Origin: a virus
Direction: 5' to 3' (one strand)
DNA length: 64,000 nt
Virus record (IMG/VR): IMGVR_UViG_3300031369_000002
Span: 24,666-88,665 of that record
In this document: piece after piece, positions 1 through 64,000 of the stretch
How positions within the stretch are numbered: position 1 is the stretch's first letter
Layout of the letters: each line of letters opens with the position of its first letter
Position numbers and translations under genes: made by a program
Notes under the pieces: model-generated
Seen by the model: the letters and a program-made list of their open reading frames with translations, nothing else
Told to the model about the DNA's origin: nothing
The model's database searches: none

Positions 1-2841
1 ATTCTTATCAGCACATTTAGGACAAAAATCAACACTTAAAGATTTATCTAAAAAGTTTACAGGAATAGTTTTCCCGCACTCCACACAAGAAGGTCTAAAA
101 AAATCAGCCTGTATATCCTTAAAAGAAACAAAACTATCAACTCTTAAAATATTATGCTTATAAGCAGCACCAAACACCTTATTAAATAAAGCATTATATA
201 CTTCAAAAGGAGACGCTTTACCTTTAACAAATAATTTAAGCTTTACCTCTAATCCTTCTCTCACAGCCCATATATCACTAACAAAATCCTTAGCATTACA
301 TTCAATAACATTAAGCCCAGCCCTATAAACAACCTCTCTAATTTTCATAGTGATTTTTTCAGCCTTATGCCAATAATTAAGGGCATTAATAACAGACATT
401 TCGGTTTTATCCGTATCTATTTGATATAAAGAATATCCTTTTTGTTTCTTTAAACTTTCCATAGAAGAGGGTACTTTAATACCATCTAAAAGCTCAATAC
501 CAAAATGAGTTAATTCTTTATTCATCTCACTTATTAAGTTTATTAAATCTGTCTCATTTTTAATAAACTTTTCTAATAAACCAAATTCTACATAATCGAT
601 CCCATACAACCAATTTTTAAATTTAATATTATCAGACACAAACCTAATACTTCTTTTAGTAATAGGTATATCAGCTTTCCAAGCAGCTCGCCTAATTAAA
701 CATTTCCAGTAAACATTTTCTACATACTTATATTTTTCATGTATACAAATTTTTAATCTCACTTTTTCTCTTATAGTTGATTCATCCTTACGCTTTAAAG
801 AGGATAAATTTTTTAAACTAATATCTTTTTCTCTAGCCTTATAAGACTCCTGGACCTTTTTTGCTTCTACAGGACTACAAGCCCCACAAGTACTACAACC
901 ATGTAGACACTTTTTAACAAGAAAACCATTTTTATTAGGTCCTCTATGATCTTCTCCTAACTCTGTATTAAGCATAAAATCACAAGACTTTTTATACAAC
1001 CTATAAATATAATCTTTAGTTACTCCTATATCAATATGATCCCAACCAAAAATATAATCCCAAGGTTTTTCTTTAAAATAATACTCATAAGACACTCCAT
1101 ATTTCTGCAGGTTCTTTTCTAAAGTTTCTTTCATTTTACTATTTACGGCTCCTATATAAACAGCATCTAATTCATCATAAGAATCCACCAGAGCATAACC
1201 GCCAAGCCTATCACATAAATGAGCTACTTGAGTACTCCACAAATAATCCTCTTTTGTTTTTTTGCCTAGTGTAAATTCTATACCTAAATCTCTTAATTTT
1301 TGAAAAACACCAGTTAACATCTTTTCTCCTAAAGTAACCCTATGCCATTGAAAAGGAGTCCAGGATTCAATTAATAAAGGTGTAAAAGAAACCCTAACAC
1401 CTATAGCGGACCCCATAGAATTCTTTAAATCTACAATTTTTTTACACAACTCTAAAAAATCTTCTATATCTTTATCAGACTCAAAAGGCAAGTTAGCTAT
1501 CATATAAAGTTTTAATTTTTTATATCCACCTTTTATAACATTTTCACAAGCTTTTAATATAATTTCCTTAGTAGCCCCTTTATTTACAAAAGTCCTTAAT
1601 CTCTCTGAGCTTCCTTCTACTCCTACGGCCAATTGATTCATGCCACCCTCACCAGATATTAAAGAAAAATTAGCGTCCTCAGCCATACTATCAATCCTCT
1701 GAGACTGAGAATCAAAAGTATCAGACACTTCCTCTAAGATAGTCTTAGTTAATAAATTCTTTTGAGTATATCCAGTATACTCAAAAGCTGTTGGAAAAGC
1801 ATAAATAGAACCAGAATTTTTAATATTAGCTTTTAAAGCTTTAACCATATAAGAAATAGACCTTTCCCTATATGGCCTATATCGATACCCTACAGCACAA
1901 AAAGAACAATTACCAGCATTACAACCCCTAGCCAATTCAACCTCTCCTAAACCCATCTCAGGAAAAATCCAAGGTACTGGAGGAGCATCCACACAAGGCA
2001 CATTATTTAAATCCTTAACATGTCTTTTTTTAATCCTCTTAGGTATATCATCATATTTAGCCGCAAAACAATCTATTTTAAGCTCATTATTCACCTTTTT
2101 ATATTTAGGGTATAAAAACTTAGGCATATATAAGAAGTCGTATTCTTTAGCTAAAAAATGCAGTAATTCTTCACGTCCTTCTTTAGTATAATAAAAACTC
2201 TCAGCTTCCTTTTTAAAAGAGTTAATATCTTCTAATACAGCCATTAAACCAGGAGACCCTTTTTCATCCTCAGCCTCTCCAATAAACATAAAATCTACTA
2301 TAGGACTCCAAATCTCAGGACTCCCAAAAGTCGAACCTCCTGAAATAATCAAAGGATAATTTTCTTTCATTTCTTCTCTGTCTTTCCATCTTACAGGAAC
2401 ACCAGACATCTTTAATATTTTAACTACATTCGCTAAAAATGGAGGGAATCCCAAAGAAAAGCCTACCACATCAAACTCACCCATAGGCCTCTTAGACTCC
2501 AAACCAAACACAGGAATCCCCTCAAAATATCTTAATTCTTTATGACTAATAGGCATAAAAGACCTTTCAGCTTTAAAGGGTCTTATACCATCCGATCTCC
2601 TATACTCATTAATCAATTTATATAATAAAGGTCCTCCTTGATTACCAACAAAATCTCTATAGCCCCAAGGATTTGCTATTAAAAATTTTAACTCAGCAGC
2701 ATCCCATTCTTTATAAAATAAATCTTTTCCCCATTCTCCATAAGTATTACACTCACAACCTAAAAAAGCCTCAGGCATTTCCATTTTAGGCATAATTGAA
2801 GTTAAAAATTTTTCTATTTGTATTTTCGTCATTTCCACCAT
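1..2841 (-). CDS. B12-binding radical SAM protein fused to a DUF2344-like domain (3' end outside window)
   Basis: The frame is open from an ATG at 2841 (ribosome site GGAGG) to the window edge, 947 codons with no stop. The order matches the TIGR03960-like family: a Rossmann-like B12-binding region (about residues 95-170, GFSLGFPPF then SGGSTFGSPE), a radical SAM core with the cluster Cys at 307, 312 and 315 followed by RPYRER, the family's late Cys cluster (645, 649, 652, 655), then a DUF2344-like domain (about 685-905). A zinc ribbon (C919, C922, C940, C943) ends the visible part. In bacteria the two halves are usually separate neighbouring genes. The cluster motif reads CX4CX2C instead of the usual CX3CX2C. 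The biochemical role of the family is not known to me. Same strand and start signals as the phage genes, so I take it as phage-encoded, but the left boundary is not visible. Confidence 0.85.
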   Translation of the reverse strand, partial: MVEMTKIQIEKFLTSIMPKMEMPEAFLGCECNTYGEWGKDLFYKEWDAAELKFLIANPWGYRDFVGNQGGPLLYKLINEYRRSDGIRPFKAERSFMPISHKELRYFEGIPVFGLESKRPMGEFDVVGFSLGFPPFLANVVKILKMSGVPVRWKDREEMKENYPLIISGGSTFGSPEIWSPIVDFMFIGEAEDEKGSPGLMAVLEDINSFKKEAESFYYTKEGREELLHFLAKEYDFLYMPKFLYPKYKKVNNELKIDCFAAKYDDIPKRIKKRHVKDLNNVPCVDAPPVPWIFPEMGLGEVELARGCNAGNCSFCAVGYRYRPYRERSISYMVKALKANIKNSGSIYAFPTAFEYTGYTQKNLLTKTILEEVSDTFDSQSQRIDSMAEDANFSLISGEGGMNQLAVGVEGSSERLRTFVNKGATKEIILKACENVIKGGYKKLKLYMIANLPFESDKDIEDFLELCKKIVDLKNSMGSAIGVRVSFTPLLIESWTPFQWHRVTLGEKMLTGVFQKLRDLGIEFTLGKKTKEDYLWSTQVAHLCDRLGGYALVDSYDELDAVYIGAVNSKMKETLEKNLQKYGVSYEYYFKEKPWDYIFGWDHIDIGVTKDYIYRLYKKSCDFMLNTELGEDHRGPNKNGFLVKKCLHGCSTCGACSPVEAKKVQESYKAREKDISLKNLSSLKRKDESTIREKVRLKICIHEKYKYVENVYWKCLIRRAAWKADIPITKRSIRFVSDNIKFKNWLYGIDYVEFGLLEKFIKNETDLINLISEMNKELTHFGIELLDGIKVPSSMESLKKQKGYSLYQIDTDKTEMSVINALNYWHKAEKITMKIREVVYRAGLNVIECNAKDFVSDIWAVREGLEVKLKLFVKGKASPFEVYNALFNKVFGAAYKHNILRVDSFVSFKDIQADFFRPSCVECGKTIPVNFLDKSLSVDFCPKCADKN

Positions 2842-2861
2842 AAATAATATAACCTCCTACA

Positions 2862-2906
2862 AAGTAAAAGCCCCTGATAAATAGATTGGTAATATCAGAG
2901 GCTTTT
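2862..2906 (-). terminator. Intrinsic terminator between 2952 gene and radical SAM gene
   Basis: A 14-bp stem with one mismatch (2866-2879 with 2893-2906), loop of 13 nt, T-run on the minus-strand 3' side. It lies between the promoter at 2934 and the radical SAM start, so it could act as an attenuator. Confidence 0.7.
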
Positions 2907-2933
2907 TATTAAATTATGACTATCTCTTTCTTT

Positions 2934-2962
2934 ATTGTAACGTAAAATCAGTTAAAAATCAA
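2934..2962 (-). promoter_or_regulatory. Possible sigma-A promoter TTGATT-N17-TACAAT
   Basis: Minus-strand TTGATT (2957-2962), 17-nt spacer, TACAAT (2934-2939), overlapping the 3' end of the 2952 gene. It would transcribe through the terminator at 2862 into the radical SAM gene. Confidence 0.35.
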
Positions 2963-3338
2963 TCTCCTTTTTCCAACAAGGTAAAGCAGACACATGGGCA
3001 TCCCACGCCACTCCAAAACATAAATTTTCTTTTAAACATGTTACGGTATAGTCAATCTTACCACTTAAAATTGAATGTGCTTTACTAAAATCCTTAGCAT
3101 ATTTACAATACCAGCATTTAAACATTTTAGGATTTGCATCAGTATAACTTTTATTATTCATAGCAATCTTATGGGCTTTATTCAACCTAGAAGAATACTC
3201 TAAAATGTCTTTCTTATTAATATCCTCAGAAGATTTAATATTAACTATCTTTCTCTTATCATAGAGCTTACACCAATCAATATACTCTAATAATGTAAGC
3301 CCTCTTTCAATATCTTTTTCCTTTAATAAGTTAATCAT
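2952..3338 (-). CDS. Hypothetical protein with CxxC pair
   Basis: 128 aa, family not recognised. The C-terminal half carries CWYC followed by two more Cys (CLKENLC and PCW), suggesting a metal site. Its ATG overlaps the stop of the upstream regulator gene by four bases, so it is probably co-translated with the XRE-family protein. Confidence 0.7.
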   Translation of the reverse strand: MINLLKEKDIERGLTLLEYIDWCKLYDKRKIVNIKSSEDINKKDILEYSSRLNKAHKIAMNNKSYTDANPKMFKCWYCKYAKDFSKAHSILSGKIDYTVTCLKENLCFGVAWDAHVSALPCWKKEIDF

Positions 3339-3727
3339 GATAAAACCTTCAACTTAGTATAATCATAATTTAATATATTACAAAATTCTTTTAATGAGGA
3401 ATCTGATAACCTATGAGTACCAGCCTCCACCTTAGCATAAGTACTAAGAGACATACCCAAAGCTTTAGCAATCTCTCTTTGTGTCCATCCTCGCCATACT
3501 CTTATCTTACGTATTGTACTAAAACTTTTCTCGCTCACTATACTCAACCTCTTATAAGGTTTATATACTTTTTTAGTCTTTCTTTTTTCATAAGCATCCG
3601 TAGCCCATTCTAAAAAAACGTCAACCACTTCATCCATATTTAAAGGGTTTTCCTCAGCAACCTTTTTTAATTTTTCTAAAGTGGAATTTTTTATTAAAAA
3701 TCTACAAGTACTACGCAAAACTTTCAC
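3335..3727 (-). CDS. XRE-family helix-turn-helix regulator
   Basis: 130 aa. The C-terminal half (about residues 74-118, WTQREIAKALGMSLSTYAKVE) is a clear XRE/Cro-type HTH; the N-terminal half is short and helical and may be a dimerisation segment. A DNA-binding transcriptional regulator. It is one of few DNA-binding regulators in the window and so a candidate reader of the recurrent CTTGACA palindrome, but nothing in the sequence proves that link. Confidence 0.85.
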   Translation of the reverse strand: MKVLRSTCRFLIKNSTLEKLKKVAEENPLNMDEVVDVFLEWATDAYEKRKTKKVYKPYKRLSIVSEKSFSTIRKIRVWRGWTQREIAKALGMSLSTYAKVEAGTHRLSDSSLKEFCNILNYDYTKLKVLS

Positions 3728-3745
3728 TCCTTTCTATTATCCCAT

Positions 3746-3931
3746 TTAGGACATATAAATTTTTACTACTTTTATAGTCAGTCTATACATATAAAGCCAA
3801 ATAAAGAAAATACCTAAAAGCAACCAACTTTTACAGGTATAATCTCTTTCATATATAATAAATATCATATGAGTCCCAGCTATTAAAAGAACAAACAAAC
3901 TATAAACCATTCCAATTAAAGTCCAGACCAA
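3746..3931 (-). CDS. Small membrane protein, TTG start
   Basis: About 61 aa, two hydrophobic helices separated by a short charged stretch (YERDYTCK). I choose TTG at 3931, eight bases after AGGAGG; the GTG at 3940 directly abuts that ribosome site. The promoter at 3949-3979 puts the transcript start almost on the ribosome site, so the leader is very short. Function unknown. Confidence 0.6.
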   Translation of the reverse strand: MVWTLIGMVYSLFVLLIAGTHMIFIIYERDYTCKSWLLLGIFFIWLYMYRLTIKVVKIYMS

Positions 3932-3948
3932 ATTAAACACCTCCTAAA

Positions 3949-3979
3949 ATTATACCTACAAAAAACCAAAAAAGCATGT
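3949..3979 (-). promoter_or_regulatory. Phage promoter, ACATGC-N17-GGTATAAT class
   Basis: Minus strand: ACATGC (3974-3979), 17 nt, GG, TATAAT (3949-3954). Drives the small membrane protein gene. Confidence 0.75.
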
Positions 3980-3995
3980 ACACATAAAAATAAAA

Positions 3996-4018
3996 TAAGC
4001 CCCTGAAAAAGGAGCTTA
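3996..4018 (-). terminator. Intrinsic terminator after 4051 gene
   Basis: TAAGC-C-CCT pairs with AGG-A-GCTTA (one internal mismatch), loop GAAAA, followed on the minus strand by ATTTTATTTTT. Confidence 0.6.
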
Positions 4019-4050
4019 CTTCTTAAAAGGCATAATATGTAGTAAATTAC

Positions 4051-4278
4051 TTATATTATATCAGCCTCAGAGATTACAATCAAATCTAAAATTTTAATTT
4101 GATTAAAAGACTTCAAGCATAAATTATCATCATAGGCATTTAACAAATACTCGGCCTTTTTCTCTAACCCATTATAATTAATTATGGTCTCGATCTCTTT
4201 ACTGGGTAACTGGACCGCAGTTACAATCATTTTTTTATTAGGTTTCTTTAATTTACTCTCATAAGAAGCTCTATTCAT
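4051..4278 (-). CDS. Hypothetical protein
   Basis: 75 aa, not recognised; basic N-terminus (YESKLKKPNKK) then an alpha/beta-looking stretch. Good ribosome site (GGAGG, 11 nt from ATG). Follows the methyltransferase gene by 14 nt, so it is in that operon. Confidence 0.6.
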   Translation of the reverse strand: MNRASYESKLKKPNKKMIVTAVQLPSKEIETIINYNGLEKKAEYLLNAYDDNLCLKSFNQIKILDLIVISEADII

Positions 4279-4292
4279 TTCTTAGCTTCCTC

Positions 4293-5264
4293 CTAAAATA
4301 AAGCATATGTATTCGCCAAATCAATGATCACACTATTATTATCCCTTACAATAGCGGACTCATTTAATAAAAATAATTTCTTTATCCATTCAATAGACTG
4401 CTCAAAGTATTTAATATCTTTCTCTATACCTATAAAAAATCTCTTAGTATTTGCACAAGCTATTCCAGTACCGCCCGACCCAAAACAAAAATCTAAAACA
4501 GTATCACCCTCATTACTAAAAGTTGTTATTATATCCTCCAATAATCTTATAGGCTTTTGCGTAGGATGTACTTTAGCATAATCCTTTTTATAATAAAACA
4601 CACTGCCTTTAAAATTACCTTTGATATTAAAAGTTTTATTATGTCTTGCAAATCTATCACATACTTTAGCATAAGGCCAAAAGTTAGGAGCTTTATCAAT
4701 ATGGAATACATTAATAAGCTCCTGATATATATCCTCAGAACATAATTCAAATTGTAGAGTATCCCACCTTAAAAAGTGTTCTGCTTTTCTATGTCCTAAG
4801 ATATGATTTATTTTAGTCCTATTAACATTTATATAAGACATTAAGTATTTTACATACAATCTAACAGGGTTATTATGGTTGCTATCATATTTCTTACAAA
4901 AAATACTTATGTCCTCATGATATTTAACCAAAGCTTTTTTAGCTATTAAATTATTTGCAAAATGATCCTTAACCCATACAGCATCATATAAAAAGAACAA
5001 ATTTTCATGTTTATAACTTCTTAATTGTGAAGTATAAGGCTCCTGGGAAAACACTATTAAATAACCCTTAACTCTCAGCAACTTATTACAATGATTAAAA
5101 AATTTGTCCATGTCTAACCTATCATCCCAGGACGTATCCTGATTAGAATAACCTTTTAATTCAATATCTTTAATCGTTCCATAAGGAGGGTCCACCAAAA
5201 TTAAATCTAGCTCCTTATGGATTTTAGTCATCTCTTCAAAACAATCACCATTATATAAAAGCAT
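4293..5264 (-). CDS. DNA methyltransferase (DPPY type, adenine-N6 or cytosine-N4)
   Basis: 323 aa. Catalytic DPPY at residues 25-28 precedes the SAM-binding motif (VLDFCFGSGGTG, 256-267), the circular order of the beta group; KVHPTQKP before motif I is also typical of the N4/N6 family. It methylates exocyclic amino groups in DNA, probably to protect phage DNA from host restriction. ATG at 5264 follows GGGAGG; the ORF extends 4 codons further but without a ribosome site. No restriction partner is adjacent. Expression appears controlled by the operator-promoter at 5364 and hairpins in its leader. Confidence 0.9.
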   Translation of the reverse strand: MLLYNGDCFEEMTKIHKELDLILVDPPYGTIKDIELKGYSNQDTSWDDRLDMDKFFNHCNKLLRVKGYLIVFSQEPYTSQLRSYKHENLFFLYDAVWVKDHFANNLIAKKALVKYHEDISIFCKKYDSNHNNPVRLYVKYLMSYINVNRTKINHILGHRKAEHFLRWDTLQFELCSEDIYQELINVFHIDKAPNFWPYAKVCDRFARHNKTFNIKGNFKGSVFYYKKDYAKVHPTQKPIRLLEDIITTFSNEGDTVLDFCFGSGGTGIACANTKRFFIGIEKDIKYFEQSIEWIKKLFLLNESAIVRDNNSVIIDLANTYALF

Positions 5265-5279
5265 AATTCCTCCCATAAA

Positions 5280-5311
5280 TTAAAGCCCTTTAAAAAAATA
5301 AAGAGCTTTAA
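5280..5311 (-). promoter_or_regulatory. Leader hairpin just upstream of the methyltransferase ribosome site
   Basis: TTAAAGC (5280-5286) pairs with GCTTTAA (5305-5311), with a further inner stem of about 5 bp over an A/T-rich loop. It ends a few bases before GGGAGG, so it could modulate initiation. Confidence 0.5.
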
Positions 5312-5363
5312 ACAAATATATTAAACTACACAGCAACAATAATAATAAATAACTTCTATATTG

Positions 5364-5392
5364 AGTATAGCATAAGGCTATACAAATGTAAA
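5364..5392 (-). promoter_or_regulatory. Promoter with operator-like palindrome for methyltransferase
   Basis: TTTACA (5387-5392), 17 nt, TGC-extended TATACT (5364-5369). A palindrome GTATAGC-CTTAT-GCTATAC (about 5365-5383) overlaps the -10 box and is a plausible repressor site. Confidence 0.6.
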
Positions 5393-5394
5393 CA

Positions 5395-5426
5395 TTAAAA
5401 TAAGCCCCATACAGAGCTTATTTTAA
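5395..5426 (-). terminator. Terminator-like hairpin in methyltransferase leader
   Basis: Perfect 11-bp stem (5395-5405 with 5416-5426), 10-nt loop. It lies about 30 nt after the start predicted for the promoter at 5465, so that promoter may make only a short RNA of about 60 nt. Confidence 0.6.
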
Positions 5427-5464
5427 AGTCAATAACAGTTCCATTATGAAAAAACTATACAACT

Positions 5465-5493
5465 ATTATAAAATACCATTTTACTTTAGTCAA
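5465..5493 (-). promoter_or_regulatory. TTGACT-N17-TATAAT promoter
   Basis: TTGACT (5488-5493), 17 nt, TATAAT (5465-5470), starting right at the stop of the 5494 gene. Same form as the promoters of the structured RNAs near 23600, 24600 and 25270. Confidence 0.65.
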
Positions 5494-5643
5494 TTATTTC
5501 TCATCTTCCAAACTATTAACCATAGCCTCATGTTCTACCACAACTTTTTTAATCCTGCTTATTAACCAAACACCTACTACATAACATACAACAAAGATTA
5601 AATAAGCAAACATCAACACATAAATTCCAGCTAACCTACTCAT
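5494..5643 (-). CDS. Small single-span membrane protein
   Basis: 49 aa (MSRLAGIYVLMF...), one transmembrane segment of about 22 residues followed by a charged tail ending NSLEDEK. Preceded by GGTGAAATT; the start lies directly next to the 5652 gene, so it is probably in the same operon. Function unknown. Confidence 0.6.
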   Translation of the reverse strand: MSRLAGIYVLMFAYLIFVVCYVVGVWLISRIKKVVVEHEAMVNSLEDEK

Positions 5644-5651
5644 AATTTCAC

Positions 5652-5873
5652 CTACCCTGTAATCTCAGGAGTTATAATTGTAGGTAAAGTAACATCAGGA
5701 GTTATAGTCGGTGTTGGCGTAGGAGTATGAGAAATAGGCGTATAAGATTTAAAAGTCCTACGTATATTTGCCTTTTCAAGCTCCTTTTTATTACCATTTT
5801 CATTGTTGGAAGCCAACAATAAACCAACGATACAAAATCCTAAAACAATCAAAACTAAAACTACTTTTTTCAA
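5652..5873 (-). CDS. Secreted or membrane-anchored protein with Pro/Thr-rich tail
   Basis: 73 aa. MKKVVLVLIVLGFCIVGLLLAS is a typical signal peptide or anchor; the rest is a charged linker and a Thr/Pro-rich tail (HTPTPTPTITP). Probably exported and extended. It could be a superinfection or cell-surface protein; I cannot name it. Confidence 0.65.
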   Translation of the reverse strand: MKKVVLVLIVLGFCIVGLLLASNNENGNKKELEKANIRRTFKSYTPISHTPTPTPTITPDVTLPTIITPEITG

Positions 5874-5891
5874 AAGAATCCCCCTCCTTTC

Positions 5892-6020
5892 TTACTTTTT
5901 AATAACCAACTTTTCCCAATTACGACACTTACTATTCTTGGGATTTGCACAGACCCATCTAGTCCATTTATTAGTATCTTCTATACAAGTGGCTTTATCG
6001 CCACACTCTGCACAATACAT
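5892..6020 (-). CDS. Zinc-ribbon microprotein
   Basis: 42 aa starting MYCAECGD; the four Cys (CAEC, then C and C) fit one zinc site. GGAGG lies about 8 nt before the ATG. One of many such proteins in this genome; function unknown. Confidence 0.6.
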   Translation of the reverse strand: MYCAECGDKATCIEDTNKWTRWVCANPKNSKCRNWEKLVIKK

Positions 6021-6039
6021 AATCTTAATCCTCCCTTTC

Positions 6040-6144
6040 TTAGCTTCCTTTTATAGAAGCTCTAACAACTTTAGTAATCATAGGGAACCATACTACACTA
6101 GTACTCCCTAATAACAAACATGCACTAATTATAACAGTTTTCAA
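6040..6144 (-). CDS. Very small hydrophobic peptide, TTG start
   Basis: 34 aa (MKTVIISACLLLGSTSVVWFP...), signal-peptide-like or a single membrane span with a basic tail. TTG at 6144 is 7 nt after GGAGG. Supported only by the ribosome site, length and gene packing. Confidence 0.45.
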   Translation of the reverse strand: MKTVIISACLLLGSTSVVWFPMITKVVRASIKGS

Positions 6145-6165
6145 TAAAATTCCTCCTCTCCTAAG

Positions 6166-6804
6166 TTAATCGAAAAAATCACTAGTCTTATCAAAAAGGT
6201 CATAAGCATTATACTTATCTCTGAGAGCATCGAATTTTTTCTCTCTATCTTTTAATCTATTAATTAAATCTTTAACTGTAAACCCACAATCTCGTAGTCT
6301 CATCATACTAAAGTCATCCTCCAAAAGAGCAATAAGAGACTCTTTTGCATTTTGTAACAAATCCCTATAAATTTCTATCTCAGCCTCTAGACAATTGTAC
6401 ACATAATCATATACAATCTTACACAAATCTGACAAACTGAGTTGAAATACAAGAACCTCGGCCCCACTATCAAAAGCCTCAAAAACAAAATCCTCTTCTT
6501 GTATAAAGCACTCTATAGGAAACCTTATTTTATAATTATCAGGTTTAAAAGAATCCTGATAAAAATATTTTACTTTGCGTAAATAATCCAAGCATTTATT
6601 TTCTAATAAAGAATACTCTATCTCTATCTTTTTTATAATGCCATCCTCATCATAAACATTATCTATTTTCACATTCTCAGCATCACAAATCCAAGTTATT
6701 TTTGGAGTCTTTTGTAACTGTCCAAACTCAGTTATTCCTAGACGTTCCAAATCCTCGACTTTTAAATCTTCCACTATAAAATCAAAACTTAATTCTACTA
6801 CCAT
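6166..6804 (-). CDS. Hypothetical acidic protein
   Basis: 212 aa from ATG 6804 (GGAGG eight to nine nt upstream); an in-frame extension upstream would overlap the previous stop and lacks a ribosome site. Acidic, helical C-terminal half (RLKDREKKFDALRDKYNAYD). No family recognised. Confidence 0.65.
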   Translation of the reverse strand: MVVELSFDFIVEDLKVEDLERLGITEFGQLQKTPKITWICDAENVKIDNVYDEDGIIKKIEIEYSLLENKCLDYLRKVKYFYQDSFKPDNYKIRFPIECFIQEEDFVFEAFDSGAEVLVFQLSLSDLCKIVYDYVYNCLEAEIEIYRDLLQNAKESLIALLEDDFSMMRLRDCGFTVKDLINRLKDREKKFDALRDKYNAYDLFDKTSDFFD

Positions 6805-6831
6805 AATTATGCCTCCTAATAAATTATACAC

Positions 6832-7314
6832 TCATCCAAAAACAGCCTCTTCATAATCTTTTAAAGCTTTTATATACACCTCTCCCATATAGGTGTATTC
6901 AATTTTTTTATCATACACATTAGCTTTAAAATATCCCACAAAAGCATCTTTTAGCTCTGGCTTAATATATTTCTCAAAAGCTTTATTAGCTACTTTAAGA
7001 TATGCACCGTAGCTATTAAAATTTTTAAACATTAAATGCCTATACTTATCATAAAACTCCCTTTTAAATACAATAGAAGAATAGTCTAGAAAAACCTCCT
7101 CAATATAAATAGTACTATTAAAGTCTTTTGCTAACTCAAATAATCTAGTTTTACTTAAATCCTCAGAATTAGCACAAATATCAATCTCAGAACTAAGACA
7201 AATATCAAGTACAGGATATTTATCTTTAAACTCCTTTCTTAGTTCAGTTAAATTAACCACCTTTAATTGTTTTCTCTTAGCTTCCTCTATAAAATCTTTT
7301 ATTTCCTTAACCAT
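6832..7314 (-). CDS. Hypothetical protein
   Basis: 160 aa, mixed alpha/beta, many Lys and Glu, no motif recognised. Ribosome site GGAGG in front of ATG 7314. Upstream partner of the 6166 gene in one operon. Confidence 0.65.
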   Translation of the reverse strand: MVKEIKDFIEEAKRKQLKVVNLTELRKEFKDKYPVLDICLSSEIDICANSEDLSKTRLFELAKDFNSTIYIEEVFLDYSSIVFKREFYDKYRHLMFKNFNSYGAYLKVANKAFEKYIKPELKDAFVGYFKANVYDKKIEYTYMGEVYIKALKDYEEAVFG

Positions 7315-7323
7315 AAATACCTC

Positions 7324-7467
7324 CTAATAAACTATACTCTCATACCACATAACTTTGCCACATCTAGAGCATTTATGTTCGTATAATAGAATACCTGAGA
7401 AGTCCTCAGTTTTTCCCGTATACTCAAAATACCCTATGCAATGAAACCTATCACATTTTACTGCCAT
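7324..7467 (-). CDS. Zinc-ribbon microprotein
   Basis: 47 aa starting MAVKCDRFHC and ending with a CSRCGK knuckle and an aromatic WYESIVY tail. Four Cys could bind one zinc. Driven by the putative promoter at 7489. Confidence 0.6.
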   Translation of the reverse strand: MAVKCDRFHCIGYFEYTGKTEDFSGILLYEHKCSRCGKVMWYESIVY

Positions 7468-7488
7468 ACTAAAATCCTTTCTTATAAT

Positions 7489-7518
7489 ATTATACAGCCT
7501 CATATTTAAAAAGACTGT
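7489..7518 (-). promoter_or_regulatory. Variant phage promoter ACAGTC-N16-TG-TATAAT
   Basis: ACAGTC (7513-7518), 16-nt spacer, TG, TATAAT (7489-7494). One base shorter than the fixed spacing of its class, and TG instead of GG. Confidence 0.45.
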
Positions 7519-7530
7519 ACTTAAATTTAT

Positions 7531-7579
7531 TTTAAAACAAAGCGGGGAAATATTCCCTACTCTATTATAAATTTTCCCC
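7531..7579 (-). terminator. Probable terminator at the end of the 7557 gene
   Basis: GGGGAAA (7544-7550) pairs with TTTCCCC (7573-7579) over a 22-nt loop that contains the stop codon; followed on the minus strand by GCTTTGTTTT. Confidence 0.5.
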
Positions 7580-7727
7580 AGTTGTTAACCACTGACTCAT
7601 ACAGTTCATTACAACTATCAAACTTATTCATGTCTATCATATAGTTATCAAGTTCCCATTGAGAGAACTCAATTCCTCTGTCCATCAACCTACTTGCAAT
7701 TATTTTTTTAGCTATAACACTTAACAT
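7557..7727 (-). CDS. Hypothetical protein
   Basis: 56 aa (MLSVIAKKIIASRLMDRG...), helical, aromatic-rich C-terminus. GAGGAGG lies about 8 nt upstream, after the palindrome promoter at 7770. Not recognised. Confidence 0.6.
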   Translation of the reverse strand: MLSVIAKKIIASRLMDRGIEFSQWELDNYMIDMNKFDSCNELYESVVNNWGKFIIE

Positions 7728-7769
7728 CTTAACGTCCTCCTCAAAATTTATTATTTATCTTATGTTCTT

Positions 7770-7799
7770 ATTATATAATAATCCTTTACATGTGTCAAG
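7770..7799 (-). promoter_or_regulatory. Palindrome-operator promoter TTGACA-N17-TATAAT
   Basis: -10 at 7770-7775, -35 at 7793-7798. The -35 lies in the imperfect palindrome CTTGACACATGTAAAG (minus strand); ATAAGATAAA follows the -10 at the likely transcript start. Confidence 0.85.
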
Positions 7800-7816
7800 C
7801 ATAAAGCTAAAAATTT

Positions 7817-8050
7817 TTAACTTAAATTTCTTATAAAATGCAGTATACCCAAGGACTCCAAATCATTTAAAAATCCCTCTGCATTAACTCTTATTTTTAT
7901 GCCTTTTAAAATATTAACTCGATCTCGGACCTGACACATATATATCAAGTCCGACTTATCATTACAATAAGCTGCCTTTTTCATTTCCTGGACCACTTCA
8001 AGACAAGTATCCCCAGAAAATATGTTTTTATCATCTCTATATTTTAACAT
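7817..8050 (-). CDS. Hypothetical protein downstream of amidoligase
   Basis: 77 aa from ATG 8050 (GGAGG eight nt upstream; GTG at 8059 abuts the ribosome site). Follows the amidoligase-like gene by 27 nt and shares its promoter, so it may be its partner or substrate, which is inference only. Confidence 0.6.
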   Translation of the reverse strand: MLKYRDDKNIFSGDTCLEVVQEMKKAAYCNDKSDLIYMCQVRDRVNILKGIKIRVNAEGFLNDLESLGILHFIRNLS

Positions 8051-8077
8051 TCTATTCACCTCCTGACACTATTAGCC

Positions 8078-8920
8078 CTAAGAGGCTAATAATGCTTTTC
8101 TTCCAGTATAGAATTTCACTACACTGGCTTCAACCTCTGCGGTATACATCAAAGACTCAAACCATTTATTTTGATTTGGTCTTTTAGCTACGACTTTTTT
8201 AGCCCTGGCCCCTCTTTCTACTAAACCCTGAGTTAATAATAACCAGTTTAAGATTTTTTCAAACTCTACAGTACCACTATGATGACGAAACTCAATAGTG
8301 CCGTAAACAGCATAACTGTTTACATTTAATTTTCTATATCTAGCTCTATAAGTGTCTGTGAATACTTCAAGCAAGTCACTGACTGTACTTTTAGAGTCGA
8401 TCAAATCAAATTTAGCTTTTAAATTCATACCTGATAAAGTTCCAACATCTGAGAAGTTTAAGCAATACATATTAGCATTGCCTTTTCTTGAGAGAGGCAT
8501 AAAATTATCAATTTCATCCTCAAACTTTAAATAGGCCTTAGTTAGCGTTTTCCAGCTATCCAAGGTATAATCAATAATTTCATGATGGATATGCAAGCCA
8601 CAAGACTTGTTAACAGTGGCTCCTATGGTATCTAATACAGCACATACAGCCTTTAACTGATTAACACCATCTTTACCAGATAACGGCGGCGATACTAACT
8701 CATAACCTTTAAAATTAACTGTTTTAATTGATTCCTCAGGCTTTATGGAACAGTCAGTAACAACTTTCCAACAGTTATTTAATACTTCATGAGTATAACC
8801 AGCATACACACAAGGTATACCTTCACTCATTAAAACATCTGCTATAGCTCTACCAGTATACTGCTGAGGTACCAACATTTCTATTTCAATCCCAAACTTT
8901 CTACCAGTTAATTTTTTCAT
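8078..8920 (-). CDS. Amidoligase-family protein (COOH-NH2 ligase-like)
   Basis: 280 aa. The N-terminal FGIEIEM (residues 9-15), WKVVTDCSI (51-59), GYELVSPPLSG (72-82), CGLHIHH (107-113) and a later EFRHHSGT are the conserved features of the amidoligase group (Pfam Amidoligase_2-like, glutamine-synthetase/ATP-grasp-type fold), with Glu and His residues binding metal and ATP. Members are predicted to form amide bonds on peptides or cell-wall components; the substrate cannot be read here. The gene has its own palindrome promoter at 8966 and the leader AAGGGGGATTTTAAAA. Confidence 0.8.
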   Translation of the reverse strand: MKKLTGRKFGIEIEMLVPQQYTGRAIADVLMSEGIPCVYAGYTHEVLNNCWKVVTDCSIKPEESIKTVNFKGYELVSPPLSGKDGVNQLKAVCAVLDTIGATVNKSCGLHIHHEIIDYTLDSWKTLTKAYLKFEDEIDNFMPLSRKGNANMYCLNFSDVGTLSGMNLKAKFDLIDSKSTVSDLLEVFTDTYRARYRKLNVNSYAVYGTIEFRHHSGTVEFEKILNWLLLTQGLVERGARAKKVVAKRPNQNKWFESLMYTAEVEASVVKFYTGRKALLAS

Positions 8921-8965
8921 TTTTAAAATCCCCCTTAAATTTGTTATGATTTATCTTATGTTTAC

Positions 8966-8995
8966 ATTATATAATAAACCTTTACACATGTCAAG
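8966..8995 (-). promoter_or_regulatory. Palindrome-operator promoter
   Basis: TTGACA (8989-8994)-N17-TATAAT (8966-8971). Palindrome CTTGACATGTGTAAAG; ATAAGATAAA downstream. Drives the amidoligase operon. Confidence 0.85.
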
Positions 8996-9039
8996 GAGGA
9001 TTTTAAAATTTTTATGTTAATATTTAATTTTTTTATTTT

Positions 9040-9681
9040 CTACAGAGAATCAATATACCTTCTTTCCCTATGAAAGATAGGCCATAAATCCTTCTCAGCT
9101 TCCTTTATAGTATTACCAAAAGAGTAATAGTTGCAATCAGCTAAATAATCCCATACTGACATTTTCTGAGTTCTTTCCACATCAGCCACCTTTTCAGTAG
9201 CAATAAACTCAAAATTAGGACTGATAAAGCTCACATATGGGATATGTGACCCTATTTCCTCCAAATCATTATAAAACTCATTAAATGAATTAACAAACCC
9301 GCTGGACATATAGCTGCAGACCTCTCCTAATGTCAAAGGTAAAGCCTTATAATTCTTATCATAGATGACATTTAAACCATCTATAAAATAACCCTCATAA
9401 AAGGTCTTTTTTAACTTATACACTTCATTATTAAGCTTTTTTCTACTTGGCATAACATCTAATAAATCCTGGGCCTGCAAACCCAAGTGATAATTTTCTA
9501 CTGAATATTTAAACGTATATTTATTAACTTTAGACACCATAGTAAGTTCCTCCTTAGTATTATCAGCACTATCCACACACTCCATTTCTTGCTCAGAGTC
9601 CACTCTATCATTATACTCACAATAACCGTTTACATTATACACACACGCACCATAAGCGTCACAAGGTACATAATCACACAT
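9040..9681 (-). CDS. Hypothetical protein with Cys-rich N-terminus
   Basis: 213 aa. Cys 2, 7, 13, 21 and 35 cluster in the first 35 residues (MCDYVPCDAYGACVY), followed by about 175 residues of mixed structure. Ribosome site AGGAGGAG. Transcribed from the palindrome promoter at 9722. Family not recognised. Confidence 0.65.
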   Translation of the reverse strand: MCDYVPCDAYGACVYNVNGYCEYNDRVDSEQEMECVDSADNTKEELTMVSKVNKYTFKYSVENYHLGLQAQDLLDVMPSRKKLNNEVYKLKKTFYEGYFIDGLNVIYDKNYKALPLTLGEVCSYMSSGFVNSFNEFYNDLEEIGSHIPYVSFISPNFEFIATEKVADVERTQKMSVWDYLADCNYYSFGNTIKEAEKDLWPIFHRERRYIDSL

Positions 9682-9721
9682 AATTGTCTCCTCCTAAAAA
9701 TATAATTTATCTTATGATTTA

Positions 9722-9751
9722 ATTATATACCTATGCTTTACACATGTCAAG
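9722..9751 (-). promoter_or_regulatory. Palindrome-operator promoter
   Basis: TTGACA (9745-9750)-N17-TATAAT (9722-9727), palindrome CTTGACATGTGTAAAG, ATAAGATAAA downstream. Drives the 9040 gene. It overlaps the first codons read of the 9747 gene's 3' end. Confidence 0.85.
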
Positions 9752-10127
9752 GATTATTTTTTATTTCTTCTAAAACTTCATCATCTAAACTGCAGTGATA
9801 ACATAAACCCTCATAATGCTTTACAACTCCACACTTAGGACACTTTAAAAGAGCCTCAGCAGAAGCATCTTTTTTAAACTTCTCTATAAATCTTTTATAT
9901 CTGGCTTCTAATATAGAGGCCTTATCTTTTCTATTAAAATAAGCCTCCAACAATATATAAAGATCAGCCATCTCAGCTTCCCATTTATCGCTAACCTTCA
10001 TATACTTATATTCATGATCGTATAAAAAAGAAACTTCTCGAACATGATCCATAATACCCAGCTTATTAAAATACTCCTTAGCATATATTTTAGCTATCTC
10101 AGCCACATATTGAAACTTTTCAAACAT
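9747..10127 (-). CDS. Hypothetical protein with C-terminal zinc ribbon
   Basis: 126 aa from ATG 10127 (GGAGG seven nt upstream). Helical N-terminal part, then CPKC...CYHC zinc ribbon in the last 30 residues. Its 3' end overlaps the promoter of the next gene. Confidence 0.65.
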   Translation of the reverse strand: MFEKFQYVAEIAKIYAKEYFNKLGIMDHVREVSFLYDHEYKYMKVSDKWEAEMADLYILLEAYFNRKDKASILEARYKRFIEKFKKDASAEALLKCPKCGVVKHYEGLCYHCSLDDEVLEEIKNNP

Positions 10128-10149
10128 AAATATTCCTCCAAACGAAATA

Positions 10150-10174
10150 AAGGCGACCAACAAAAGGCCACCTT
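10150..10174 (-). terminator. Terminator-like hairpin after the 10173 gene
   Basis: Nine-bp stem with two wobble pairs (10150-10158 with 10166-10174), 7-nt loop, then TATTTCG on the minus strand. It overlaps the stop codon of the 10173 gene. Confidence 0.5.
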
Positions 10175-10337
10175 ATTTTTTACAATCCCTACATGTTTTA
10201 GTTTTATCATCCCAGCATTTAGGACAAACCAACTTATCACAAGTAGGACAATAAATCATATCTTTTTTTATATGCATATTGATACACAAATCACAATTAC
10301 ACATATAAGTATAGCGTTTTTCTGGCTTTTCTTCCAT
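10173..10337 (-). CDS. Zinc-finger microprotein, paralogue of the 11083 gene
   Basis: 54 aa with about 9 Cys (MCNCDLC, CPTCDK, CPKCW, CRDC). The ending CWDDKTKTCRDCKK is nearly the same as CWDSKTKTCKSCKE of the 11083 product, so the two are paralogues. GAGGAGG seven nt before ATG. Confidence 0.65.
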   Translation of the reverse strand: MEEKPEKRYTYMCNCDLCINMHIKKDMIYCPTCDKLVCPKCWDDKTKTCRDCKK

Positions 10338-10356
10338 AATAAAAACCTCCTCATAG

Positions 10357-10380
10357 ATAAAAGGGAGACATAATCTCCCT
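10357..10380 (-). terminator. Intrinsic terminator after the 10385 gene
   Basis: AGGGAGA (10362-10368) pairs with TCTCCCT (10374-10380), loop of 5 nt, then TTTTAT on the minus strand. Confidence 0.6.
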
Positions 10381-10384
10381 AAGT

Positions 10385-10570
10385 TTACTTACCTTTTTTA
10401 TATTTATCTCGTCTTTTTTGGTGATAATCTTTCACTTTCTGATTACCTGGCTTAGTAGTATCACAAGGACAATCTTTTCCAGGCGGTAACCCACAAACAG
10501 GGCCACCTTTTAAAGTCTCACAATACCAATCACAGCCTATCTGAGTACACCTTTTAGATATCTCAGTCAT
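10385..10570 (-). CDS. Cys-rich basic small protein
   Basis: 61 aa. Six Cys in the first 40 residues (CTQIGCDWYC, CGLPPGKDCPC), then a Lys/Arg-rich tail (HQKRRDKYKKGK) that could bind nucleic acid. Not recognised. Confidence 0.6.
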   Translation of the reverse strand: MTEISKRCTQIGCDWYCETLKGGPVCGLPPGKDCPCDTTKPGNQKVKDYHQKRRDKYKKGK

Positions 10571-10582
10571 TTAATTCCTCCT

Positions 10583-10798
10583 TTAAAAAGCGTTTAAATG
10601 AGTTTCAAAAGCTGTCTTAGCTTCCTCCTCTGTGCCTGTAAAAATAAAACAATGGTTAAGTCTATTAGAAGACACATAAGCAAAATCATCTTTTGTCTTT
10701 AGGGCTTCTACAAAACTTACAGGAAAAGTTTTTCTAATTCTTACAGTAGTATGCCCAGTGACATCATCATAACTAAAACTAACTTTTTTCTTCCACAT
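10583..10798 (-). CDS. Hypothetical protein
   Basis: 71 aa with a probable beta-rich N-terminal half (VSFSYDDVTGHTTVRIRKTF). First gene after the palindrome promoter at 10835; ribosome site GGAGG. Not recognised. Confidence 0.6.
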   Translation of the reverse strand: MWKKKVSFSYDDVTGHTTVRIRKTFPVSFVEALKTKDDFAYVSSNRLNHCFIFTGTEEEAKTAFETHLNAF

Positions 10799-10834
10799 AT
10801 CAACGCCTCCAAATATAATTTATCTTACATTCTT

Positions 10835-10864
10835 ATTGTATAATATTCCTTGACATATGTCAAG
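10835..10864 (-). promoter_or_regulatory. Palindrome-operator promoter, perfect 16-bp site
   Basis: TTGACA-N17-TACAAT (-10 at 10835-10840). The site CTTGACATATGTCAAG (10849-10864) is a perfect 16-bp palindrome. Confidence 0.85.
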
Positions 10865-10871
10865 CTTTTAT

Positions 10872-11078
10872 TTAAAATAATTTATAAATATTAGGCTGTT
10901 TATAAAAGCATTCAAACTTAATATCATCTAAACTTATTCTAAATTGCATTCCATTTTTACAGATAAGCATTTCATTAGAATCATTAAAAGTAACTGAGTA
11001 ATAATTTCCTTCTTTATCAGTACCCCTATATAATCCATCATCTTCATAAGCTTTATTTATAGCCTGAATAAAATGCAT
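10872..11078 (-). CDS. Hypothetical protein
   Basis: 68 aa, beta-rich; AAGGAG before ATG. Four nt after the zinc-finger gene at 11083, same operon. Not recognised. Confidence 0.55.
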   Translation of the reverse strand: MHFIQAINKAYEDDGLYRGTDKEGNYYSVTFNDSNEMLICKNGMQFRISLDDIKFECFYKQPNIYKLF

Positions 11079-11082
11079 TTAA

Positions 11083-11292
11083 TCACTCCTTACAGCTCTT
11101 ACATGTTTTAGTTTTGCTATCCCAACAATCATCACAAACATTATGCAAACAAGGGTAACAATAGTTACCCTTTTCATTTTCTTTCAATATGATAAGCTTT
11201 TTGCAACAACCACAATGCACCATAACTCCAGCACAATTATAACTGTTAACACTGAAAAAAGAAGGTCCTTTATCTTTCTTTTTTCCAAACAT
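11083..11292 (-). CDS. Zinc-finger microprotein, paralogue of the 10173 gene
   Basis: 69 aa with about nine Cys (HCGCCKK, CYPC, CDDCW, CKSCKE), enough for two zinc sites in a RING/treble-clef-like spacing. Shares its C-terminal motif with the 10173 product. Basic N-terminus (GKKKDKG). Confidence 0.65.
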   Translation of the reverse strand: MFGKKKDKGPSFFSVNSYNCAGVMVHCGCCKKLIILKENEKGNYCYPCLHNVCDDCWDSKTKTCKSCKE

Positions 11293-11312
11293 TTAAAACA
11301 ACTCCTACTCTT

Positions 11313-11597
11313 TTATGTAAAATTCACACTATCAAACGAAACATTACAGATTTCATTTTCCCCAGGTTTTATAATAAACACTCCCCCAGTTAAGCCCTTA
11401 TTTAGCCACTTAATTCCGTCCTGTATAGCTGCATGATTAACATCATTTAAATTTACCTTATACTCATATAAATCTCCAAAACTTAAAAGGTATACAGGCT
11501 TATCCCCATACAAATCTTTATCTATATCAACAGTACATAAAACGCTTTTAGTTTCAAATACGCTGATATCATCCTCATATTTCACACAAACACGCAT
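11313..11597 (-). CDS. Hypothetical protein
   Basis: 94 aa, alternating hydrophobic beta-like pattern, no motif recognised. GGAGG is separated from ATG by GCTGAGAATT, a spacer seen before several genes here. Confidence 0.6.
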   Translation of the reverse strand: MRVCVKYEDDISVFETKSVLCTVDIDKDLYGDKPVYLLSFGDLYEYKVNLNDVNHAAIQDGIKWLNKGLTGGVFIIKPGENEICNVSFDSVNFT

Positions 11598-11615
11598 AAT
11601 TCTCAGCCTCCTTCC

Positions 11616-11741
11616 TTATCTACATTTATTGCATAAACCATTAGAATAACAGTTAATACAAACCATATTTCCGCATTTAGTACAGGTATAGAGCCTAAAT
11701 ACATAGGCTCCACAACCAGCACAAACTAACACTCCAGTCAT
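11616..11741 (-). CDS. Zinc-finger microprotein
   Basis: 41 aa with eight Cys in the order CxxC, CxxC, CxxC, CxxC (CAGC, CTKC, CINC, CNKC), which fits two interleaved zinc sites of RING/LIM-like type. GGAGG upstream. Function unknown. Confidence 0.6.
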   Translation of the reverse strand: MTGVLVCAGCGAYVFRLYTCTKCGNMVCINCYSNGLCNKCR

Positions 11742-11760
11742 ACTTTATCCCTCCTAAAAA

Positions 11761-11913
11761 CTATCTGATTTCTGTAATCTCCCATGTACGACCACATTTA
11801 TTACATTGATGATAAACTACGACTTTCTTTCTTCTCTGATTATTAATAACTATTTCCTCCGTAGATTTTACGGCCGATATTTTATGCCTACTATCACAAT
11901 TACATTCTTTCAT
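11761..11913 (-). CDS. Zinc-ribbon microprotein
   Basis: 50 aa: MKECNCDS at the N-terminus and CNKCGRTWEI near the end form one probable zinc ribbon around a basic middle (NQRRKKVV). ATG overlaps the stop of the next upstream gene by four bases. Confidence 0.6.
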   Translation of the reverse strand: MKECNCDSRHKISAVKSTEEIVINNQRRKKVVVYHQCNKCGRTWEITEIR

Positions 11914-12059
11914 AAATAAACATATCCTCCCTTTACAAGTTTTATACTAAATTCATTATGACAGTTATAACAGATGGAATCATAAAACACATTCCCACCT
12001 CTATAAACAGAGATAACAAATTGATTAGTATTACATTTAAGACACTTAGGCTCCTCCAT
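11910..12059 (-). CDS. Zinc-ribbon microprotein
   Basis: 49 aa: CLKC at residues 6-9 and CYNC about 20 residues later, a classic zinc ribbon. GGAGG in front of ATG; coupled to the 11761 gene by an ATGA overlap. Confidence 0.6.
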   Translation of the reverse strand: MEEPKCLKCNTNQFVISVYRGGNVFYDSICYNCHNEFSIKLVKGGYVYL

Positions 12060-12068
12060 AAGAACCTC

Positions 12069-12134
12069 CTACAAATTTTCTAAAAAAGCAGCTAACACCA
12101 TTAGCCAGCCACTTACACGATTTATAATTTTCAT
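12069..12134 (-). CDS. Possible 21-residue peptide
   Basis: MKIINRVSGWLMVLAAFLENL, amphipathic or membrane-active in appearance. The only support is a well-placed GGAGG seven nt before ATG and the tight gene packing. Confidence 0.3.
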   Translation of the reverse strand: MKIINRVSGWLMVLAAFLENL

Positions 12135-12149
12135 TAAATAACCTCCATA

Positions 12150-12281
12150 TTAGGCTTTATTATAATTCCATTTATGACCGCATTTAGTACATTCCAAAGG
12201 GATAGAATCCACTGGTCCAACAGGAGCAGTGAAATAAACTTTTTCTCCACACATAGGACAAACCGCCACAGAAATAGCCAT
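12150..12281 (-). CDS. Zinc-ribbon microprotein
   Basis: 43 aa from ATG 12281 (AAAGGTGG upstream): CPMCGEK and CTKCGHKW form a canonical zinc ribbon. A longer frame exists upstream but would overlap the real 12301 gene. Confidence 0.65.
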   Translation of the reverse strand: MAISVAVCPMCGEKVYFTAPVGPVDSIPLECTKCGHKWNYNKA

Positions 12282-12300
12282 AAGACACACCACCTTTCCT

Positions 12301-12456
12301 TTAAAAATTACCTTTCTCATCACAACTAATAATAAACTCATGTTGACATTTAATACATACAACTTTAATATGCCAACCATCAAACATCTTTACAGGCTCA
12401 GCACCTACAGCAGGTACTAAGAGGCCACCACAGCCAACTGCTCTACATACTTCCAT
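12301..12456 (-). CDS. Cys-containing small protein
   Basis: 51 aa (MEVCRAVGCGG... CIKCQ... C), four to five Cys for one zinc site. Ribosome site GAGAGG with the recurrent AAGCTAAGAA spacer before ATG. Confidence 0.6.
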   Translation of the reverse strand: MEVCRAVGCGGLLVPAVGAEPVKMFDGWHIKVVCIKCQHEFIISCDEKGNF

Positions 12457-12471
12457 TTCTTAGCTTCCTCT

Positions 12472-12816
12472 CTAATTTTCAGCAAATAAATCAATGCCAA
12501 GAAGTTGTCCATCTCTTTTACTTTTATCACAATAATCTCGATACTTACCCTCTATTCTACCAAAGACTACAGTAACAGCATGATGCAGCTTAGTTTTATT
12601 TAAATAGTTGTCTAAATAAATAACCCATATTTCACTATCAAAAGTAGCCTCTAGTAAATCAAGAGTAGAATCATCAATAAGCTTTTCACTTATTAACACA
12701 TTCATTTTATCATTAAACTTAAACACATAAGCATAAGTTGATTTCTTAGCTTTAAGCCAACTAGATAAAATAACATGTCTTACTAAACCTTTACTACTAT
12801 TTTTAAGCTCTCTCAT
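12472..12816 (-). CDS. Hypothetical protein
   Basis: 114 aa, alpha/beta, no motif recognised (ends KRDGQLLGIDLFAEN). Read from the phage-class promoter at 12832, with the transcript start almost at the ribosome site. Confidence 0.65.
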   Translation of the reverse strand: MRELKNSSKGLVRHVILSSWLKAKKSTYAYVFKFNDKMNVLISEKLIDDSTLDLLEATFDSEIWVIYLDNYLNKTKLHHAVTVVFGRIEGKYRDYCDKSKRDGQLLGIDLFAEN

Positions 12817-12831
12817 AATATCACCTCAGAT

Positions 12832-12862
12832 ATTATACCTAAAAATAATTAAAAAAGCCTGT
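12832..12862 (-). promoter_or_regulatory. Phage promoter, ACAGGC-N17-GGTATAAT
   Basis: -35-like ACAGGC (12857-12862), 17 nt, GG, TATAAT (12832-12837). It overlaps the stop codon of the upstream gene. Confidence 0.7.
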
Positions 12863-13122
12863 TAATCTTCTAATAAATTTAAAGTATGTCTAACAGCTTC
12901 ATAATGAGTAAAAGGCTCTTTCCTTTCTTTTCGATCAGTGACAAAACCCATAAACAAACTTTTAAATTTATTTATATCAGTCTTAAATAACCTTCTACTT
13001 CCTCTATAATAAGACTTACCAACTTCTATAGCATAATCTACAGCGGACCAGTTAACACCCTCTTTAGACTTATACTTCAAAGGTTCTCCTCTATCTCTTC
13101 TTTTCTTATTTCCTCTACTCAT
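12862..13122 (-). CDS. Basic hypothetical protein
   Basis: 86 aa from ATG 13122, strongly basic N-terminus (MSRGNKKRRDRGE), helical rest. GGAGG seven nt upstream. Possibly nucleic-acid binding; not recognised. Confidence 0.6.
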   Translation of the reverse strand: MSRGNKKRRDRGEPLKYKSKEGVNWSAVDYAIEVGKSYYRGSRRLFKTDINKFKSLFMGFVTDRKERKEPFTHYEAVRHTLNLLED

Positions 13123-13142
13123 AACCATTCCTCCTATAAATA

Positions 13143-13391
13143 TTATTTATTCATATAGCCAACTTGCCATCTATTAAGCCAAACCAATAAACAGCCATCA
13201 ACTAACACCATCTTATCAATAGCAGCAGCAGCCACATAAATATCACCCTGCAAAGCTGTTTTAGTTTTAACCTCATCAGAGTAACAAATAACTAAACCCT
13301 TCCCATCTAAGATCACTTTATCATGAGAAGTATATGACTTACTCTGATTACCAAAATAACAAGTTACGCTCTTAATATTAATACTCTCCAT
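13143..13391 (-). CDS. Hypothetical protein
   Basis: 82 aa, beta-rich (SVTCYFGNQSKSYTSHDKVIL), no motif recognised. Preceded by a roughly 95-nt leader with two mutually exclusive hairpins and the palindrome promoter at 13492. Confidence 0.6.
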   Translation of the reverse strand: MESINIKSVTCYFGNQSKSYTSHDKVILDGKGLVICYSDEVKTKTALQGDIYVAAAAIDKMVLVDGCLLVWLNRWQVGYMNK

Positions 13392-13402
13392 AAAATTCCC
13401 CT

Positions 13403-13433
13403 TTCACGCACTAAAGGATATTCCTTTAGGGAA
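13403..13433 (-). promoter_or_regulatory. Leader with alternative hairpins
   Basis: CTAAAGGA and TCCTTTAG form an 8-bp stem, while the inner TATTCC can instead pair with a later GGAATA. Such mutually exclusive folds occur in attenuators; no T-run follows, so the role is open. Confidence 0.35.
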
Positions 13434-13491
13434 TACCCTCAACGCTGTTTAATTAATTAATATTGCCAATTACAAATATGATTATACACAT

Positions 13492-13521
13492 ATTATATAA
13501 ACAGCCCATACACTTGTCAAG
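13492..13521 (-). promoter_or_regulatory. Promoter TTGACA-N17-TATAAT, degenerate palindrome
   Basis: -35 at 13515-13520, -10 at 13492-13497. Only one half of the palindrome (CTTGACA) is intact, and no ATAAGATAAA follows. Confidence 0.75.
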
Positions 13522-13771
13522 TCTCATCTACCCAATAAGAAGCTATACTATCATCATCAGCTAACTTATTCAAAATTCTTTTGTATCTAAAAACACTAAT
13601 CTGATGTTTAAAATACATATCATATAAGCTCTGGGTAGTATGATACATATAATTTTCTACTATTAACATTTTAATAAAATAATGCTTGAGATATACCCAA
13701 ATGACAAGCCCTAGACTTAGGGCCACAGAACAAAACCCTATAAATAGAATTAATTTAACAATTTTAATCAT
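13517..13771 (-). CDS. Membrane-anchored small protein
   Basis: 84 aa: N-terminal transmembrane helix (LILFIGFCSVALSLGLVIWVYL), soluble helical tail. AAGGAG directly abuts the ATG, so translation may rely on coupling with the short upstream reading frame whose stop overlaps it (ATGA). Confidence 0.6.
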   Translation of the reverse strand: MIKIVKLILFIGFCSVALSLGLVIWVYLKHYFIKMLIVENYMYHTTQSLYDMYFKHQISVFRYKRILNKLADDDSIASYWVDET

Positions 13772-13851
13772 CTCCTTACACCAAAAAAGATTATACCCCA
13801 GACAGTATAATCTTTAACAAATTTAGAAGGCTTTTTAGTTCTTCCCCTCAT
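13768..13851 (-). CDS. Possible 27-residue leader peptide
   Basis: MRGRTKKPSKFVKDYTVWG... (27 aa) ends in TGA overlapping the next ATG. No ribosome site; its ATG is five nt after a phage-type -10 box, which would make a leaderless message. Tentative. Confidence 0.25.
   Translation of the reverse strand: MRGRTKKPSKFVKDYTVWGIIFFGVRR
13786..13815 (-). terminator. Intrinsic terminator
   Basis: Perfect 11-bp stem (13786-13796 with 13805-13815), 8-nt loop, TTTTTT tail on the minus strand. Lies between the HAD gene and the 13517 gene. Confidence 0.65.
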
Positions 13852-13855
13852 AACC

Positions 13856-13886
13856 ATTATACCTTAAAAACTAAAAGATAACAAGT
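13856..13886 (-). promoter_or_regulatory. Possible phage-class promoter ACTTGT-N17-GGTATAAT
   Basis: GGTATAAT is intact (-10 at 13856-13861) with the class's exact 17-nt spacing, but the upstream box ACTTGT is a poor match. Confidence 0.45.
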
Positions 13887-13902
13887 TACAAAGAAATTAT
13901 TC

Positions 13903-14292
13903 TCAGCTTCCTTGCTTATCTTTCTTTTGCCAGGATTTAAACTCTTCTATCTTTTCAGCTAAAGTAAACCCATTACCATCGAAACAGATTGCCCTATCAT
14001 CTATAGTCAAATAAGCTGCCTTCTTATGTGCTGATATTTCATCATAATAAATATTATGCTCAGTACAATAATCCTTAATAGCTTGTATACCTTCCTTATG
14101 AGTACACCTTGAGGAATAAATAACTATCTCATACCTTCCACTATCTTTTAACCCATCTATACACTCTTTCATGCCTTCAACAACAGGATCAGGAGCCATA
14201 TCAACTCCATGCCAGCCACTAGTATAAGAATGTATAACTCCATCAAAATCAAACAACAATCTTAATTTATTCATTTCTTTTTTAGTCTCCAT
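13903..14292 (-). CDS. HAD-superfamily hydrolase
   Basis: 129 aa, short phage-type HAD. Motif I FDFDGVIH (D15 and D17, nucleophile and acid/base), motif II SSR (about residue 60), a Lys (HKKAAY) and motif III IDDRA. Lacks a cap domain, like small phosphatases of the 5'-nucleotidase/polynucleotide phosphatase type. It probably dephosphorylates nucleotides or nucleic-acid ends; the substrate is unknown. Confidence 0.8.
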   Translation of the reverse strand: METKKEMNKLRLLFDFDGVIHSYTSGWHGVDMAPDPVVEGMKECIDGLKDSGRYEIVIYSSRCTHKEGIQAIKDYCTEHNIYYDEISAHKKAAYLTIDDRAICFDGNGFTLAEKIEEFKSWQKKDKQGS

Positions 14293-14335
14293 AAAGACCT
14301 CCTATAAAATAATATTCTTAGCTTCCTTAGATAAA

Positions 14336-14365
14336 GAAATAGCAGGATGTTTATCCCACTATTTC
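14336..14365 (-). terminator. Hairpin with terminator features
   Basis: GAAATAG pairs with CTATTTC (14336-14342, 14359-14365), inner stem GGAT/ATCC; TTTATC follows on the minus strand. It lies in the leader of the HAD gene, about 110 nt after the promoter at 14463. Confidence 0.5.
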
Positions 14366-14462
14366 CCCCATTAATTACATTTAATTATTTGCTTTCAAAC
14401 ATGGATATAAAATATTAAATTAACATATATTATTATTTTAAGGTCATTACCTTAATAAAAAG

Positions 14463-14492
14463 AGATTACCACAGTTAATTACATGTGTCAAG
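14463..14492 (-). promoter_or_regulatory. Weak palindrome-operator promoter
   Basis: TTGACA (14486-14491), 17 nt, TAATCT (14463-14468); half-palindrome CTTGACACATGTAA. The leader to the HAD gene is about 165 nt and shows no open frame of note. Confidence 0.6.
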
Positions 14493-14507
14493 CCTACACC
14501 TTTATAC

Positions 14508-14906
14508 TTACTTTAACCAAGCTTCTTGTAGCCAAACATTTTTAAAAACGCCCTCTTTAAAACATACTGTCATCTCAAAACCTTCCTCACCTTTTACATT
14601 AGGAGTCCCAGCTCTTAAAATAACATGGCATTCATCAGCAACACTTTTATCGACCACATAACAAACATTCCAGCTCTCCAATAACTGAATAAAGCTATCT
14701 TTATCCGCAATAGCAGTCCTAAAATTCTCTGTGCTGCCAAGCATAAACTTTTCTATGTATTCCCTATCCGTAGGAATGGGATAACTACAATATTTAGTAC
14801 AATAAGGAGCCATATTTTTAATATTTTCCTTATCCTTTTGGCTTAATATAACCATAATAGGCTCCTCTTCACTATCATAAATCGTATTTCCTATCTTAAC
14901 TTTCAT
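14508..14906 (-). CDS. Hypothetical protein
   Basis: 132 aa, alpha/beta, not recognised. Its C-terminal part (GFEMTVCFKEGVFKNVWLQEA) resembles the C-terminal part of the short 19073 product (CFETVVYFVDGKFVKFGLWE), and both have a SWNVCYV/NWGVAYS stretch, so they look like distant paralogues. Confidence 0.65.
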   Translation of the reverse strand: MKVKIGNTIYDSEEEPIMVILSQKDKENIKNMAPYCTKYCSYPIPTDREYIEKFMLGSTENFRTAIADKDSFIQLLESWNVCYVVDKSVADECHVILRAGTPNVKGEEGFEMTVCFKEGVFKNVWLQEAWLK

Positions 14907-14970
14907 TTCTTAGCCTCCTCTATTTGTCAATTATATTATATTTTTTATGTTGTCTTGTCTCCTCGCAATG

Positions 14971-15000
14971 AAAAAATCCCAGGGATTAGTAAAAACCTAG
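14971..15000 (-). terminator. Probable intrinsic terminator after the 15017 gene
   Basis: CTAGG pairs with CCTGG (one wobble), followed by GATTTTTTC on the minus strand. Confidence 0.5.
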
Positions 15001-15016
15001 TCAGCAAAACACTACA

Positions 15017-15412
15017 TTATATACAAACCTCAACTTTTTTTAAATTTCCAGGAATACTTACAGTCAAACCACAAAGTAGACAGTTAATATTTGTATACAT
15101 AGATTTTTCATAAGACACCTTAGAACTCTCTACTTTAGAAGGTATAACCTCCTTTTTCTCTATAAAAAGTTTATGTCTAGTATTGCACTGAGGACATACA
15201 AAAGTCATATTACTATTAGACTCATCAATTCTAATTTCACCTGTTATCAAAAATAATAAAAACTTACTTATAGAATAGCCAGTTACTTTCTCGAACTCTT
15301 CCACATCTCTTCTTAAACCTTCAATAGTAAACTCATCTATTAAGGCTTTTCTTTTACCATCATCTTTTAAAGCCTCCTTAAAATCGTTTAATAACTTTTC
15401 TTTTTCATCCAT
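15017..15412 (-). CDS. Zinc-ribbon protein
   Basis: 131 aa: helical N-terminal half (DFKEALKDDGKRKALIDEF), then CPQC and CLLC about 40 residues apart, a probable zinc ribbon. Not recognised. A 195-nt AT-rich leader with tandem CCTAAAATTA repeats precedes it. Confidence 0.65.
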   Translation of the reverse strand: MDEKEKLLNDFKEALKDDGKRKALIDEFTIEGLRRDVEEFEKVTGYSISKFLLFLITGEIRIDESNSNMTFVCPQCNTRHKLFIEKKEVIPSKVESSKVSYEKSMYTNINCLLCGLTVSIPGNLKKVEVCI

Positions 15413-15514
15413 AAATATCTCCTCCTATAATACACTCATTTTTTACCTTTTAAACACCTTTTATTTTACCTTATTAATAATATAACACCCTTACCTATTA
15501 GATTAATTTAAACC

Positions 15515-15552
15515 ATAATTTTAGGTTAATTTTAGGCTGATTTTACCCAAAA
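15515..15552. repeat. Short tandem repeat in leader
   Basis: Two adjacent copies of CCTAAAATTA (minus strand) with a third degenerate copy, in the otherwise featureless 15413-15608 intergenic stretch. Possible binding site array; no clear promoter is seen. Confidence 0.35.
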
Positions 15553-15608
15553 ACCATTGAGCTGTCTTAAAGTAAAATTAATGTTTATTCAAGTTATCAT
15601 AAAATAAA

Positions 15609-15827
15609 TTAATAATCATGTCTTACAAATAATTCTCTACATTCTGTACAATACTCCATTGCTATAGAGACACCTATGCTTCTCTTATAATTCACACCGA
15701 CCTTACTAACCCTTAAATCCTTATATTTATTGGTATACAAAGGAGTCTTACACTCTGGACATTCTTTCAGCCAATAACTCTTAGACCTGTATATCTTGCC
15801 CCTCGTTATAGCAGTAAACTTCTCCAT
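15609..15827 (-). CDS. Zinc-ribbon microprotein
   Basis: 72 aa from ATG 15827; CPECKTP and CTECRELF form one zinc ribbon about 40 residues apart. AAAGG about 10 nt upstream; a GTG three codons earlier is too close to it. Confidence 0.6.
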   Translation of the reverse strand: MEKFTAITRGKIYRSKSYWLKECPECKTPLYTNKYKDLRVSKVGVNYKRSIGVSIAMEYCTECRELFVRHDY

Positions 15828-15859
15828 ACTGCACACGACCTTTCTATCTTAGTATTTAA

Positions 15860-16054
15860 TTAAAGCAACCATTTAATCCTTTTTAAGTATTTTCTATAGC
15901 ACCATACTTTTAATTGCATACAGTTAATACAATAAATATACCCATCCCCTTTATTGACCTCATTACACTTAGCTATTAACCAATAAACATATAACCTTAT
16001 TCGTATGTACTTAAAGCGTCTTTTTATTTTTCTCTTACAATTATTTATTCTCAT
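15860..16054 (-). CDS. Basic small protein with CxxC
   Basis: 64 aa, highly basic (NCKRKIKRRFKYIRIR) with CINC and a further Cys. Start chosen at ATG 16054, overlapping the 3' end of the 16041 gene by 14 nt; the ribosome site is weak. Confidence 0.45.
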   Translation of the reverse strand: MRINNCKRKIKRRFKYIRIRLYVYWLIAKCNEVNKGDGYIYCINCMQLKVWCYRKYLKRIKWLL

Positions 16055-16235
16055 TCTTATTACTCTCAAAATATAAGTTATGCTCATCCTTAAAAGATAG
16101 TTTATTAAATAGCTCCTCAGTTACATACAACATAGAATCTCCTACAGTAGTACCATTAACGTCCATCTTAACATATAATCTGAAGCTTGCAGGTAAAGCC
16201 TCTTTCTTATATATCCTAAATTTAATCTCTGACAT
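16041..16235 (-). CDS. Hypothetical protein
   Basis: 64 aa from ATG 16235 with AAAGGAG upstream; an upstream extension would overlap the neighbouring gene. Beta-rich N-terminus. Not recognised. Confidence 0.6.
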   Translation of the reverse strand: MSEIKFRIYKKEALPASFRLYVKMDVNGTTVGDSMLYVTEELFNKLSFKDEHNLYFESNKNENK

Positions 16236-16254
16236 AACAACACTCCTTTTTATC

Positions 16255-16848
16255 TTAGCATTTAAAATCATCATCCAAAAGAGTCATAGCATAAGGAAAG
16301 CCCTCCCAGTTATCCACTCCCGCATTTTCTAAAGCATTAAGCGTGGCCTCAGACTTTCTTAAACCCTTAACTTCCTTTTCTAACCTCTCTATCCACTCCA
16401 TATGAGTGAATTTAGCATTTAAAAGCTCTTTATTATTAGACCTTAACACCAGATTATCCTCTCTTACTTTTTGATAGCTTTCTATTAAAGCCTCATCTAA
16501 AACAGTTAAGTCTTTAAGCTCTAATACTATCTGAATAAACATGGCATCCTTTAATTTTTGAAATATATTTAATTCAGCAAAAGGAACCAAACAAGCATGT
16601 TGTTTCTTTTCTCGATCAGTGACAGGAGAATACTCCCAACCATCTTTTAATTTGGCCTCCATCCACACATCATGGGCCTCATAAACAGTAATCTTAGGAT
16701 TATCTAAAACCTCTTCCACAGTATATATTACCTGACTCTTTCTTTCCTCAGACAAATTATCATAAGTCTCAATACAATCCTCACTATTATAAATACGTAT
16801 AACCTGTAACAAATTAAAAGCTATCTTTGCTATATATTCTTTATCCAT
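16255..16848 (-). CDS. Hypothetical helical protein
   Basis: 197 aa; a coiled-coil stretch near residues 145-175 (NNKELLNAKFTHMEWIERLEKEVKGLRKSE). Start overlaps the stop of the 16848 gene (TGATG), implying coupling. Not recognised. Confidence 0.65.
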   Translation of the reverse strand: MDKEYIAKIAFNLLQVIRIYNSEDCIETYDNLSEERKSQVIYTVEEVLDNPKITVYEAHDVWMEAKLKDGWEYSPVTDREKKQHACLVPFAELNIFQKLKDAMFIQIVLELKDLTVLDEALIESYQKVREDNLVLRSNNKELLNAKFTHMEWIERLEKEVKGLRKSEATLNALENAGVDNWEGFPYAMTLLDDDFKC

Positions 16849-17099
16849 CAATAAAATTTCCCCTTATACTTTATATTTTGTGTAGCGGTAATAATACTAT
16901 TACCCTTACCACAATTAATCTGTCCTATATTATTTTTATGATTGACGACTACTTTTCCATCTTCCATAGTTTCATTGATATTATCTATAATCTCATCAAC
17001 TAAAATAATCTCAGACTTAAGCTCTGCAATTTCCAGAGCTTCATTTACAGTCTTTAACATACTTATAATTTCTCTCTTCATTTCATCTTTTTTAACCAT
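16848..17099 (-). CDS. Hypothetical protein
   Basis: 83 aa from ATG 17099 (AAAGGAG upstream). Helical acidic N-terminal part, then a Gly/Asn-rich tail (NNIGQINCGKGNSIITATQN). The longer in-frame start upstream overlaps the 17113 gene and has no ribosome site. Confidence 0.6.
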   Translation of the reverse strand: MVKKDEMKREIISMLKTVNEALEIAELKSEIILVDEIIDNINETMEDGKVVVNHKNNIGQINCGKGNSIITATQNIKYKGKFY

Positions 17100-17112
17100 T
17101 TTAGCACTCCTT

Positions 17113-17280
17113 TTATTTAATTTTTCTATCACACAGAGGACAATAATAACTTCCCTCTTTTAAGAGCATACAACTATTATGGATATTTGCCCCACAATCA
17201 CAGATTCCAAAAACAGTATCATGCAATAGACCATCACAAGCATTACATATTAAAAATCCATCTTTATCAAACATATCCAT
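17113..17280 (-). CDS. PHD-finger-like zinc microprotein
   Basis: 55 aa. Spacing CxxC - 12 - CxC - 4 - H-xx-C - 9 - CxxC is that of a treble-clef PHD/RING-type finger (C4HC3). Related to the 31229 product. In eukaryotes such folds bind peptides or ubiquitin enzymes; the phage role is unknown. Confidence 0.6.
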   Translation of the reverse strand: MDMFDKDGFLICNACDGLLHDTVFGICDCGANIHNSCMLLKEGSYYCPLCDRKIK

Positions 17281-17307
17281 ATTAAAGCTCCTTTCTATCT
17301 TAACATT

Positions 17308-17631
17308 TTAAAACCCTAATTCTTTCTTAAAACAGGATATACAAAACTCTGCAAACTGATCCTCGTCTAAATCATCTTTTAAATAAGCTTTATAATACAA
17401 ACAATTATCTAAAAAATCAAAGTCGTTATCAGTTAAAATCTCTTTAATACATTTAGATACTACAAGCTCATTAAAGAAACTTGACTCCTTTAATAACCAC
17501 TCAAAAAACTTTTTATTATTCTTCTCAGCTTCACTCTCTACGATATATTTTTTACACTCAGGACACCATTTCATAGGTTTATTCTCTAAAACAGTATCAC
17601 AAGCAGAACAAACCTTTTTATCCTTATTCAT
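17308..17631 (-). CDS. Zinc-ribbon protein
   Basis: 107 aa: CSACD and CPECKKY in the first 35 residues make a zinc ribbon, followed by a helical acidic domain. AAAGGG upstream of ATG; the start follows the 17632 stop directly. Confidence 0.65.
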   Translation of the reverse strand: MNKDKKVCSACDTVLENKPMKWCPECKKYIVESEAEKNNKKFFEWLLKESSFFNELVVSKCIKEILTDNDFDFLDNCLYYKAYLKDDLDEDQFAEFCISCFKKELGF

Positions 17632-17775
17632 TTAATCATCCCTTTCCATAACTTCCCTTGCATAATCCTCAAACTCTGCCTCATCTGAAATATAAGTCTG
17701 ACATACAGGACACCAGCCACTGCCATCATCAATAATAAAGTCACAATAAGGACACTCTTCACTAAAAAAATCCAT
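17632..17775 (-). CDS. Zinc-ribbon microprotein
   Basis: 47 aa: CPYCDF and CPVCQTY form a compact zinc ribbon, then an acidic helix. Located between the PAPS-reductase-like gene and the 17308 gene in one operon. Confidence 0.6.
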   Translation of the reverse strand: MDFFSEECPYCDFIIDDGSGWCPVCQTYISDEAEFEDYAREVMERDD

Positions 17776-17777
17776 GT

Positions 17778-18590
17778 TTAAACACCTCCTCTTAATATTT
17801 TCTCCATTAAATCGACTATACCTATAGCTTTAGCAAACTCATAACTTTTAGGCTCTAAAAATTCAAGTCTATCAATCTTATTAGGTCTTTTCTCAAAATG
17901 TATTCCATACAGGCAAAACTTACAGCCTGTACGAAGTTCATACTTATAAATATCACATAATTTTATATTATGGTACATGATATATTTATTGACTAATTCA
18001 TCAGACCATAATCTTAATGGAACACATTTATTAGGCATTATACAGGTATTGTATTTTTGCTTTCTTAAAATACTCTCACTTATACGCTCCCCAGTAAAAT
18101 AATAATGCCCTAATCTTTTTAATGGAGCTTTTTTTAAATGATAACAACACTTATCACTAATTTTTATATTTGTATCCAACAGCCATCTCCATTTATTAGA
18201 TATTCTAAAATTACCGTTCCCTAATCTAATATCCTTTGTCTTTTGACAACACTTAGGATTCCTAACATCTGATATATATCTGGATTGCTCTTTTGATATA
18301 ATAGGATAACCATAATCTTTTATTACACCTACAAAGGATTTTTTAGGTTTTACTATTTCAACATTATCAAAACTTTTAACAAAATCAACTATAGAATTAT
18401 ACTCAACGCCAGTATTACAAAAGATAGGCTTTATTCCTGTCAACACACTATCAATTAAATGCTTTAATACTGTACTATCCTTACCACCACTAAAACTCAA
18501 TGCTATATCATCTTTCCCCATAAAGGCTATAACACTAAATATCTTTATTTGTGCTTTTTCTATCAACATTTTTTCATAATCAGTAAACAC
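17778..18590 (-). CDS. PP-loop ATPase, PAPS-reductase family
   Basis: 270 aa from GTG 18590 (AGGAGG nine nt upstream; a TTG eleven codons earlier has no ribosome site). SFSGGKDST (residues 32-40) is the PP-loop. Cys pairs (CCQKT, CCYHL) and a C-terminal TGCKFCLYG suggest a metal cluster, as in DndC-like and other COG0175 proteins. Such enzymes adenylylate or reduce sulfate, or move sulfur to nucleic acids. No dnd neighbours are seen, so a role in nucleic-acid thiolation is only a possibility. Confidence 0.8.
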   Translation of the reverse strand: MFTDYEKMLIEKAQIKIFSVIAFMGKDDIALSFSGGKDSTVLKHLIDSVLTGIKPIFCNTGVEYNSIVDFVKSFDNVEIVKPKKSFVGVIKDYGYPIISKEQSRYISDVRNPKCCQKTKDIRLGNGNFRISNKWRWLLDTNIKISDKCCYHLKKAPLKRLGHYYFTGERISESILRKQKYNTCIMPNKCVPLRLWSDELVNKYIMYHNIKLCDIYKYELRTGCKFCLYGIHFEKRPNKIDRLEFLEPKSYEFAKAIGIVDLMEKILRGGV

Positions 18591-18603
18591 TTGCTTAAAC
18601 CTC

Positions 18604-18684
18604 CTATCCTTTTTCTCTATCAATAGGTAAAGGTTCAGTAGTTTCTTTAGGCTTCTCAGGAATATAATTTTCTCCTTCTACCAT
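18604..18684 (-). CDS. Small acidic peptide
   Basis: 26 aa (MVEGENYIPEKPKETTEPLP...), Pro/Glu-rich. GGAGG seven nt before ATG and tight packing upstream of the PP-loop gene support it. No homologue recognised. Confidence 0.4.
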   Translation of the reverse strand: MVEGENYIPEKPKETTEPLPIDREKG

Positions 18685-18694
18685 AACACCCCTC

Positions 18695-19066
18695 CTAAAA
18701 TATAAGATGAGGACAACTAAAAGCCGCCTCTACTTCAATTAATATAATAAAATCACCTGACTGTATACCAGGTAAAATCTCATTAATTTTTTTAACTGTA
18801 ACCTCAGCGGCAATACTTACCATATCACTACAAGAGGTATTATAATAACCCTCTGAGTAATACTTACCGCTCCTTTTAAAGTAAGTTAATTTCACTCTAT
18901 ACATTTCCTTTTTCTCCCCTTTACAGCAATGACAATGCATATATTTTTTTATATATTCACAATAATAAGTCAATTCTCCGCATTTTTCACATCCACCAGA
19001 AAAACACCTATTATCAGCTAAAGAAATACTCTTGGGTATACTTAATATTTTAAAGCAATCAGCCAT
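18695..19066 (-). CDS. Cys-rich zinc protein
   Basis: 123 aa from ATG 19066. N-terminal Cys cluster (C..GGCEKCGE, YCEY, HCHCC) suits two zinc sites; the C-terminal half is beta-rich with SIAAEVTVKKINEILPG. Not recognised. Confidence 0.6.
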   Translation of the reverse strand: MADCFKILSIPKSISLADNRCFSGGCEKCGELTYYCEYIKKYMHCHCCKGEKKEMYRVKLTYFKRSGKYYSEGYYNTSCSDMVSIAAEVTVKKINEILPGIQSGDFIILIEVEAAFSCPHLIF

Positions 19067-19072
19067 AAACAC

Positions 19073-19249
19073 CTACTCCCATAATCCAAACTTTACAAAC
19101 TTGCCATCCACAAAATAGACCACAGTCTCAAAACATGTATAGCCTTCAACCTTTTTAGTATCAGCCGATAAAACCACATTTTCTCCTTCTTTACTATAGG
19201 CTACACCCCAATTATTCAACAATGCTATAAACTTATCAAAATCAGACAA
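19073..19249 (-). CDS. Hypothetical protein, TTG start
   Basis: 58 aa from TTG 19249 (GGAGG eight nt upstream). A longer reading frame reaches 19348, but its first part is the promoter and terminator at 19269-19321, so the short form is right. Looks like a distant paralogue of the C-terminal part of the 14508 product. Confidence 0.6.
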   Translation of the reverse strand: MSDFDKFIALLNNWGVAYSKEGENVVLSADTKKVEGYTCFETVVYFVDGKFVKFGLWE

Positions 19250-19268
19250 GACCAACACCTCCTTTAAT

Positions 19269-19299
19269 ATTATACCTACCATTAAACAAAAAAGCATGT
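19269..19299 (-). promoter_or_regulatory. Phage promoter, ACATGC-N17-GGTATAAT
   Basis: ACATGC (19294-19299), 17 nt, GG, TATAAT (19269-19274). Its upstream box is the 3' arm of the terminator hairpin at 19294-19321. Confidence 0.75.
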
Positions 19300-19321
19300 A
19301 CAATTTAAAAATTATACATGC
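19294..19321 (-). terminator. Terminator overlapping a promoter
   Basis: GCATGTA pairs with TACATGC, continued by AATTT/AAATT after one mismatch; TTTTTT follows. The same bases serve as the upstream box and spacer of the promoter at 19269. Confidence 0.65.
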
Positions 19322-19329
19322 TATAACTA

Positions 19330-19635
19330 TTAAATTAATCCTGACCAATTATTATAAGTTCTACCATTATCATTAGCGAATAATATATAACAGTTTAACT
19401 CAGTATCCCATATAAATTTAGAATTAAAGTAACCCTGACCAGTCTTTAAAGTGCCAGTTATACATTTAAAGTCTGGCACCTTTTTAGTCACCTTATATCT
19501 AGCCTCTAAATAATCCACCAGATCATATACATCATCTAAGAATATACCTCTGGATAAATTTTGTATTCTCTTATCATCAGCAAAAAACTTTCTCTCAACC
19601 CTATTCTCACACACCATTACTTTTAGTTCTTTCAT
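19330..19635 (-). CDS. Hypothetical protein
   Basis: 101 aa, start at ATG 19635, eight nt after GGAGG. Alpha/beta; ends in an aromatic and Asn-rich region (NDNGRTYNNWSGLI). Not recognised. Confidence 0.6.
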   Translation of the reverse strand: MKELKVMVCENRVERKFFADDKRIQNLSRGIFLDDVYDLVDYLEARYKVTKKVPDFKCITGTLKTGQGYFNSKFIWDTELNCYILFANDNGRTYNNWSGLI

Positions 19636-19659
19636 TCCCATTCCCTCCTTATCACACCA

Positions 19660-20028
19660 TTAACCTATACACTCAGCAAACCCTTTAATAGCTGCCTGAA
19701 ACAAATCTCTTTCTAAATCTTCAAAGCTTTCTATTTCAGTACACTTAAATGTTCTTTTTAACTTCACTAAATCACCTTTAACACCACTTTTAACAGTCTT
19801 TACAGTGTTATCAGAATAATCTGATAACTTAGTATATCTCCAAGAAGAATCAATCTTTTTTTGAGCTTTTACCCATTTTCTATAGGCTTGCTTTTCATGC
19901 AAAGCCTTTTTAGAAATATGCCGAAAACACTTAACTTTATCACCTTTTATCTCTTTTATGGTCCAGGGTAAAAATAAACCCCTGACCTTACTTTCTAAAA
20001 CTAAATCACCTTTATTAAAATCACTCAT
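19660..20028 (-). CDS. Basic hypothetical protein
   Basis: 122 aa, Lys-rich; the opening FNKGDLVLESKVRGLFLPWTIKEIKGDKV looks like a small beta-barrel (KOW/SH3-like), followed by helices. Possibly nucleic-acid binding. First gene after the palindrome promoter at 20070. Confidence 0.6.
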   Translation of the reverse strand: MSDFNKGDLVLESKVRGLFLPWTIKEIKGDKVKCFRHISKKALHEKQAYRKWVKAQKKIDSSWRYTKLSDYSDNTVKTVKSGVKGDLVKLKRTFKCTEIESFEDLERDLFQAAIKGFAECIG

Positions 20029-20069
20029 ACAATAATTCCTCCTCCTAAAAATTTTTATCTTATGATTTA

Positions 20070-20099
20070 ATTATACACCTATCCTTGACACATGTCAAG
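20070..20099 (-). promoter_or_regulatory. Palindrome-operator promoter, full arms
   Basis: TTGACA (20093-20098)-N17-TATAAT (20070-20075); both arms CTTGACA and TGTCAAG intact (20084-20099); ATAAGATAAA downstream. Confidence 0.85.
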
Positions 20100-20110
20100 C
20101 TTTAATATAA

Positions 20111-20140
20111 AAAGAGAGGATAATTAAATAACCTCTCTTT
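20111..20140 (-). terminator. Intrinsic terminator after the 20152 gene
   Basis: AAAGAGAGG (20111-20119) pairs with CCTCTCTTT (20132-20140), loop of 12 nt, T-rich minus-strand tail. Confidence 0.7.
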
Positions 20141-20151
20141 TCTCAGCTTCC

Positions 20152-20646
20152 TTAATCATACATGGATTTTACAAACCTGTTAGTCTTAGCACAAATAACT
20201 TGCAATGTGCTAGGCTCAAATTTATAATCCCTTAAAAGCAAACCATCTTTTAATTTAGTGACCTCCATTACATAATCATAACTATCCTTGAAAAAATACT
20301 TATTTATATAACTTTCTACAGAATATAAAACCGTCCAATCATGACTGCTAAAAACATCACTTAAAGGCAAATCATTACCTGCATTTTTAAGGACCGTATC
20401 AAAAGAGGCAAACTCATCATTATAGATAATTAAAGAAATTAACTGGTACCTATCCTCATACAAATAATATTTATTGGTGTCTACCTCTTTAATTTTCTCC
20501 TCTATTTTAACCTTTTCCCGCACTTTAATAACCGTTTTTGGTTTTAAACAAGTAGACACTAGCCAAAGGTTAAAAAGCACTATGCCTACTAAAACAATGA
20601 AATAAATTAATATAATTTTTATATGTAACCTCAACCATTTAATCAT
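20152..20646 (-). CDS. Membrane-anchored hypothetical protein
   Basis: 164 aa: a transmembrane helix at residues 9-30 (IKIILIYFIVLVGIVLFNLWL), charged coiled-coil linker (VREKVKIEEKIKEVDT), then a soluble domain. Start overlaps the upstream stop (TAATG). Not recognised. Confidence 0.65.
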   Translation of the reverse strand: MIKWLRLHIKIILIYFIVLVGIVLFNLWLVSTCLKPKTVIKVREKVKIEEKIKEVDTNKYYLYEDRYQLISLIIYNDEFASFDTVLKNAGNDLPLSDVFSSHDWTVLYSVESYINKYFFKDSYDYVMEVTKLKDGLLLRDYKFEPSTLQVICAKTNRFVKSMYD

Positions 20647-21473
20647 TATGAATCCCCTTTAAGATTATATTTTTCTACCAGTTCTAAAAGCCTGGTATCT
20701 AACTTAGCCTTATTTTTTTCACCACTATAAATCACTAAATAGTAGTTGGTCTCATCTATATTACTAAGAGCATTATAACTATCCCAATAATGCTCTTTTA
20801 TCAGAACAGCGTAAGTATTACTTAATGTAAAATTAGGCTTGCATTCTTCTTCCTCAGGAGTTTCAGTGTCTCCATTATTTGAGTACTCATAATAATATTC
20901 AAATCCACAATGAAGATCATCACCATATAATATAGTATCCTCCTGCAATTTCCCTTCTTCTCCTGCCCATGAGTGCTTTCTTGTATAATCTACAAGAGTC
21001 ATTCTTTTAGCAAATTCCTCATAATCAGTTATAAATTCAACTTCTATATCCATAATAGATAAATCTATATTATCCACTACGGCATGTATAAAATTTTCAT
21101 CTTCTATATTAGAAGCTCTGATAATTTTCTCTGTCAATCTGGCTTTCTTTTCTGTCTCCGTTAAAGCCAGATAATTATTATATTCCTCTTCCTTCTCAGA
21201 CACATAATCTCTCCATCTATGAGAGACATAGATATAATCTTTATCAACATAATCGATATAATATCTATGAACCTCATCCTCAGACACATAAACATTCCTG
21301 CCTCTGGCAAGAGGTAAAGGATACTCAGGTTTATAAATCTTGATAAACTCAGATTTATGATCTCTAAAGGTATCAGAGACAAACTCCAACACATCCTTTT
21401 CAAAGATCGCATTTATTTCTATAACATCAAGACCAGTTAACTGGCCTATAATTTCTTTTTGTAAAATTTTCAT
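20646..21473 (-). CDS. Acidic hypothetical protein
   Basis: 275 aa from ATG 21473, five nt after AAGGAGG. Many Asp/Glu/Tyr residues and an acidic run (TETPEEEE). No motif recognised; larger than most neighbours and in one operon with the 21487 gene. Confidence 0.65.
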   Translation of the reverse strand: MKILQKEIIGQLTGLDVIEINAIFEKDVLEFVSDTFRDHKSEFIKIYKPEYPLPLARGRNVYVSEDEVHRYYIDYVDKDYIYVSHRWRDYVSEKEEEYNNYLALTETEKKARLTEKIIRASNIEDENFIHAVVDNIDLSIMDIEVEFITDYEEFAKRMTLVDYTRKHSWAGEEGKLQEDTILYGDDLHCGFEYYYEYSNNGDTETPEEEECKPNFTLSNTYAVLIKEHYWDSYNALSNIDETNYYLVIYSGEKNKAKLDTRLLELVEKYNLKGDS

Positions 21474-21486
21474 ACTATTATCCTCC

Positions 21487-22029
21487 TTAAAAGTACTCCA
21501 CCACAAATTTTAATTTAGTATCATCATAAAAAGCCCATACGTTACATAAAGTTTCTTTTGAAAACACTAACATATAAGACCCATCAAATTTACCTTTACT
21601 AGTAAAATAAATATAGTTAGCGTTAACAGTTTGAAAAATATTATATAATTCTAAATGAATAATATACGTTTTACTATGCTCAGGTTTCATTACAGGCTCT
21701 TGCTTATATCTAAGAACATCTAATAAATCCCTTAATTGAACCAAAGTTTCAAACTTATCACCAGCTACATTATCTTGGGCATCTTCTCTTTGCATTTCAA
21801 AAGACACCTCATGAGTATTAAAATACTCTATATCTTCCTCAGAGATATTCAATTCATCAATAATTTTATTGATAGACATACCCTGGGCTTTATAAATTCT
21901 AGCCAAAGAAGCTCTAGCAGCCTTATACTTTATCAACTCTTTAACTACAGCCCTTCTAGTAATACCCTCAGGCTCTTTAACACCATCTAAATTTTTATAT
22001 TCCTCTAACAAATCTTTATAATTTTTCAT
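21487..22029 (-). CDS. Hypothetical protein with HTH-like segment
   Basis: 180 aa. Residues about 35-70 (AARASLARIYKAQGMSINKIIDELNISEEDIEYF) look like a helix-turn-helix of the resolvase/sigma-region-4 kind; the C-terminal half is beta-rich. A DNA-binding role is a guess. Read from the promoter at 22071. Confidence 0.6.
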   Translation of the reverse strand: MKNYKDLLEEYKNLDGVKEPEGITRRAVVKELIKYKAARASLARIYKAQGMSINKIIDELNISEEDIEYFNTHEVSFEMQREDAQDNVAGDKFETLVQLRDLLDVLRYKQEPVMKPEHSKTYIIHLELYNIFQTVNANYIYFTSKGKFDGSYMLVFSKETLCNVWAFYDDTKLKFVVEYF

Positions 22030-22070
22030 ATGATCTCTCCTTCAAAAAATTTTATTTATCTTATGGTTAT

Positions 22071-22100
22071 ATATTATCATGACACTTTACACATGTCAAG
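22071..22100 (-). promoter_or_regulatory. Palindrome-operator promoter
   Basis: TTGACA (22094-22099)-N17-TAATAT (22071-22076), palindrome CTTGACATGTGTAAAG, ATAAGATAAA downstream. Confidence 0.8.
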
Positions 22101-22109
22101 GATAAATAT

Positions 22110-22146
22110 AAAAAAATAAGAGAGTATCTTAAATACCCTCTCAGCT
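22110..22146 (-). terminator. Intrinsic terminator after the 22156 gene
   Basis: GAGAGGGTAT pairs with ATACTCTC (two-base bulge); the minus strand continues TTATTTTTTT. Confidence 0.6.
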
Positions 22147-22155
22147 TTATTACTT

Positions 22156-22389
22156 CTAATCAATTTTCTTTATATCCTGCCAATTCAAAACATACACATC
22201 TAACTTATACTCATATTTATCCTTAGCATTCTTAATTTTAGTTTTCTTATACCATATAATATTAGCCATAGGAATAGTTATTTCATCTATAGTAATGCCT
22301 ATAGAATTAATAATACACTCAGCTGTACCCGATTCTAAAAGATCACCCTTATAAAAACTATCTACATAGGCATTAAATTTATCAAACAT
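22156..22389 (-). CDS. Hypothetical protein
   Basis: 77 aa, beta-rich with SIGITIDEITIPMANIIWYKK; resembles small Sm-like or beta-barrel folds but not recognised. AAAGG upstream. Confidence 0.6.
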   Translation of the reverse strand: MFDKFNAYVDSFYKGDLLESGTAECIINSIGITIDEITIPMANIIWYKKTKIKNAKDKYEYKLDVYVLNWQDIKKID

Positions 22390-22527
22390 TTAATCATCCT
22401 TTCTATTCAAATACATACTATCAGTTACTATATCTACAACAGCAACCAACTCTATAGACCCTACAATTGCCCCAGCACCTTCGACAACCCGTCCACCAAT
22501 TACACATTTAAAGTTATTATTCTCCAT
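22390..22527 (-). CDS. Hypothetical small protein
   Basis: 45 aa (MENNNFKCVIGGRVVEGAG...), glycine-containing beta-like pattern. AGGAGG before ATG; directly adjoins the 22156 gene. Confidence 0.55.
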   Translation of the reverse strand: MENNNFKCVIGGRVVEGAGAIVGSIELVAVVDIVTDSMYLNRKDD

Positions 22528-22553
22528 AACTTCCTCCTATTAAGCATCCTTTC

Positions 22554-22700
22554 TTATAAAACATATTCCTCATAAAAATCCTCAATGGAATAAGTCTCCC
22601 AGGAATCACCATTATTAACCTCAACACAATCCCCATGACAAACAAAATTGCTAGGGTCTACCTTACAAAAAGTCTCTACCATATCCAACATACTACTCAT
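22554..22700 (-). CDS. Hypothetical small acidic protein
   Basis: 48 aa (MSSMLDMVETFCKVDPSN...), three Cys and one His (FVCHGDC). GGAGG upstream. Not recognised. Confidence 0.55.
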   Translation of the reverse strand: MSSMLDMVETFCKVDPSNFVCHGDCVEVNNGDSWETYSIEDFYEEYVL

Positions 22701-22719
22701 AATATTCCTCCTCTTTTAT

Positions 22720-23472
22720 TTAATTAAAAAATTCTTCTAAATCAATATCATAACAATTATACCAGGCATCTGCATGATAACAATTAACGCTGCCATAATT
22801 AACATCAGGTACCTTTTTAATTTCCACCTCATACTTTTTAGAGTAATCCTTCAAAGGTTTCCATCTAAACTTACGATTAGTAAACATCTCAACTTTTTTA
22901 ATGGTAGCATGTTTTTTATTAAATCCTACCTCTTCTCTTAACTTATTAACTTCTCTACTAAGATGAGAAGCAGTCACCATAGCTGTAGCAGTTTTCTTAT
23001 CTGATATCCAGGCTTTAGTTCTAATAGCCTCATCTCTTTCTCCTATAACTACAGCCTTTTCACCCTCTAATTTTTCAATAGATAATTGCTTTTCAGCAGC
23101 TAACATTAAAGCTTCCCCATAAGTTTTAGGTACATTTAAACTATAGCTGCCAGTCTTTCTAATTGAGGGCAATACTTCACTAGTAACCCACTTCTTAAAT
23201 TTCTTAGCTTCCTCTTTCTTACTTGATAAAATTAAGGAATATAACCCAGATTCATTAATGATAGTTACACTATTTGTCCCTAATTCTTGAATTGAGAGAG
23301 TGGCTCTGTCATCTTCATCAACATGTCTTATCAAAGCGTTATACGTATTAGAATAATCTAAAATATGAGCTACATCCACGCCAATAAACCAAGGCTCCCC
23401 TTCAATCTCTAAAGACCTAATTTCAAATCCTAACCCTTTATCATCTTTCCAAACTTGTAACGCACTGTTCAT
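22720..23472 (-). CDS. BRO-N family phage antirepressor
   Basis: 250 aa. Residues 1-115 form a BRO-N domain (EGEPWFIGVDVAHILDYSNTYNALIRHVDEDDRA, then NESGLYSLILSSKKEEAKKFKKWV and SEVLPSIRKTGSY), a DNA-binding domain common in phage antirepressors. The rest contains a helical linker and a KilA-C/ANT-like C-terminal part. It probably regulates lytic gene expression. Its leader carries the kissing-loop hairpin pair and a private TTGACT promoter. Confidence 0.9.
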   Translation of the reverse strand: MNSALQVWKDDKGLGFEIRSLEIEGEPWFIGVDVAHILDYSNTYNALIRHVDEDDRATLSIQELGTNSVTIINESGLYSLILSSKKEEAKKFKKWVTSEVLPSIRKTGSYSLNVPKTYGEALMLAAEKQLSIEKLEGEKAVVIGERDEAIRTKAWISDKKTATAMVTASHLSREVNKLREEVGFNKKHATIKKVEMFTNRKFRWKPLKDYSKKYEVEIKKVPDVNYGSVNCYHADAWYNCYDIDLEEFFN

Positions 23473-23492
23473 AAAACTCCTCCTAAATATAC

Positions 23493-23540
23493 AAAGCCCC
23501 TATATACCACCAAGTCCGACCTCAGTTATATAGGGGCTTT
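23493..23540 (-). ncRNA. Kissing-loop leader 1, large-loop hairpin
   Basis: Perfect 14-bp stem (23493-23506 with 23527-23540) closing a 20-nt loop. The loop holds TCCGACC (23515-23521, plus-strand letters), the complement of the other hairpin's loop. Ends 10-20 nt before the antirepressor ribosome site. Confidence 0.7.
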
Positions 23541-23553
23541 TACCTTATTATTT

Positions 23554-23592
23554 AGGTTTTTTAGTTTGGGTCGGATTCAAACCAAAAAACCT
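23554..23592 (-). ncRNA. Kissing-loop leader 1, small-loop hairpin
   Basis: 15-position stem with one mismatch (23554-23568 with 23578-23592) and a 9-nt loop GGTCGGATT. The whole loop can pair with 23513-23521 in the partner hairpin (8 Watson-Crick, one G-U). Confidence 0.7.
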
Positions 23593-23600
23593 ACTCAGGT

Positions 23601-23629
23601 ATAATATCAAATTTTAGATTTATAGTCAA
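23601..23629 (-). promoter_or_regulatory. TTGACT-N17-TATTAT promoter of leader 1
   Basis: TTGACT (23624-23629), 17 nt, TATTAT (23601-23606). Transcription would begin near 23593, at the foot of the first hairpin. Confidence 0.7.
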
Positions 23630-23633
23630 CCTC

Positions 23634-23777
23634 TTAATCTTTTTCCTTCATCAATTCCTCTGCACACTCCGCACAAACATTTAAAACCTGCTTTGTTTTT
23701 TTATGCGTCATTTCAATTAAAAAATAATGTACAGTCTTACTACATTTCTCACACTTAGCAGTATATACAGGCCTCAC
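23634..23777 (-). CDS. Zinc-ribbon microprotein, GTG start
   Basis: 47 aa from GTG 23777 (AGGAGGG upstream): CEKCSK and CAECAEE form one zinc ribbon. Its stop precedes the leader-1 promoter by five nt. Confidence 0.6.
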   Translation of the reverse strand: MRPVYTAKCEKCSKTVHYFLIEMTHKKTKQVLNVCAECAEELMKEKD

Positions 23778-23791
23778 TATATCCCTCCTTT

Positions 23792-23947
23792 CTACCATTT
23801 TTCGAGTTTACCGTCAATCATCCAGCCATACTTACAGCGACTACAGTAGCACTTTTTAACCTTTACGGTACCACCTTTAACAAACTGGGTATTTTCATCC
23901 ACCTTATCAGACTTGCCACACTGCGGACATACTTCTTTAACAGCCAT
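23792..23947 (-). CDS. Zinc-ribbon microprotein
   Basis: 51 aa: CPQCGKSD and CSRCKYGWM form a zinc ribbon like those of TFIIS-type ribbons. GGAGG upstream. Base composition is less AT-rich than its neighbours. Confidence 0.65.
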   Translation of the reverse strand: MAVKEVCPQCGKSDKVDENTQFVKGGTVKVKKCYCSRCKYGWMIDGKLEKW

Positions 23948-23964
23948 ATCAATCCCTCCTCATA

Positions 23965-24300
23965 CTATACATTAGGAGCATTAGTCCTTAGAACATAACA
24001 TTCAGGAGCAGGCTCCCAGCAAAAAAACATATTATCCTCATTAATTAACCTATCAATAAATACCTGATAATAACCTAAATGCAAACAAACATTATAGCCA
24101 CCAGCTTTGACCGCACTATCCATAGTATCAGCCAATAAATCATATTTTTCTAAGAGTTCTTTTTTAGGTCCAGTTAACTTAAAGTCAAAAGGAGCAAAAG
24201 ATATCCAAACTACCTTTGATTTCTCAGCAACATTACACATTACTTTTGCTGGCTTAATAGAAATCAAAACATTACTTCTATCTAACAATGTAAATCTCAT
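23965..24300 (-). CDS. Hypothetical protein
   Basis: 111 aa, compact alpha/beta (FTLLDRSNVLISIKPAKVMCNVAEKSKVVWISFAP). Not recognised. It is the first gene behind the 245-nt structured leader with the second kissing-loop pair; GGAGG eight nt before ATG. Confidence 0.65.
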   Translation of the reverse strand: MRFTLLDRSNVLISIKPAKVMCNVAEKSKVVWISFAPFDFKLTGPKKELLEKYDLLADTMDSAVKAGGYNVCLHLGYYQVFIDRLINEDNMFFCWEPAPECYVLRTNAPNV

Positions 24301-24333
24301 TTCATTCCTCCTTAGAATAAATAAAGCCTCTTA

Positions 24334-24363
24334 TTTTATGTTAAAAGTCAGAGTAACATAAAA
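24334..24363 (-). ncRNA. Kissing-loop leader 2, small-loop hairpin
   Basis: 10-bp perfect stem (24334-24343 with 24354-24363), 10-nt loop containing GTCAGAG (24347-24353), complementary to CTCTGAC in the partner hairpin at 24397-24438. Confidence 0.7.
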
Positions 24364-24396
24364 CAAAAGACTATTTTCATCATGTATTATTATATT

Positions 24397-24438
24397 TAAG
24401 GTTTTAAACTTGACTCTGACAACAACTTTAAAACCTTA
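24397..24438 (-). ncRNA. Kissing-loop leader 2, large-loop hairpin
   Basis: 12-bp perfect stem (24397-24408 with 24427-24438), 18-nt loop containing CTCTGAC (24414-24420), which pairs 7 of 7 with the small loop. Confidence 0.7.
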
Positions 24439-24439
24439 G

Positions 24440-24575
24440 ATACTTTAAATAAAATAAGCCTTCTCCTTGCCTATAGTTGTGATAGGACACGCATTTTCGT
24501 CGAAGCAGAAAACTTAAAGACCGCAAGTGGTTTACACAAGCTAGATTACTAAAATCTCTTCGATAACTTCATCCT
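24440..24575 (-). ncRNA. Structured 5' leader domain
   Basis: Between the promoter at 24582 and the kissing-loop pair. A long-range stem TCGAAG/CTTCGA (24500-24505 with 24558-24563) encloses two 5-bp hairpins (around 24518-24533 and 24543-24557); outside it a hairpin CCTAT/ATAGG has a TTGTG loop that can pair with CACAA (24535-24539). No known riboswitch class recognised and no reading frame of note. Confidence 0.5.
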
Positions 24576-24581
24576 AAAAAC

Positions 24582-24610
24582 AATATAACACAAAATGATG
24601 TATCAGTCAA
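24582..24610 (-). promoter_or_regulatory. TTGACT-N17-TATATT promoter of leader 2
   Basis: TTGACT (24605-24610), 17 nt, TATATT (24582-24587); predicted start near 24575, giving a leader of about 275 nt to the 23965 gene. Confidence 0.7.
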
Positions 24611-24620
24611 GCATAAATTA

Positions 24621-24646
24621 AAAACACCCTAGAAAATTCTAGGATG
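24621..24646 (-). terminator. Intrinsic terminator after the 24756 gene
   Basis: CATCCTAGA pairs with TCTAGGGTG (one mismatch), then TTTTTAATTT on the minus strand. From here to the stop at 24756 about 110 nt show nothing clear. Confidence 0.7.
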
Positions 24647-24755
24647 CTAAAACCTGCAACACATTATAAATTATAAGAAAAGTAAAACTAATATTTATCA
24701 CTTATTATCCAGCACATAATAAATGAACCATTCGACTTAAAAGAAGTATAACATA

Positions 24756-25103
24756 TTAAATCATGCCATGCAACTGACAACGAATTTTAATATCACAAGG
24801 ATTAGCTCCAATATTTTTAGCCACTAATCTAAAAGAATAGCCTTGAGGGCCTCCGTTACGATAAGTAGTATATTGACCAAAAGCCGCACTCATAGGAACA
24901 TTAAAAGGCATATTAGGCACATCCTCAACAAGTTCCGAATCTCTTCTTTGAAAATCAATTTCTATATCCTCAGTATTAGTGATCATCATTAAAACATCTC
25001 TAACAAATTGAATATCATTAAACCAACCAGATTTAACAACGCCACCAACATTAAGTCCAGATACATCAATAACTAGACCCTTATCAATATAATTTGTATC
25101 CAT
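24756..25103 (-). CDS. Hypothetical protein, monocistronic
   Basis: 115 aa from ATG 25103 (GGAGG seven nt upstream). The frame is open to 25160, but that part is its own promoter. Beta-rich; a Gly/Tyr stretch (FGQYTTYRNGGPQGYSF). Own promoter and own terminator suggest separate, perhaps strong, expression. Not recognised; a small virion or coat-like protein is possible. Confidence 0.65.
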   Translation of the reverse strand: MDTNYIDKGLVIDVSGLNVGGVVKSGWFNDIQFVRDVLMMITNTEDIEIDFQRRDSELVEDVPNMPFNVPMSAAFGQYTTYRNGGPQGYSFRLVAKNIGANPCDIKIRCQLHGMI

Positions 25104-25133
25104 AAAATACCTCCAAAATATTAGTATATTTCC

Positions 25134-25162
25134 ATAATAGCATACTCTTTTTACTAACACAA
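25134..25162 (-). promoter_or_regulatory. Extended -10 promoter of the 24756 gene
   Basis: TTGTGT (25157-25162), 17 nt, TATTAT (25134-25139) preceded by TG one base upstream (TGC-TATTAT). Confidence 0.6.
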
Positions 25163-25259
25163 AAAATAGAAGCTTTTGGCTTCTATTTGTATTTATGGTG
25201 TAATCCTCTATATAAATCCGTAAACTTATTTATAGGAAGGAATGACTAAAAGTATTTAT
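25161..25259 (-). ncRNA. Candidate small RNA of about 95 nt
   Basis: Begins about 7 nt after the -10 of the promoter at 25266 and ends at a perfect terminator (AAATAGAAGC 25164-25173 with 25179-25188, minus-strand T-run). A middle hairpin with CTATAAAT arms around 25207-25235. No ribosome site plus ORF inside. Confidence 0.5.
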
Positions 25260-25283
25260 AGACACATTATACTTTAGTCATTC
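25240..25283. promoter_or_regulatory. Long inverted repeat over a promoter
   Basis: GAATGACTAAAAGTAT (25240-25255) and ATACTTTAGTCATTC (25269-25283) match over 15 bp apart from one bulged base; one arm covers the -10 and half the spacer of the promoter at 25266. Likely operator. Confidence 0.55.
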
Positions 25284-25294
25284 ACCAAAGTCAA
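25266..25294 (-). promoter_or_regulatory. TTGACT-N17-TATAAT promoter of the small RNA
   Basis: TTGACT (25289-25294) overlaps the TGA stop of the 25291 gene; TATAAT at 25266-25271. Confidence 0.7.
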
Positions 25295-25734
25295 ACTTTC
25301 TTCTCAATAATGATTTTAACTTTCTTAGAAACATCCTCTACCAGATCACAATTAAATAAATCTTTTAATTTATTTAAAGCCTGGCCATCCACCCCAGAAT
25401 ATTCCCTATAATCTTCTATCTCATAAAGCACATCATTTAAAACATCCAACTCCGCATAAGATAGAATAGTTTCCTCAGGATATATTTTATCTTTTAATTC
25501 CTCTTTATCATCCTTATCAGGCTCCAAAGAACCATCAAGCCAAAAATATCCCTTTACTTCAACATAAGTTTGATTTTTTAAACCTAATAAATTAATTAAT
25601 ATTGCTTTTAAATGACCCATATGCATCTCATCAGGCCCAACCTTAGAGCCTATTATAGCAGTACATTGCATATGACTTGTCATAAGCTCAGACCTAATAT
25701 AAAACTCTACACTATAATTATATATCTTTTCCAT
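25291..25734 (-). CDS. Hypothetical protein, paralogue of the 25737 gene
   Basis: 147 aa from ATG 25734 (GGAGG seven nt upstream). The first 60 residues share the pattern Y.V.Y.I.S with SKVGPDE and a following L..LL.LK..TY with the next gene's product: a tandem duplication. This copy has an acidic C-terminal extension. Not recognised. Confidence 0.6.
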   Translation of the reverse strand: MEKIYNYSVEFYIRSELMTSHMQCTAIIGSKVGPDEMHMGHLKAILINLLGLKNQTYVEVKGYFWLDGSLEPDKDDKEELKDKIYPEETILSYAELDVLNDVLYEIEDYREYSGVDGQALNKLKDLFNCDLVEDVSKKVKIIIEKKV

Positions 25735-25736
25735 TC

Positions 25737-25943
25737 TCATTCCTCCACTATAAATACTTTTTGAACCATAATATAAGTACCATCTTTTAAATTTAATAAG
25801 CTTTCTAAAACAGACTCAAGATAACTAAAGGACACCTCATCAGGCCCAACTTTAGATTGGATTGTATCTGAAGATAAAATTCTAGTATTTATAAAATCTG
25901 ACTCAATAGTATATTTGACCACATAATCATAAAATTTATCCAT
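25737..25943 (-). CDS. Hypothetical protein, paralogue of the 25291 gene
   Basis: 68 aa from ATG 25943 (GGAGG seven nt upstream). Contains the shared SKVGPDE and LLNLKDGTYI motifs; corresponds to the N-terminal domain alone. Stop overlaps the next start region (AATGAG). Confidence 0.6.
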   Translation of the reverse strand: MDKFYDYVVKYTIESDFINTRILSSDTIQSKVGPDEVSFSYLESVLESLLNLKDGTYIMVQKVFIVEE

Positions 25944-25967
25944 CTTCATTCCTCCCATAAAGCTATT

Positions 25968-26153
25968 TTAGTATTTCATATCTAAATATAATTTTTTTAA
26001 TTCTTCCAATGACTTATCGGCATAGTCTTTATAACTGCATATAATACTTATAAATTGTTCGCCTAAACTTGCAACTTGATCATTGCAAAAAGTAATTCTA
26101 ACTTGATTATCTTCTATTATCGATATACTAAAAAAATCATATCTTAATGTCAT
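25968..26153 (-). CDS. Hypothetical small protein
   Basis: 61 aa; beta-rich first half, amphipathic helix at the end (DKSLEELKKLYLDMKY). GGGAGG upstream. Not recognised. Confidence 0.55.
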   Translation of the reverse strand: MTLRYDFFSISIIEDNQVRITFCNDQVASLGEQFISIICSYKDYADKSLEELKKLYLDMKY

Positions 26154-26174
26154 AACCTTATTCCTCCCATAAAG

Positions 26175-26360
26175 CTATTTTTTATCCAATCCAATTATAT
26201 AATCTCTGATAATATACACAGACTTTTTAAGCATTGTATTATTGCCAAAAGACACTAACCAGACAGCAAAAGCAATTAACCAACCTACTTTAAAACCTAA
26301 AATAATTAAGCCCACAAGCCAAAAAATAAAACCTATACAAATATACTTATTATATTTCAT
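26175..26360 (-). CDS. Small membrane protein, two spans
   Basis: 61 aa: two hydrophobic segments (FIFWLVGLIILGFKVGWLIAFAVWLVSF), short charged ends. Overlaps the 26357 gene by four bases, so co-translated with that membrane protein. Confidence 0.6.
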   Translation of the reverse strand: MKYNKYICIGFIFWLVGLIILGFKVGWLIAFAVWLVSFGNNTMLKKSVYIIRDYIIGLDKK

Positions 26361-26884
26361 TTCTGATCCTCCACTTTTTCCTTAGCTCCAAACTCACTAA
26401 TATGACAACTATTTAATTTATTATTTAAAAAATCAAAGTCGCTTTCAAAACCACCAATATAATCTAATACTCCTAAAACTGTTACTATATCACCAACTTT
26501 TACTTTTAATAATTCTTTATCCGTACTAAAGTTACAATTAAAATAATATGCCTCAATACCATTAACATCATCTTTAGGACTATAAAACTCTATTTCATTC
26601 CAACCATCTATAATATCGTTTATTTCACCAGTTATTCTATATTTTTTCCCTATATACTTATTTTTGGCTACTATCTCATTAAAATGATAATCTTTCATTA
26701 TAGAGGCAAATTCTACATTATCTAAAAGTTTATATTCTTTTATATTCTCCATATAAGAAGGACTTTCAGAGTTATAATCAGGAGTAGCCACCAACCAGCC
26801 AACTACTAAAGACAAAATAATTATGAAAAATATACCTCCTACAATACTAAAACCAATAATTAACAATATTTTATTTATACTCAT
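26357..26884 (-). CDS. Membrane-anchored OB-fold (tRNA_anti-like) protein
   Basis: 175 aa from ATG 26884. A transmembrane helix at about 5-32, then a domain with the pattern FNEIVAKNKYIGKKYRITGEI...AYYFNCNF...LLKVKVGDIVTVLG...NKLNSCHI, which fits the tRNA_anti-like OB-fold family of small surface proteins. Ligand and role unknown. Confidence 0.6.
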   Translation of the reverse strand: MSINKILLIIGFSIVGGIFFIIILSLVVGWLVATPDYNSESPSYMENIKEYKLLDNVEFASIMKDYHFNEIVAKNKYIGKKYRITGEINDIIDGWNEIEFYSPKDDVNGIEAYYFNCNFSTDKELLKVKVGDIVTVLGVLDYIGGFESDFDFLNNKLNSCHISEFGAKEKVEDQK

Positions 26885-27234
26885 TTCTGATCCTTCCTTT
26901 TCTTGGAGCAATCTCCGCAAACTATAAAACTAAACTCTATATCTTTATTACAATCTTGGCACTTATGGCCTACTATGGTAACTCTAGGCTCCTCAGGTTT
27001 ACCAGTAAAAATCCTCTGACCTACAAAAGGCTTATAATGCAATTGCCTAGTATCCAACTGCCATGCTGTATGCAACATATTAGGCATGGTACCTTCCTCA
27101 TGACACACTCGACAAGCTATACAAAAAGGAACTACACCGTCTCTAGAGTTCCAAAGAATTTCTAAAGCTCCGCAAGCCTTACACCTATACAACATCAAAC
27201 AATAAGCCTCGTTGTATTTATTTTTTTCAATCAT
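26881..27234 (-). CDS. Multi-zinc-ribbon protein
   Basis: 117 aa with four CxxC knuckles (CKACG, CIACRVC, CQDC, CGDC), two to three zinc sites. Overlaps both neighbours by four bases (ATGA), i.e. a tightly coupled operon. Not recognised. Confidence 0.65.
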   Translation of the reverse strand: MIEKNKYNEAYCLMLYRCKACGALEILWNSRDGVVPFCIACRVCHEEGTMPNMLHTAWQLDTRQLHYKPFVGQRIFTGKPEEPRVTIVGHKCQDCNKDIEFSFIVCGDCSKKRKDQK

Positions 27235-27557
27235 TCCTCTACCTCCACTATTAACTGATAATCATCTAAAGACTTATCAGTTTTTATATTTAATACTCTT
27301 TCAAGAGTTCTAAGAACCCATCTTAATTCCCCATATATAGCTAAATTAGCCTCTAATCTTGGCCTATCAAATTGAATCAAATCATATCTCTCTTTAGAAG
27401 CTTTAAAAGCAATCTGTTCTTTTGCCACATGATAAGCACTTAAAAAATCCTCTCTACACTTATAATACAAAGTAACCAGGTCCTCTGTCTCCTGAGAAGA
27501 TAACACATAATTTCTATCCTTGCATTCTTTTCTTTTTTCCTGAAAATTAATAGCCAT
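27231..27557 (-). CDS. Hypothetical helical protein
   Basis: 108 aa, predicted almost entirely helical (DLVTLYYKCREDFLSAYHVAKEQIAFKASKERY). AAGGAGG upstream. Not recognised. Confidence 0.6.
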   Translation of the reverse strand: MAINFQEKRKECKDRNYVLSSQETEDLVTLYYKCREDFLSAYHVAKEQIAFKASKERYDLIQFDRPRLEANLAIYGELRWVLRTLERVLNIKTDKSLDDYQLIVEVEE

Positions 27558-27568
27558 TAATAACCTCC

Positions 27569-27769
27569 TTAACCTATAATCATCTTTTTACCCGTAGGCC
27601 CGCATTTAGGGCAATAATTAAACCAGCATCTAAAATCATCAGAGTGTATATTCCACCAATGATAATCTTTGCTGGCTTTAACTGCCTCTTTATGGGTCTT
27701 ACGCTTAATCAGCAGCCCACAGAGATCACATCTTAATTCCCAAAAATTATTAGTATTCTTTAAACTCAT
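27569..27769 (-). CDS. Zinc-ribbon microprotein
   Basis: 66 aa from ATG 27769, overlapping the end of the 27750 gene by 20 nt. CDLCGLLIKRKTHKEAVKASKDY...CPKCGP: a zinc ribbon with an inserted helix, the same layout as the 37754 product. Confidence 0.6.
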   Translation of the reverse strand: MSLKNTNNFWELRCDLCGLLIKRKTHKEAVKASKDYHWWNIHSDDFRCWFNYCPKCGPTGKKMIIG

Positions 27770-28220
27770 AGTTGGCCTCATCATTTAAACAAATATTTAA
27801 CCCTTCCTCAGAACATAAGGCACCATCTTTGAATTTAATTTTAACTTCACCAGAACCATCTAGCTTAGTAACCCAAGCTATACCACTAGCTCCGTTATTC
27901 ATAGAATTTAAACGATTAATCTGCCCCTCTACTTTTTTACCATTAATAATTAAGTTTACTTTTCTTCTAAGAAGAGGATGATCAGCCAATAAATCCTCTA
28001 CAGGGCTATCTAGAAACTTAATGCTATCAGCCTCCACCACAACCACCTGACCGATCATTAATTCCACTATAGCCATAGGGTAAGGGTAAATCCCGTCCAT
28101 ATCAGAAGAACTAGCAGGGGAAAAGCCATGAAACCATCCAACCACATCATAAGTATATTGGCTATTAATATACACCTTTTCAACTAAAACCTTTCTAGGT
28201 TTCTTACCATCTTTACTCAT
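27750..28220 (-). CDS. Hypothetical protein
   Basis: 156 aa from ATG 28220 (GGGAGG seven nt upstream). Beta-rich with YTYDVVGWFHGFSPASSSDMDGIYPYPMAIVE; this opening resembles small phage proteins that carry a conserved YPYAIVE-type stretch. Function not known to me. Confidence 0.6.
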   Translation of the reverse strand: MSKDGKKPRKVLVEKVYINSQYTYDVVGWFHGFSPASSSDMDGIYPYPMAIVELMIGQVVVVEADSIKFLDSPVEDLLADHPLLRRKVNLIINGKKVEGQINRLNSMNNGASGIAWVTKLDGSGEVKIKFKDGALCSEEGLNICLNDEANYEFKEY

Positions 28221-28416
28221 CCTTAAACCTCCCAGGTAGTTTAATATTATGTATGCCATTAATTAATCTTAAGGCATACTCTAAGATTTCATCATCAGAA
28301 GTATTTAACTCAGCAAATACCTTTTTAACTTTTTTCAACTCATACAATGTTTTAACAGACACAGCCAATAACACCTTTTTATCATTCTTAGCACTCATAT
28401 CCTTCTTATCATTCAT
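28213..28416 (-). CDS. Hypothetical small protein
   Basis: 67 aa from ATG 28416, basic N-terminus, helices; possibly ribbon-helix-helix-like. Downstream of the phage promoter at 28473. Confidence 0.55.
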   Translation of the reverse strand: MNDKKDMSAKNDKKVLLAVSVKTLYELKKVKKVFAELNTSDDEILEYALRLINGIHNIKLPGRFKDE

Positions 28417-28429
28417 AATCATTCCTCCT

Positions 28430-28503
28430 ATACCTACACTATATATAAATTCACTTTTGCCCCTAACAAGGTATTATACCGCCGAAGGGGCAAAGTTTAC
28501 TGT
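28430..28503 (-). repeat. Promoter-leader repeat, copy A
   Basis: This stretch matches 45595-45655 over the promoter and leader (AACAGTAAACTTT, GGTATAATACCT, GTTAGG-GC, AATTTATATATA), a duplicated control region in front of unrelated genes. Confidence 0.55.
28473..28503 (-). promoter_or_regulatory. Phage promoter, ACAGTA-N17-GGTATAAT
   Basis: ACAGTA (28498-28503), 17 nt, GG, TATAAT (28473-28478). GCCCCT and AGGGGC around the -10 can pair as a hairpin. Drives the 28213-25291 gene block. Confidence 0.7.
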
Positions 28504-28539
28504 TATTTTAAAAAATTTTTAAACTTTTTTATTATACGC

Positions 28540-28848
28540 TCATATACTTATAAAATTATTATATGCGATTAAATCAGACCTGATTGATTTTAAAGCCTTT
28601 AAGTTAGCTTTAAAGCTATTTAACATATCAGATAAAGTGCCTTCATCCAATAAGGCTAATTGATTAATACTAACCCATAAGGTATACATATAAATATCAG
28701 CGTATTTATACTTAACCTTCAAAGAATCATAAAAACGATTCTTATTTAATCTATTGCCTCTGAGTTTGCTAATAGCATTCTCAATATTAAGGCAATTTTT
28801 AGCTAATAATGACACTTCCATACAAAGTTCTAAATGCATTTTATTCAT
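28540..28848 (-). CDS. Hypothetical helical protein
   Basis: 102 aa, all-helical pattern (NALSKLRGNRLNKNRF-like middle). Read from the palindrome promoter at 28887. Not recognised. Confidence 0.6.
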   Translation of the reverse strand: MNKMHLELCMEVSLLAKNCLNIENAISKLRGNRLNKNRFYDSLKVKYKYADIYMYTLWVSINQLALLDEGTLSDMLNSFKANLKALKSIRSDLIAYNNFISI

Positions 28849-28886
28849 TTAATCATCCTCCAAAAATTAATTTATCTTATGTATCT

Positions 28887-28916
28887 ATATTAACATTATC
28901 CTTTACATATGTCAAG
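28887..28916 (-). promoter_or_regulatory. Palindrome-operator promoter
   Basis: TTGACA (28910-28915)-N17-TAATAT (28887-28892), palindrome CTTGACATATGTAAAG, ATAAGATAAA downstream. Confidence 0.8.
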
Positions 28917-28929
28917 GAAAAATATAAAA

Positions 28930-28959
28930 AAATAGATAGGGCATAAACCCTATCTATTT
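28930..28959 (-). terminator. Strong intrinsic terminator
   Basis: Perfect 12-bp stem (28930-28941 with 28948-28959), 6-nt loop, T-run on the minus strand. Ends the long replication operon behind the Lar-like gene. Confidence 0.8.
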
Positions 28960-29179
28960 ATACTCTATGATTCCAAATCTTAACCGCAGTATCCAAATCC
29001 AAATAAGAAAAAGTATTCACCGCTATTACCTTCTCACTTTTACAATTCTCACAACTCACAGAATAATGATATATTTTTTCAATTTCATTAACTAACCACC
29101 TATCTACGCCCTTAGGTACAGTACCACAAAAAGGGCAACTCTTAATAGGTATCTTAGACTCTATTAACTCATAATCCAT
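28958..29179 (-). CDS. Lar-like restriction alleviation protein
   Basis: 73 aa. CPFCGTVP near the start, CENCKS in the middle and an ending AVKIWNHRV reproduce the Lar-family plan (CPFCG - CxxC - A..WN.R). Lar of E. coli relieves type I restriction by acting on the host modification system. Start overlaps the upstream stop (TAATG). Identification is by motif only. Confidence 0.7.
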   Translation of the reverse strand: MDYELIESKIPIKSCPFCGTVPKGVDRWLVNEIEKIYHYSVSCENCKSEKVIAVNTFSYLDLDTAVKIWNHRV

Positions 29180-29844
29180 TATTTCATCTTTTCAATTACA
29201 GTCTTATATTTAGGTTTGCTGAACCTATAAACCCGATCAGCATAATCAATAAACTCTTTTTGATGAGTTACAAGAATTATCTGCAGGTCCTTTCCTAACT
29301 CAGTAACTAATTTATTAATCACCTTAGCAATTAAAGGTACATACTCAGCCGATAAATTAGCAAAGCTTTCATCTAAAAATAAAACAGGTCTATATTTTTT
29401 AGACTGAAATACCAGGACTAATAATTTCAATAAGAACCCTACTATATTACTTACACCACCACCATGAGACGACATAATATCTGTAGTGACTTCTTTATCC
29501 TCATACATAAAAGTTAAGACAGGTTTAATAGTAAATTGATTTCTTTCTATACTGTTAATAAATTTAAAACTTTTGAACTGTCCTTCAAAAATAATTGATA
29601 AAGCGTAAGATATCAACATTTCAAATTTATCTTGTATATTTCTATGTTCTCTTTCACTAAATTTTTGGAATAGTCTAGCCACCTCTTCCAATATACTAGT
29701 ATCAAATTTAAGCTCTTCCACAACTTTATCCAGATCAGCAATCCTGCTATTTAAATCTTTTAATAATACCTCTTCTCTATTGACCGAAAATTCAAAGGTA
29801 TCAATAGCATTTGATAAAATACCTAATTTATTCATCATTCCCAT
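29179..29844 (-). CDS. sbcC: C-terminal half of a Rad50/SbcC-type ATPase
   Basis: 221 aa. ABC signature SHGGGVSNI (126-134), Walker B and D-loop RPVLFLDESFANLS (152-165), H-loop LVTHQ (191-195). There is no Walker A and no zinc hook, only a short coiled coil (20-70), so this is just the second half of an SMC-like ATPase. The missing N-half is the separate gene at 33782. Together with the SbcD nuclease they should process DNA ends. Confidence 0.8.
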   Translation of the reverse strand: MGMMNKLGILSNAIDTFEFSVNREEVLLKDLNSRIADLDKVVEELKFDTSILEEVARLFQKFSEREHRNIQDKFEMLISYALSIIFEGQFKSFKFINSIERNQFTIKPVLTFMYEDKEVTTDIMSSHGGGVSNIVGFLLKLLVLVFQSKKYRPVLFLDESFANLSAEYVPLIAKVINKLVTELGKDLQIILVTHQKEFIDYADRVYRFSKPKYKTVIEKMK

Positions 29845-29853
29845 TACAACCTC

Positions 29854-30954
29854 CTAATCAAAATCAATTTGTAATTGATTTATAATAGCTAAATTATTAT
29901 CATGCTCAAATAATAAAGGAGCTTTTCTAGTTTTCTTATCATCCCCTAATAAAATCTCTAAGTTAGGATTGTCTATACAAGAAATAGCCCCTAATATATG
30001 CTCATGATTAACTCCTATAGTTCGATCAGCATATGACCAGGACACATCTATTACCTCAGTAGCCATATTACCGTATCTATCCTTAGCCCGCAAAATTAAA
30101 CTATTCTTTTTTAAAGCCAATAAAACTCCTTTTGTATTTTCATCCGCAGTAATCCGCACTCTCCTAATACCCGCTCGCAAAGCTGCCTTATCCACAGATA
30201 ATTTATATTTATTCTTCCTTGCGGGTTCAACTAATAAAGCTTCGACATCAGGATAATCCACATTATTCTTAGTTATTAAAAAGCAATCAATACCTGAGAA
30301 TACTAATATATGGTCCTCAGTCTCCCCAATACCGATATTTTCTGTCTCAGTATTTTTAAGCATTTTTATTAAATCTTCTACAGCTCCAACAGGAAACTGC
30401 AAAGATATATCCTTCAAAGCTTCTAATTTAACCTGTCTAAATATAGCTCCATCAGAAGCCATCACCGACCCTTTAACTACATTAATCATCTGCAAAGCAG
30501 GTCTAACAGATTCCTTAGCAGCAGCCCCTTTTACTTTTAATAAAGCACTTATTAAAGCCAATCTAGGTACATCTATTTTAGTACAAGATTCAATCTTAGG
30601 AATCTCAGGATAATCATCAGGATTCATTAAATGTATAGACCACTCAGCCCCAGCACACTTAATTAAGGCTTTATCATCAGCCACAGAGATTAAAACTATA
30701 TCATCCTCACAACCATTAATAATCTCTTTTAAGGTTTTACCAGGAAATATGGCCTTACCTGAGGACTCTATTTCAATTAAATCACTAGAAGCCCTGATAG
30801 AAAGTTCTAAATCAGTAGCTATTATTTCAATGTCTTTATCTACTTTTATATGAAAGTTTTTAAGTATTGGCATAAAATCGCCTTTTGACAATAATACTGC
30901 AGAGGCCTTATTTAATAAAGCCTCTAATACAAATTTTTTAATCCTAAATTTCAT
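29854..30954 (-). CDS. dnaN: DNA polymerase sliding clamp (beta)
   Basis: 366 aa, normal DnaN length, with the three-domain pattern (LNKASAVLLSKGDFMPILKNFHI, GKTLKEII, DDYPEIPK, then LISALLKVKGAAAKESVRPALQMI and repeated clamp folds). It tethers the phage polymerase to DNA. GGAGG upstream, four-base overlap with the 30951 gene. Confidence 0.85.
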   Translation of the reverse strand: MKFRIKKFVLEALLNKASAVLLSKGDFMPILKNFHIKVDKDIEIIATDLELSIRASSDLIEIESSGKAIFPGKTLKEIINGCEDDIVLISVADDKALIKCAGAEWSIHLMNPDDYPEIPKIESCTKIDVPRLALISALLKVKGAAAKESVRPALQMINVVKGSVMASDGAIFRQVKLEALKDISLQFPVGAVEDLIKMLKNTETENIGIGETEDHILVFSGIDCFLITKNNVDYPDVEALLVEPARKNKYKLSVDKAALRAGIRRVRITADENTKGVLLALKKNSLILRAKDRYGNMATEVIDVSWSYADRTIGVNHEHILGAISCIDNPNLEILLGDDKKTRKAPLLFEHDNNLAIINQLQIDFD

Positions 30955-31202
30955 AGTAATCCTCCTGCTTTTAATTTAGCTTCTATATCATTTAATTCTT
31001 TTTCTATCTCTGCCTCTAAAATTTCTTTTTTCTTAACTAGATCATCATAATCCTTAATTCCAAATTTCTCTTTAGCACCAGTTAACAACTCATTATAAGA
31101 ATTACTATTAATTTCTAATTCTCTCTCAGCTACAGCCAATTTTCTCTTACCATCTTCAACAGCAATTTTACACTTTTCATATCTTTTAGTTAAATCTGTC
31201 AT
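30951..31202 (-). CDS. Coiled-coil small protein in recombination operon
   Basis: 83 aa from ATG 31202 (GAGGAG ten nt upstream). A continuous coiled coil (KRYEKCKIAVEDGKRKLAVAERELE, then LVKKKEILEAEIEKELNDIEAKL). It lies between the two SbcC halves and could supply or mimic part of the missing descending coil; that is inference. Confidence 0.6.
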   Translation of the reverse strand: MTDLTKRYEKCKIAVEDGKRKLAVAERELEINSNSYNELLTGAKEKFGIKDYDDLVKKKEILEAEIEKELNDIEAKLKAGGLL

Positions 31203-31228
31203 ATCTAAACAACTCCTCATTAAATTTT

Positions 31229-31396
31229 TTAAACTACTTTAGTTTTGCACTGAGGACAATACCACTCGCCCTTTATTTTTTCATAGCATTTATTATGAAC
31301 ATCAGCCCCACAACCTTGACATGTAGAATAAATATAACCCTCAACAGGCTCATTACATATATCACAAATGACATAACCATTTAAATCTTTGCTCAT
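31229..31396 (-). CDS. PHD-finger-like zinc microprotein
   Basis: 55 aa. CDIC - 9 - CQGCGADVHNKC - 8 - CPQC: the C4-H-C3 spacing of a PHD-type treble clef, with the typical aromatic before the last pair (WYCPQC). Paralogue of the 17113 product. Lies inside the recombination operon, overlapping the nuclease gene stop by four bases. Confidence 0.65.
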   Translation of the reverse strand: MSKDLNGYVICDICNEPVEGYIYSTCQGCGADVHNKCYEKIKGEWYCPQCKTKVV

Positions 31397-32268
31397 AATT
31401 TAATTCTCCCATCTTCCATAGGTCTATCAATAGGCTTTTCCGCTTCTTTAGCAGCAGGACAAAAAGCCTTTACGGGGCATTGATAGCAATTAGTTTTATC
31501 ATAATTCAAAAGCCATTTACCAGTATGAAGAGAACTACCTATCACCCCTATAGCTTTTTTAACTCTCTCATATAACTTTTTAAAATCCTCACTTTCAAAA
31601 GACAAAGTAACTACCTTATCTTTTCTTAAAGGTACGATAAAACCACATTTAGTCACTTTCCACCCTGCCAAAGTACCCATCATGGTATAATAACAGATTT
31701 GATCCTCATCCATAAATCTGGCTGAACTGGTAACTTTAAGATCATAAACTACTTTATCATCCTCATCGTACAAATCTAAAACACCAGTTAAGAAAACATT
31801 TTTATAAGCTTTTAATTTTATTTTCCATTTAGTTTCATTTCTTAAAGCCTTCTCAGTAAAACCAAAATCAATAAAAACATCCTCTATAGCCTGAGCATTA
31901 ACTACAGACTTCTCTCGCATATTATTAATATCCTGAGCATTTAAAGGAATAACATTATGCTTTTTTAAATACAAATCAAATAGCTTTGTAGCTATAGACT
32001 GCATATAGCCTATAATTAAGTTACCATCTTCATCTCTACCATTAGCAAGCCATTCCTCAAGACAAGAATGGCCTACAGAACCTAAACAAAAATTCCTCTC
32101 ATTAAAATCCTTAGGCTTCCAATACATTATATTTTGCATAAAATATCTACCTGGACAATACTCCAAAGACTTAAAAGAACTATAAGACAACTTTAAAGGT
32201 CTATTATTAAAATAATTTATCTTATAATTATAATCTTTAGAATCTAAATTTTTTACCTCTAAATACAC
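31393..32268 (-). CDS. PD-(D/E)XK exonuclease with Fe-S cluster (RecB/AddB/Cas4-like)
   Basis: 291 aa from GTG 32268. N-terminal SYSSFKSLEYCPGRYF with C38; GVLDLYDEDDKVVYDLKVTSS gives the D...D-x-K nuclease motif; C-terminal C261, C264, C270 (CYQCPVKAFC) complete a 4Fe-4S cluster with C38. This is the AddB/Cas4-type nuclease domain without a helicase. Adjacent to SbcD and RecA, it likely resects DNA ends for recombination-dependent replication. Confidence 0.8.
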   Translation of the reverse strand: MYLEVKNLDSKDYNYKINYFNNRPLKLSYSSFKSLEYCPGRYFMQNIMYWKPKDFNERNFCLGSVGHSCLEEWLANGRDEDGNLIIGYMQSIATKLFDLYLKKHNVIPLNAQDINNMREKSVVNAQAIEDVFIDFGFTEKALRNETKWKIKLKAYKNVFLTGVLDLYDEDDKVVYDLKVTSSARFMDEDQICYYTMMGTLAGWKVTKCGFIVPLRKDKVVTLSFESEDFKKLYERVKKAIGVIGSSLHTGKWLLNYDKTNCYQCPVKAFCPAAKEAEKPIDRPMEDGRIKL

Positions 32269-32272
32269 CAAA

Positions 32273-33337
32273 TCACCCCTTTACCTTTTCTAATATTTCT
32301 ACAGCTTTTTCCTTTACTGCATGATAAAATTCTAGAGCCTGATCCTCAGACGCAGGATCAATCTCAGGATTATAAGCCTCAAATAATATTTCCTCTCCTA
32401 TAGCTTTAATAGCCTCCTCAGTAGAAAAAATACCAAAAGAGGTCTCATTAACATTATCTAATAAAGTTTTGATAGACTCATCAATTTTATTATCAGAGCT
32501 TTCCTCTTTAAATACATCCTCTACTACAGGGATTTCCACTTCTTTATAACTTAAACTTATCTTCTTATTTTTATTGGTTACATCAAACAACAAAAATTTA
32601 GGCTTTCTTCCCTTATCATCTATAGAAGTTCTGGAAACACTTCCTACTTGTGCAAAAGTAGTAGTTTTATTATTTAAAGTACTTTCCCATATGCCCTTAT
32701 CATCATGCATATGGGCTATTAAACCTAAATCAAACTCCCCCGCTAAATCATCAGCAGGAATCACCTCATAAGGATAAACTTTCTTATCCTTAACAATAGG
32801 CTGATGTAATAAAGCAATATCATAATACTTTCCAGTAAAAGAATTAATAGCACTTGATTTTTTATACTCTTTAATTTTATTTAAGACTTCATCAGTTTTA
32901 TTATAGGTATCACTTAAAGGCAATACCCTAATTAATAACTCTGTATCCTCATCAACTATCTCAAAATCAGGGTTTATTATATAAGGTTCTTCTAAAAATC
33001 TAACCATAGGATGTTTTAAAATAGTACCTATAGGCCTTTTATTTATAGTTTCTAATCTCCCATAACTAATGTCATGAGAACCCACTATAAATAATATAGG
33101 GCATGGAAATTCATCTAAAACCTTTAAAATTTTATTGACTAAACCATGCGATATTTTAGAAGCTATTTTAGAATGAAATAAATCCCCACCAAAAACAACA
33201 TACTCAGCATTAACCTTAAGGCAAGTCTGAGCTATAAATAACAACTTTTCTATTATTGCATCACTATAAGATTCATCCTTACGAGATGCAGGAGCGACAT
33301 CCGCAAGATGGACATCGCTAAACCAACAAAATATCAT
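32273..33337 (-). CDS. sbcD: SbcD/Mre11-type nuclease
   Basis: 354 aa from ATG 33337 (AAGGGG upstream). Calcineurin-like phosphoesterase motifs: FSDVHLADV (D8, H10), GGDLFHS, VGSHDIS, LLHQP and IAHMHDD. Nuclease partner of the SbcC halves, as gp47 is of gp46 in T4. C-terminal acidic helical tail would contact the coiled coil. Confidence 0.9.
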   Translation of the reverse strand: MIFCWFSDVHLADVAPASRKDESYSDAIIEKLLFIAQTCLKVNAEYVVFGGDLFHSKIASKISHGLVNKILKVLDEFPCPILFIVGSHDISYGRLETINKRPIGTILKHPMVRFLEEPYIINPDFEIVDEDTELLIRVLPLSDTYNKTDEVLNKIKEYKKSSAINSFTGKYYDIALLHQPIVKDKKVYPYEVIPADDLAGEFDLGLIAHMHDDKGIWESTLNNKTTTFAQVGSVSRTSIDDKGRKPKFLLFDVTNKNKKISLSYKEVEIPVVEDVFKEESSDNKIDESIKTLLDNVNETSFGIFSTEEAIKAIGEEILFEAYNPEIDPASEDQALEFYHAVKEKAVEILEKVKG

Positions 33338-33358
33338 TAAGACAACCCCTTTCAAAAT

Positions 33359-33490
33359 TTAACTGAATTCATCCTCTGACTCCCATTTAGTAGCGTTACA
33401 TTTAGAGCATTCAAACTCATACTCTACTTTTCCATTGCTATTGCTAATCCTGGTATTCCCAGTTTCTAACCATAAGTGCGAACATGCCAT
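33359..33490 (-). CDS. Small Cys protein, tandem copy 1
   Basis: 43 aa: MACSHLW and ECSKCNATKW. Very similar in plan to the next protein (MGCSHDW...ECSKCHIVKW), so the pair is a tandem duplication. One zinc site (C, H, C, C). GGAGG upstream. Confidence 0.6.
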   Translation of the reverse strand: MACSHLWLETGNTRISNSNGKVEYEFECSKCNATKWESEDEFS

Positions 33491-33512
33491 TAATCACACC
33501 TCCTTATCTATA

Positions 33513-33635
33513 TTAATCTTCTTCTACCCATTTAACTATATGACACTTAGAGCATTCTACCTCAAACTCATTTTTACCAGTAGACTTATTAACTCTAACC
33601 TCACCAGTCTCTTGCCAATCATGAGAACAACCCAT
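33513..33635 (-). CDS. Small Cys protein, tandem copy 2
   Basis: 40 aa, paralogue of the 33359 product (MGCSHDWQETG...ECSKCHIVKWVEED). C-x-H plus CxxC likely binds zinc. GGAGG upstream. Confidence 0.6.
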   Translation of the reverse strand: MGCSHDWQETGEVRVNKSTGKNEFEVECSKCHIVKWVEED

Positions 33636-33646
33636 AATTAAACCTC

Positions 33647-33778
33647 CTAATATTTCTCTATAACTACTTTCTCCTCATTGCAATTATCACATTTATAAGT
33701 ACAAATATGATCTTCGCCTTTATCCTCTATATCAGTTAAGATCATATCCTTGCCACAGCATACAGGAGTATCCGCCAT
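33647..33778 (-). CDS. Zinc-ribbon microprotein
   Basis: 43 aa: CCGKDM and CTYKCDNC give four to five Cys; acidic middle. Directly downstream of the SbcC N-half gene. Confidence 0.6.
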   Translation of the reverse strand: MADTPVCCGKDMILTDIEDKGEDHICTYKCDNCNEEKVVIEKY

Positions 33779-33781
33779 AAG

Positions 33782-35017
33782 TCACACCTCCTCATTATCT
33801 AATGGCTTATTACATACAGGACACAAAGGATTTTCTTTTATAAAATCCCTTAAGGCTATTTTTCTTTTGTCTAGCTCCACCATAACAACATCTTTCTTAT
33901 CTCTGGACTTACTTAAAAGCTTCTCAGTTCTATCTATTTGTGCAATAGCCCTTTTACTATCAAGATAAGAAGAAATATCAGGCAACTTAATAAGATTAAT
34001 AACATTTAACTTGGCTAAACTATCCTCAGAAACTTTTACTTTTTGAGAAATTACCACCAAATTTTTAATTATCTCAATTAGTTTATTATACCGATCAACC
34101 ATATTAAAAAGCCTGTTAATTTCAATATTTTCTGTATTTCTCCAATGAGCAACTTCATCATAAGTCTTATCCATAAATACTTTTAATTGCTCTAATTTTA
34201 AGGTTATATCACTAAAAACATTTACAGCAAATAATTTATCATTTAATACTTTTAAATTAGTTTCTAACCCCTTTAAAGTTGTTTTAAGATTATGCACAAC
34301 TACAGCATTATTTTTCATTGACTGAGAATAGACAATTAAATTTTTCTCTATCTCAGCCAAAGCCTCTAAAGCCTTAATTTTATTTTGTACTTTTTCTCTA
34401 GAGTCTTTTAAAACCTCTAAAAACTTCCTTTTACTTTCTAACTGTGAATATTGCTCTTTGTCTCCTCTTAATACAATTAAATCTTTTTCTCTAATAAGTT
34501 TCAATTTATTTTTATTTACTTTTTCCTTATTAGCCTCTTTATTAGCAGCTATTAGAAGATTTACATTAGTAATCTCCCCTAATATTTTTGCTACCATAGA
34601 GCCAGAAGCATCACAAAGAAAAGGTAAGTCAAACTGTCTATCAAAATTAACTAAAAACTTACTGCCATCAATAGAAATTTCACTCATCTGCAAAAAATGA
34701 GTTACTTCCTCAGGACAACCCCTGCCAACATTTTTCAAGAGTTCACCATCAACAGCATAATTATTTATATTTTTACCTTTGACCCATTCCACCACATGAC
34801 CATCTAAAGTCATAGAAATATGAGTCTTATTAGACCCAGCAGGTAAATAAGACCAATCTGAACCACACACAGCACTATTAGTGACCATAGACTCCAAAGC
34901 ACGAATTAAGGCACTTTTCCCGCAATTTGATTGTCCAATAATAGCAGTAAATTTACCAGGCTCTATAACAACATCAGATAAAGACTGGTAATTTTTTATA
35001 TCTATTCTTTCCAGCAT
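33782..35017 (-). CDS. sbcC: N-terminal half of a Rad50/SbcC-type ATPase, ending at the zinc hook
   Basis: 411 aa. Walker A GQSNCGKS (28-35) in an SMC-type N-terminal head, then a long coiled coil, and a zinc-hook CPVC (C399, C402) twelve residues before the stop. In ordinary Rad50/SbcC the coil turns back here and continues to a second head half; here the protein simply ends. The second half is encoded about 4 kb downstream at 29179. This is not a one-base frameshift, as six genes lie between. Confidence 0.85.
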   Translation of the reverse strand: MLERIDIKNYQSLSDVVIEPGKFTAIIGQSNCGKSALIRALESMVTNSAVCGSDWSYLPAGSNKTHISMTLDGHVVEWVKGKNINNYAVDGELLKNVGRGCPEEVTHFLQMSEISIDGSKFLVNFDRQFDLPFLCDASGSMVAKILGEITNVNLLIAANKEANKEKVNKNKLKLIREKDLIVLRGDKEQYSQLESKRKFLEVLKDSREKVQNKIKALEALAEIEKNLIVYSQSMKNNAVVVHNLKTTLKGLETNLKVLNDKLFAVNVFSDITLKLEQLKVFMDKTYDEVAHWRNTENIEINRLFNMVDRYNKLIEIIKNLVVISQKVKVSEDSLAKLNVINLIKLPDISSYLDSKRAIAQIDRTEKLLSKSRDKKDVVMVELDKRKIALRDFIKENPLCPVCNKPLDNEEV

Positions 35018-35027
35018 AAGACTCCTC

Positions 35028-35315
35028 CTAATCTTTTTTTATACCATTAAAACTTATAAGCATATCATTAGCCTTTTTATCAATCATAACTCTCACATTA
35101 TTTTTATTAATCTCTTCTAACTCATCCAACCCCTTTAATAAAATCCCTTTATAACTTTTAACGACCTGACATCTTATCAGGTCATTAAAAGCACTATTTT
35201 TTACTACATTTACTTTATTATATAAAGACTTACTACAGACTTTTAAAAGTATAATCTGAATAAGCATCCATAATAAAGTTACTCCTACCACTACACATAA
35301 GATATAGAATTGCAT
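35028..35315 (-). CDS. Membrane-anchored hypothetical protein
   Basis: 95 aa from ATG 35315, overlapping the upstream stop (TAATG). One transmembrane helix at the start (FYILCVVVGVTLLWMLIQIILL), then a helical, basic soluble part. Not recognised. Confidence 0.6.
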   Translation of the reverse strand: MQFYILCVVVGVTLLWMLIQIILLKVCSKSLYNKVNVVKNSAFNDLIRCQVVKSYKGILLKGLDELEEINKNNVRVMIDKKANDMLISFNGIKKD

Positions 35316-36340
35316 TAATCTACATCCAATAAACTCTGGCAAGTAGGGCAAAAAGTAGAATGTTCAGCTACGCCACTAGCTAACATTTGAAGGGATTGCG
35401 TCATATTAGGATTGTCTACAAATTCACCAGAATTAGCTGCAGAGGTTATAGCATTAAAAACATCATACATATTTTTAATTTCCCCCGCATTTATAATCTC
35501 ATCAGTTATGGCCTCTCTTAATTTAGAGGACACACTAAACTCGCTAAATATATTTCTTAATAGAACAGAACCATGATCATTAATAGGAATCTCTTGTAAA
35601 TGCTTAATTCTTTCAAACTCAGAAGTAATCTCCGTCTGAGCTTGCGTAACACTATTTTTTACCCATTCTTCCAAATGTTCGCTATTAGAACGCCTTGACC
35701 ATTTAGATAGAATATTTTGCGATATCATACCGTTAGAACAAACTAAACGATATACATAGCCTGAAATAGTAAAAACCTTTTCTCCAAGAATATGATCTTG
35801 CACAGAAATACCACCTCTAACTACATCACCTACATTCATAGCCTCTTCTTGATTTGAGACTACAGAGTAATACAATCCTCTATCAAAGCTATGATGCACC
35901 TTATCATAAAGCAAATTATCTTTTTCCAAACTAGTAGGAGCCAAAGTATCCTCAATAATTTCAAGGACCTTAACCCTACTATAATAATCAGTTGAGCCTT
36001 TAATAAAAGACACCACATTATCCCCAGCAATTAATAATTTTCCATCATCTGACTTAGTATTAAACCAATGATTAAAATGAGGATTCATTAAATGTAAAGA
36101 TTCATCATTGAATTTTTTTACATAAGTAGCAGGTACACCGCAAATCCTAGAAGCTTTAATAAAAGCCTCCTTAGACAATTTAAATTCATTATTATCCAAA
36201 CGGAATAACATATTATTCGCACTGTCTTTAGTAAACTCTATCTTATTACTACCCATTCTAAAGGGTACTTCTTTAAAGCCATCAGTAGGCTTTAATAATT
36301 TAACCACGTCATCTCTAGAAAAAACTTTATCATTTCTCAT
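35315..36340 (-). CDS. DUF932-like protein
   Basis: 341 aa. YYSVVSNQEEAMNVGDVVRGGISVQDHILG and RLVCSNGMI are characteristic of DUF932 / phage-plasmid-like proteins (TIGR03299 group), often found next to recombination genes. A CPTC near the C-terminus. Read from its own phage promoter at 36368. Biochemical role unknown. Confidence 0.65.
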   Translation of the reverse strand: MRNDKVFSRDDVVKLLKPTDGFKEVPFRMGSNKIEFTKDSANNMLFRLDNNEFKLSKEAFIKASRICGVPATYVKKFNDESLHLMNPHFNHWFNTKSDDGKLLIAGDNVVSFIKGSTDYYSRVKVLEIIEDTLAPTSLEKDNLLYDKVHHSFDRGLYYSVVSNQEEAMNVGDVVRGGISVQDHILGEKVFTISGYVYRLVCSNGMISQNILSKWSRRSNSEHLEEWVKNSVTQAQTEITSEFERIKHLQEIPINDHGSVLLRNIFSEFSVSSKLREAITDEIINAGEIKNMYDVFNAITSAANSGEFVDNPNMTQSLQMLASGVAEHSTFCPTCQSLLDVD

Positions 36341-36367
36341 ATAACAACCTCCATTTTTTTATTAAAT

Positions 36368-36398
36368 ATTATACCTATAAAATCTATAAAGAGACTGT
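36368..36398 (-). promoter_or_regulatory. Phage promoter, ACAGTC-N17-GGTATAAT
   Basis: ACAGTC (36393-36398), 17 nt, GG, TATAAT (36368-36373). The upstream box lies in the last codons of recA. Confidence 0.75.
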
Positions 36399-37586
36399 TT
36401 TATTTTTATTATTTGTCTCTTCTAATAATTCCTCAGGCAACTCTTGAATCGGTCCATCTTCGACTAAAGCGTAACTATCCTCTATTTCCGTTCTAGTCTC
36501 CATATACTTCATATCTTTATCAATGGCATCTTGTAAATCCTTTGATAAAACTTTAAAACCTTTAACCCCAGCCTCTCTAAAATATGTGCATACTTTTTCC
36601 AAGCCTTGAATATTTTTTTCCTCTTTATCATGCCTATATTTAGCAGGCACTTTTAAAAAGGCTCCATTCTTTTTAATCATTTTTCTATCAATAGCCACAA
36701 GTATAATAGACATTACATCATCTACACCTATACCATAGCGAATAATAAACTCACAAGACCTAAAAGGCGGGGCAACTTTATTTTTAATAAGTTCACATTT
36801 AATTTTAGTGGCCACTAATCCATCTTCCCACTCACCTTTTATCGCATTAAATATTTTACCTTTTACTCCACCTATCTTAGTAAATTTTAATCTCATAGTA
36901 GAATAAAATTTTAAAGCAGACCCACCAGGAGTCGTCTCTTTTTTAATTCCCTTTGCCTTTTCAAAAGGAGTCATAGGCAAGCCAATCCTCAATTGATTTA
37001 TAAAAGCAAAAGCTACATTAGTAGTTGAACATATACCCGCCAACTTCTTTAAAGTCTGAGCCATAATCCTAGCACCATGAGCGACACCACCTGCAGTAGG
37101 ATCACCAATCTCCCCTTCCATTTCAGCCTGAGTCTTCATAGCTGCAACGGAATCAGCTATAACCAACCCTATAAACCCAGTTTTCATATAGAACTCAGCT
37201 ATACGAAATCCTTGCTCCATATATGTTGGTTGTACATAAATAAACTTATCATCCGATAAATCTACTCCTTGAGCGATCATATATTTTTTATCAAGAGCAT
37301 GCTCATAATCTAAATACAACACAGCTTTTTTTAAAACCTTTTGACATTGTACAGCACAACTACTCATCACCGTAGTCTTACCCGAACTCTCTAGACCATA
37401 ACATTCTATAATACGGCCTAAAGGTATGCCTCCAATACCAGTTATATAATCTATTAAAAAGCTACCTGTAGAAATATGAGGCATAGGTTTAACTTTGCCC
37501 TCCAAAGATATTATAGTGTCATCACCCTCAATACCTAAAATATGTTTTTTAGCATCGTCCAAAGTTTTTATAACAGTTTTAGCCAT
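36384..37586 (-). CDS. recA: RecA-family recombinase
   Basis: 400 aa from ATG 37586 (GAGGAGG upstream). Walker A GLESSGKT (64-71), Walker B-like LVIADSVAAM, the L1/L2 and QLR segment (AFINQLRIG) and GGSALKFYSTMRL. Closer in layout to phage RecA/UvsX-like than to host RecA; C-terminal 60 residues are acidic. Drives strand exchange in recombination and recombination-dependent replication with SbcCD and SSB. Confidence 0.9.
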   Translation of the reverse strand: MAKTVIKTLDDAKKHILGIEGDDTIISLEGKVKPMPHISTGSFLIDYITGIGGIPLGRIIECYGLESSGKTTVMSSCAVQCQKVLKKAVLYLDYEHALDKKYMIAQGVDLSDDKFIYVQPTYMEQGFRIAEFYMKTGFIGLVIADSVAAMKTQAEMEGEIGDPTAGGVAHGARIMAQTLKKLAGICSTTNVAFAFINQLRIGLPMTPFEKAKGIKKETTPGGSALKFYSTMRLKFTKIGGVKGKIFNAIKGEWEDGLVATKIKCELIKNKVAPPFRSCEFIIRYGIGVDDVMSIILVAIDRKMIKKNGAFLKVPAKYRHDKEEKNIQGLEKVCTYFREAGVKGFKVLSKDLQDAIDKDMKYMETRTEIEDSYALVEDGPIQELPEELLEETNNKNKTVSL

Positions 37587-37740
37587 TACTATCCTCCTCT
37601 TTAACACAATCCTTAATTCCTTGATAATTACATGTGCCTACTTGAGTCAGATCATACTTACTTTTAGGTCCATATCTAAAATAAGTACATCCCGAACATT
37701 TAGCCCAGCACTCTTGTATTTCTCCTAAATCTCTACCCAT
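37579..37740 (-). CDS. Small Cys-rich protein before recA
   Basis: 53 aa from ATG 37740. Four to five Cys (CWAKCSGC...C...C) and FRYGPKSKY. Overlaps recA by eight bases. Not recognised. Confidence 0.6.
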   Translation of the reverse strand: MGRDLGEIQECWAKCSGCTYFRYGPKSKYDLTQVGTCNYQGIKDCVKEEDSNG

Positions 37741-37753
37741 TAATAACAACTCC

Positions 37754-37942
37754 TCATTTATCAAACTCCTTCTTACAATCAGGACAATATTCTGCCCAAT
37801 CGTCAGAATTAATCCCTACTTTTATACTTTTCCAACCGTTATCTTTCTTATAGTCCACAGCTTCCCCAAAAGAATCTACTTCTACTCTCAGACCACAGCC
37901 ATCACACTCTAAAAAGTACTGCCCTCTAATATTATCAATCAT
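37754..37942 (-). CDS. Zinc-ribbon microprotein
   Basis: 62 aa: ECDGCGLRVEVDSFGEAVDYKKDNGW...CPDCKKE. Zinc ribbon with inserted helix, same layout as the 27569 product. Overlaps the RuvC-like gene by eight bases. Confidence 0.65.
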   Translation of the reverse strand: MIDNIRGQYFLECDGCGLRVEVDSFGEAVDYKKDNGWKSIKVGINSDDWAEYCPDCKKEFDK

Positions 37943-38609
37943 TATTTTTCACCTCCAAAAGACTATATAAAACATCATCATTTAACAATAAATCCTTATT
38001 ATCCATTAATCCATTTTTAGTTTTAGGATTAACAAATATCTTTTTCCTAATTGGAGACAATATATCCATAGAAACACCCATTAAGAAAAAACAATAATAA
38101 ACTCCTATTACACCATGTACAAAAGCATCAGTACAATCAGACCTTTCCTTCGCATAATGCCTGGTTGACTCATACTTAAACTCTTTTTTAACCCACTCAA
38201 CAATAAGCCTCTTAGCAGCTCCACCTTTAGGAGCTTTCTTGCCATCAGCAATAAAACTTCTAAACTTAGCAGGATTATTTAAAAGCATACTAAATTTACG
38301 CTCATAATGAAAAGCCCTGATAATACCATTAAACTCTGCTATAGAAAAGGCTACATGACTCATATTGTTAATGTAATCCTCATTAACTATTAAATCTATG
38401 CCATTATATTTCTCATCCATAGCCCAGGTAAACTCAAAAACACCCTCAGCATTCTTATACCTAGATTTAAAATTATTCTCTATAGTAAAAGACTTCTCAG
38501 CTAAAGATTTAAATTTTATATCATTTCCAGTAAATTCACCTCTAACTAAGTTCAAACCTGAACTAATAGAGGCTATATCCTGGCCCACTACATAAACAAA
38601 TTTTTTCAT
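37935..38609 (-). CDS. RuvC-like RNase H-fold nuclease (Holliday junction resolvase)
   Basis: 224 aa from ATG 38609 (GGAGG five nt upstream). D11 in VVGQDIAS, an acidic VNEDYI about residue 76, PAKFRSFIADGKKAPKGG, and a final SDCTDAFVHG give the D-E-D-D set of RuvC-type resolvases. Likely resolves branched replication intermediates. Identification by motif order only. Confidence 0.65.
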   Translation of the reverse strand: MKKFVYVVGQDIASISSGLNLVRGEFTGNDIKFKSLAEKSFTIENNFKSRYKNAEGVFEFTWAMDEKYNGIDLIVNEDYINNMSHVAFSIAEFNGIIRAFHYERKFSMLLNNPAKFRSFIADGKKAPKGGAAKRLIVEWVKKEFKYESTRHYAKERSDCTDAFVHGVIGVYYCFFLMGVSMDILSPIRKKIFVNPKTKNGLMDNKDLLLNDDVLYSLLEVKNND

Positions 38610-38628
38610 TTTATCCTCCAAAAAATTT

Positions 38629-38659
38629 AAAGCCTATATAAATAAACTATATAGGCTTT
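38629..38659 (-). terminator. Intrinsic terminator after the SSB gene
   Basis: Perfect 12-bp stem (38629-38640 with 38648-38659), 7-nt loop, AAATTTTTT on the minus strand. Confidence 0.75.
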
Positions 38660-38670
38660 ATAATATAAAA

Positions 38671-39828
38671 CTATGAATTTAATAAGCTATCAAAATCCAC
38701 CGTATCCGCTTTAACATTATCAGCAGGATTACTACCAATATTATCAAGCAAATCAGGCACATTATTAGTAGCAGGGGCATTATTGCTAAGTACATTATTA
38801 TCCACTTTAGATAAATCTTTTGCCCCTCCATTAGTAACTAGCCCAGGATTTTGACCTTGATTATTGCTAGGTACATTATTGCCTAATAAATCATCAAAAT
38901 TAGTGCTAGATACATTATTATTAGCAACATTAGTAGGCCCACTATTTGAAACATTAGGCACATTAATCGCAGGAGTCTGGTTTTGAACATTAGGCACATT
39001 ATTAACAGGAGTTTGATTTTGTACATTAGGCACAACATTATTAACAGGAGCCGTATTATTACCTAGCAAAGCAGAAAAATCTGTATTAGCAGGAATATTA
39101 GGCTGACCTTGATTAACAGGAGGAGTAACACCCTGAGCAGCACCATTCAATATACTATTAATATCCGTATTAGCATATTGAGGCACAGTAGTAGAAGAAC
39201 CAACAGCATCATTTATAACTTTGTCTATCTCTTCTAATTTGCTAACATCTCGACCTAATAATCTCCTCATATCACCACCATATTTATGCATGATATTTTT
39301 ATACTCCGCTACAACCTGAGCCTTTAGATTAGCATCACTAAGCCATAAAGCCTCAGGTAAAACATCCATTCTAAATTTTTGGTACTGTTTACCCAAACAC
39401 TCAACAAGGATATCTCTTAATCTCAAATCTCCCCATTGCTCTTTCTTATTAACTAAGTCATTAAATTTATCATCCCCAAAAAGCCAAGGGATAATCTCAA
39501 AGCTTATAGGAGGACCTATAGGCATACCCGCTTTATTTGTTCTATACGATACTAACCAAGTAACAAATCTTCTCCTGGCAGGTTTAACAGCTTTACTATT
39601 CTCAGCAGCTTTGCAAAAACGACATTTTCCATCACTGCCAGTGTCTAGCAAAGTTTGATAATCACCATGACAAATAACATACCCAAACTCCTCAACCCAA
39701 TGGGTATACTCAACCTCAATATCTTGCTCAATCAAGGCTATTCTTGCTTTATAATCTTTATCAAGTTTAAAATTCTCCAAATCAAAAATATTATTTGATT
39801 TTTGACTTTCATTAAAGCCTACTTTCAT
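38671..39828 (-). CDS. gp32-like single-stranded DNA-binding protein with repeated tail motifs
   Basis: 385 aa from ATG 39828. Residues 40-190 hold the core with a probable zinc site (H54, C69, C72, plus C53), as in T4 gp32. Residues 210-385 are a disordered Asn/Pro/Val linker with about two copies of NVPNVQNQTP. Within it the hydrophobic-acidic motif recurs five times: TDINSIL (221), TDFSALLGN (249), TNFDDLLGN (309), VPDLLDN (357) and the C-terminal VDFDSLLN (378). SSB tails normally carry one such docking tip. Own promoter and terminator. Confidence 0.75.
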   Translation of the reverse strand: MKVGFNESQKSNNIFDLENFKLDKDYKARIALIEQDIEVEYTHWVEEFGYVICHGDYQTLLDTGSDGKCRFCKAAENSKAVKPARRRFVTWLVSYRTNKAGMPIGPPISFEIIPWLFGDDKFNDLVNKKEQWGDLRLRDILVECLGKQYQKFRMDVLPEALWLSDANLKAQVVAEYKNIMHKYGGDMRRLLGRDVSKLEEIDKVINDAVGSSTTVPQYANTDINSILNGAAQGVTPPVNQGQPNIPANTDFSALLGNNTAPVNNVVPNVQNQTPVNNVPNVQNQTPAINVPNVSNSGPTNVANNNVSSTNFDDLLGNNVPSNNQGQNPGLVTNGGAKDLSKVDNNVLSNNAPATNNVPDLLDNIGSNPADNVKADTVDFDSLLNS

Positions 39829-39843
39829 ATAAAACACCTCTCC

Positions 39844-40338
39844 TCATTTTAATTCTAAATTATTATACCCCAAGCGAATTAAATTAGACTGTAAAAGTAA
39901 ATCATTTTTACAAGATTCTAAATATTTCATTCTACTTACAGCTATATCTAAAAACATAACCAGATCAGCCACAGCATTTTCAAAAGTCTTAAGTCTAATC
40001 CTATAGTCCAAAAGACTTGGGTCACTTCTATAAGTAGCCTCTCTTTCATGATAAGAATAACCTTTATTTATCATTCCTTGAGGTTTAACCTTTAATTTGT
40101 CTAGGCCCTCCTCATAAAGAGCCTTAATTTCCTCAGCCCTTACAATAAACTTTCTTTTAATGTATTTAGCCTCAGATAATAAAAACTCTAAACGGCTCAT
40201 AAAGCCTCTTACTTTTTCTACTTCACTAAAAAGTACCTCATAACCTTTAGCACTAAAATCCGCCGAAGAGTTAAAAGTCATGCCTCTTATTTCATCATAC
40301 CATTTAGCGATTAAAGCCTCTAAATTTTCTTTGTCCAT
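39844..40338 (-). CDS. Hypothetical helical protein
   Basis: 164 aa, helical throughout, next to the SSB gene. The 3' end of the coding sequence contains the SSB promoter. Not recognised; a replication accessory role fits the neighbours. Confidence 0.6.
   Translation of the reverse strand: MDKENLEALIAKWYDEIRGMTFNSSADFSAKGYEVLFSEVEKVRGFMSRLEFLLSEAKYIKRKFIVRAEEIKALYEEGLDKLKVKPQGMINKGYSYHEREATYRSDPSLLDYRIRLKTFENAVADLVMFLDIAVSRMKYLESCKNDLLLQSNLIRLGYNNLELK
39862..39892 (-). promoter_or_regulatory. Phage promoter inside a coding sequence, ACAGTC-N17-GGTATAAT
   Basis: ACAGTC (39887-39892), 17 nt, GG, TATAAT (39862-39867), within the last codons of the 39844 gene, 35 nt before the SSB start. Confidence 0.75.
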
Positions 40339-40350
40339 ATAATCAATCCT

Positions 40351-41103
40351 CTATCCAAAATAATTACCTAACTCCCAATTACTTTCAACTCTACATTGCC
40401 AATAATCTGCCATATGCAAAGCCAATCCTAAAGGAGTCTCAGCCTGAGCAACATGCTTACCCTCTGGAACATACATGCCATCATGATAGGCTATAGCAGC
40501 CCATATCTCAGGAGACGGCTTCCAAATATCACTTAAAACCATAGCTATAAAATGGAGACTTCCCAAAGGTACTGACATGCGGGTTATAAAATTCTTATCC
40601 TTATTCCTTTCATACTTAAATTCCCCAGGCTTAGTTTTCAAAGCTTTTTTAAGATAATAAGGACTAACCCACAAATCATTTTTATCCTCTGACTTTATCT
40701 CCCTTTCAACTCCCGCACCCTTCAAATATTTAATTTGCACTTGCCCAGCTTTACCAAGATCGTGAAGCATAGCAGCCAAAACAACATCTAATAAATTGTT
40801 AGCATTAATAATGCCATAAGCTCCATCAAGAGCTAATAATCTAAATGTAACACCTAAAGAATGCCTAAATAAACCTAAAGGCACATTTAAATGAAACTTA
40901 CAAGAAGCAGGAGCCAAAAAGAAATCCGAATACTTCCCAACTCTATCCATCACCTTATCAAAAACTGAATTTGCTACAATTTCAGTTTTCAAATACTTAT
41001 AACTATCAAACAAATCCGTTTCCTTCATAGCTGGACATAAGTCCGCCATAACTTTATATGACCTCTTATTCAAATTATTACTACCTTCTTTAATATTACA
41101 CAT
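40351..41103 (-). CDS. HD-domain phosphohydrolase
   Basis: 250 aa from ATG 41103 (GGAGG seven nt upstream). FRHSLGV, MLHDLGK (the HD pair), AYHDG and HMADYW give the metal-binding H...HD...D set. Could act on (d)NTPs, cyclic nucleotides or as a nuclease; the location among replication genes favours nucleotide metabolism. Confidence 0.8.
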   Translation of the reverse strand: MCNIKEGSNNLNKRSYKVMADLCPAMKETDLFDSYKYLKTEIVANSVFDKVMDRVGKYSDFFLAPASCKFHLNVPLGLFRHSLGVTFRLLALDGAYGIINANNLLDVVLAAMLHDLGKAGQVQIKYLKGAGVEREIKSEDKNDLWVSPYYLKKALKTKPGEFKYERNKDKNFITRMSVPLGSLHFIAMVLSDIWKPSPEIWAAIAYHDGMYVPEGKHVAQAETPLGLALHMADYWQCRVESNWELGNYFG

Positions 41104-41126
41104 ATAATTTCCTCCTAGTTTTAATT

Positions 41127-41384
41127 TCAACATTTTCCTAATTCCAATAAAGAATCAATAATTCTTTTTTGTTCTTGATATTCCACAGAATCCTGCCGTA
41201 AATACCCTATAGCAACTTTAAATAAAAGTAGCTGCAATAAAGCTTTACCCTGCAAATATTTTAATTGCACATCAGGATCACGCCCATTAATAATAGGATA
41301 ATCATTACTATCTATTTCAACATGAAACTCCATCATCTCATATTGCTTACCTATATTGCATTTACAACCCATACTAATAGTCAT
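41127..41384 (-). CDS. Hypothetical small protein
   Basis: 85 aa; starts MTISMGCKCNIGKQ, helical C-terminal half. GGAG seven nt upstream. Not recognised. Confidence 0.55.
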   Translation of the reverse strand: MTISMGCKCNIGKQYEMMEFHVEIDSNDYPIINGRDPDVQLKYLQGKALLQLLLFKVAIGYLRQDSVEYQEQKRIIDSLLELGKC

Positions 41385-41394
41385 AAAACCACTC

Positions 41395-41619
41395 CTACCT
41401 TTTACTTATATTAATTACATTATATTTAATCTCCTCCTTACAATGAGGACAAACAGCCACTATAGAAAAACTTCCCTTCCTATAAAATTCCCTCCTGTCT
41501 ATAGTGGTCAATGTCATAATAAAAGTATACTTTTTAACATCAGCAGGTAATTTATCACACATATGATCTCTTACCAACTTAGAAGGAAATTTCTTAAGTC
41601 TAACAATCTTTACTTGCAT
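41395..41619 (-). CDS. Zinc-site small protein
   Basis: 74 aa from ATG 41619 (AAAGGAG upstream); the longer frame overlaps the 41600 gene. C-terminal CPHCKEEIKYNVI plus an upstream Cys in KLVRDHMC. Not recognised. Confidence 0.55.
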   Translation of the reverse strand: MQVKIVRLKKFPSKLVRDHMCDKLPADVKKYTFIMTLTTIDRREFYRKGSFSIVAVCPHCKEEIKYNVINISKR

Positions 41620-41764
41620 TAAAAAGCTCCTTTTTCTTTTCACACTCAGGACAAAAACACCCTTTATCCTCAAGCCAAACCCACTCATTATCTAAAATTG
41701 GAGTCTGATTACAATTATTAAAACCTCTAACATCCATACCCATAGAACATATATTTTTATTCAT
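41600..41764 (-). CDS. Zinc-site microprotein
   Basis: 54 aa: MNKNICS...CNQTP...GCFCPECEKKK. Overlaps both neighbours (20 nt at its 3' end, ATGA at its start). Confidence 0.55.
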   Translation of the reverse strand: MNKNICSMGMDVRGFNNCNQTPILDNEWVWLEDKGCFCPECEKKKELFNASKDC

Positions 41765-41919
41765 CTATCATAACCTCCATCAAAATTTATAATAATAATT
41801 TCCTTTGCTGCCTCTTCCATAGTCCTATAATATTCTTCTAAAGATACCTGACAAAGAGAACATATTTCTCTATCCTCATTTTTACACTCAGGATTCAAAG
41901 GACATTTCAAATCCTCCAT
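41761..41919 (-). CDS. Zinc-ribbon microprotein
   Basis: 52 aa: CPLNPECKNEDREICSLCQ, four Cys in the first 23 residues, then an acidic helix. Driven by the phage promoter at 41949. Confidence 0.6.
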   Translation of the reverse strand: MEDLKCPLNPECKNEDREICSLCQVSLEEYYRTMEEAAKEIIIINFDGGYDR

Positions 41920-41948
41920 AAATTCCCCTCCCTTTTTCTAACTAAAAT

Positions 41949-41979
41949 ATTATACCTATAAAAATAGAAAAAAGACAGT
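41949..41979 (-). promoter_or_regulatory. Phage promoter, ACTGTC-N17-GGTATAAT
   Basis: ACTGTC (41974-41979), 17 nt, GG, TATAAT (41949-41954); overlaps the polymerase terminator. Confidence 0.7.
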
Positions 41980-41999
41980 TAAGATTAAAAAATCTTAAC
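41978..41999 (-). terminator. Terminator of the DNA polymerase gene, overlapping a promoter
   Basis: GTTAAGATT pairs with AATCTTAAC, four-base loop, then TGTCTTTTTTC on the minus strand. Last stem bases are part of the next promoter's upstream box. Confidence 0.7.
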
Positions 42000-42007
42000 C
42001 GCAAACA

Positions 42008-44509
42008 TTATAATTTCAAACCAGTAGTTAAAGCCTTACCACTAATAGACTTAGAATCTAAAGTTAATTTACAAGTACAAATCATTTGAAATTTAGACTC
42101 ATCATCTAAACCTAAACTTGTAGTTATATTAATAGGCACCTCAGCACCAGGAAAATCTATAATTATTTTATTTTGTCCAGGATAAGCAGCTATTAAATTT
42201 TTTATAGCAGAAGCTTCCACAGGATTTAATTCCTTAGGTATAACTACTCTTAAAATAACAGGAGATTTATTAATAACTTTATTTTCATCAGAAACCACAT
42301 TTAAATCAACTTTTTTATCTTCCTCAGGGTTTTTATCTGGAATATCTTTAGACCCTTTATCCGCAAAAAACTCGCCAAATCCAAAATCATCTTTTCCAGT
42401 ATCAAAAGATTTTTCTATTCCTTCTCCCCAATCTAATAACTCACCATAAGAAGGTCCAACCTGAAAATCCATTTTAATATGAGGAAAATTAGTAATAGGA
42501 ATCTCACAAGCTTTCCGCATAGCAGCCATTAATTTAACCACATCAACGGACCTATGTATATAAAAAGCAAAGGAGTCATGAGTAGTTAATATAGGTTTAA
42601 TAACATCATTAAACCGAGGCCCAAAATCTTTTAAAAGAGTCTGTCCTAATCTATACATGGCAATACGCATAATATCTGCAGCAGTACCTTGCACAGTAAT
42701 ATTAAAAGCTTCTCGCTCAGCCTTAAACCTTAATTTACTATTATCACTTCTAAACTCAGGCATATGAGCAATACGCCCAAAATGAGTCACTACATAACAA
42801 TTTCTTTTTGCCCCATCAGTAATATCTTTGATATGTTGAACTCCCTCAGGAATAGCCTGAAAGTAGTTATTAACATATTTCTGACACTCCGCTTTTGCTA
42901 TCCCAATTCTTTTAGAAATACCCATCGCCCTCATACCATACATAATACCAAAAGAAAAAGTTTTACCATCAGACCTTAATTTCTTTGTAACCTGAGCCTC
43001 TGGCACTTGGAAAATCATAGAAGCATTTTTAGTATGCATATCAACACCATGCCTATAACCTTCCAATAAAGCTCTGGACTGAGAACGTCCAGCAAATACC
43101 CTATACTCTACCTGAGAAAAGTCACCCTCTAAGACATAAAAATCCTTAGGCGGTACATAACACTTTCTCACATTACAGCTAATCTCATAATCATCTCCAT
43201 AAGGGTTATAAATTTCCCAACTGGCTTTCTTAGGCTGATTTTGCATATTAGGGTCATAAGAAGCAAAACGACCACTTATAACATGAGCCGTAGCGTAAGA
43301 AGTATGAATCCTATTAGTAATATTATTAATATACTCCTGCATACCATTAAAGAAATCCTCAGCATGTTTACGAATAGATCGCCAATAAAGAATATTCTTA
43401 ACAATAGGATAATCTTTAGCCATTGCCTCAAGCACAGTGGCATTAGTTGAAGGTTTACCAGTCTTAGCAGACCTTTCCTGAACTGGATAACCTAATCGCT
43501 CAAATAAAATTCTACCGACTTGAGCAGAAGAACCTAAATCAAAAGTAATTTTAGCTCCCACTTTATCAGAAACAAACTCATAAATTAAAGTCTGTAATCT
43601 GACATTCTCCGAAGTTAAGGCTTTATATTGTCTTTTCATTTCTTCAATATCACATAGCACACCATTTAACTCCATCAACTTAACCAATGGAATTATACCT
43701 TGATCGACCTTTAATAAAAACATATCTTTAACTTGAGGATATAATTTATTAAATAGTCTTAAGGTCATATCACAATCAGCACAGCCATATTGATAAGGAC
43801 TAACCAAATCTCCACCAGGTAAAGGGATTTCTTCTCTTGGGTCCAAAGTCTCAAATCTGATAAGGTTAGCCTTTTTAGCCTTAGCTTTTTTACCAACACT
43901 TTTCTTATCAGGGTCAACCCCAAATAATTGCTCTATCTGAACCATTTGAATCCCTAACTCAGATAAGACTATCTTTTTAAGACTAGCCGTTGAGCTACCC
44001 GTTCCAATATTCATATAACGGCCTGTTAAATAGGCCATAGCCATAGTATCAAACTTAACAAAACAATTAATACCAAGCTTTTTAAATAAGGTAGGTTGCC
44101 ATTGAATACCCATTTCTTTATGAAAAATAGACAACCACAAATCAGTGGCATAATTAGGATTATTCTTTATAAAATCATCTGTCAAGTAAGAAGCTCCTAG
44201 AAGAGTTTGATCAAACTTTCTATTGTGGGCTACATAACAAATATTTTCATTTTCCAAACAAGGTTTTAAAAGCTCTAAAGCCTTATCATAATCAATATTT
44301 TTCCCTTTCTCATGATTAACAGGAATATACACCCCAGTTCCTTCTTGCCAGGATAAACCTATCCCAACTATATAATCATCATAAACAGACAAGCCGCTTG
44401 TTTCCAAGTCTATAGAACAAACGGACACATCTTTTAAAACGTTTATTACTGCATTTAATTTCTCTTCCTCATCAATACACTGATAAATTACATCTTGAAA
44501 TATAGGCAA
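42008..44509 (-). CDS. polA: Family A DNA polymerase with C-terminal extension, TTG start
   Basis: 833 aa from TTG 44509 (AAAGGAG ten nt upstream). Proofreading 3'-5' exonuclease: D34 and E36 in CSIDLETSGL, HNRKFD, and YGCAD. Polymerase: motif A GDFSQVEYR, O-helix KTFSFGIMYG, motif C THDSF, where Ser replaces the usual Glu of HDE. No 5'-3' nuclease domain. Residues 725-833 are an extra domain (VILRVVIPKELNP...IKNLIAAYPGQNKIIID) that resembles the C-terminal domain of DnaE-type polymerases. Replicative polymerase of the phage. Confidence 0.9.
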   Translation of the reverse strand: MPIFQDVIYQCIDEEEKLNAVINVLKDVSVCSIDLETSGLSVYDDYIVGIGLSWQEGTGVYIPVNHEKGKNIDYDKALELLKPCLENENICYVAHNRKFDQTLLGASYLTDDFIKNNPNYATDLWLSIFHKEMGIQWQPTLFKKLGINCFVKFDTMAMAYLTGRYMNIGTGSSTASLKKIVLSELGIQMVQIEQLFGVDPDKKSVGKKAKAKKANLIRFETLDPREEIPLPGGDLVSPYQYGCADCDMTLRLFNKLYPQVKDMFLLKVDQGIIPLVKLMELNGVLCDIEEMKRQYKALTSENVRLQTLIYEFVSDKVGAKITFDLGSSAQVGRILFERLGYPVQERSAKTGKPSTNATVLEAMAKDYPIVKNILYWRSIRKHAEDFFNGMQEYINNITNRIHTSYATAHVISGRFASYDPNMQNQPKKASWEIYNPYGDDYEISCNVRKCYVPPKDFYVLEGDFSQVEYRVFAGRSQSRALLEGYRHGVDMHTKNASMIFQVPEAQVTKKLRSDGKTFSFGIMYGMRAMGISKRIGIAKAECQKYVNNYFQAIPEGVQHIKDITDGAKRNCYVVTHFGRIAHMPEFRSDNSKLRFKAEREAFNITVQGTAADIMRIAMYRLGQTLLKDFGPRFNDVIKPILTTHDSFAFYIHRSVDVVKLMAAMRKACEIPITNFPHIKMDFQVGPSYGELLDWGEGIEKSFDTGKDDFGFGEFFADKGSKDIPDKNPEEDKKVDLNVVSDENKVINKSPVILRVVIPKELNPVEASAIKNLIAAYPGQNKIIIDFPGAEVPINITTSLGLDDESKFQMICTCKLTLDSKSISGKALTTGLKL

Positions 44510-44537
44510 AATAAAACAACTCCTTTCAATTTTAAAT

Positions 44538-44568
44538 ATTATACCTCAAAAATAAATTAAAAGCATGT
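44538..44568 (-). promoter_or_regulatory. Phage promoter of the DNA polymerase, ACATGC-N17-GGTATAAT
   Basis: ACATGC (44563-44568), 17 nt, GG, TATAAT (44538-44543). Confidence 0.8.
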
Positions 44569-44574
44569 GCAATT

Positions 44575-44766
44575 TTATTTTTGCATAGCTTCTTTTTTAC
44601 AATCATCACATAAATCTTTTCCTGCAATATAGGACCTCTCAACCCTAGCATTACAATGCTTACAAAGGATTTTATTACAAACTTCACACTTAACATATAA
44701 ATCCTTAAAATGCAACCCTTCACCACAGGAAGGGCAATACTTATCATATTCAATTTTTTTAGCCAT
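44575..44766 (-). CDS. Multi-zinc microprotein
   Basis: 63 aa with eight Cys and a His (CPSCGE, CEVC, CKHC, CDDC), RING/double-zinc-ribbon-like. GGGGGAG before ATG. A second frame overlaps (44532-44828) but lacks a ribosome site. Confidence 0.65.
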   Translation of the reverse strand: MAKKIEYDKYCPSCGEGLHFKDLYVKCEVCNKILCKHCNARVERSYIAGKDLCDDCKKEAMQK

Positions 44767-44775
44767 AAACTCCCC

Positions 44776-44886
44776 CTAACCCATAATAGAACCGCAACCA
44801 CGACAAACCCATTTTTTAATAGACTCATCCCAATCCCAGTCCCTCATTCTTAAACATTTAATGCAATAATTAAATTTAACTGCCAT
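44776..44886 (-). CDS. Zinc-ribbon microprotein
   Basis: 36 aa: YCIKCLRMRDWDWDESIKKWVCRGCG, a minimal zinc ribbon. GGAGGG upstream, ten nt before the 44575 gene. Confidence 0.6.
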   Translation of the reverse strand: MAVKFNYCIKCLRMRDWDWDESIKKWVCRGCGSIMG

Positions 44887-44908
44887 AACTCCCTCCTTAA
44901 ACGGTAAA

Positions 44909-44926
44909 ACCCGCCTTTAAGCGGGT
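44909..44926 (-). terminator. Intrinsic terminator after the 44935 gene
   Basis: ACCCGC pairs with GCGGGT, loop CTTTAA, then TTTTAC on the minus strand. Confidence 0.65.
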
Positions 44927-44934
44927 ACTTTAGT

Positions 44935-45291
44935 CTATACTTTTATTTCTTTATTAGCGATTTTCGCTAATTGATTACTATATTTTAAAAGTTTTACTCT
45001 TAAATTAGCTACCTCCATCTTAGTTAATCCTCTTTTGCTTATAACTCTCTCAGCTATTTTAGTCATATATGGAGCGTCATAGGCTGAGAATCCAACTCCA
45101 TTAGACTCATTAGTATGCTTATAAGCTTTCTCGTCGGCTGTTTGTAACTTATATAAAGTCACAACACCTTTCAAGACTGCATTTGAATTTCTAAGAAGTA
45201 AATTCCTTATCATTTCACCTGACCATACCTTGCTAGTTTGGTCTTTCTTTAAAACCTTAACATCTGTATTTAATAATGCAAATCTACTCAT
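44935..45291 (-). CDS. Hypothetical protein
   Basis: 118 aa, basic and helical, monocistronic between the palindrome promoter at 45336 and the terminator at 44909. Not recognised. Confidence 0.65.
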   Translation of the reverse strand: MSRFALLNTDVKVLKKDQTSKVWSGEMIRNLLLRNSNAVLKGVVTLYKLQTADEKAYKHTNESNGVGFSAYDAPYMTKIAERVISKRGLTKMEVANLRVKLLKYSNQLAKIANKEIKV

Positions 45292-45335
45292 AATCGAATC
45301 CTCCTAAAAAATTTAATAATTTATCTTATGTTTAT

Positions 45336-45365
45336 ATAATACCATAGTCCTATACATATGTCAAG
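45336..45365 (-). promoter_or_regulatory. Palindrome-operator promoter
   Basis: TTGACA (45359-45364)-N17-TATTAT (45336-45341), palindrome CTTGACATATGTATAG, ATAAGATAAA downstream. Confidence 0.85.
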
Positions 45366-45383
45366 GAAAACCATTAAATTTAT

Positions 45384-45515
45384 AAAAAAATAGGTAGAAA
45401 CTTTTTAAGCTCCTACCACAATCTTTTAATTTCATATCATTATTTAAGGGAGTTCTAACTGAAATAATTCCAACATCCACCAACTAGATATCCTAAACTA
45501 TTATCAGACAAGAAC
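45384..45515 (-). ncRNA. Candidate structured small RNA, about 130 nt
   Basis: Own phage-class promoter at 45521 and own terminator. Outer stem GTTCT/AGAAC (45511-45515 with 45452-45456), then CTGA...TCAG and ATAAT...ATTAT (45500-45507 with 45459-45469), about 13 bp in total. A terminator stem of 11 bp with two G-T pairs (45393-45403 with 45407-45417) and a seven-T run closes it. A 20-codon frame (starting MFLSDNS) exists but has no ribosome site. Confidence 0.55.
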
Positions 45516-45520
45516 ATTAT

Positions 45521-45551
45521 ATTATACCTACAAAAGAGTAAAATTTACTGT
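45521..45551 (-). promoter_or_regulatory. Phage promoter, ACAGTA-N17-GGTATAAT (small RNA)
   Basis: ACAGTA (45546-45551), 17 nt, GG, TATAAT (45521-45526). Confidence 0.7.
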
Positions 45552-45594
45552 TATTTTAAAATAAACATTAAATTATCATCATTACCCTTATGTA

Positions 45595-45655
45595 TATATA
45601 AATTCATTTCCGCTCCTAACAGGTATTATACCTCTAAAAGAATAAAGTTTACTGT
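45595..45655 (-). repeat. Promoter-leader repeat, copy B
   Basis: Matches 28430-28503 over the promoter and leader. Includes an 18-codon frame behind GGAG (MNLYIHKG...), where copy A has a frame of only six codons with the same first five. Confidence 0.5.
45625..45655 (-). promoter_or_regulatory. Phage promoter, ACAGTA-N17-GGTATAAT (tandem, upstream)
   Basis: ACAGTA (45650-45655), 17 nt, GG, TATAAT (45625-45630). The 45292-45654 gap holds this, the promoter at 45521, the small RNA and the promoter at 45336. Confidence 0.7.
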
Positions 45656-45984
45656 TATTTTTTAATTTTTTTAAAATTATTTTTTAACTTTTCTTCACAA
45701 ACCCCGCAAACTACATATTGATCCCACTCACCCAAATTCTTTTTATCTACAAACTCTTCATTTGAAATATCTCGGACACAATCGTCACAAAAGAAATTTA
45801 AACATTTTTGACATTCGTACATACAATCATTACAGTACTCATTGCCACAATCATAACAAGTATCAATATGATCCGTTGCACATTCTTCACAATAGCCTAC
45901 CCCACAATCACCACAATAACTAACTACTCCTTCCTCTTCCATTTCAGTAGTTAATTCTACATTACATTTTTCACAATAATTCAT
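45655..45984 (-). CDS. Very Cys-rich multi-zinc protein
   Basis: 109 aa with about 16 Cys, nearly all in CxxC pairs (CEKC, CGDC, CEEC, CYDC, CNDC, CQKC, CDDC, CGVC), i.e. about four zinc sites in a B-box/RING-like cross-brace. AGGAGG upstream. Function unknown. Confidence 0.65.
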   Translation of the reverse strand: MNYCEKCNVELTTEMEEEGVVSYCGDCGVGYCEECATDHIDTCYDCGNEYCNDCMYECQKCLNFFCDDCVRDISNEEFVDKKNLGEWDQYVVCGVCEEKLKNNFKKIKK

Positions 45985-45996
45985 ATTTTCCTCCTA

Positions 45997-46644
45997 TTAA
46001 AAATAAATTTTACTTTTTAAAAAACTATTCCACAACTCAGACTTATATTTTAAATATAAATCATAAGGATCAACACCACCAGATAATAAAACATATCCTA
46101 ATCTAACACCTAAGTCAGCCTCTTTTAATTTAGAGATCACATTATCTTTAGCCCTCTGACCAGCTTTATCCCCATCAAAAATAACTATTATAGTTTTAGC
46201 CCACCTTGCTATTAATTGAGCTTGATATTTAGTCGCAGCTACACCCATAGAAGAAACAGTATTATATAAACCAGACATCTGCATCCCTATAACATCTGTA
46301 AAGCCTTCTACTATAAAACACACTCTAGATTTTGCTATATGAGGCATAGCTATATTAAGTCCATAAACATTTTTAGATTTCTCAAAACCTGGCTTATTTA
46401 AAACCAAATATTTAATACCTTTATCTATAGATCGACTAGCAAAAGAGACACAGTCATTTTGCCAATTATAAATAGGAAAAACAAGCCTTTTATATAAAAC
46501 CTCAAAACCTGTTAATTTTTGCTTGCAATAACCTAAATTATAATAATCTAAAGTATAATCATTTATGCCTCTGCTTAATAAATAATTATAAGCCTCAGGT
46601 TGTCTCTTTAAAGTATATTTAAAATTATTGACCAGATTTTCCAT
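45997..46644 (-). CDS. dnaG: DnaG-type primase, TOPRIM catalytic part only
   Basis: 215 aa. LVFPIYNWQNDCVSFASRSID and LNKPGFEKSKNVYGL are the primase core; TOPRIM acids E113 (VEGFTD) and D157/D159 (FDGDKAG). It begins at the core itself: no CHC2 zinc domain and no helicase-binding tail. The zinc domain is encoded separately at 51445. Together they would prime lagging-strand synthesis. Confidence 0.85.
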   Translation of the reverse strand: MENLVNNFKYTLKRQPEAYNYLLSRGINDYTLDYYNLGYCKQKLTGFEVLYKRLVFPIYNWQNDCVSFASRSIDKGIKYLVLNKPGFEKSKNVYGLNIAMPHIAKSRVCFIVEGFTDVIGMQMSGLYNTVSSMGVAATKYQAQLIARWAKTIIVIFDGDKAGQRAKDNVISKLKEADLGVRLGYVLLSGGVDPYDLYLKYKSELWNSFLKSKIYF

Positions 46645-46795
46645 TTAGCTCCCTCCTTCTTTTTAAAGCTTCTCTTTCTATATCAGCCTGAACCACTTTA
46701 TAATAACAAGCCTGGCCATAAGCAAAACCTTTATAAAACTTCTCATTTCCTTCTTTTAAAAGTTTCTTACACCTCCAACATCTATGAACTACCAT
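46625..46795 (-). CDS. Basic CxxC microprotein
   Basis: 56 aa: HRCWRCKKLL zinc knuckle, one later Cys, basic C-terminal helix (EREALKRRRELNGK). Overlaps both the delta-like gene stop and the primase start. Confidence 0.55.
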   Translation of the reverse strand: MVVHRCWRCKKLLKEGNEKFYKGFAYGQACYYKVVQADIEREALKRRRELNGKSGQ

Positions 46796-47715
46796 AATAT
46801 CAAGAACCTTTCCAAAGCTCCTATAATATTCCCTTTTCTATAAGACACATCTAAATTAGCTAATAATTTTATTCTCCTTAGAATAGTCTCCTCAGACACT
46901 CCTTTACACAAAAAGAATAGTTTATTAACTAAAAATAAAGGTACCCCAGATATTGTCGCCATATCTTTAAATCCTCTATCATTACTTCTATACTTAATAA
47001 TTAAAAGCATATTAAGTAAATAATACTCTATACCTGCTATAATCAAAGGTATATCTTTTTCTTGTATTAAAGACACCATATCTAAAGTATAAGTCCGCTC
47101 AAACAACTTATTCACAAAGTTATCATTTATACTTACATTAACAAACTCAGCTACTAATTCCTTAGTAATCTTCTTACCAAGATAATTTAATTTTTCAATC
47201 TCATTTAAAATTTTAGATAGATTACCTCCACAAGCTACATATAATGTATTCCTTGCGTCATGAGTAAAACTACCTTTCATAGATATAAGCTCTAAAGTTT
47301 GCTCCAAACTCAGCTCTTTACATTCTATAAATTTACCACTATCCCTCTTTTCTATAAAAGGTCTATATCGGTCCTCCTTAGTCTGAGGAAATACCTCATT
47401 TCCTACACAAATTAAACTAGTCTTTCTCATATGTATTAAGTTAGTCCATTTAATAACAAAACTAAAATCTTTAATTTGATCGGCATTTTTAAGAAGAATC
47501 AATCTATCATTATTCCCATATTGCTTTAACTCAGCATCTATATTAACAATACTATCCTTGGCCCCATCTAATTTAATTAAACCTAAATCAGAAACATTAC
47601 GACTAGCCATCTCAGCTTTTAACACTTCATTAACTAAAATCCTTTCTTTTCCACAAATGTATACAAGTCTTTTCCTCTCAGGAAATTTATTTAGCCATTG
47701 CAAAAAATAAGCCAT
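46789..47715 (-). CDS. holA: Clamp-loader delta-like subunit (HolA family)
   Basis: 308 aa. ICGKERILVNEVLKAE at the start, LILLKNADQIK, and the C-terminal helical collar with IIAGIEYYLLNMLLIIKY are the plan of DNA polymerase III delta. No Walker A, as in true delta. It opens the clamp ring. Confidence 0.75.
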   Translation of the reverse strand: MAYFLQWLNKFPERKRLVYICGKERILVNEVLKAEMASRNVSDLGLIKLDGAKDSIVNIDAELKQYGNNDRLILLKNADQIKDFSFVIKWTNLIHMRKTSLICVGNEVFPQTKEDRYRPFIEKRDSGKFIECKELSLEQTLELISMKGSFTHDARNTLYVACGGNLSKILNEIEKLNYLGKKITKELVAEFVNVSINDNFVNKLFERTYTLDMVSLIQEKDIPLIIAGIEYYLLNMLLIIKYRSNDRGFKDMATISGVPLFLVNKLFFLCKGVSEETILRRIKLLANLDVSYRKGNIIGALERFLILW

Positions 47716-47719
47716 TAAT

Positions 47720-48511
47720 TCACTTCCTCTCCTTACACCTAATACCTATATAAACCATTTTTAAAGAGACTTTTAAAGGTAAAGCCAGCCACTTTAAAAC
47801 CTTATCTTTATCAAATAAAACCGTATTAGCCAGACTTAAATCATCTTTAGAAAATAAAAGTCTAGGACTTATATGCATTACTAAAACATTCTCCACTAAA
47901 ATCCTAAAATATTTTACCTCTTCCTCAGTCCAACTTTTAACAATCTCATATAACCTCTCTATCTTTCCATTACTTAATGTTGAAATATAGAGCATGATAT
48001 TATTTAATAGTGTGTCGGCCTTCATAAGCTCCTCTAATTTCATAAAAGAACCACCAGCATAACAAGCCTTTCCAAAAGGCACTTTAACATTATATTTCTC
48101 CTCATATTTAACCATTAACTCATATTCACTTAAAGGAGAAATATGAAGGACTTTACACCTAGATATAATAGTCTCAGGTACACCTAAATCAATATTCCCA
48201 GTCAATATAAAACGGCTTCTATTAGGAGTCTCCTCCAAAACTTTTAATAAGGCTTGTGCTGCATTATTAGATATCTCATCTATATTCAGTATAACAATTT
48301 TATACTCTGAACCAAAAGGCCTCACATTAACAAACTTTATAATATCCCTTATTACATCTATAGTACATTTATTAACACTTTTAATATCATAGCTTTTTGA
48401 GTATTTTAAAGCTACTTTTAAAGCTATTTCAAATTTTCCTATACCAGGAATACCAGACAATAAATAATTGCCTGGATTTTTAAACTCAGACAAAAATTCC
48501 TTATATCTCAT
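47720..48511 (-). CDS. Clamp-loader delta'-like AAA+ subunit
   Basis: 263 aa. P-loop position GIPGIGKF (20-27) has Phe where Thr or Ser is needed; NIDEISNNAAQALLKVLEETP and the SRC motif (IISRCKVLHISPLSE) are typical of delta'. So it is probably ATPase-inactive. With the delta-like protein it would need an ATP-active partner, perhaps host DnaX. Starts behind AGGAGG. Confidence 0.8.
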   Translation of the reverse strand: MRYKEFLSEFKNPGNYLLSGIPGIGKFEIALKVALKYSKSYDIKSVNKCTIDVIRDIIKFVNVRPFGSEYKIVILNIDEISNNAAQALLKVLEETPNRSRFILTGNIDLGVPETIISRCKVLHISPLSEYELMVKYEEKYNVKVPFGKACYAGGSFMKLEELMKADTLLNNIMLYISTLSNGKIERLYEIVKSWTEEEVKYFRILVENVLVMHISPRLLFSKDDLSLANTVLFDKDKVLKWLALPLKVSLKMVYIGIRCKERK

Positions 48512-48528
48512 AAAACCTCCTATAAAAA

Positions 48529-48562
48529 AATAATGATAGAGGCTTTAAACTCTACCATTATT
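48529..48562 (-). terminator. Intrinsic terminator after the sigma gene
   Basis: AATAATG/CATTATT plus TAGAG/CTCTA with one mismatch between; TTTTTTTATA follows on the minus strand. Confidence 0.75.
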
Positions 48563-48573
48563 TTATATTTATT

Positions 48574-49266
48574 TTAATAAGTAATTCCTAAGTCATCTTT
48601 TAAAACTACTCTCAATTTATTTAACATATAAGATACACCTGTAGTGGAAATACCCAAATCTTTAGCTAAGACACTTAAGTTCAAACCTGACTTAGTTTTA
48701 AATTCCCTTTTAGTTTTTCCACCAGAAAAGACATGTTCCATAATTTTATCAAAGAATAAAGGGAAATTATTCCCTAAAGAAGTTACTTTTCTTTCTTTCA
48801 ATCCTTCCTTTATATAATCTACCAGCTCTTTAAACTCTAATTGATAATTATCTGCCACAGCCCCTAAACTGTCTAAAAAGGTTGTGGTATTATCAGAATC
48901 GGAGATCAGTTTATTGGTAGACAAACCCTCTGCCCAAAAAAGTCTTTTATAAGCATCTCTTTTACCGAGAAGCTTTTTATTAGTCCAACTATATAAAAAC
49001 GTAGAAAATTTAACTTTTGACATTTCTCCCGTTCTTTTATTGAGAAATATCTTATCAGGGTCAAACTTATTTAAATAATCCCCCTCAAAAAAATCCGTCA
49101 TTAATTCCTGTGTGACATCTTCTATAATATCATCTGGAAAATACCCCTTATAATATATATGAGTTCTAATTTTAGGAAACCATATTTTATAAAAATCCGA
49201 GTAATTTTTTGGAGCAATGCTCAAAATATTCTTACTACTATTACCCTTATCTAATCTTATTTTCAT
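48574..49266 (-). CDS. RNA polymerase sigma factor (phage)
   Basis: 230 aa. Region-2-like segment (FYKIWFPKIRTHIYYKGYFPDDIIEDVTQELMTDFF, KFSTFLYSWTNKKLLGKRDAYKRLFWAEG) and a C-terminal HTH (LSVLAKDLGISTTGVSYMLNKLRVVL) as in region 4. Monocistronic, under a palindrome-operator promoter and with its own terminator, as expected of an early gene that switches later transcription. Likely target: the ACAtgC-N17-GGTATAAT promoters. Confidence 0.75.
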   Translation of the reverse strand: MKIRLDKGNSSKNILSIAPKNYSDFYKIWFPKIRTHIYYKGYFPDDIIEDVTQELMTDFFEGDYLNKFDPDKIFLNKRTGEMSKVKFSTFLYSWTNKKLLGKRDAYKRLFWAEGLSTNKLISDSDNTTTFLDSLGAVADNYQLEFKELVDYIKEGLKERKVTSLGNNFPLFFDKIMEHVFSGGKTKREFKTKSGLNLSVLAKDLGISTTGVSYMLNKLRVVLKDDLGITY

Positions 49267-49302
49267 TTTTAAAAATCCCCCTTAAATATTTAATATAAAC
49301 AT

Positions 49303-49332
49303 ATAATACACTAAGGTTAGACACATGTCAAG
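49303..49332 (-). promoter_or_regulatory. Palindrome-operator promoter of the sigma gene
   Basis: TTGACA (49326-49331)-N17-TATTAT (49303-49308). Right arm is degenerate (CTTGACATGTGTCTAA). The leader shares AAGGGGGATTTT with the amidoligase leader. Confidence 0.8.
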
Positions 49333-49349
49333 GAAAATTTAAAAAAATG

Positions 49350-49877
49350 TTACACATCCTCAGCCTTACTCTTAGTAGGCCTACGCCTTTTTTTCTTGGG
49401 CAAAATAATGCCACAATAACCTAAACAAGTTTTGCCTACAGTATAAATATCACCTGAATCATCCACAAGCTCATAACCATACTTACCTTTACCACCACAA
49501 ATACATTTAAAAGGCTCCTCTTTAGGCTCAGGAGACACTAAAACTAAATTTTTATCTTTTATAAAAGCCTCTACCTTTTCCTTAGTTGTTATACGTTTTT
49601 TAGAGCTTTTAGTTTGCACCTCTTTATCTTTTTTAGATTCTATCTCTTTAACCTCATCTACCTTTTTAAATTTATTTCTATCCTCAGGTTTTATAGGCTT
49701 TCTTTTATTTACCTTAGTATCTTTTACAACCTTATCAGATTTTTCAGTCATTTTTATATTATCTTCCTTAGTCTCAGGAACAGGCTTTTTCTCCTTTGTA
49801 GTATTTACTTTTTCCTTTTCTTCCTCTACCTCAGGTAAAAAAACTACATCTGTTAATCTTGATTGTTTTCTTGCCAT
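49350..49877 (-). CDS. Lys-rich protein with C-terminal zinc ribbon
   Basis: 175 aa. Residues 15-105 are a Lys/Glu-rich disordered stretch, followed by CICGGKGKYGYELV and KTCLGYCG (one zinc ribbon) and a basic tail (PKKKRRRPTKSK). Probably binds nucleic acid. Upstream of the sigma promoter. Confidence 0.65.
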   Translation of the reverse strand: MARKQSRLTDVVFLPEVEEEKEKVNTTKEKKPVPETKEDNIKMTEKSDKVVKDTKVNKRKPIKPEDRNKFKKVDEVKEIESKKDKEVQTKSSKKRITTKEKVEAFIKDKNLVLVSPEPKEEPFKCICGGKGKYGYELVDDSGDIYTVGKTCLGYCGIILPKKKRRRPTKSKAEDV

Positions 49878-49900
49878 TAATATTCTCCTCTCCTTTTTAA

Positions 49901-51118
49901 TTAATCTATATCAAAAATACAAGACTCAGGACTCCTATCATCCCGCCACCTAAATAAAACAGCATGTCTATATCTTTTATTTTTAGTTAGCTCCTGCCCT
50001 TTTACTTCAATAACTTTATCTAAATACTCCTTTTTTAAACTACCATCCTCAGCGGTTAAATTATGCCTTAACTCTAAAGACATTTGACTGACCGCAGCTA
50101 TTTCATGTATATCACCATTAGACAAATACACACTAACTAATAAACTACCTACCATACCTTTAAAATTATTCTTACCTGGAATATAACCAGTTATGAAACC
50201 CTCAAAAGATTCAAACTTTTTAAGCTTCCACATATCTGCAGACTTTTTACCCTCAGCATACTTACCCACTATCTTTTTAAACATAAGACCCTCACCACCT
50301 TTAGCAGTAATAGTCTCAAAAGTTTTCTTTAAATCTTCGCAGACTTCCCCACAAACCCCATCTAAATATAAATCTTCTATAACCTCTTTTTTATCACTCA
50401 TAGGCATAGTTATTTTTAAATAAGGGTTATAATTTTTTAAAATAAGAAAAACTCCTTCTAACATTCGTCTTCTAACATACCAAGGAAATTGCGTAATATC
50501 TCTACCTTTATACCTTATAATATCAAATAAATAATATTCACAAGGCCCATAAACTTCTTGTAATTTAATTGCCTTATCTACATCAGAACCAATAACCGCC
50601 ATAGTAGTGGTCAAAGTACCTTTAGTTATAGAACCTTTTTTTCCTTTAGGGTCTAATATTTTAGTGTCAATACTATCAACAGGCATCAGAAATTCACCAT
50701 CTAAAACAGTGTCATTAAATTCTCTTAAATCAGCTCTCCCATTAAAATGAGGAAATTTATGTGTATTCTCAGTATACACATAATTTACATCAGACCTAGC
50801 TCGTGTATCAAAACGCCATTTATTATTTAAAATATGGCCTTTCATACGTACACCGTCTAATTTAACCTCAGCAATCCAAGCAGGATTATTCCAAAACCTT
50901 TTATTCATTTCATCAGTATCCCAAGGTTTTCCTTTAGAATAATCTAAAAACTTTTTTGCATCCTGAGCGGACATAGTTGCTATTTGATTACTAATATAAC
51001 CCTCAGGAGCTTTAACAACCATTAATTTGTCCATTAACTCACTTATAGACTCATTCCCTTCTAAGGAAATCTTAAGTTCCTTAGCTTCCTTTAATAAATA
51101 TTCTTTATTTCTTGCCAT
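49901..51118 (-). CDS. lig: ATP-dependent DNA ligase
   Basis: 405 aa. Motif I AEVKLDGVR (K is the adenylylated Lys), RSDVNY (motif Ia), LDGEFLMPV (motif III), EGLMFKK (motif IV) and WKLKKFE (motif V), then an OB-fold end. Seals nicks during replication. Own phage promoter at 51144. Confidence 0.9.
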   Translation of the reverse strand: MARNKEYLLKEAKELKISLEGNESISELMDKLMVVKAPEGYISNQIATMSAQDAKKFLDYSKGKPWDTDEMNKRFWNNPAWIAEVKLDGVRMKGHILNNKWRFDTRARSDVNYVYTENTHKFPHFNGRADLREFNDTVLDGEFLMPVDSIDTKILDPKGKKGSITKGTLTTTMAVIGSDVDKAIKLQEVYGPCEYYLFDIIRYKGRDITQFPWYVRRRMLEGVFLILKNYNPYLKITMPMSDKKEVIEDLYLDGVCGEVCEDLKKTFETITAKGGEGLMFKKIVGKYAEGKKSADMWKLKKFESFEGFITGYIPGKNNFKGMVGSLLVSVYLSNGDIHEIAAVSQMSLELRHNLTAEDGSLKKEYLDKVIEVKGQELTKNKRYRHAVLFRWRDDRSPESCIFDID

Positions 51119-51143
51119 AAAGCACCTCCATTTTTTATTGAAT

Positions 51144-51174
51144 ATTATACCTGCAAAACATTAAAAAAGCATGT
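51144..51174 (-). promoter_or_regulatory. Phage promoter of the ligase, ACATGC-N17-GGTATAAT
   Basis: ACATGC (51169-51174), 17 nt, GG, TATAAT (51144-51149). Confidence 0.8.
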
Positions 51175-51180
51175 ACAATA

Positions 51181-51203
51181 AAAAATAAAAGACCTTGCGG
51201 CCT
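51181..51203 (-). terminator. Probable weak terminator
   Basis: AGGCC-GCAA-GGTCT hairpin of about 5 bp overlapping the stop of the 51202 gene, then TTTATTTTTT on the minus strand. Confidence 0.4.
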
Positions 51204-51441
51204 AAATATCAGATATATCAGTTAATTCCTGTAATTCCTCTTGAATTCTTTTGACTCCCTCTTCCGATATAAGTAAAAACTTTTTTGCTCCTATATATCG
51301 TAATTCCTCTGGCTTAAATTTAGACTCTTCAATCATCTGATGTATACGAGTCCTTTTTCTATATAAAATATCTGCCACATCAGCGACAGTATACCACCCG
51401 CTTAAAGGCAATATCTTACTCTTGTCAAAACGTTCTATCAT
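51202..51441 (-). CDS. Excisionase/MerR-like helix-turn-helix protein
   Basis: 79 aa. SGWYTVADVADILYRKRTRIHQMIEESKF (14-42) is the HTH of the HTH_17/excisionase type, followed by a wing (YIGAKKFLLISEEG). Could be an excisionase, a regulator or a replication accessory; it sits with the primase zinc-domain gene. Confidence 0.75.
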   Translation of the reverse strand: MIERFDKSKILPLSGWYTVADVADILYRKRTRIHQMIEESKFKPEELRYIGAKKFLLISEEGVKRIQEELQELTDISDI

Positions 51442-51444
51442 GAC

Positions 51445-51969
51445 TCATCCTCCTATAAATTTTTTACACTTCTCCAACCAATCTATATAAACTTTATTAG
51501 ATGTCTTTCCTTTATCCAATAAATCTTTAATCAACCAACAACGATTAATTTTATTAATTTTAGCACGAAACTGGTCATTTGTCAATGTGCCTAAAAACTC
51601 TCTAAACATCCTCTCTACTACATCAGAGTAATCTCCCGTAAAAGAAACAGTATTTTTAATCTTATAAAACCTCTCCTCATAATCTTCCATTTGTATATTA
51701 ATACTAAACCTTTTAATTAATAAGTTACATGCCGATCCAAAAGACATATCTTCCATTTCTTTAACAAACTCTATAACATCCCAAACCTTATCACAGGTCC
51801 AACAAAAAACAGTGTTTGTATCAGGATAAATACGAGCAGACTTTTTAACATCCGCTCCATGAAAAGGACAATTAATTTGCTCCTTAGCACCACCCATATA
51901 AGATATTTTATATATATCTAAAACATTATAGATGGACACATTACTTTTTATAGCTTCTACCAAATCCAT
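51445..51969 (-). CDS. dnaG: DnaG-type primase, CHC2 zinc domain only
   Basis: 174 aa from ATG 51969 (GGAGGG upstream). C34, H37, C56, C59 (INCPFHG, FCWTCDK) and DVIEFVKEMEDMSFGSACNLL are the primase zinc-binding domain that recognises the template. The chain stops after a helical region with no TOPRIM; the catalytic part is at 45997. Confidence 0.85.
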   Translation of the reverse strand: MDLVEAIKSNVSIYNVLDIYKISYMGGAKEQINCPFHGADVKKSARIYPDTNTVFCWTCDKVWDVIEFVKEMEDMSFGSACNLLIKRFSINIQMEDYEERFYKIKNTVSFTGDYSDVVERMFREFLGTLTNDQFRAKINKINRCWLIKDLLDKGKTSNKVYIDWLEKCKKFIGG

Positions 51970-52097
51970 TGACTTATACCCTCCAAAAAAGAGCCTAAAA
52001 ATACTAAAAACATTCCCCATAAATAAATAATTATAGGTACCCATAAAACCATAAGCATCATATAAAAAATAATACTAAACCAAGGTATTTTACGCAT
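51957..52097 (-). CDS. Very hydrophobic small protein
   Basis: 46 aa (MRKIPWFSIIFYMMLM...), one or two membrane spans. Start overlaps the helicase stop (TAATG); its 3' end overlaps the primase domain start. Function unknown. Confidence 0.5.
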   Translation of the reverse strand: MRKIPWFSIIFYMMLMVLWVPIIIYLWGMFLVFLGSFLEGISQWIW

Positions 52098-53596
52098 TAT
52101 AAATCATCCCCATCATTATTATCTAATAAGTCTACTCGTTCTACTTCTTTACTTTTAATCACACAACAATCACTAATCCAATCTAAATAAAACTCATTAA
52201 TTTTATCATTACCATCTCTATATTTTAAAATCTGAGCTTTTATCTCATTAGGTCTATCAGGTACAACTAAATGAGATAAAATCAAATCCGCAGTTTTTTC
52301 AGCCTCAGAAGTCTCACTCATACAGGCCTTCGTATAAGTACCACTCTTAATAGCTTCCAACCAATTAGCTCTTGATATTTGATATGGAGCTAATAATAAA
52401 ACTCCTCTACTATCATCAAGATGCTTATGATTAACAGCCATTTGTTTAGACTCCATTATAATATCGTTTAATTCTTCCCTTCTAGACTGTCTACCTCTAG
52501 CCACACCAGCTAAACGAATCTCATCCCATACAGCCACATGAATAAAAAACTCATGTTCATATTTAACTAATAAAGAATTTATATAATTTACAGTACATTT
52601 ATTAGGTATTTGTTCAATCTTAAATAACCCATACTTCTTATTATTAGTCAAATCATCAACAACATCAAAAAATATTTTTTCCTCAGCAGGACTCAAAAGA
52701 CCTTTCTTAATATTATCCGCAGGTAAACCTTTAGGATAATTAAATTTAGGATGTATAGAATGTCGAGAAATTAATCTCCTTCTTACTTGATTTCTTAAAG
52801 TCTCTGCCGTACAAAACAAAGTATTCTTACCTTGCAACATAGCATTATAAGTAATATTAATACACTCAGTAGTTTTACCCTCACCAGAAAAACCTGCTAT
52901 AAACCACATTTCACCAGGACAACCACCACCAGTCAAATCATCAACTTCCTTAATACCTGTCATTACTCTAAAAAGAGAGCCATCCCCATGCTTAGCCTCT
53001 GCATATTCCTTCCTGATATCCTCAGATTCATCTTGAATATTACCAGTAGGTAAATCCAAACCACCAACCTTATCAATATCCGTTAAAGAAATATCATAAT
53101 ATTCCTTAGCCGCATGAAAACCCCTATATACTTTACCCTGAATAGTTTTACCACTAGTTAAAATTTGCATAGTATCAGCCAAAACACTGCCATATCTATC
53201 AATTTGAGTTTGCTTTCTTAAACGTTCTAAAGCATAAGCAAACTCCGAATTACTTATATAACCCTTACTTCCATCTGGTAAATTATTAACATCTACAATA
53301 GGCTCTCCAAAAACAAACTCTAAAAAAAGCTGTTGATATTCATATAATAAGGCCTCAGTCATATCATCAGAAACCTTAATAGAATCTATAAAATCATTTA
53401 TACTTATTAGATTATTAGTTAACCTAAAATATCTTACAACAATATTATAAACAATTTTATTTTTTCCAGTAAAATGATCATCACTCAAATAATGGACAAA
53501 ATCTTTTACTCTTTTATTACTTTCTATTTGGCTATTATTTTTATTAAATAAGCCAAACATTACTCTTTTTTCATAATACTCAGTATTTTCTAGCAT
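52097..53596 (-). CDS. dnaB: DnaB-like replicative helicase
   Basis: 499 aa. Walker A FIAGFSGEGKTTE, then NTLFCTAET and an arginine-rich region, Walker B-like HVAVWDEIRLAG and the late QILKYRDGN. RecA-fold hexameric helicase of the DnaB/gp41 class with an N-terminal scaffold of about 200 residues. Unwinds the fork with the two-part primase. Confidence 0.8.
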   Translation of the reverse strand: MLENTEYYEKRVMFGLFNKNNSQIESNKRVKDFVHYLSDDHFTGKNKIVYNIVVRYFRLTNNLISINDFIDSIKVSDDMTEALLYEYQQLFLEFVFGEPIVDVNNLPDGSKGYISNSEFAYALERLRKQTQIDRYGSVLADTMQILTSGKTIQGKVYRGFHAAKEYYDISLTDIDKVGGLDLPTGNIQDESEDIRKEYAEAKHGDGSLFRVMTGIKEVDDLTGGGCPGEMWFIAGFSGEGKTTECINITYNAMLQGKNTLFCTAETLRNQVRRRLISRHSIHPKFNYPKGLPADNIKKGLLSPAEEKIFFDVVDDLTNNKKYGLFKIEQIPNKCTVNYINSLLVKYEHEFFIHVAVWDEIRLAGVARGRQSRREELNDIIMESKQMAVNHKHLDDSRGVLLLAPYQISRANWLEAIKSGTYTKACMSETSEAEKTADLILSHLVVPDRPNEIKAQILKYRDGNDKINEFYLDWISDCCVIKSKEVERVDLLDNNDGDDL

Positions 53597-53608
53597 TAAA
53601 ACAACCCC

Positions 53609-55117
53609 TTACTTAAAAAGTGTTAATAAATCTTGTACAGACAACTCATTAAAAATATCTGAGTTTTCATTAAAAATATTATCATGCACAGCTTGTCTTT
53701 TTTCCAGTTTTTCTATTAATCTCTCCTCAAAAGTAGCACGAGACAATAACATAATGAAAAAAGCTGTTTTATACACCGACCCAGTTCGTCTAATTCTACC
53801 CACTAACTGAGACACTCTAGCTGGATTAGCTAAAACATCTACAGCAATTAAATATCTGGCACACTGCAAATTAGCACTACATTCAATCGCAGTGGTACCC
53901 AGCATAACCCTACAATCAGGATCATCCCAAAATCTTTTCTTATAAGCATGTTTTAAAGTCTTACTTTCTTCCCCAGTCATTAAGACATACTTAATTTTTA
54001 AAGCTTCTAATCTCTCACCCAACACTTTTAAAGTATCTTTATGCTGAGCAAAAATCACCACTTTATCCTGAGCCATAGGACCATTAAAACCTAACTCAGC
54101 ATTACTATATAATTGACTGATAATCCAATCAAATTTCCAACTATAGTCTTTGCCATCAGCCCCTATAGCTTTTGTACTATTCACAACTTTCTGCATATTA
54201 TGAATATGCTTTTTTGCTTCCACTTTTTGACCACTCTTTAACAACTCGACTACACCTTTTTGTAGTTCTTTGTATAATTTAGCCTGTACCTTATTCAAAT
54301 TACCCCATATTTTATCAGTCACCAAATCAGGCATTTCACTTTCAATATCCTCTATAGTCCTCCGCAAGAAAAAGGGTTCTATAATTCTTTTGAATTCATC
54401 TATATGCTTATAAGAAACTATATTATCCCTGGTAACTAACCTTTTACCATTTCTAAAATATAAAGTCTCTTCTTCACAATATCTCCTTCTAAAATGCCTT
54501 TCACTACTAAAAATACCTAGCCCTAAAATCTTCAATTGATTATATAAATCAATTAAAGATGTTTGTATAGGAGTAGCCGATAAAACATGAACTCTTGTAG
54601 CAGTCTCAGTCAATTTCCTAATAGCTCTAAAAGTTTTTGTATTTGAATTTCTAAAAATATGGGATTCATCCAAAAAGACTGTATCCCACTCCAATCCTCC
54701 TAAATATTCTAAATCTCTGCCTCTAATAATCTCATAGGAGACCATTAAAACATCCAACCAAGTATTATATAAAGACACTCGATTAGAAATATTTCCTACA
54801 GCGGCCCCAAAATCCAAAGAAGTAAATTTAGAAAACTCATCTACTTTAGCCAAGATATCAGCTGAAGGAACTAAATATAAACATCTACCCAACTCTTTTC
54901 TTTCTTTCAGAAGAGAAATCAATCCCATAATATGATGAGATTTACCACTACCACAAGTATCAAAAAGCCCACACTTAGGGCAAAAATACATATAAGCTAT
55001 ACCCTTCTTTTGAAAATCTTTAAAAGCTCCCTTATAAAATTTAGGCTCCTTTAATTCAATTCTAGGGATATTTTTAATTTTCAAAACTTTAGAAATATCT
55101 ATATCTTTATAATTCAT
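53609..55117 (-). CDS. SNF2-type superfamily 2 helicase
   Basis: 502 aa. Motif I DTCGSGKSHH (53-62), motif II FLDESH, motif III LSATPIQ, a second RecA domain with VIFAQHKDTLKVLGERL, and motif VI QLVGRIRRTGS. A CPKC directly before motif I is odd. Such phage helicases remodel forks or remove bound proteins. Confidence 0.85.
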   Translation of the reverse strand: MNYKDIDISKVLKIKNIPRIELKEPKFYKGAFKDFQKKGIAYMYFCPKCGLFDTCGSGKSHHIMGLISLLKERKELGRCLYLVPSADILAKVDEFSKFTSLDFGAAVGNISNRVSLYNTWLDVLMVSYEIIRGRDLEYLGGLEWDTVFLDESHIFRNSNTKTFRAIRKLTETATRVHVLSATPIQTSLIDLYNQLKILGLGIFSSERHFRRRYCEEETLYFRNGKRLVTRDNIVSYKHIDEFKRIIEPFFLRRTIEDIESEMPDLVTDKIWGNLNKVQAKLYKELQKGVVELLKSGQKVEAKKHIHNMQKVVNSTKAIGADGKDYSWKFDWIISQLYSNAELGFNGPMAQDKVVIFAQHKDTLKVLGERLEALKIKYVLMTGEESKTLKHAYKKRFWDDPDCRVMLGTTAIECSANLQCARYLIAVDVLANPARVSQLVGRIRRTGSVYKTAFFIMLLSRATFEERLIEKLEKRQAVHDNIFNENSDIFNELSVQDLLTLFK

Positions 55118-55132
55118 AAAACACCTCCACCT

Positions 55133-55163
55133 ATTATACAGAAAAAATAGCTTACAAGCATGT
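55133..55163 (-). promoter_or_regulatory. Phage promoter variant, ACATGC-N17-TGTATAAT
   Basis: ACATGC (55158-55163), 17 nt, TG, TATAAT (55133-55138). Drives the SNF2-type helicase. It overlaps a hairpin of about 11 bp with a T-run (55142-55172). Confidence 0.7.
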
Positions 55164-55172
55164 AAACTATTT
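55142..55172 (-). terminator. Terminator overlapping the helicase promoter
   Basis: AAATAG/CTATTT, a T-G pair and TTAC/GTAA around a loop containing ATGC; TTTTTT follows. Ends the transcript of the 55206 gene. Confidence 0.6.
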
Positions 55173-55205
55173 TTAATCTATAAATCTTTTTAATCTATCA
55201 ATATT

Positions 55206-55508
55206 TTAACTGTATAAAATATCTAATAAAACATCTACCGCCTCACTTAAGACTTTTAAATTTTTAAGGAAAACATCTTCCCATATTCTCAATTCTATAT
55301 TTGTAGGTTTCTTACCTACAAACATTCCATGATTCAAACTTAAATCATGCTCTTTTATATAAGCTATTGCCTTAACTCTACGAGAATCATCTGCAGGCAA
55401 CTTTTTAAACTCCATTTTTAAAACTTTTAATTCTTCCCATCTATTGCACTGCAATTTTAAAATTAAAGCCATATTCATTTTAACCACACTATTTTTAACA
55501 TATCCCAT
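55206..55508 (-). CDS. Hypothetical protein
   Basis: 100 aa from ATG 55508 (GGAGG eight nt upstream). Helical; monocistronic between the palindrome promoter at 55550 and the terminator at 55142. Not recognised. Confidence 0.65.
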   Translation of the reverse strand: MGYVKNSVVKMNMALILKLQCNRWEELKVLKMEFKKLPADDSRRVKAIAYIKEHDLSLNHGMFVGKKPTNIELRIWEDVFLKNLKVLSEAVDVLLDILYS

Positions 55509-55549
55509 AATATTCTCCTCCAAAAGTTAATGATTTATCTTATGGTTAT

Positions 55550-55579
55550 ATTATATAATATTCCTTTACATATGTCAAG
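55550..55579 (-). promoter_or_regulatory. Palindrome-operator promoter
   Basis: TTGACA (55573-55578)-N17-TATAAT (55550-55555), palindrome CTTGACATATGTAAAG, ATAAGATAAA downstream. Confidence 0.85.
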
Positions 55580-55591
55580 TATAAAATTAAA

Positions 55592-55618
55592 AAAAGAGAG
55601 TATAAAATACTCTCTTTT
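55592..55618 (-). terminator. Strong terminator at the end of the late (tail/lysis) operon
   Basis: Perfect 12-bp stem (55592-55603 with 55607-55618), 3-nt loop, AT-rich tail on the minus strand. Confidence 0.75.
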
Positions 55619-55626
55619 AAAAACAT

Positions 55627-55941
55627 TTATTCATCAGATACAAACAAAGACATTATCTTCTTTCTTACATCCGCTACGTATTTAACTACTACAGCAGTAG
55701 CAGCCATATAAAAGAATGAAATAAAAAATACTCCTACAAACTCTGCGACTATTCCTAAAACAACCAATCCTCCGATATAAGGTACAACCCCAGTAACTAA
55801 AAATTTAGGAAGTAATTCAGGCTCAAATTCATTATTATGAACTTTTAATAAAATGCCTAAAACCACATCTACTAAAATAACTGAGATTACTATAATTAAA
55901 GCTGGTAAAACTTCCTTAGGTAAAGTTATAACGGACTCCAT
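55627..55941 (-). CDS. Holin
   Basis: 104 aa with three to four hydrophobic segments, an early acidic DVVLG inside the first span, and a charged C-terminus (DVRKKIMSLFVSDE). This is the pattern of phage holins, and it lies directly downstream of the endolysin. Forms the membrane hole that releases the lysin. Confidence 0.7.
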   Translation of the reverse strand: MESVITLPKEVLPALIIVISVILVDVVLGILLKVHNNEFEPELLPKFLVTGVVPYIGGLVVLGIVAEFVGVFFISFFYMAATAVVVKYVADVRKKIMSLFVSDE

Positions 55942-55954
55942 TAAATCACCTCCT

Positions 55955-56503
55955 CTACCATCTAGCTCTAAAACCTCTACAGTCTACATGAGTAAATGTA
56001 CTATATTTACCCACACCACCACTAACATTATAAATATTACTTGAGGACCAAACAGCATAAGGAGAAATACCTTTAATAACTATATCAGCCGCATTACCAT
56101 ATAAATGCTGGCTCTTAGTACCTCCACCGACTGCATTATTATGCTTAGTACATCTATAACCTGAATTAATATGAACAGGTCGGCCACCAAACTTATATCT
56201 TAAAGCCTCTAATAAAATTAATAAGTTAATATGAATACCTGGGCCTAAACTTCCACAACAATGACATCTAAATTCAGCTTGCTTAAAATGAGCCACATTT
56301 ATAGCTCTCTTATTTACTGCTTTTAAAAGTTTCATAGTATACTCATGTGTCTTAGGTCCATAAATACCATCTACTTTTAACTTTCCAGCAGACTGCAAAC
56401 CCTTTAGCCAAAACAAAGTTTTTTTACCTTTAGCTCCATCTACTACAAGCTTAGCATTAAATTTGTTAAGCATTTTTTGAGTGTATCCTACAGTATAAGC
56501 CAT
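55955..56503 (-). CDS. Endolysin: PG-binding domain plus M15 D-Ala-D-Ala peptidase
   Basis: 182 aa from ATG 56503. N-terminal PG_binding_1 domain (GYTQKMLNKF, DGIYGPKTHEYTMKLLK), then a peptidase M15/VanY-like domain with INSGYRCTKHNNAVGG, SQHLYGNAADIV (zinc ligands H and D) and the last His in THVDCRG. Cleaves peptidoglycan cross-links at lysis. Confidence 0.85.
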   Translation of the reverse strand: MAYTVGYTQKMLNKFNAKLVVDGAKGKKTLFWLKGLQSAGKLKVDGIYGPKTHEYTMKLLKAVNKRAINVAHFKQAEFRCHCCGSLGPGIHINLLILLEALRYKFGGRPVHINSGYRCTKHNNAVGGGTKSQHLYGNAADIVIKGISPYAVWSSSNIYNVSGGVGKYSTFTHVDCRGFRARW

Positions 56504-56519
56504 ATACAACACCTCCTTT

Positions 56520-56786
56520 CTAATGTTTATCTATTATCCATTGGATTACTCCAAAAACAAATACAAAAATAGTAAAAGCAAATACAACAGCCCATCTTAA
56601 AAAAGACATTAATTCTTTTCTCTGTTCACAAACATTCTTAGTAATCTCTTTTTTAAAAGCTTCATATTCCTTCAACTTATTAGTATTAGTTAAGGTCTCA
56701 TCATTTAATTTTCTAACATCCTTTTGTAAACCATCAATAACAGCTTTAAATTCATCATGAAAAACACACTTACCATCACTAGCCAT
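56520..56786 (-). CDS. XhlA-like lysis-associated membrane protein
   Basis: 88 aa: coiled-coil N-terminal half (LQKDVRKLNDETLTNTNKLKEYEAFKKE) and one C-terminal transmembrane helix. Same plan as hemolysin XhlA, which works with holin and endolysin. Identified by layout and position. Confidence 0.6.
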   Translation of the reverse strand: MASDGKCVFHDEFKAVIDGLQKDVRKLNDETLTNTNKLKEYEAFKKEITKNVCEQRKELMSFLRWAVVFAFTIFVFVFGVIQWIIDKH

Positions 56787-56798
56787 ATTAACACCCTC

Positions 56799-57398
56799 TT
56801 ATATTTTAATTACAGAAAAAAAGGTATTTAAAGGAGAGCTACCACCTAAATTTAAACTACTACCCGACGCTTGATAAGCATAAAATTGTAAATAATCATC
56901 TACGGCTAATTCTAATTTAACCGTAAACAAACCGCCCCAACGACCAGCACCATCCTCACCACTAGTAATACCAGTAACAGCCGCTCCATTATTATAAACA
57001 TAAAACAATCTACCATTAGAGCTATCACTTAAATACCTACTTCCCAAGGTAATATCATACCAGCCCGCATACTGTATTACAATAGAATCATTAGCATCAT
57101 TAAACATAGACATAGGATCATATTGCACATCAGAACTACTAAATGTTACCTTAGTAACAGCACCATTAGGAATAGACTGAACGGCATCCTTTTGAAGCAT
57201 ACATCTAGTAAAAACATCATCAGATATTATAGAGGTACCTATCAAAAGTTTACCAAATTTTTGTATTAATATACGTGAACCTAGCTTAATACCTGCCAAA
57301 GAGCTAGTAGCAACTACAGGTAATTCCGTATCCTCTGGCACTAATTGAACTTTTAAAGGATATAAAGTACTTACCGTACCTATTAAAGTATTATCCAT
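56799..57398 (-). CDS. C1q/TNF-like jelly-roll tail protein
   Basis: 199 aa. N-terminal beta region (TVSTLYPLKVQLVPEDTELPVV), then a C-terminal stretch IQYAGWYDITLGSRYL...RLFYVYNNGAAV...ELAVDDYLQFYAYQASG, which follows the C1q-type jelly-roll pattern. Probably trimeric and at the tail tip for host recognition. Confidence 0.55.
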   Translation of the reverse strand: MDNTLIGTVSTLYPLKVQLVPEDTELPVVATSSLAGIKLGSRILIQKFGKLLIGTSIISDDVFTRCMLQKDAVQSIPNGAVTKVTFSSSDVQYDPMSMFNDANDSIVIQYAGWYDITLGSRYLSDSSNGRLFYVYNNGAAVTGITSGEDGAGRWGGLFTVKLELAVDDYLQFYAYQASGSSLNLGGSSPLNTFFSVIKI

Positions 57399-59107
57399 TA
57401 TAAAACCACTTCCCTTATCTGTTGCATTGTAGTATTAACTAAACCCCCAGCCTTTAAATTAAAAACTTGTTTCTTTAATAAATATACTCCCTGATTAGCC
57501 TTATTATAAAAAGCATAAGCATCACCTTGATTAGGTAAACCATCAGCCCTACGAGTTACAAAAGCATGTTTAAACTCAATATCTTCCTGAACCTCTAACA
57601 TTTTATATAATTCTCTTTTAGCTCTTAAATCTAAATAACTCTGAGTCGAGGCCTCACTATCAAATTTACGAGTCCTATACCTGCTAATATTTGTATAAGA
57701 TAAAGGATGAGCAGACAACCCCACATCCTCCATAGTTTTAACACTAATTAAAGGCTCAGTATCAGCCTCAGCTTGATTAGCTACTAAAATAACTTTGTTA
57801 TAAATATCAATATAATTTTTAGTTCTCTTAAAATCACCCATATATAAACTATATTCATCATCTTTAAAAGTCCAGGTAATTTGCGGGTCCTCTTTCCATG
57901 CAATAGTCTTAAGGACTCCATAACCATTGGACCACAAAGGATAATAATTAATAGTATTAAGCAACCCATTTATAATAAACAATTTAGATCGTCCTATCTC
58001 ATAACTCATATCCTCAGATAAAGTGGCTGCATTATCTTGAATTTCATATCTAACCCAAGAACCTACAGAGGCTATTAAAGCTTTTACTAAAGTGATAACA
58101 TTATCACCCTTATAAGCAACATAAGAAGAATCAATCTTATCTTGTTCTAAAGCTTCTAATATATCCGTACCCTCTACACTATGAGAAGTAGCTCGATCAG
58201 TAACAGAATCCACAGGTTTATTTAAAAAATATGTACCCATAGGATATCTATCACCATTTATAATAAACCAGGGTCTTATTAAATCTGTTATATAATCAAT
58301 GGAACTATCATCTATCAAATCTAATTTCAAATCTCCAATTACATCTCGTGTAAAATCCATAGAGACTACACCCGAATTTCTTTTAACTAAATCTAATAAG
58401 CCAGCAGTTTTATAAATTCCCGCATTTAGTTTCAATAATTCATACTCCACAGTTACTAATCTATTATGATAAAAATGATCGTATTGAGGTAATATAGGAG
58501 TAGGTATAGGAGGCTCATCCCATTCAACCACTAACTCAACAATATTACCAGTCTCATAAAAATTATCGAAACCCTCAATGTAAATATCAGTATCAAAAGG
58601 ATCACTATGAGCAGAAGCTTGAGATAATAATATAGTTTGAACATTATTACCTTTGACCCAATCTCCCTGATCAATAATTTCCTGTAAAACAGAAGTAATA
58701 TCAACCTCCACCCACTCTTCCTCTTGATCTAAAACATTTAACTCACCGTAAGCCGTACTTAAATTAGCCGCACGACTTTCAAAATCAGCCGCATCTATTA
58801 TAGTACCAGAATTAGCCACCAATTCCATATAAGCTCTTATATCACAATCATAAGCCTCATCATAATTATGAACCACATATAATCGTAAAGTAGCTGAGTA
58901 TATAGTAGACCCTTTAGAAATATTTACATTCCTAAATCTAAAAAAACTATGTGCTATAGAATAAGCAGAACCATGCTCCCAATCTCCTAATATTATATCT
59001 TCATCATAATCAAAGAAAGTATCCTGATAAACTTCTGATATATAATTTTTAACTATAGTACCATCATCAAAAGAATGCGTAGGATAAAACGTACCATACT
59101 CAGACAT
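57398..59107 (-). CDS. Tail protein with N-terminal DNRLRE (carbohydrate-binding) domain
   Basis: 569 aa. Residues about 25-200 show the DNRLRE plan (SFFRFRNVNISKGSTIYSATLRLYV, then EEWVEVDITSVLQEII and a late ILL). The rest (YELLKLNAGIYKTAGLLDLVKRNSG, GTYFLNKPVDSVTDRATSHSVEGTDILEAL) looks like a baseplate or tail-hub domain. One-base overlaps with both neighbours. Confidence 0.65.
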   Translation of the reverse strand: MSEYGTFYPTHSFDDGTIVKNYISEVYQDTFFDYDEDIILGDWEHGSAYSIAHSFFRFRNVNISKGSTIYSATLRLYVVHNYDEAYDCDIRAYMELVANSGTIIDAADFESRAANLSTAYGELNVLDQEEEWVEVDITSVLQEIIDQGDWVKGNNVQTILLSQASAHSDPFDTDIYIEGFDNFYETGNIVELVVEWDEPPIPTPILPQYDHFYHNRLVTVEYELLKLNAGIYKTAGLLDLVKRNSGVVSMDFTRDVIGDLKLDLIDDSSIDYITDLIRPWFIINGDRYPMGTYFLNKPVDSVTDRATSHSVEGTDILEALEQDKIDSSYVAYKGDNVITLVKALIASVGSWVRYEIQDNAATLSEDMSYEIGRSKLFIINGLLNTINYYPLWSNGYGVLKTIAWKEDPQITWTFKDDEYSLYMGDFKRTKNYIDIYNKVILVANQAEADTEPLISVKTMEDVGLSAHPLSYTNISRYRTRKFDSEASTQSYLDLRAKRELYKMLEVQEDIEFKHAFVTRRADGLPNQGDAYAFYNKANQGVYLLKKQVFNLKAGGLVNTTMQQIREVVL

Positions 59108-61890
59108 TAACTCACCACCTTAGTAATAGTACAACTAAACTCATAATTCTTTTTATCTTTTTTCTTAAACTTTATATTAGAAAAACTGGCTTTAAACCAC
59201 CTGCCAAAATAATCTCTATAAAAGCCTCCTCCTGAATTACTCATTACAGTCTTCAAAGAATTATAATCCTCTATAGGCAAGTTAGCACTAAAATTAATAG
59301 TATGCTCCTGAAAATCTCCTTCAAACAAAACCGAATTTTCTCTCCCATCAAACTGAATTAATTCTCTGTCATAATCTACGGACTCCTCAATGGACAAATC
59401 ACCGTATAAAACTATGGCATCATTATAACCCTCTCCCGAATTTAAAGCCACTTTACCATTATAAACATTAACTACATCATATATATCACTCTGAATAGAT
59501 GTTCCCGTTTCCGAAAAAGCTACCACATAATAATAAGTAGTACCCACAAGTAAAGGCAAGTAATCAGTAACACCACTTTCAGGCTCTATATTATCTAAAG
59601 CTAACTCATAAGAAACCCCATCAATAGAACGATATAGTTTATTATAAGTAGTCTCCACAGCTTCTGGCACTATCTCCACAGTAACAAAAGCCTCATTACC
59701 TGAAACACTACCATCATAAAAATTATCATATACATCACTACCAGACGGTATTATAACTAACCCTTCAAAATCTGTAATGGTACCGTCTGCAATATCTTGA
59801 AGTAAAGAAGTAATATCCCATTCCTCAGTCTCCCCAGAAACATGCTCATGAGTACCATACTCCACAGAATCTAAACTAGGCAAAGTAGCATAAGTAACAG
59901 TATCTTCACTCCAAGAAGTAGTTATATATTTAACCAAACTATTAATAATACCTGATAAGGTATCTTTTCTATTTAATGTCAAAGTCGCAGAGTTTACAGT
60001 TTTGCCTATAATATCCGTAAAATCAAAATCTAATAATATATATTTAGAAGTTCCATTATCATATAAATCTAACTCCCCTATATCATCATAATTAATTCCC
60101 GTATTCGCTCCATCAACATAAGTATCTTGCGTAGCTTCAAAATTTAAATCCGTAGTAGGTAAAGGATTTTCAATCACAATCCCAGTAGAAGCATCATCCT
60201 CCGAAGCTGACAAAGACAAACCAGGTTTAACAGGCGGTAAAAACTCAACAGTGAAATCAGCGGACACCTCTACAGACCATAAACCACTAGAATCCGCTAC
60301 TAATCCTCTAACCTGATAACTTTCTCCATTCTCTAAAACCTTCTCAAAAGTAACACTCCCATCGGTACCATAACCCGATATATTTTCCAATAAAGTCAAA
60401 CCATCCGCAGTATATAAACCCACTGAATATTGAGATTGAGTATCACTATCTATATCACTAAAATCCCATGTGACAGTCAACTCAGACTCGCTTATTGTAC
60501 TCTCATTCTCAGGATAAGTAATAGCCATTTCAGGTTTTGTATTAGCTATAAAACTTGCCTCATCAGACCAACCAGAAGGATCAGGATCAGCCCCCCAGGT
60601 CTGTACTTGCCAATAATAAGTATCTCCTGAGTCAAAAGTAGATGCCGCAAACACATGATAAGAATCAGTGCTTACCTCTTCCTCAACTTGAGTGGCTCCA
60701 TAAGAACTGCTAGTCTTTGAATACCTTAAACTAAATTTAGTTTGCTCACTAGTATCTAAAGGGTTATGTTGCCAACTAAAAGTCTGAGGATTAGCCACAT
60801 CTATAACCTTCAAAGAAGATGGACTTAAATTAGTAGGAGGATTAGGTTCAACTATAGTAACTACCTCATTAGACAATACTTTAGCACTATTTAAACCCGC
60901 TGTATTACTAGCCCAAACTCTATATTTAACAATAGGAAAAGGATCAACATCCGTTATTTGCACCGCACTGCCCGACATAGCATAATCTAATTCACTAAAA
61001 TCCACCTCACCATAAGGAGGCACACCAACCTCAATTTTCATATTATCAGCTACAGCACTTGCAGGATTATTCCAAGTGATAACCACACCAGAACCCGAAC
61101 GAGTAGCTACTACATTTGTAGGAGCAGCAGGCGTAGTTTTAATTTCTCCTGTTTCATTATATCCAGAATATCCTGCCGCATTCCAGGCCCTTATTCTATA
61201 CTTATATTTATAATTAACCTTAACTCCCGTATCATTATAACTAGAGGCACTACCCGATAAATTACTTTTAATCTGACTCCAAGTATTAGTTACATTATTC
61301 CATCTTTCAATTTTTATATATGTATAGGGTCTATTTCCCGAAGCAACACGACTCCAAGATATACTCATTTTAGGGCCAGCTAGTCTTGATACACTGGCAC
61401 CAGTCACAGGACTTGGCTTTAAAATATAAGTAGCTCTAACAATAGGTTCTCTACCTGCATGAGTAGAATAACCACTCATTGATAAGACACTAGGAAAACT
61501 TCTTGTATTAGTTTTTCTATATCCATTACCTGAGCCATTATGTAAACCAAACACATGGGCTCCCTTTGGATTCCTATACAAACCTACCCACATATACTTA
61601 GCCGAAGAGATAGCATAAGGACTAATATTTTTAGACCTCCAAGACTGACCTCCTACAGACAAACTAGAAACACTTAAGGTAAAGGAACTCGATTGCCTAA
61701 CAGCCGAACCACCAGGAGACCACAAAACCAATCTAGCCGCTACACTAGAGCCTTTGGCTCCTGCATAAACTGATAAGCCTGTAATAGCACTATCCTTAGG
61801 TAAATCAACTCTAGCCGCATGTTGATTATATAAATTCAAAGCTGACCATGTATAACTATTTGCTCCCGTTGCACTATACTCATAAGCCAA
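59107..61890 (-). CDS. Large tail fibre with FN3 repeats and a DNRLRE domain, TTG start
   Basis: 927 aa from TTG 61890 (GGGGG eight nt upstream). An N-terminal beta-sandwich (1-150), four or so FN3-like repeats (about 155-555), a DNRLRE domain (about 570-745: DTYVDGANTG, LLDFDFTDIIGKTVNSATLTLNR, WDITSLLQDI), another FN3-like repeat and a C-terminal tail-attachment domain (about 835-927). Adhesion to host surface glycans. Confidence 0.8.
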   Translation of the reverse strand: MAYEYSATGANSYTWSALNLYNQHAARVDLPKDSAITGLSVYAGAKGSSVAARLVLWSPGGSAVRQSSSFTLSVSSLSVGGQSWRSKNISPYAISSAKYMWVGLYRNPKGAHVFGLHNGSGNGYRKTNTRSFPSVLSMSGYSTHAGREPIVRATYILKPSPVTGASVSRLAGPKMSISWSRVASGNRPYTYIKIERWNNVTNTWSQIKSNLSGSASSYNDTGVKVNYKYKYRIRAWNAAGYSGYNETGEIKTTPAAPTNVVATRSGSGVVITWNNPASAVADNMKIEVGVPPYGEVDFSELDYAMSGSAVQITDVDPFPIVKYRVWASNTAGLNSAKVLSNEVVTIVEPNPPTNLSPSSLKVIDVANPQTFSWQHNPLDTSEQTKFSLRYSKTSSSYGATQVEEEVSTDSYHVFAASTFDSGDTYYWQVQTWGADPDPSGWSDEASFIANTKPEMAITYPENESTISESELTVTWDFSDIDSDTQSQYSVGLYTADGLTLLENISGYGTDGSVTFEKVLENGESYQVRGLVADSSGLWSVEVSADFTVEFLPPVKPGLSLSASEDDASTGIVIENPLPTTDLNFEATQDTYVDGANTGINYDDIGELDLYDNGTSKYILLDFDFTDIIGKTVNSATLTLNRKDTLSGIINSLVKYITTSWSEDTVTYATLPSLDSVEYGTHEHVSGETEEWDITSLLQDIADGTITDFEGLVIIPSGSDVYDNFYDGSVSGNEAFVTVEIVPEAVETTYNKLYRSIDGVSYELALDNIEPESGVTDYLPLLVGTTYYYVVAFSETGTSIQSDIYDVVNVYNGKVALNSGEGYNDAIVLYGDLSIEESVDYDRELIQFDGRENSVLFEGDFQEHTINFSANLPIEDYNSLKTVMSNSGGGFYRDYFGRWFKASFSNIKFKKKDKKNYEFSCTITKVVS

Positions 61891-61904
61891 TTAAATAACC
61901 CCCT

Positions 61905-62408
61905 TTACTCTAAAATATTTACCACAGGGTCACTATTACTAAAAGCATAAAAACCTACATAAGTAACCTCATGATATATTCTTTCATTAAAATTAATCTC
62001 ATTATTTTCAATATTCAAAGCATTTTTTAAAGATATAGTTATGGAGTCGCCCCCATACTTACTACCTATAAAAGTTATATCCTCCAACAAATCACTAGAA
62101 TTATAAGAACTTCTTACAGAATATTTAGTAAAACTTCCATAGCCATCACTACCAGTATCTATATCAAAAGGCACCCCAGCAATTAAATTTTTTAGAGACC
62201 AACTATAATATTTTAAAGTTAACATTGAATTAATTTTTAAAATATCTTTGTCTCCAACAAAATTAAACCCATCAGTAACCCTCTTAATTTCTTTAAACTG
62301 TCTTACATCTTGAAATTTACCGTCTTCAACAATTCCTAAATAAGAACCCTCTAAATTAAAAAAATTCTTATATCCGACACCGCCTCCTAAAGGTATAACT
62401 AAAGCCAT
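61905..62408 (-). CDS. Tail-associated protein
   Basis: 167 aa, beta-rich, starts MALVIPLGGG. Lies between the prophage-tail protein and the fibre, so a tail or baseplate component. No family recognised. Confidence 0.6.
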   Translation of the reverse strand: MALVIPLGGGVGYKNFFNLEGSYLGIVEDGKFQDVRQFKEIKRVTDGFNFVGDKDILKINSMLTLKYYSWSLKNLIAGVPFDIDTGSDGYGSFTKYSVRSSYNSSDLLEDITFIGSKYGGDSITISLKNALNIENNEINFNERIYHEVTYVGFYAFSNSDPVVNILE

Positions 62409-62419
62409 AAAAACACCTC

Positions 62420-64000
62420 CTACTCATACACATAAATATCTAATGGAGATTCGCCATCCTCAGAATAAGCTGTAAATACAGTCTTTTTAACAACTTTTTC
62501 ATATTGATTAAAAGCATGTTCTATAGCCCCATCATTTAAACATTTATTAAAAACTAATTTCACTCTTTTTTCATTTTTAGTATTACTAATCAATGTTATA
62601 TTATCCAAATAATCTGAAGCACTCAAAGAAGTAATAGGCACTAAAGTATTAATTCCTTCATCCACAGACAAAATAGCATAACCATTATTAATAGGCATAA
62701 TAGAAGCTTTATCACTCTCATACTTCAAATACATCTTATCAATAGTTAATTTACAAACAGTAGAATTACAAATAATTTTAGGCTCTCCATCAGGCCCTAA
62801 AGAATAATCCCCACCTGAATGATCAATTGAAATATTAGAAACATCCCTAATAATATCAAAACCACTTGCGGTCTCTCCTAACTCAATAACACCTAAATAT
62901 AATTCCTCAGCTAAACCATAATTAAAATACAATTCAAAATCTCCCGTAATAGCATCATCATCTATAGTAACATTTAATATTTCTTCCGTATCTTCACCAA
63001 TAACTATATCCGATAATAAATCTTCTAAACTAGGAGTCTTAGCCGATAATTCTAATATATTATCCTCAGGATAAGTCACATTATAATCCATCTTCAAAAT
63101 CCTAGTTTTTATATCTATTCCTAGGTCCTTATCAAAAACTTTAACATAATCCCCTAGCTTAAACACTTCATGAGACCAATCACCCAAAAACGATAAATCT
63201 GAGGCTTTAATAGTATATAAATAAGACTCTTTAGAAACCTCAGCCAATAACTCTATAGCTTTCTCCTTTAAATCCTCTGCATTAGTAAACCTTTCATCTG
63301 TTATAATACCCACTTTTACCTTACTATAATAAGTGTAATCCTCAACAAAAGGAACACCTCCATTAACTTCCGCTATAGATAATCCGTCTTTTCCATAAGG
63401 ATATAAACGAGTGATTACATCTGTGCTATCACTTTCAAGGGTAATTTCTTTCATGTTTTTCCCTGCCAAAATACCAACACCAGGATCGCCACCAACTTGA
63501 TTTAAAAAGTTAACTCTATAATTAATAAAATCAAACTCTAACTCTCCACCCCAAAAGTCAACAACAGATTTCAAGCACTCAAGAACATTCATATTACTAT
63601 TTACTTTAAAATCCCGTACTATATCTAAAAGCTCCTCAGAAATAATACCAACATCCCACTCAGTATTCCTTAATATATAAATTAAAGGAATAGCAGGATT
63701 AGAACTTTCCCAAGTAAATTCACTATAAACCCCATTCTCATCAAAGATAGATATAGGACTTATATTACCTAACTCATACCATACAGCCTCACAAAAAACA
63801 TCAACTTCCCCACCAAAATCTTTTAATTTAGATATTCTACGGATATAAAAATCTTTTCCATAAACCCTAACTTTTTTCTCATTTAAAACTTTAGATATAT
63901 TAACATCATTATAAGCTAAAGAAAAAGTAAGTTCTAAAATACCATTGACTTCCTCTTTAATAATAACATCCATAGCATATAATAAAATAAAATCCATTAC
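62420..64000 (-). CDS. Prophage-tail (Tal-like) protein, probably truncated at its 5' end
   Basis: At least 525 aa from an ATG at 63997. ILELTFSLAYND, YGKDFYIRRISK, CEAVWYEL, NVLECLKSVVDFWGGELEFDFINYRVN and ITRLYPYGKDGLSIAEVN follow the Prophage_tail / tail-endopeptidase family (siphovirus baseplate hub, Tal). These usually have 15-25 residues before this point and there is no ribosome site within the last 3 bases, so the start is likely outside the window. Confidence 0.75.
   Translation of the reverse strand, partial: VMDFILLYAMDVIIKEEVNGILELTFSLAYNDVNISKVLNEKKVRVYGKDFYIRRISKLKDFGGEVDVFCEAVWYELGNISPISIFDENGVYSEFTWESSNPAIPLIYILRNTEWDVGIISEELLDIVRDFKVNSNMNVLECLKSVVDFWGGELEFDFINYRVNFLNQVGGDPGVGILAGKNMKEITLESDSTDVITRLYPYGKDGLSIAEVNGGVPFVEDYTYYSKVKVGIITDERFTNAEDLKEKAIELLAEVSKESYLYTIKASDLSFLGDWSHEVFKLGDYVKVFDKDLGIDIKTRILKMDYNVTYPEDNILELSAKTPSLEDLLSDIVIGEDTEEILNVTIDDDAITGDFELYFNYGLAEELYLGVIELGETASGFDIIRDVSNISIDHSGGDYSLGPDGEPKIICNSTVCKLTIDKMYLKYESDKASIMPINNGYAILSVDEGINTLVPITSLSASDYLDNITLISNTKNEKRVKLVFNKCLNDGAIEHAFNQYEKVVKKTVFTAYSEDGESPLDIYVYE

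Follow-up and report, generated by a model that had tools for sequence, protein, structure and literature searches.

In the ColE1 system, RNAI and RNAII are transcribed from opposite strands and form 7-nt kissing complexes. The guanidine-II (mini-ykkC) riboswitch has two adjacent kissing hairpins ahead of the Shine–Dalgarno sequence (SD), with conserved ACGR loops and a ligand site, and the plasmid rep-leader attenuators of pT181 and pIP501 are addressed by an antisense RNA from the opposite strand. Two further systems govern phage antirepressors. In Gifsy-1 of Salmonella, some of the polymerase passes the IsrK terminator and enters orf45-anrP, where anrP is the antirepressor, and IsrK in trans opens the orf45-anrP leader (PMC4825925). 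In P1/P7, C4 RNA silences ant via complementary stretches that probably lie in loops (PMC12197685).

We analyzed a 64,000-nt stretch of DNA (the window; bases 24,666–88,665 of an 88,665-base IMG/VR virus record, labelled G000 in our comparisons), which belongs to a tailed phage. Every ORF of at least 200 aa in the window lies on the minus strand; one XRE-type regulator was found in this phage, and no tyrosine integrase or resolvase family. The minus strand carries a TTGACT-N17-TATTAT promoter followed by two hairpins (element 1) and then the SD of a BRO-N antirepressor gene, with the following features.

23601..23629, minus strand: sigma-70-type promoter TTGACT-N17-TATTAT, with TG before the −10
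23553..23593, minus strand: hairpin H1, 16 pairs including one G·U, with the 9-nt loop AAUCCGACC at 23577–23569
23569..23575, minus strand: kiss strand K, UCCGACC, in the H1 loop
23493..23540, minus strand: hairpin H2, 14 perfect pairs, 20-nt loop, terminator-like base GGGGCUUU
23515..23521, minus strand: kiss strand K′, GGUCGGA, in the H2 loop
23477..23492, minus strand: interrupted U-rich stretch GUAUAUUU and SD AGGAGGAG
22720..23472, minus strand: BRO-N antirepressor gene, 250 aa (Pfam PF02498, E 2.4e-27; PHROG anti-repressor)

The position of the promoter places the expected transcription start at about 23594, the foot of H1, and the SD (AGGAGG) begins about 8 nt past H2. A sequence-only reading made earlier had proposed this order of promoter, hairpins and BRO ribosome site, and its promoter, its perfect 14-bp hairpin (H2) and the closeness of the second hairpin to the SD of a BRO-N gene all agreed with our analysis. 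Its other hairpin, described as 15 positions with one mismatch, is likewise present with 16 pairs, but the supposed mismatch is the G·U pair of the sense RNA. The loops are indeed complementary, but over less than the nine bases claimed: K and K′ form 7 contiguous Watson–Crick pairs, and the 9-nt register gives 8 of 9, with one A·C mismatch.

A second pair had been proposed at 24334–24438, and we located it at 24325–24443 on the minus strand (element 2), ahead of a 111-aa ORF. Its loops match over 8 nt in a sequence unrelated to that of element 1.

24582..24610, minus strand: promoter TTGACT-N17-TATATT, about 140 nt upstream of H1 of element 2
24444..24575, minus strand: conserved 5′ part of the element 2 leader, about 130 nt (alignment of G000 with the relative G001)
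24392..24443 (core 24397–24438), minus strand: hairpin H1, loop UUGUCAGAGU, with K = GUCAGAGU at 24413–24420
24325..24372, minus strand: hairpin H2, about 18 pairs, 3 of them G·U, with K′ = ACUCUGAC at 24347–24354
23965..24300, minus strand: 111-aa ORF with no assigned function, 93% identical in G001

The kiss GUCAGAGU/ACUCUGAC pairs at 8 of 8 positions, and H2 is followed by the tail UUAUUUAUU and then AAGGAGG. In the searched sets, the 111-aa ORF had no relatives outside G001. The 5′ part of this leader (24444–24575) is non-coding, and its conservation between G000 and G001 is nearly that of coding sequence; it is possibly another structured RNA, without an Rfam match. A pattern search for it in viral contigs recovered the relative only, and five bacterial pattern matches with different spacing were judged to be chance.

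This relative, G001 (IMGVR_UViG_3300035152_000033), carries element 2 almost unchanged. The BRO site is occupied there by another gene, KilA-N (PF04383), which follows a 33-codon ORF, and ahead of the KilA-N gene lies a third pair (element 3) with the same plan, an entirely different sequence and the kiss GUGCAGC/GCUGCAC. In each of elements 1, 2 and 3 the H1 loop is composed of two unpaired bases plus the kiss strand. Comparison of the two genomes suggests that leader and gene were swapped as one unit between close relatives (BRO-N versus KilA-N). Locus L005 6660–7562 corresponds to window 22720–23640, with BRO-N and its leader replaced by KilA-N and an unrelated kissing leader in a close relative. 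The KilA-N protein encoded at L005 6945–7562 has its top PHROG match in phrog_6095, labelled 'amidase', which is probably a mislabelled family. The element as a KilA-N leader as such was rejected, as KilA-N relatives lack it directly upstream.

We then compared the pairs with shuffled controls. None of 25 shuffled windows attained the score of the element 1 or element 2 pair, the 121-nt fold had a z of −6.45, and loop-shuffle p values were 0.007, <5e-5 and 0.0008 for the three elements. Among the 46 intergenic stretches of at least 70 nt surveyed in G000, only elements 1 and 2 stood out. Summed over six hairpins, folding energies were about −112 kcal/mol for the sense strand versus about −75 kcal/mol for the antisense strand. 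The large advantage of the sense strand comes from several pairs that are G·U when read as mRNA, and selection therefore appears to act on the coding-strand RNA and not on a DNA cruciform. A gapped-duplex detector proved too noisy in coding regions, and we used a stem-explicit detector in its place, filtered for a U-rich tail and an SD. Run on all DNA fetched (2.78 Mb), it returned 12 matches, some of them duplicates, which represent seven distinct leaders including element 2; eight dinucleotide-preserving shuffles of the same 2.78 Mb returned 0 matches. Elements 1 and 3 are outside these 12: G001 was left out of that set, and element 1 fails the U-tail filter because its stem extends over the tail. 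AT-rich intergenic DNA commonly has adjacent hairpins, which would suit chance, ordinary terminators whose loops happen to be complementary, or an element acting as DNA (cruciform or single-stranded). Such an origin is nevertheless disfavoured by the shuffle controls, the strand bias of the G·U pairs, the fixed position between promoter and SD and the kiss covariation described below, and we regard it as extremely improbable. On these comparisons, the loop pairing is almost certainly real and selected.

The plan of promoter, H1, H2, U-rich tail, SD and gene was also found in five further phage records, ahead of the following genes.

L061: ParB-like gene (phrog_12305)
L056/G009: replisome organizer (PF09681), then a helicase-like gene
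L062/G017: 274-aa product without an assigned function
G013a: 23-codon ORF
G013b: BRO-N (PF02498, E 8e-27)
L176/G015: homologue of the G017 product, 31% identical

The plan is not specific to antirepressors, being present also ahead of replisome-organizer, ParB-like, KilA-N and function-unassigned genes. G013, like G000, has two elements with different kisses. The nearest relatives of the G013 major capsid protein are those of phages of Gram-negative bacteria and a cyanobacterium, and the nearest of the G009 replisome organizer are from phages of streptococci and related Gram-positive hosts.

In most members H1 starts within a few nucleotides of the expected +1; in element 2 and L056 it is preceded by about 75–150 nt. 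K is 7–8 nt long and usually follows 0–2 unpaired bases of the H1 loop, while K′ lies mostly on the 5′ side of the H2 loop, with the U-rich stretch and SD after it; in G009 and L061, the loop continues after K′ with a small hairpin capped by GCAA or GAAA. H2 runs into a U run (e.g. UUUUAUUUUU or UUUUAUU), and the SD comes 7–11 nt further on in most members and about 40 nt past H2 in L061. The run is strong in several members (GUCUCUUUUUAUUUUU in G009, CGGGUUUUUUAUU in G017), and H2 of G009, G013, G015, G017 and L061 has the clear hairpin and U run of an intrinsic terminator, whereas the U tracts of the window elements are interrupted (UUUGUAUAUUU, UUUAUUUAUU). A simple terminator scan missed these H2 hairpins because it permits loops of at most 8 nt. 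Across nine leaders, nested folds left K and K′ mostly unpaired (0.72–1.0), the K–K′ spacing was 48–66 nt (mostly 52–55 nt), fold z ranged from −3.4 to −5.8, and predicted SD exposure varied by member from 0.0 to 0.95.

None of 62 Bro-N/KilA-N prophage loci, from a sample of about 790 Bacillota and Bacteroidota genomes, was found to have the element; five cultured phages, complete or almost complete, contained no convincing case, and none was found ahead of the Bro gene in other cultured phages. It is therefore not common, as judged from a small and biased sample. A sequence search of phages with elements 1 and 2 gave short chance matches only. The 63%-identical homologue of the G017 gene in L175 is without the element, which is therefore not essential to a G017-type gene.

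Four of these leaders (G017, G013a, G013b and G015) are homologous. They have the U tract and the outer stems of both hairpins in common, whereas the kiss varies: it is GGACGAG/CUCGUCC in G017 and G013a, CUACCACA/UGUGGUAG in G013b and CGACCAGA/UCUGGUCG in G015. Anchored on an invariant A-C, 4 of 7 kiss positions have changed on both sides with pairing retained, in a register set by hand (MAFFT misaligned the short kiss blocks) over four sequences with three kiss variants only. Stems kept with loop complementarity lost, the outcome that the earlier reading had named as telling against it, was thus not observed in the homologous leaders. By the compensatory change at 4 of 7 kiss columns, given the hand-set register and three variants, the leaders qualify structurally as kissing-loop RNA, and this change together with the recurrence of the plan in unrelated phages strongly supports the view of the leader as a kissing-loop RNA. 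Furthermore, the kisses are orthogonal, with 7–8 pairs to self and at most 5 in cross combinations.

We compared the leaders with described RNA families. Rfam (4227 families, at gathering and relaxed E-values) gave no match for the leaders in the window, L005, L056, L061, L062 and L064 (L176 and L212 themselves were outside the scan). The C4 gathering threshold (RF01695) was not reached in the window or L005, versus 52–75 bits in seven control Bro loci; as a positive control, Rfam identified C4 directly before BRO-N genes in those seven other viral loci. The leaders did not reach the IsrK threshold (RF01394) either. In the C4-type target test, a loop complement directly before the SD was present, and several downstream genes were not antirepressors. 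A 'skipping-rope' motif was also considered and had no Rfam match. In the C4 loci (L010, L011, L014, L018, L023, L024 and L041), C4 immediately precedes the BRO gene, with isrK adjoining on the upstream side in L011 and L014, and complementary stretches occur between C4 and its flanks. The complementary matches identified in the upstream regions of 39 BRO genes were C4/isrK systems and not the kissing-leader plan.

The two adjacent hairpins kissing before an SD are shared with guanidine-II, but its ACGR loops and ligand site are absent, and no Rfam match to it was obtained in the window, L056, L061, L062 or L064. This layout is what a ligand- or protein-sensing riboswitch-like leader would have going for it, with the kissing loops as the binding site in guanidine-II or T-box style; with no loop nucleotides conserved across members and K changing freely, we find such a sensor highly unlikely. 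The G017 family, for instance, has 7-nt loops that pair throughout, as in ColE1 RNAI/RNAII, except that both loops here belong to one transcript rather than to opposite strands. The pT181 and pIP501 attenuators resemble the putative attenuator described here in their terminator hairpin just before a replication-gene SD, controlled by loop contacts with another RNA, whereas the partner loop of the kissing leaders lies upstream on the same strand.

Functional analogues are IsrK–orf45–anrP of Gifsy-1 and C4 of P1/P7, both tied to phage antirepressors. The earlier statement that no described leader RNA with this plan is known overlooked these two. IsrK–orf45–anrP (RF01394; PMC4825925) resembles the putative attenuator in being a 5′ leader RNA whose leaky terminator precedes a phage antirepressor, in using complementarity within the leader in cis and, by a short RNA, in trans, and in having a short ORF upstream of the regulator, comparable to the 33-codon ORF ahead of KilA-N in G001; its sequence and fold are different, and its pairing is an extended helix with orf45, not a loop–loop contact. 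C4 (RF01695) similarly lies directly upstream of antirepressor genes, BRO-N included, has short complementary stretches thought to be in loops, and is specific to its own target (heteroimmunity). It differs in having its own conserved fold and two contacts, against a single loop–loop contact of 7–8 nt in the kissing leaders, where, unlike C4, the U tract and SD adjoin the second hairpin. By analogy, the kissing leaders may work like the IsrK and C4 systems, yet they are not members of those families.

Given that one design with different sequences recurs in several unrelated phages, the leaders probably represent a kind of RNA switch for phage genes that has not been described before. We see about an even chance that they are leader RNAs or attenuators of phage mRNAs, in which loop pairing between K and K′, in cis or in trans, would control the downstream gene. 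The terminating or attenuating part would be H2, which as an intrinsic terminator looks strong in G009, G013, G015, G017 and L061 but weak in the window. Transcription would often stop after H2, leaving an H1–H2 RNA of about 100 nt, and readthrough would express the gene. K and K′ would pair either within an RNA still being transcribed, at an early stage when H2 has not yet closed, or across molecules, the short RNA contacting a nascent leader. This pairing would decide between termination or silence and expression; it may also tune read-through or translation. Such a device would place early or regulatory phage genes under autogenous control that responds to concentration, comparable in function to IsrK–anrP or C4–ant. 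The presence of two elements in G000 and an unrelated third at the same site in G001 before a different gene supports the attenuator reading. Since the U tracts of the window elements are interrupted, termination there may be weak or absent, and the effect may be translational rather than terminational; the differing SD exposure among members likewise makes a translational effect possible instead.

A purely structural cis element without regulation, in the form of a kissing 5′ cap against 5′ exonuclease or decay, or of an open standby site, would agree with the position of H1 within a few nucleotides of the expected +1 in most members and with an SD closely after H2. It leaves unexplained both the terminator-like U tracts of the five members named above and the changes of K with complementarity to K′ retained, and some 75–150 nt precede H1 in element 2 and L056; we therefore rate it as rather improbable.

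The near-constant K–K′ spacing could reflect a cis geometry rather than trans action. In a simple rod model, a coaxial kiss with both stems closed needs about 80–120 Å between the stem feet. The linker of element 2 is long enough for this, that of element 1 is borderline, and those of the remaining seven of the nine can hardly bridge the distance. For most members it is thus doubtful, under this model, that both stems are closed at once while the loops kiss coaxially in cis. With such short linkers, a cis kiss probably forms in place of a fully closed H2, or the kiss is intermolecular; the larger H2 loops of elements 1 and 3, L061 and L056 give slack against the linker limit. The same linkers, together with the orthogonal kisses within one genome and the occurrence of C4 RNAs right before BRO-N in seven other viral loci, would favour a pure trans antisense RNA, with H1 released as a small RNA that silences H2 of the same gene, like a C4 immunity RNA with a self-specific loop. 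Against this stand the spacing, the single short contact compared with two in C4, and H1 having neither a terminator directly after it nor a known processing site, and we consider this reading unlikely.

Returning to the attenuator, we tentatively raise a more specific version, in which the leaders would form a class of autogenous phage copy-number sensors: the terminated H1–H2 RNA would report active phage genomes, compete in trans with the cis kiss of nascent leaders via its orthogonal 7–8 nt loop pair, and so set termination before antirepressor, replication-initiation and partition genes. If true, this would be a previously undescribed phage-borne RNA class. With the kissing leaders, phage gene control would gain an RNA class of Rfam rank: a compact leader, about 100 nt long and used orthogonally within one genome ahead of antirepressor, replication and partition genes, with its specificity in one freely evolvable 7–8 bp loop pair. 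As K and K′ can be changed freely, cis versus trans action is directly testable, and the leaders would offer a natural source of orthogonal RNA regulators.

Two other leader regions of this phage were noted. A promoter cassette, CTTGACATRTGTAAAGGA...TATAATA..CATAAGATAAAT, is repeated ahead of SDs on the minus strand of the window (near 55621–55501, 45401–45281, 28961–28851, 22151–22001, 10901–10791, 9801–9671 and 7841–7721), sometimes with a strong terminator upstream; the copies look like a single phage promoter family with a conserved start region. Outside the window, at G000:C1 about 22,190–22,000 (L004 about 8,100–8,300), a leader contains a conserved hairpin, GGGGCCAAUA-UCCUCAUC-UAUUGGCUCC, followed by an SD, and the hairpin leader occurs also in G001 and G002. 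Seven nucleotides of its loop are complementary to GAUGAGG about 65 nt upstream, where the partner is without a clear hairpin loop; this leader is possibly a pseudoknot cousin of the kissing leaders.
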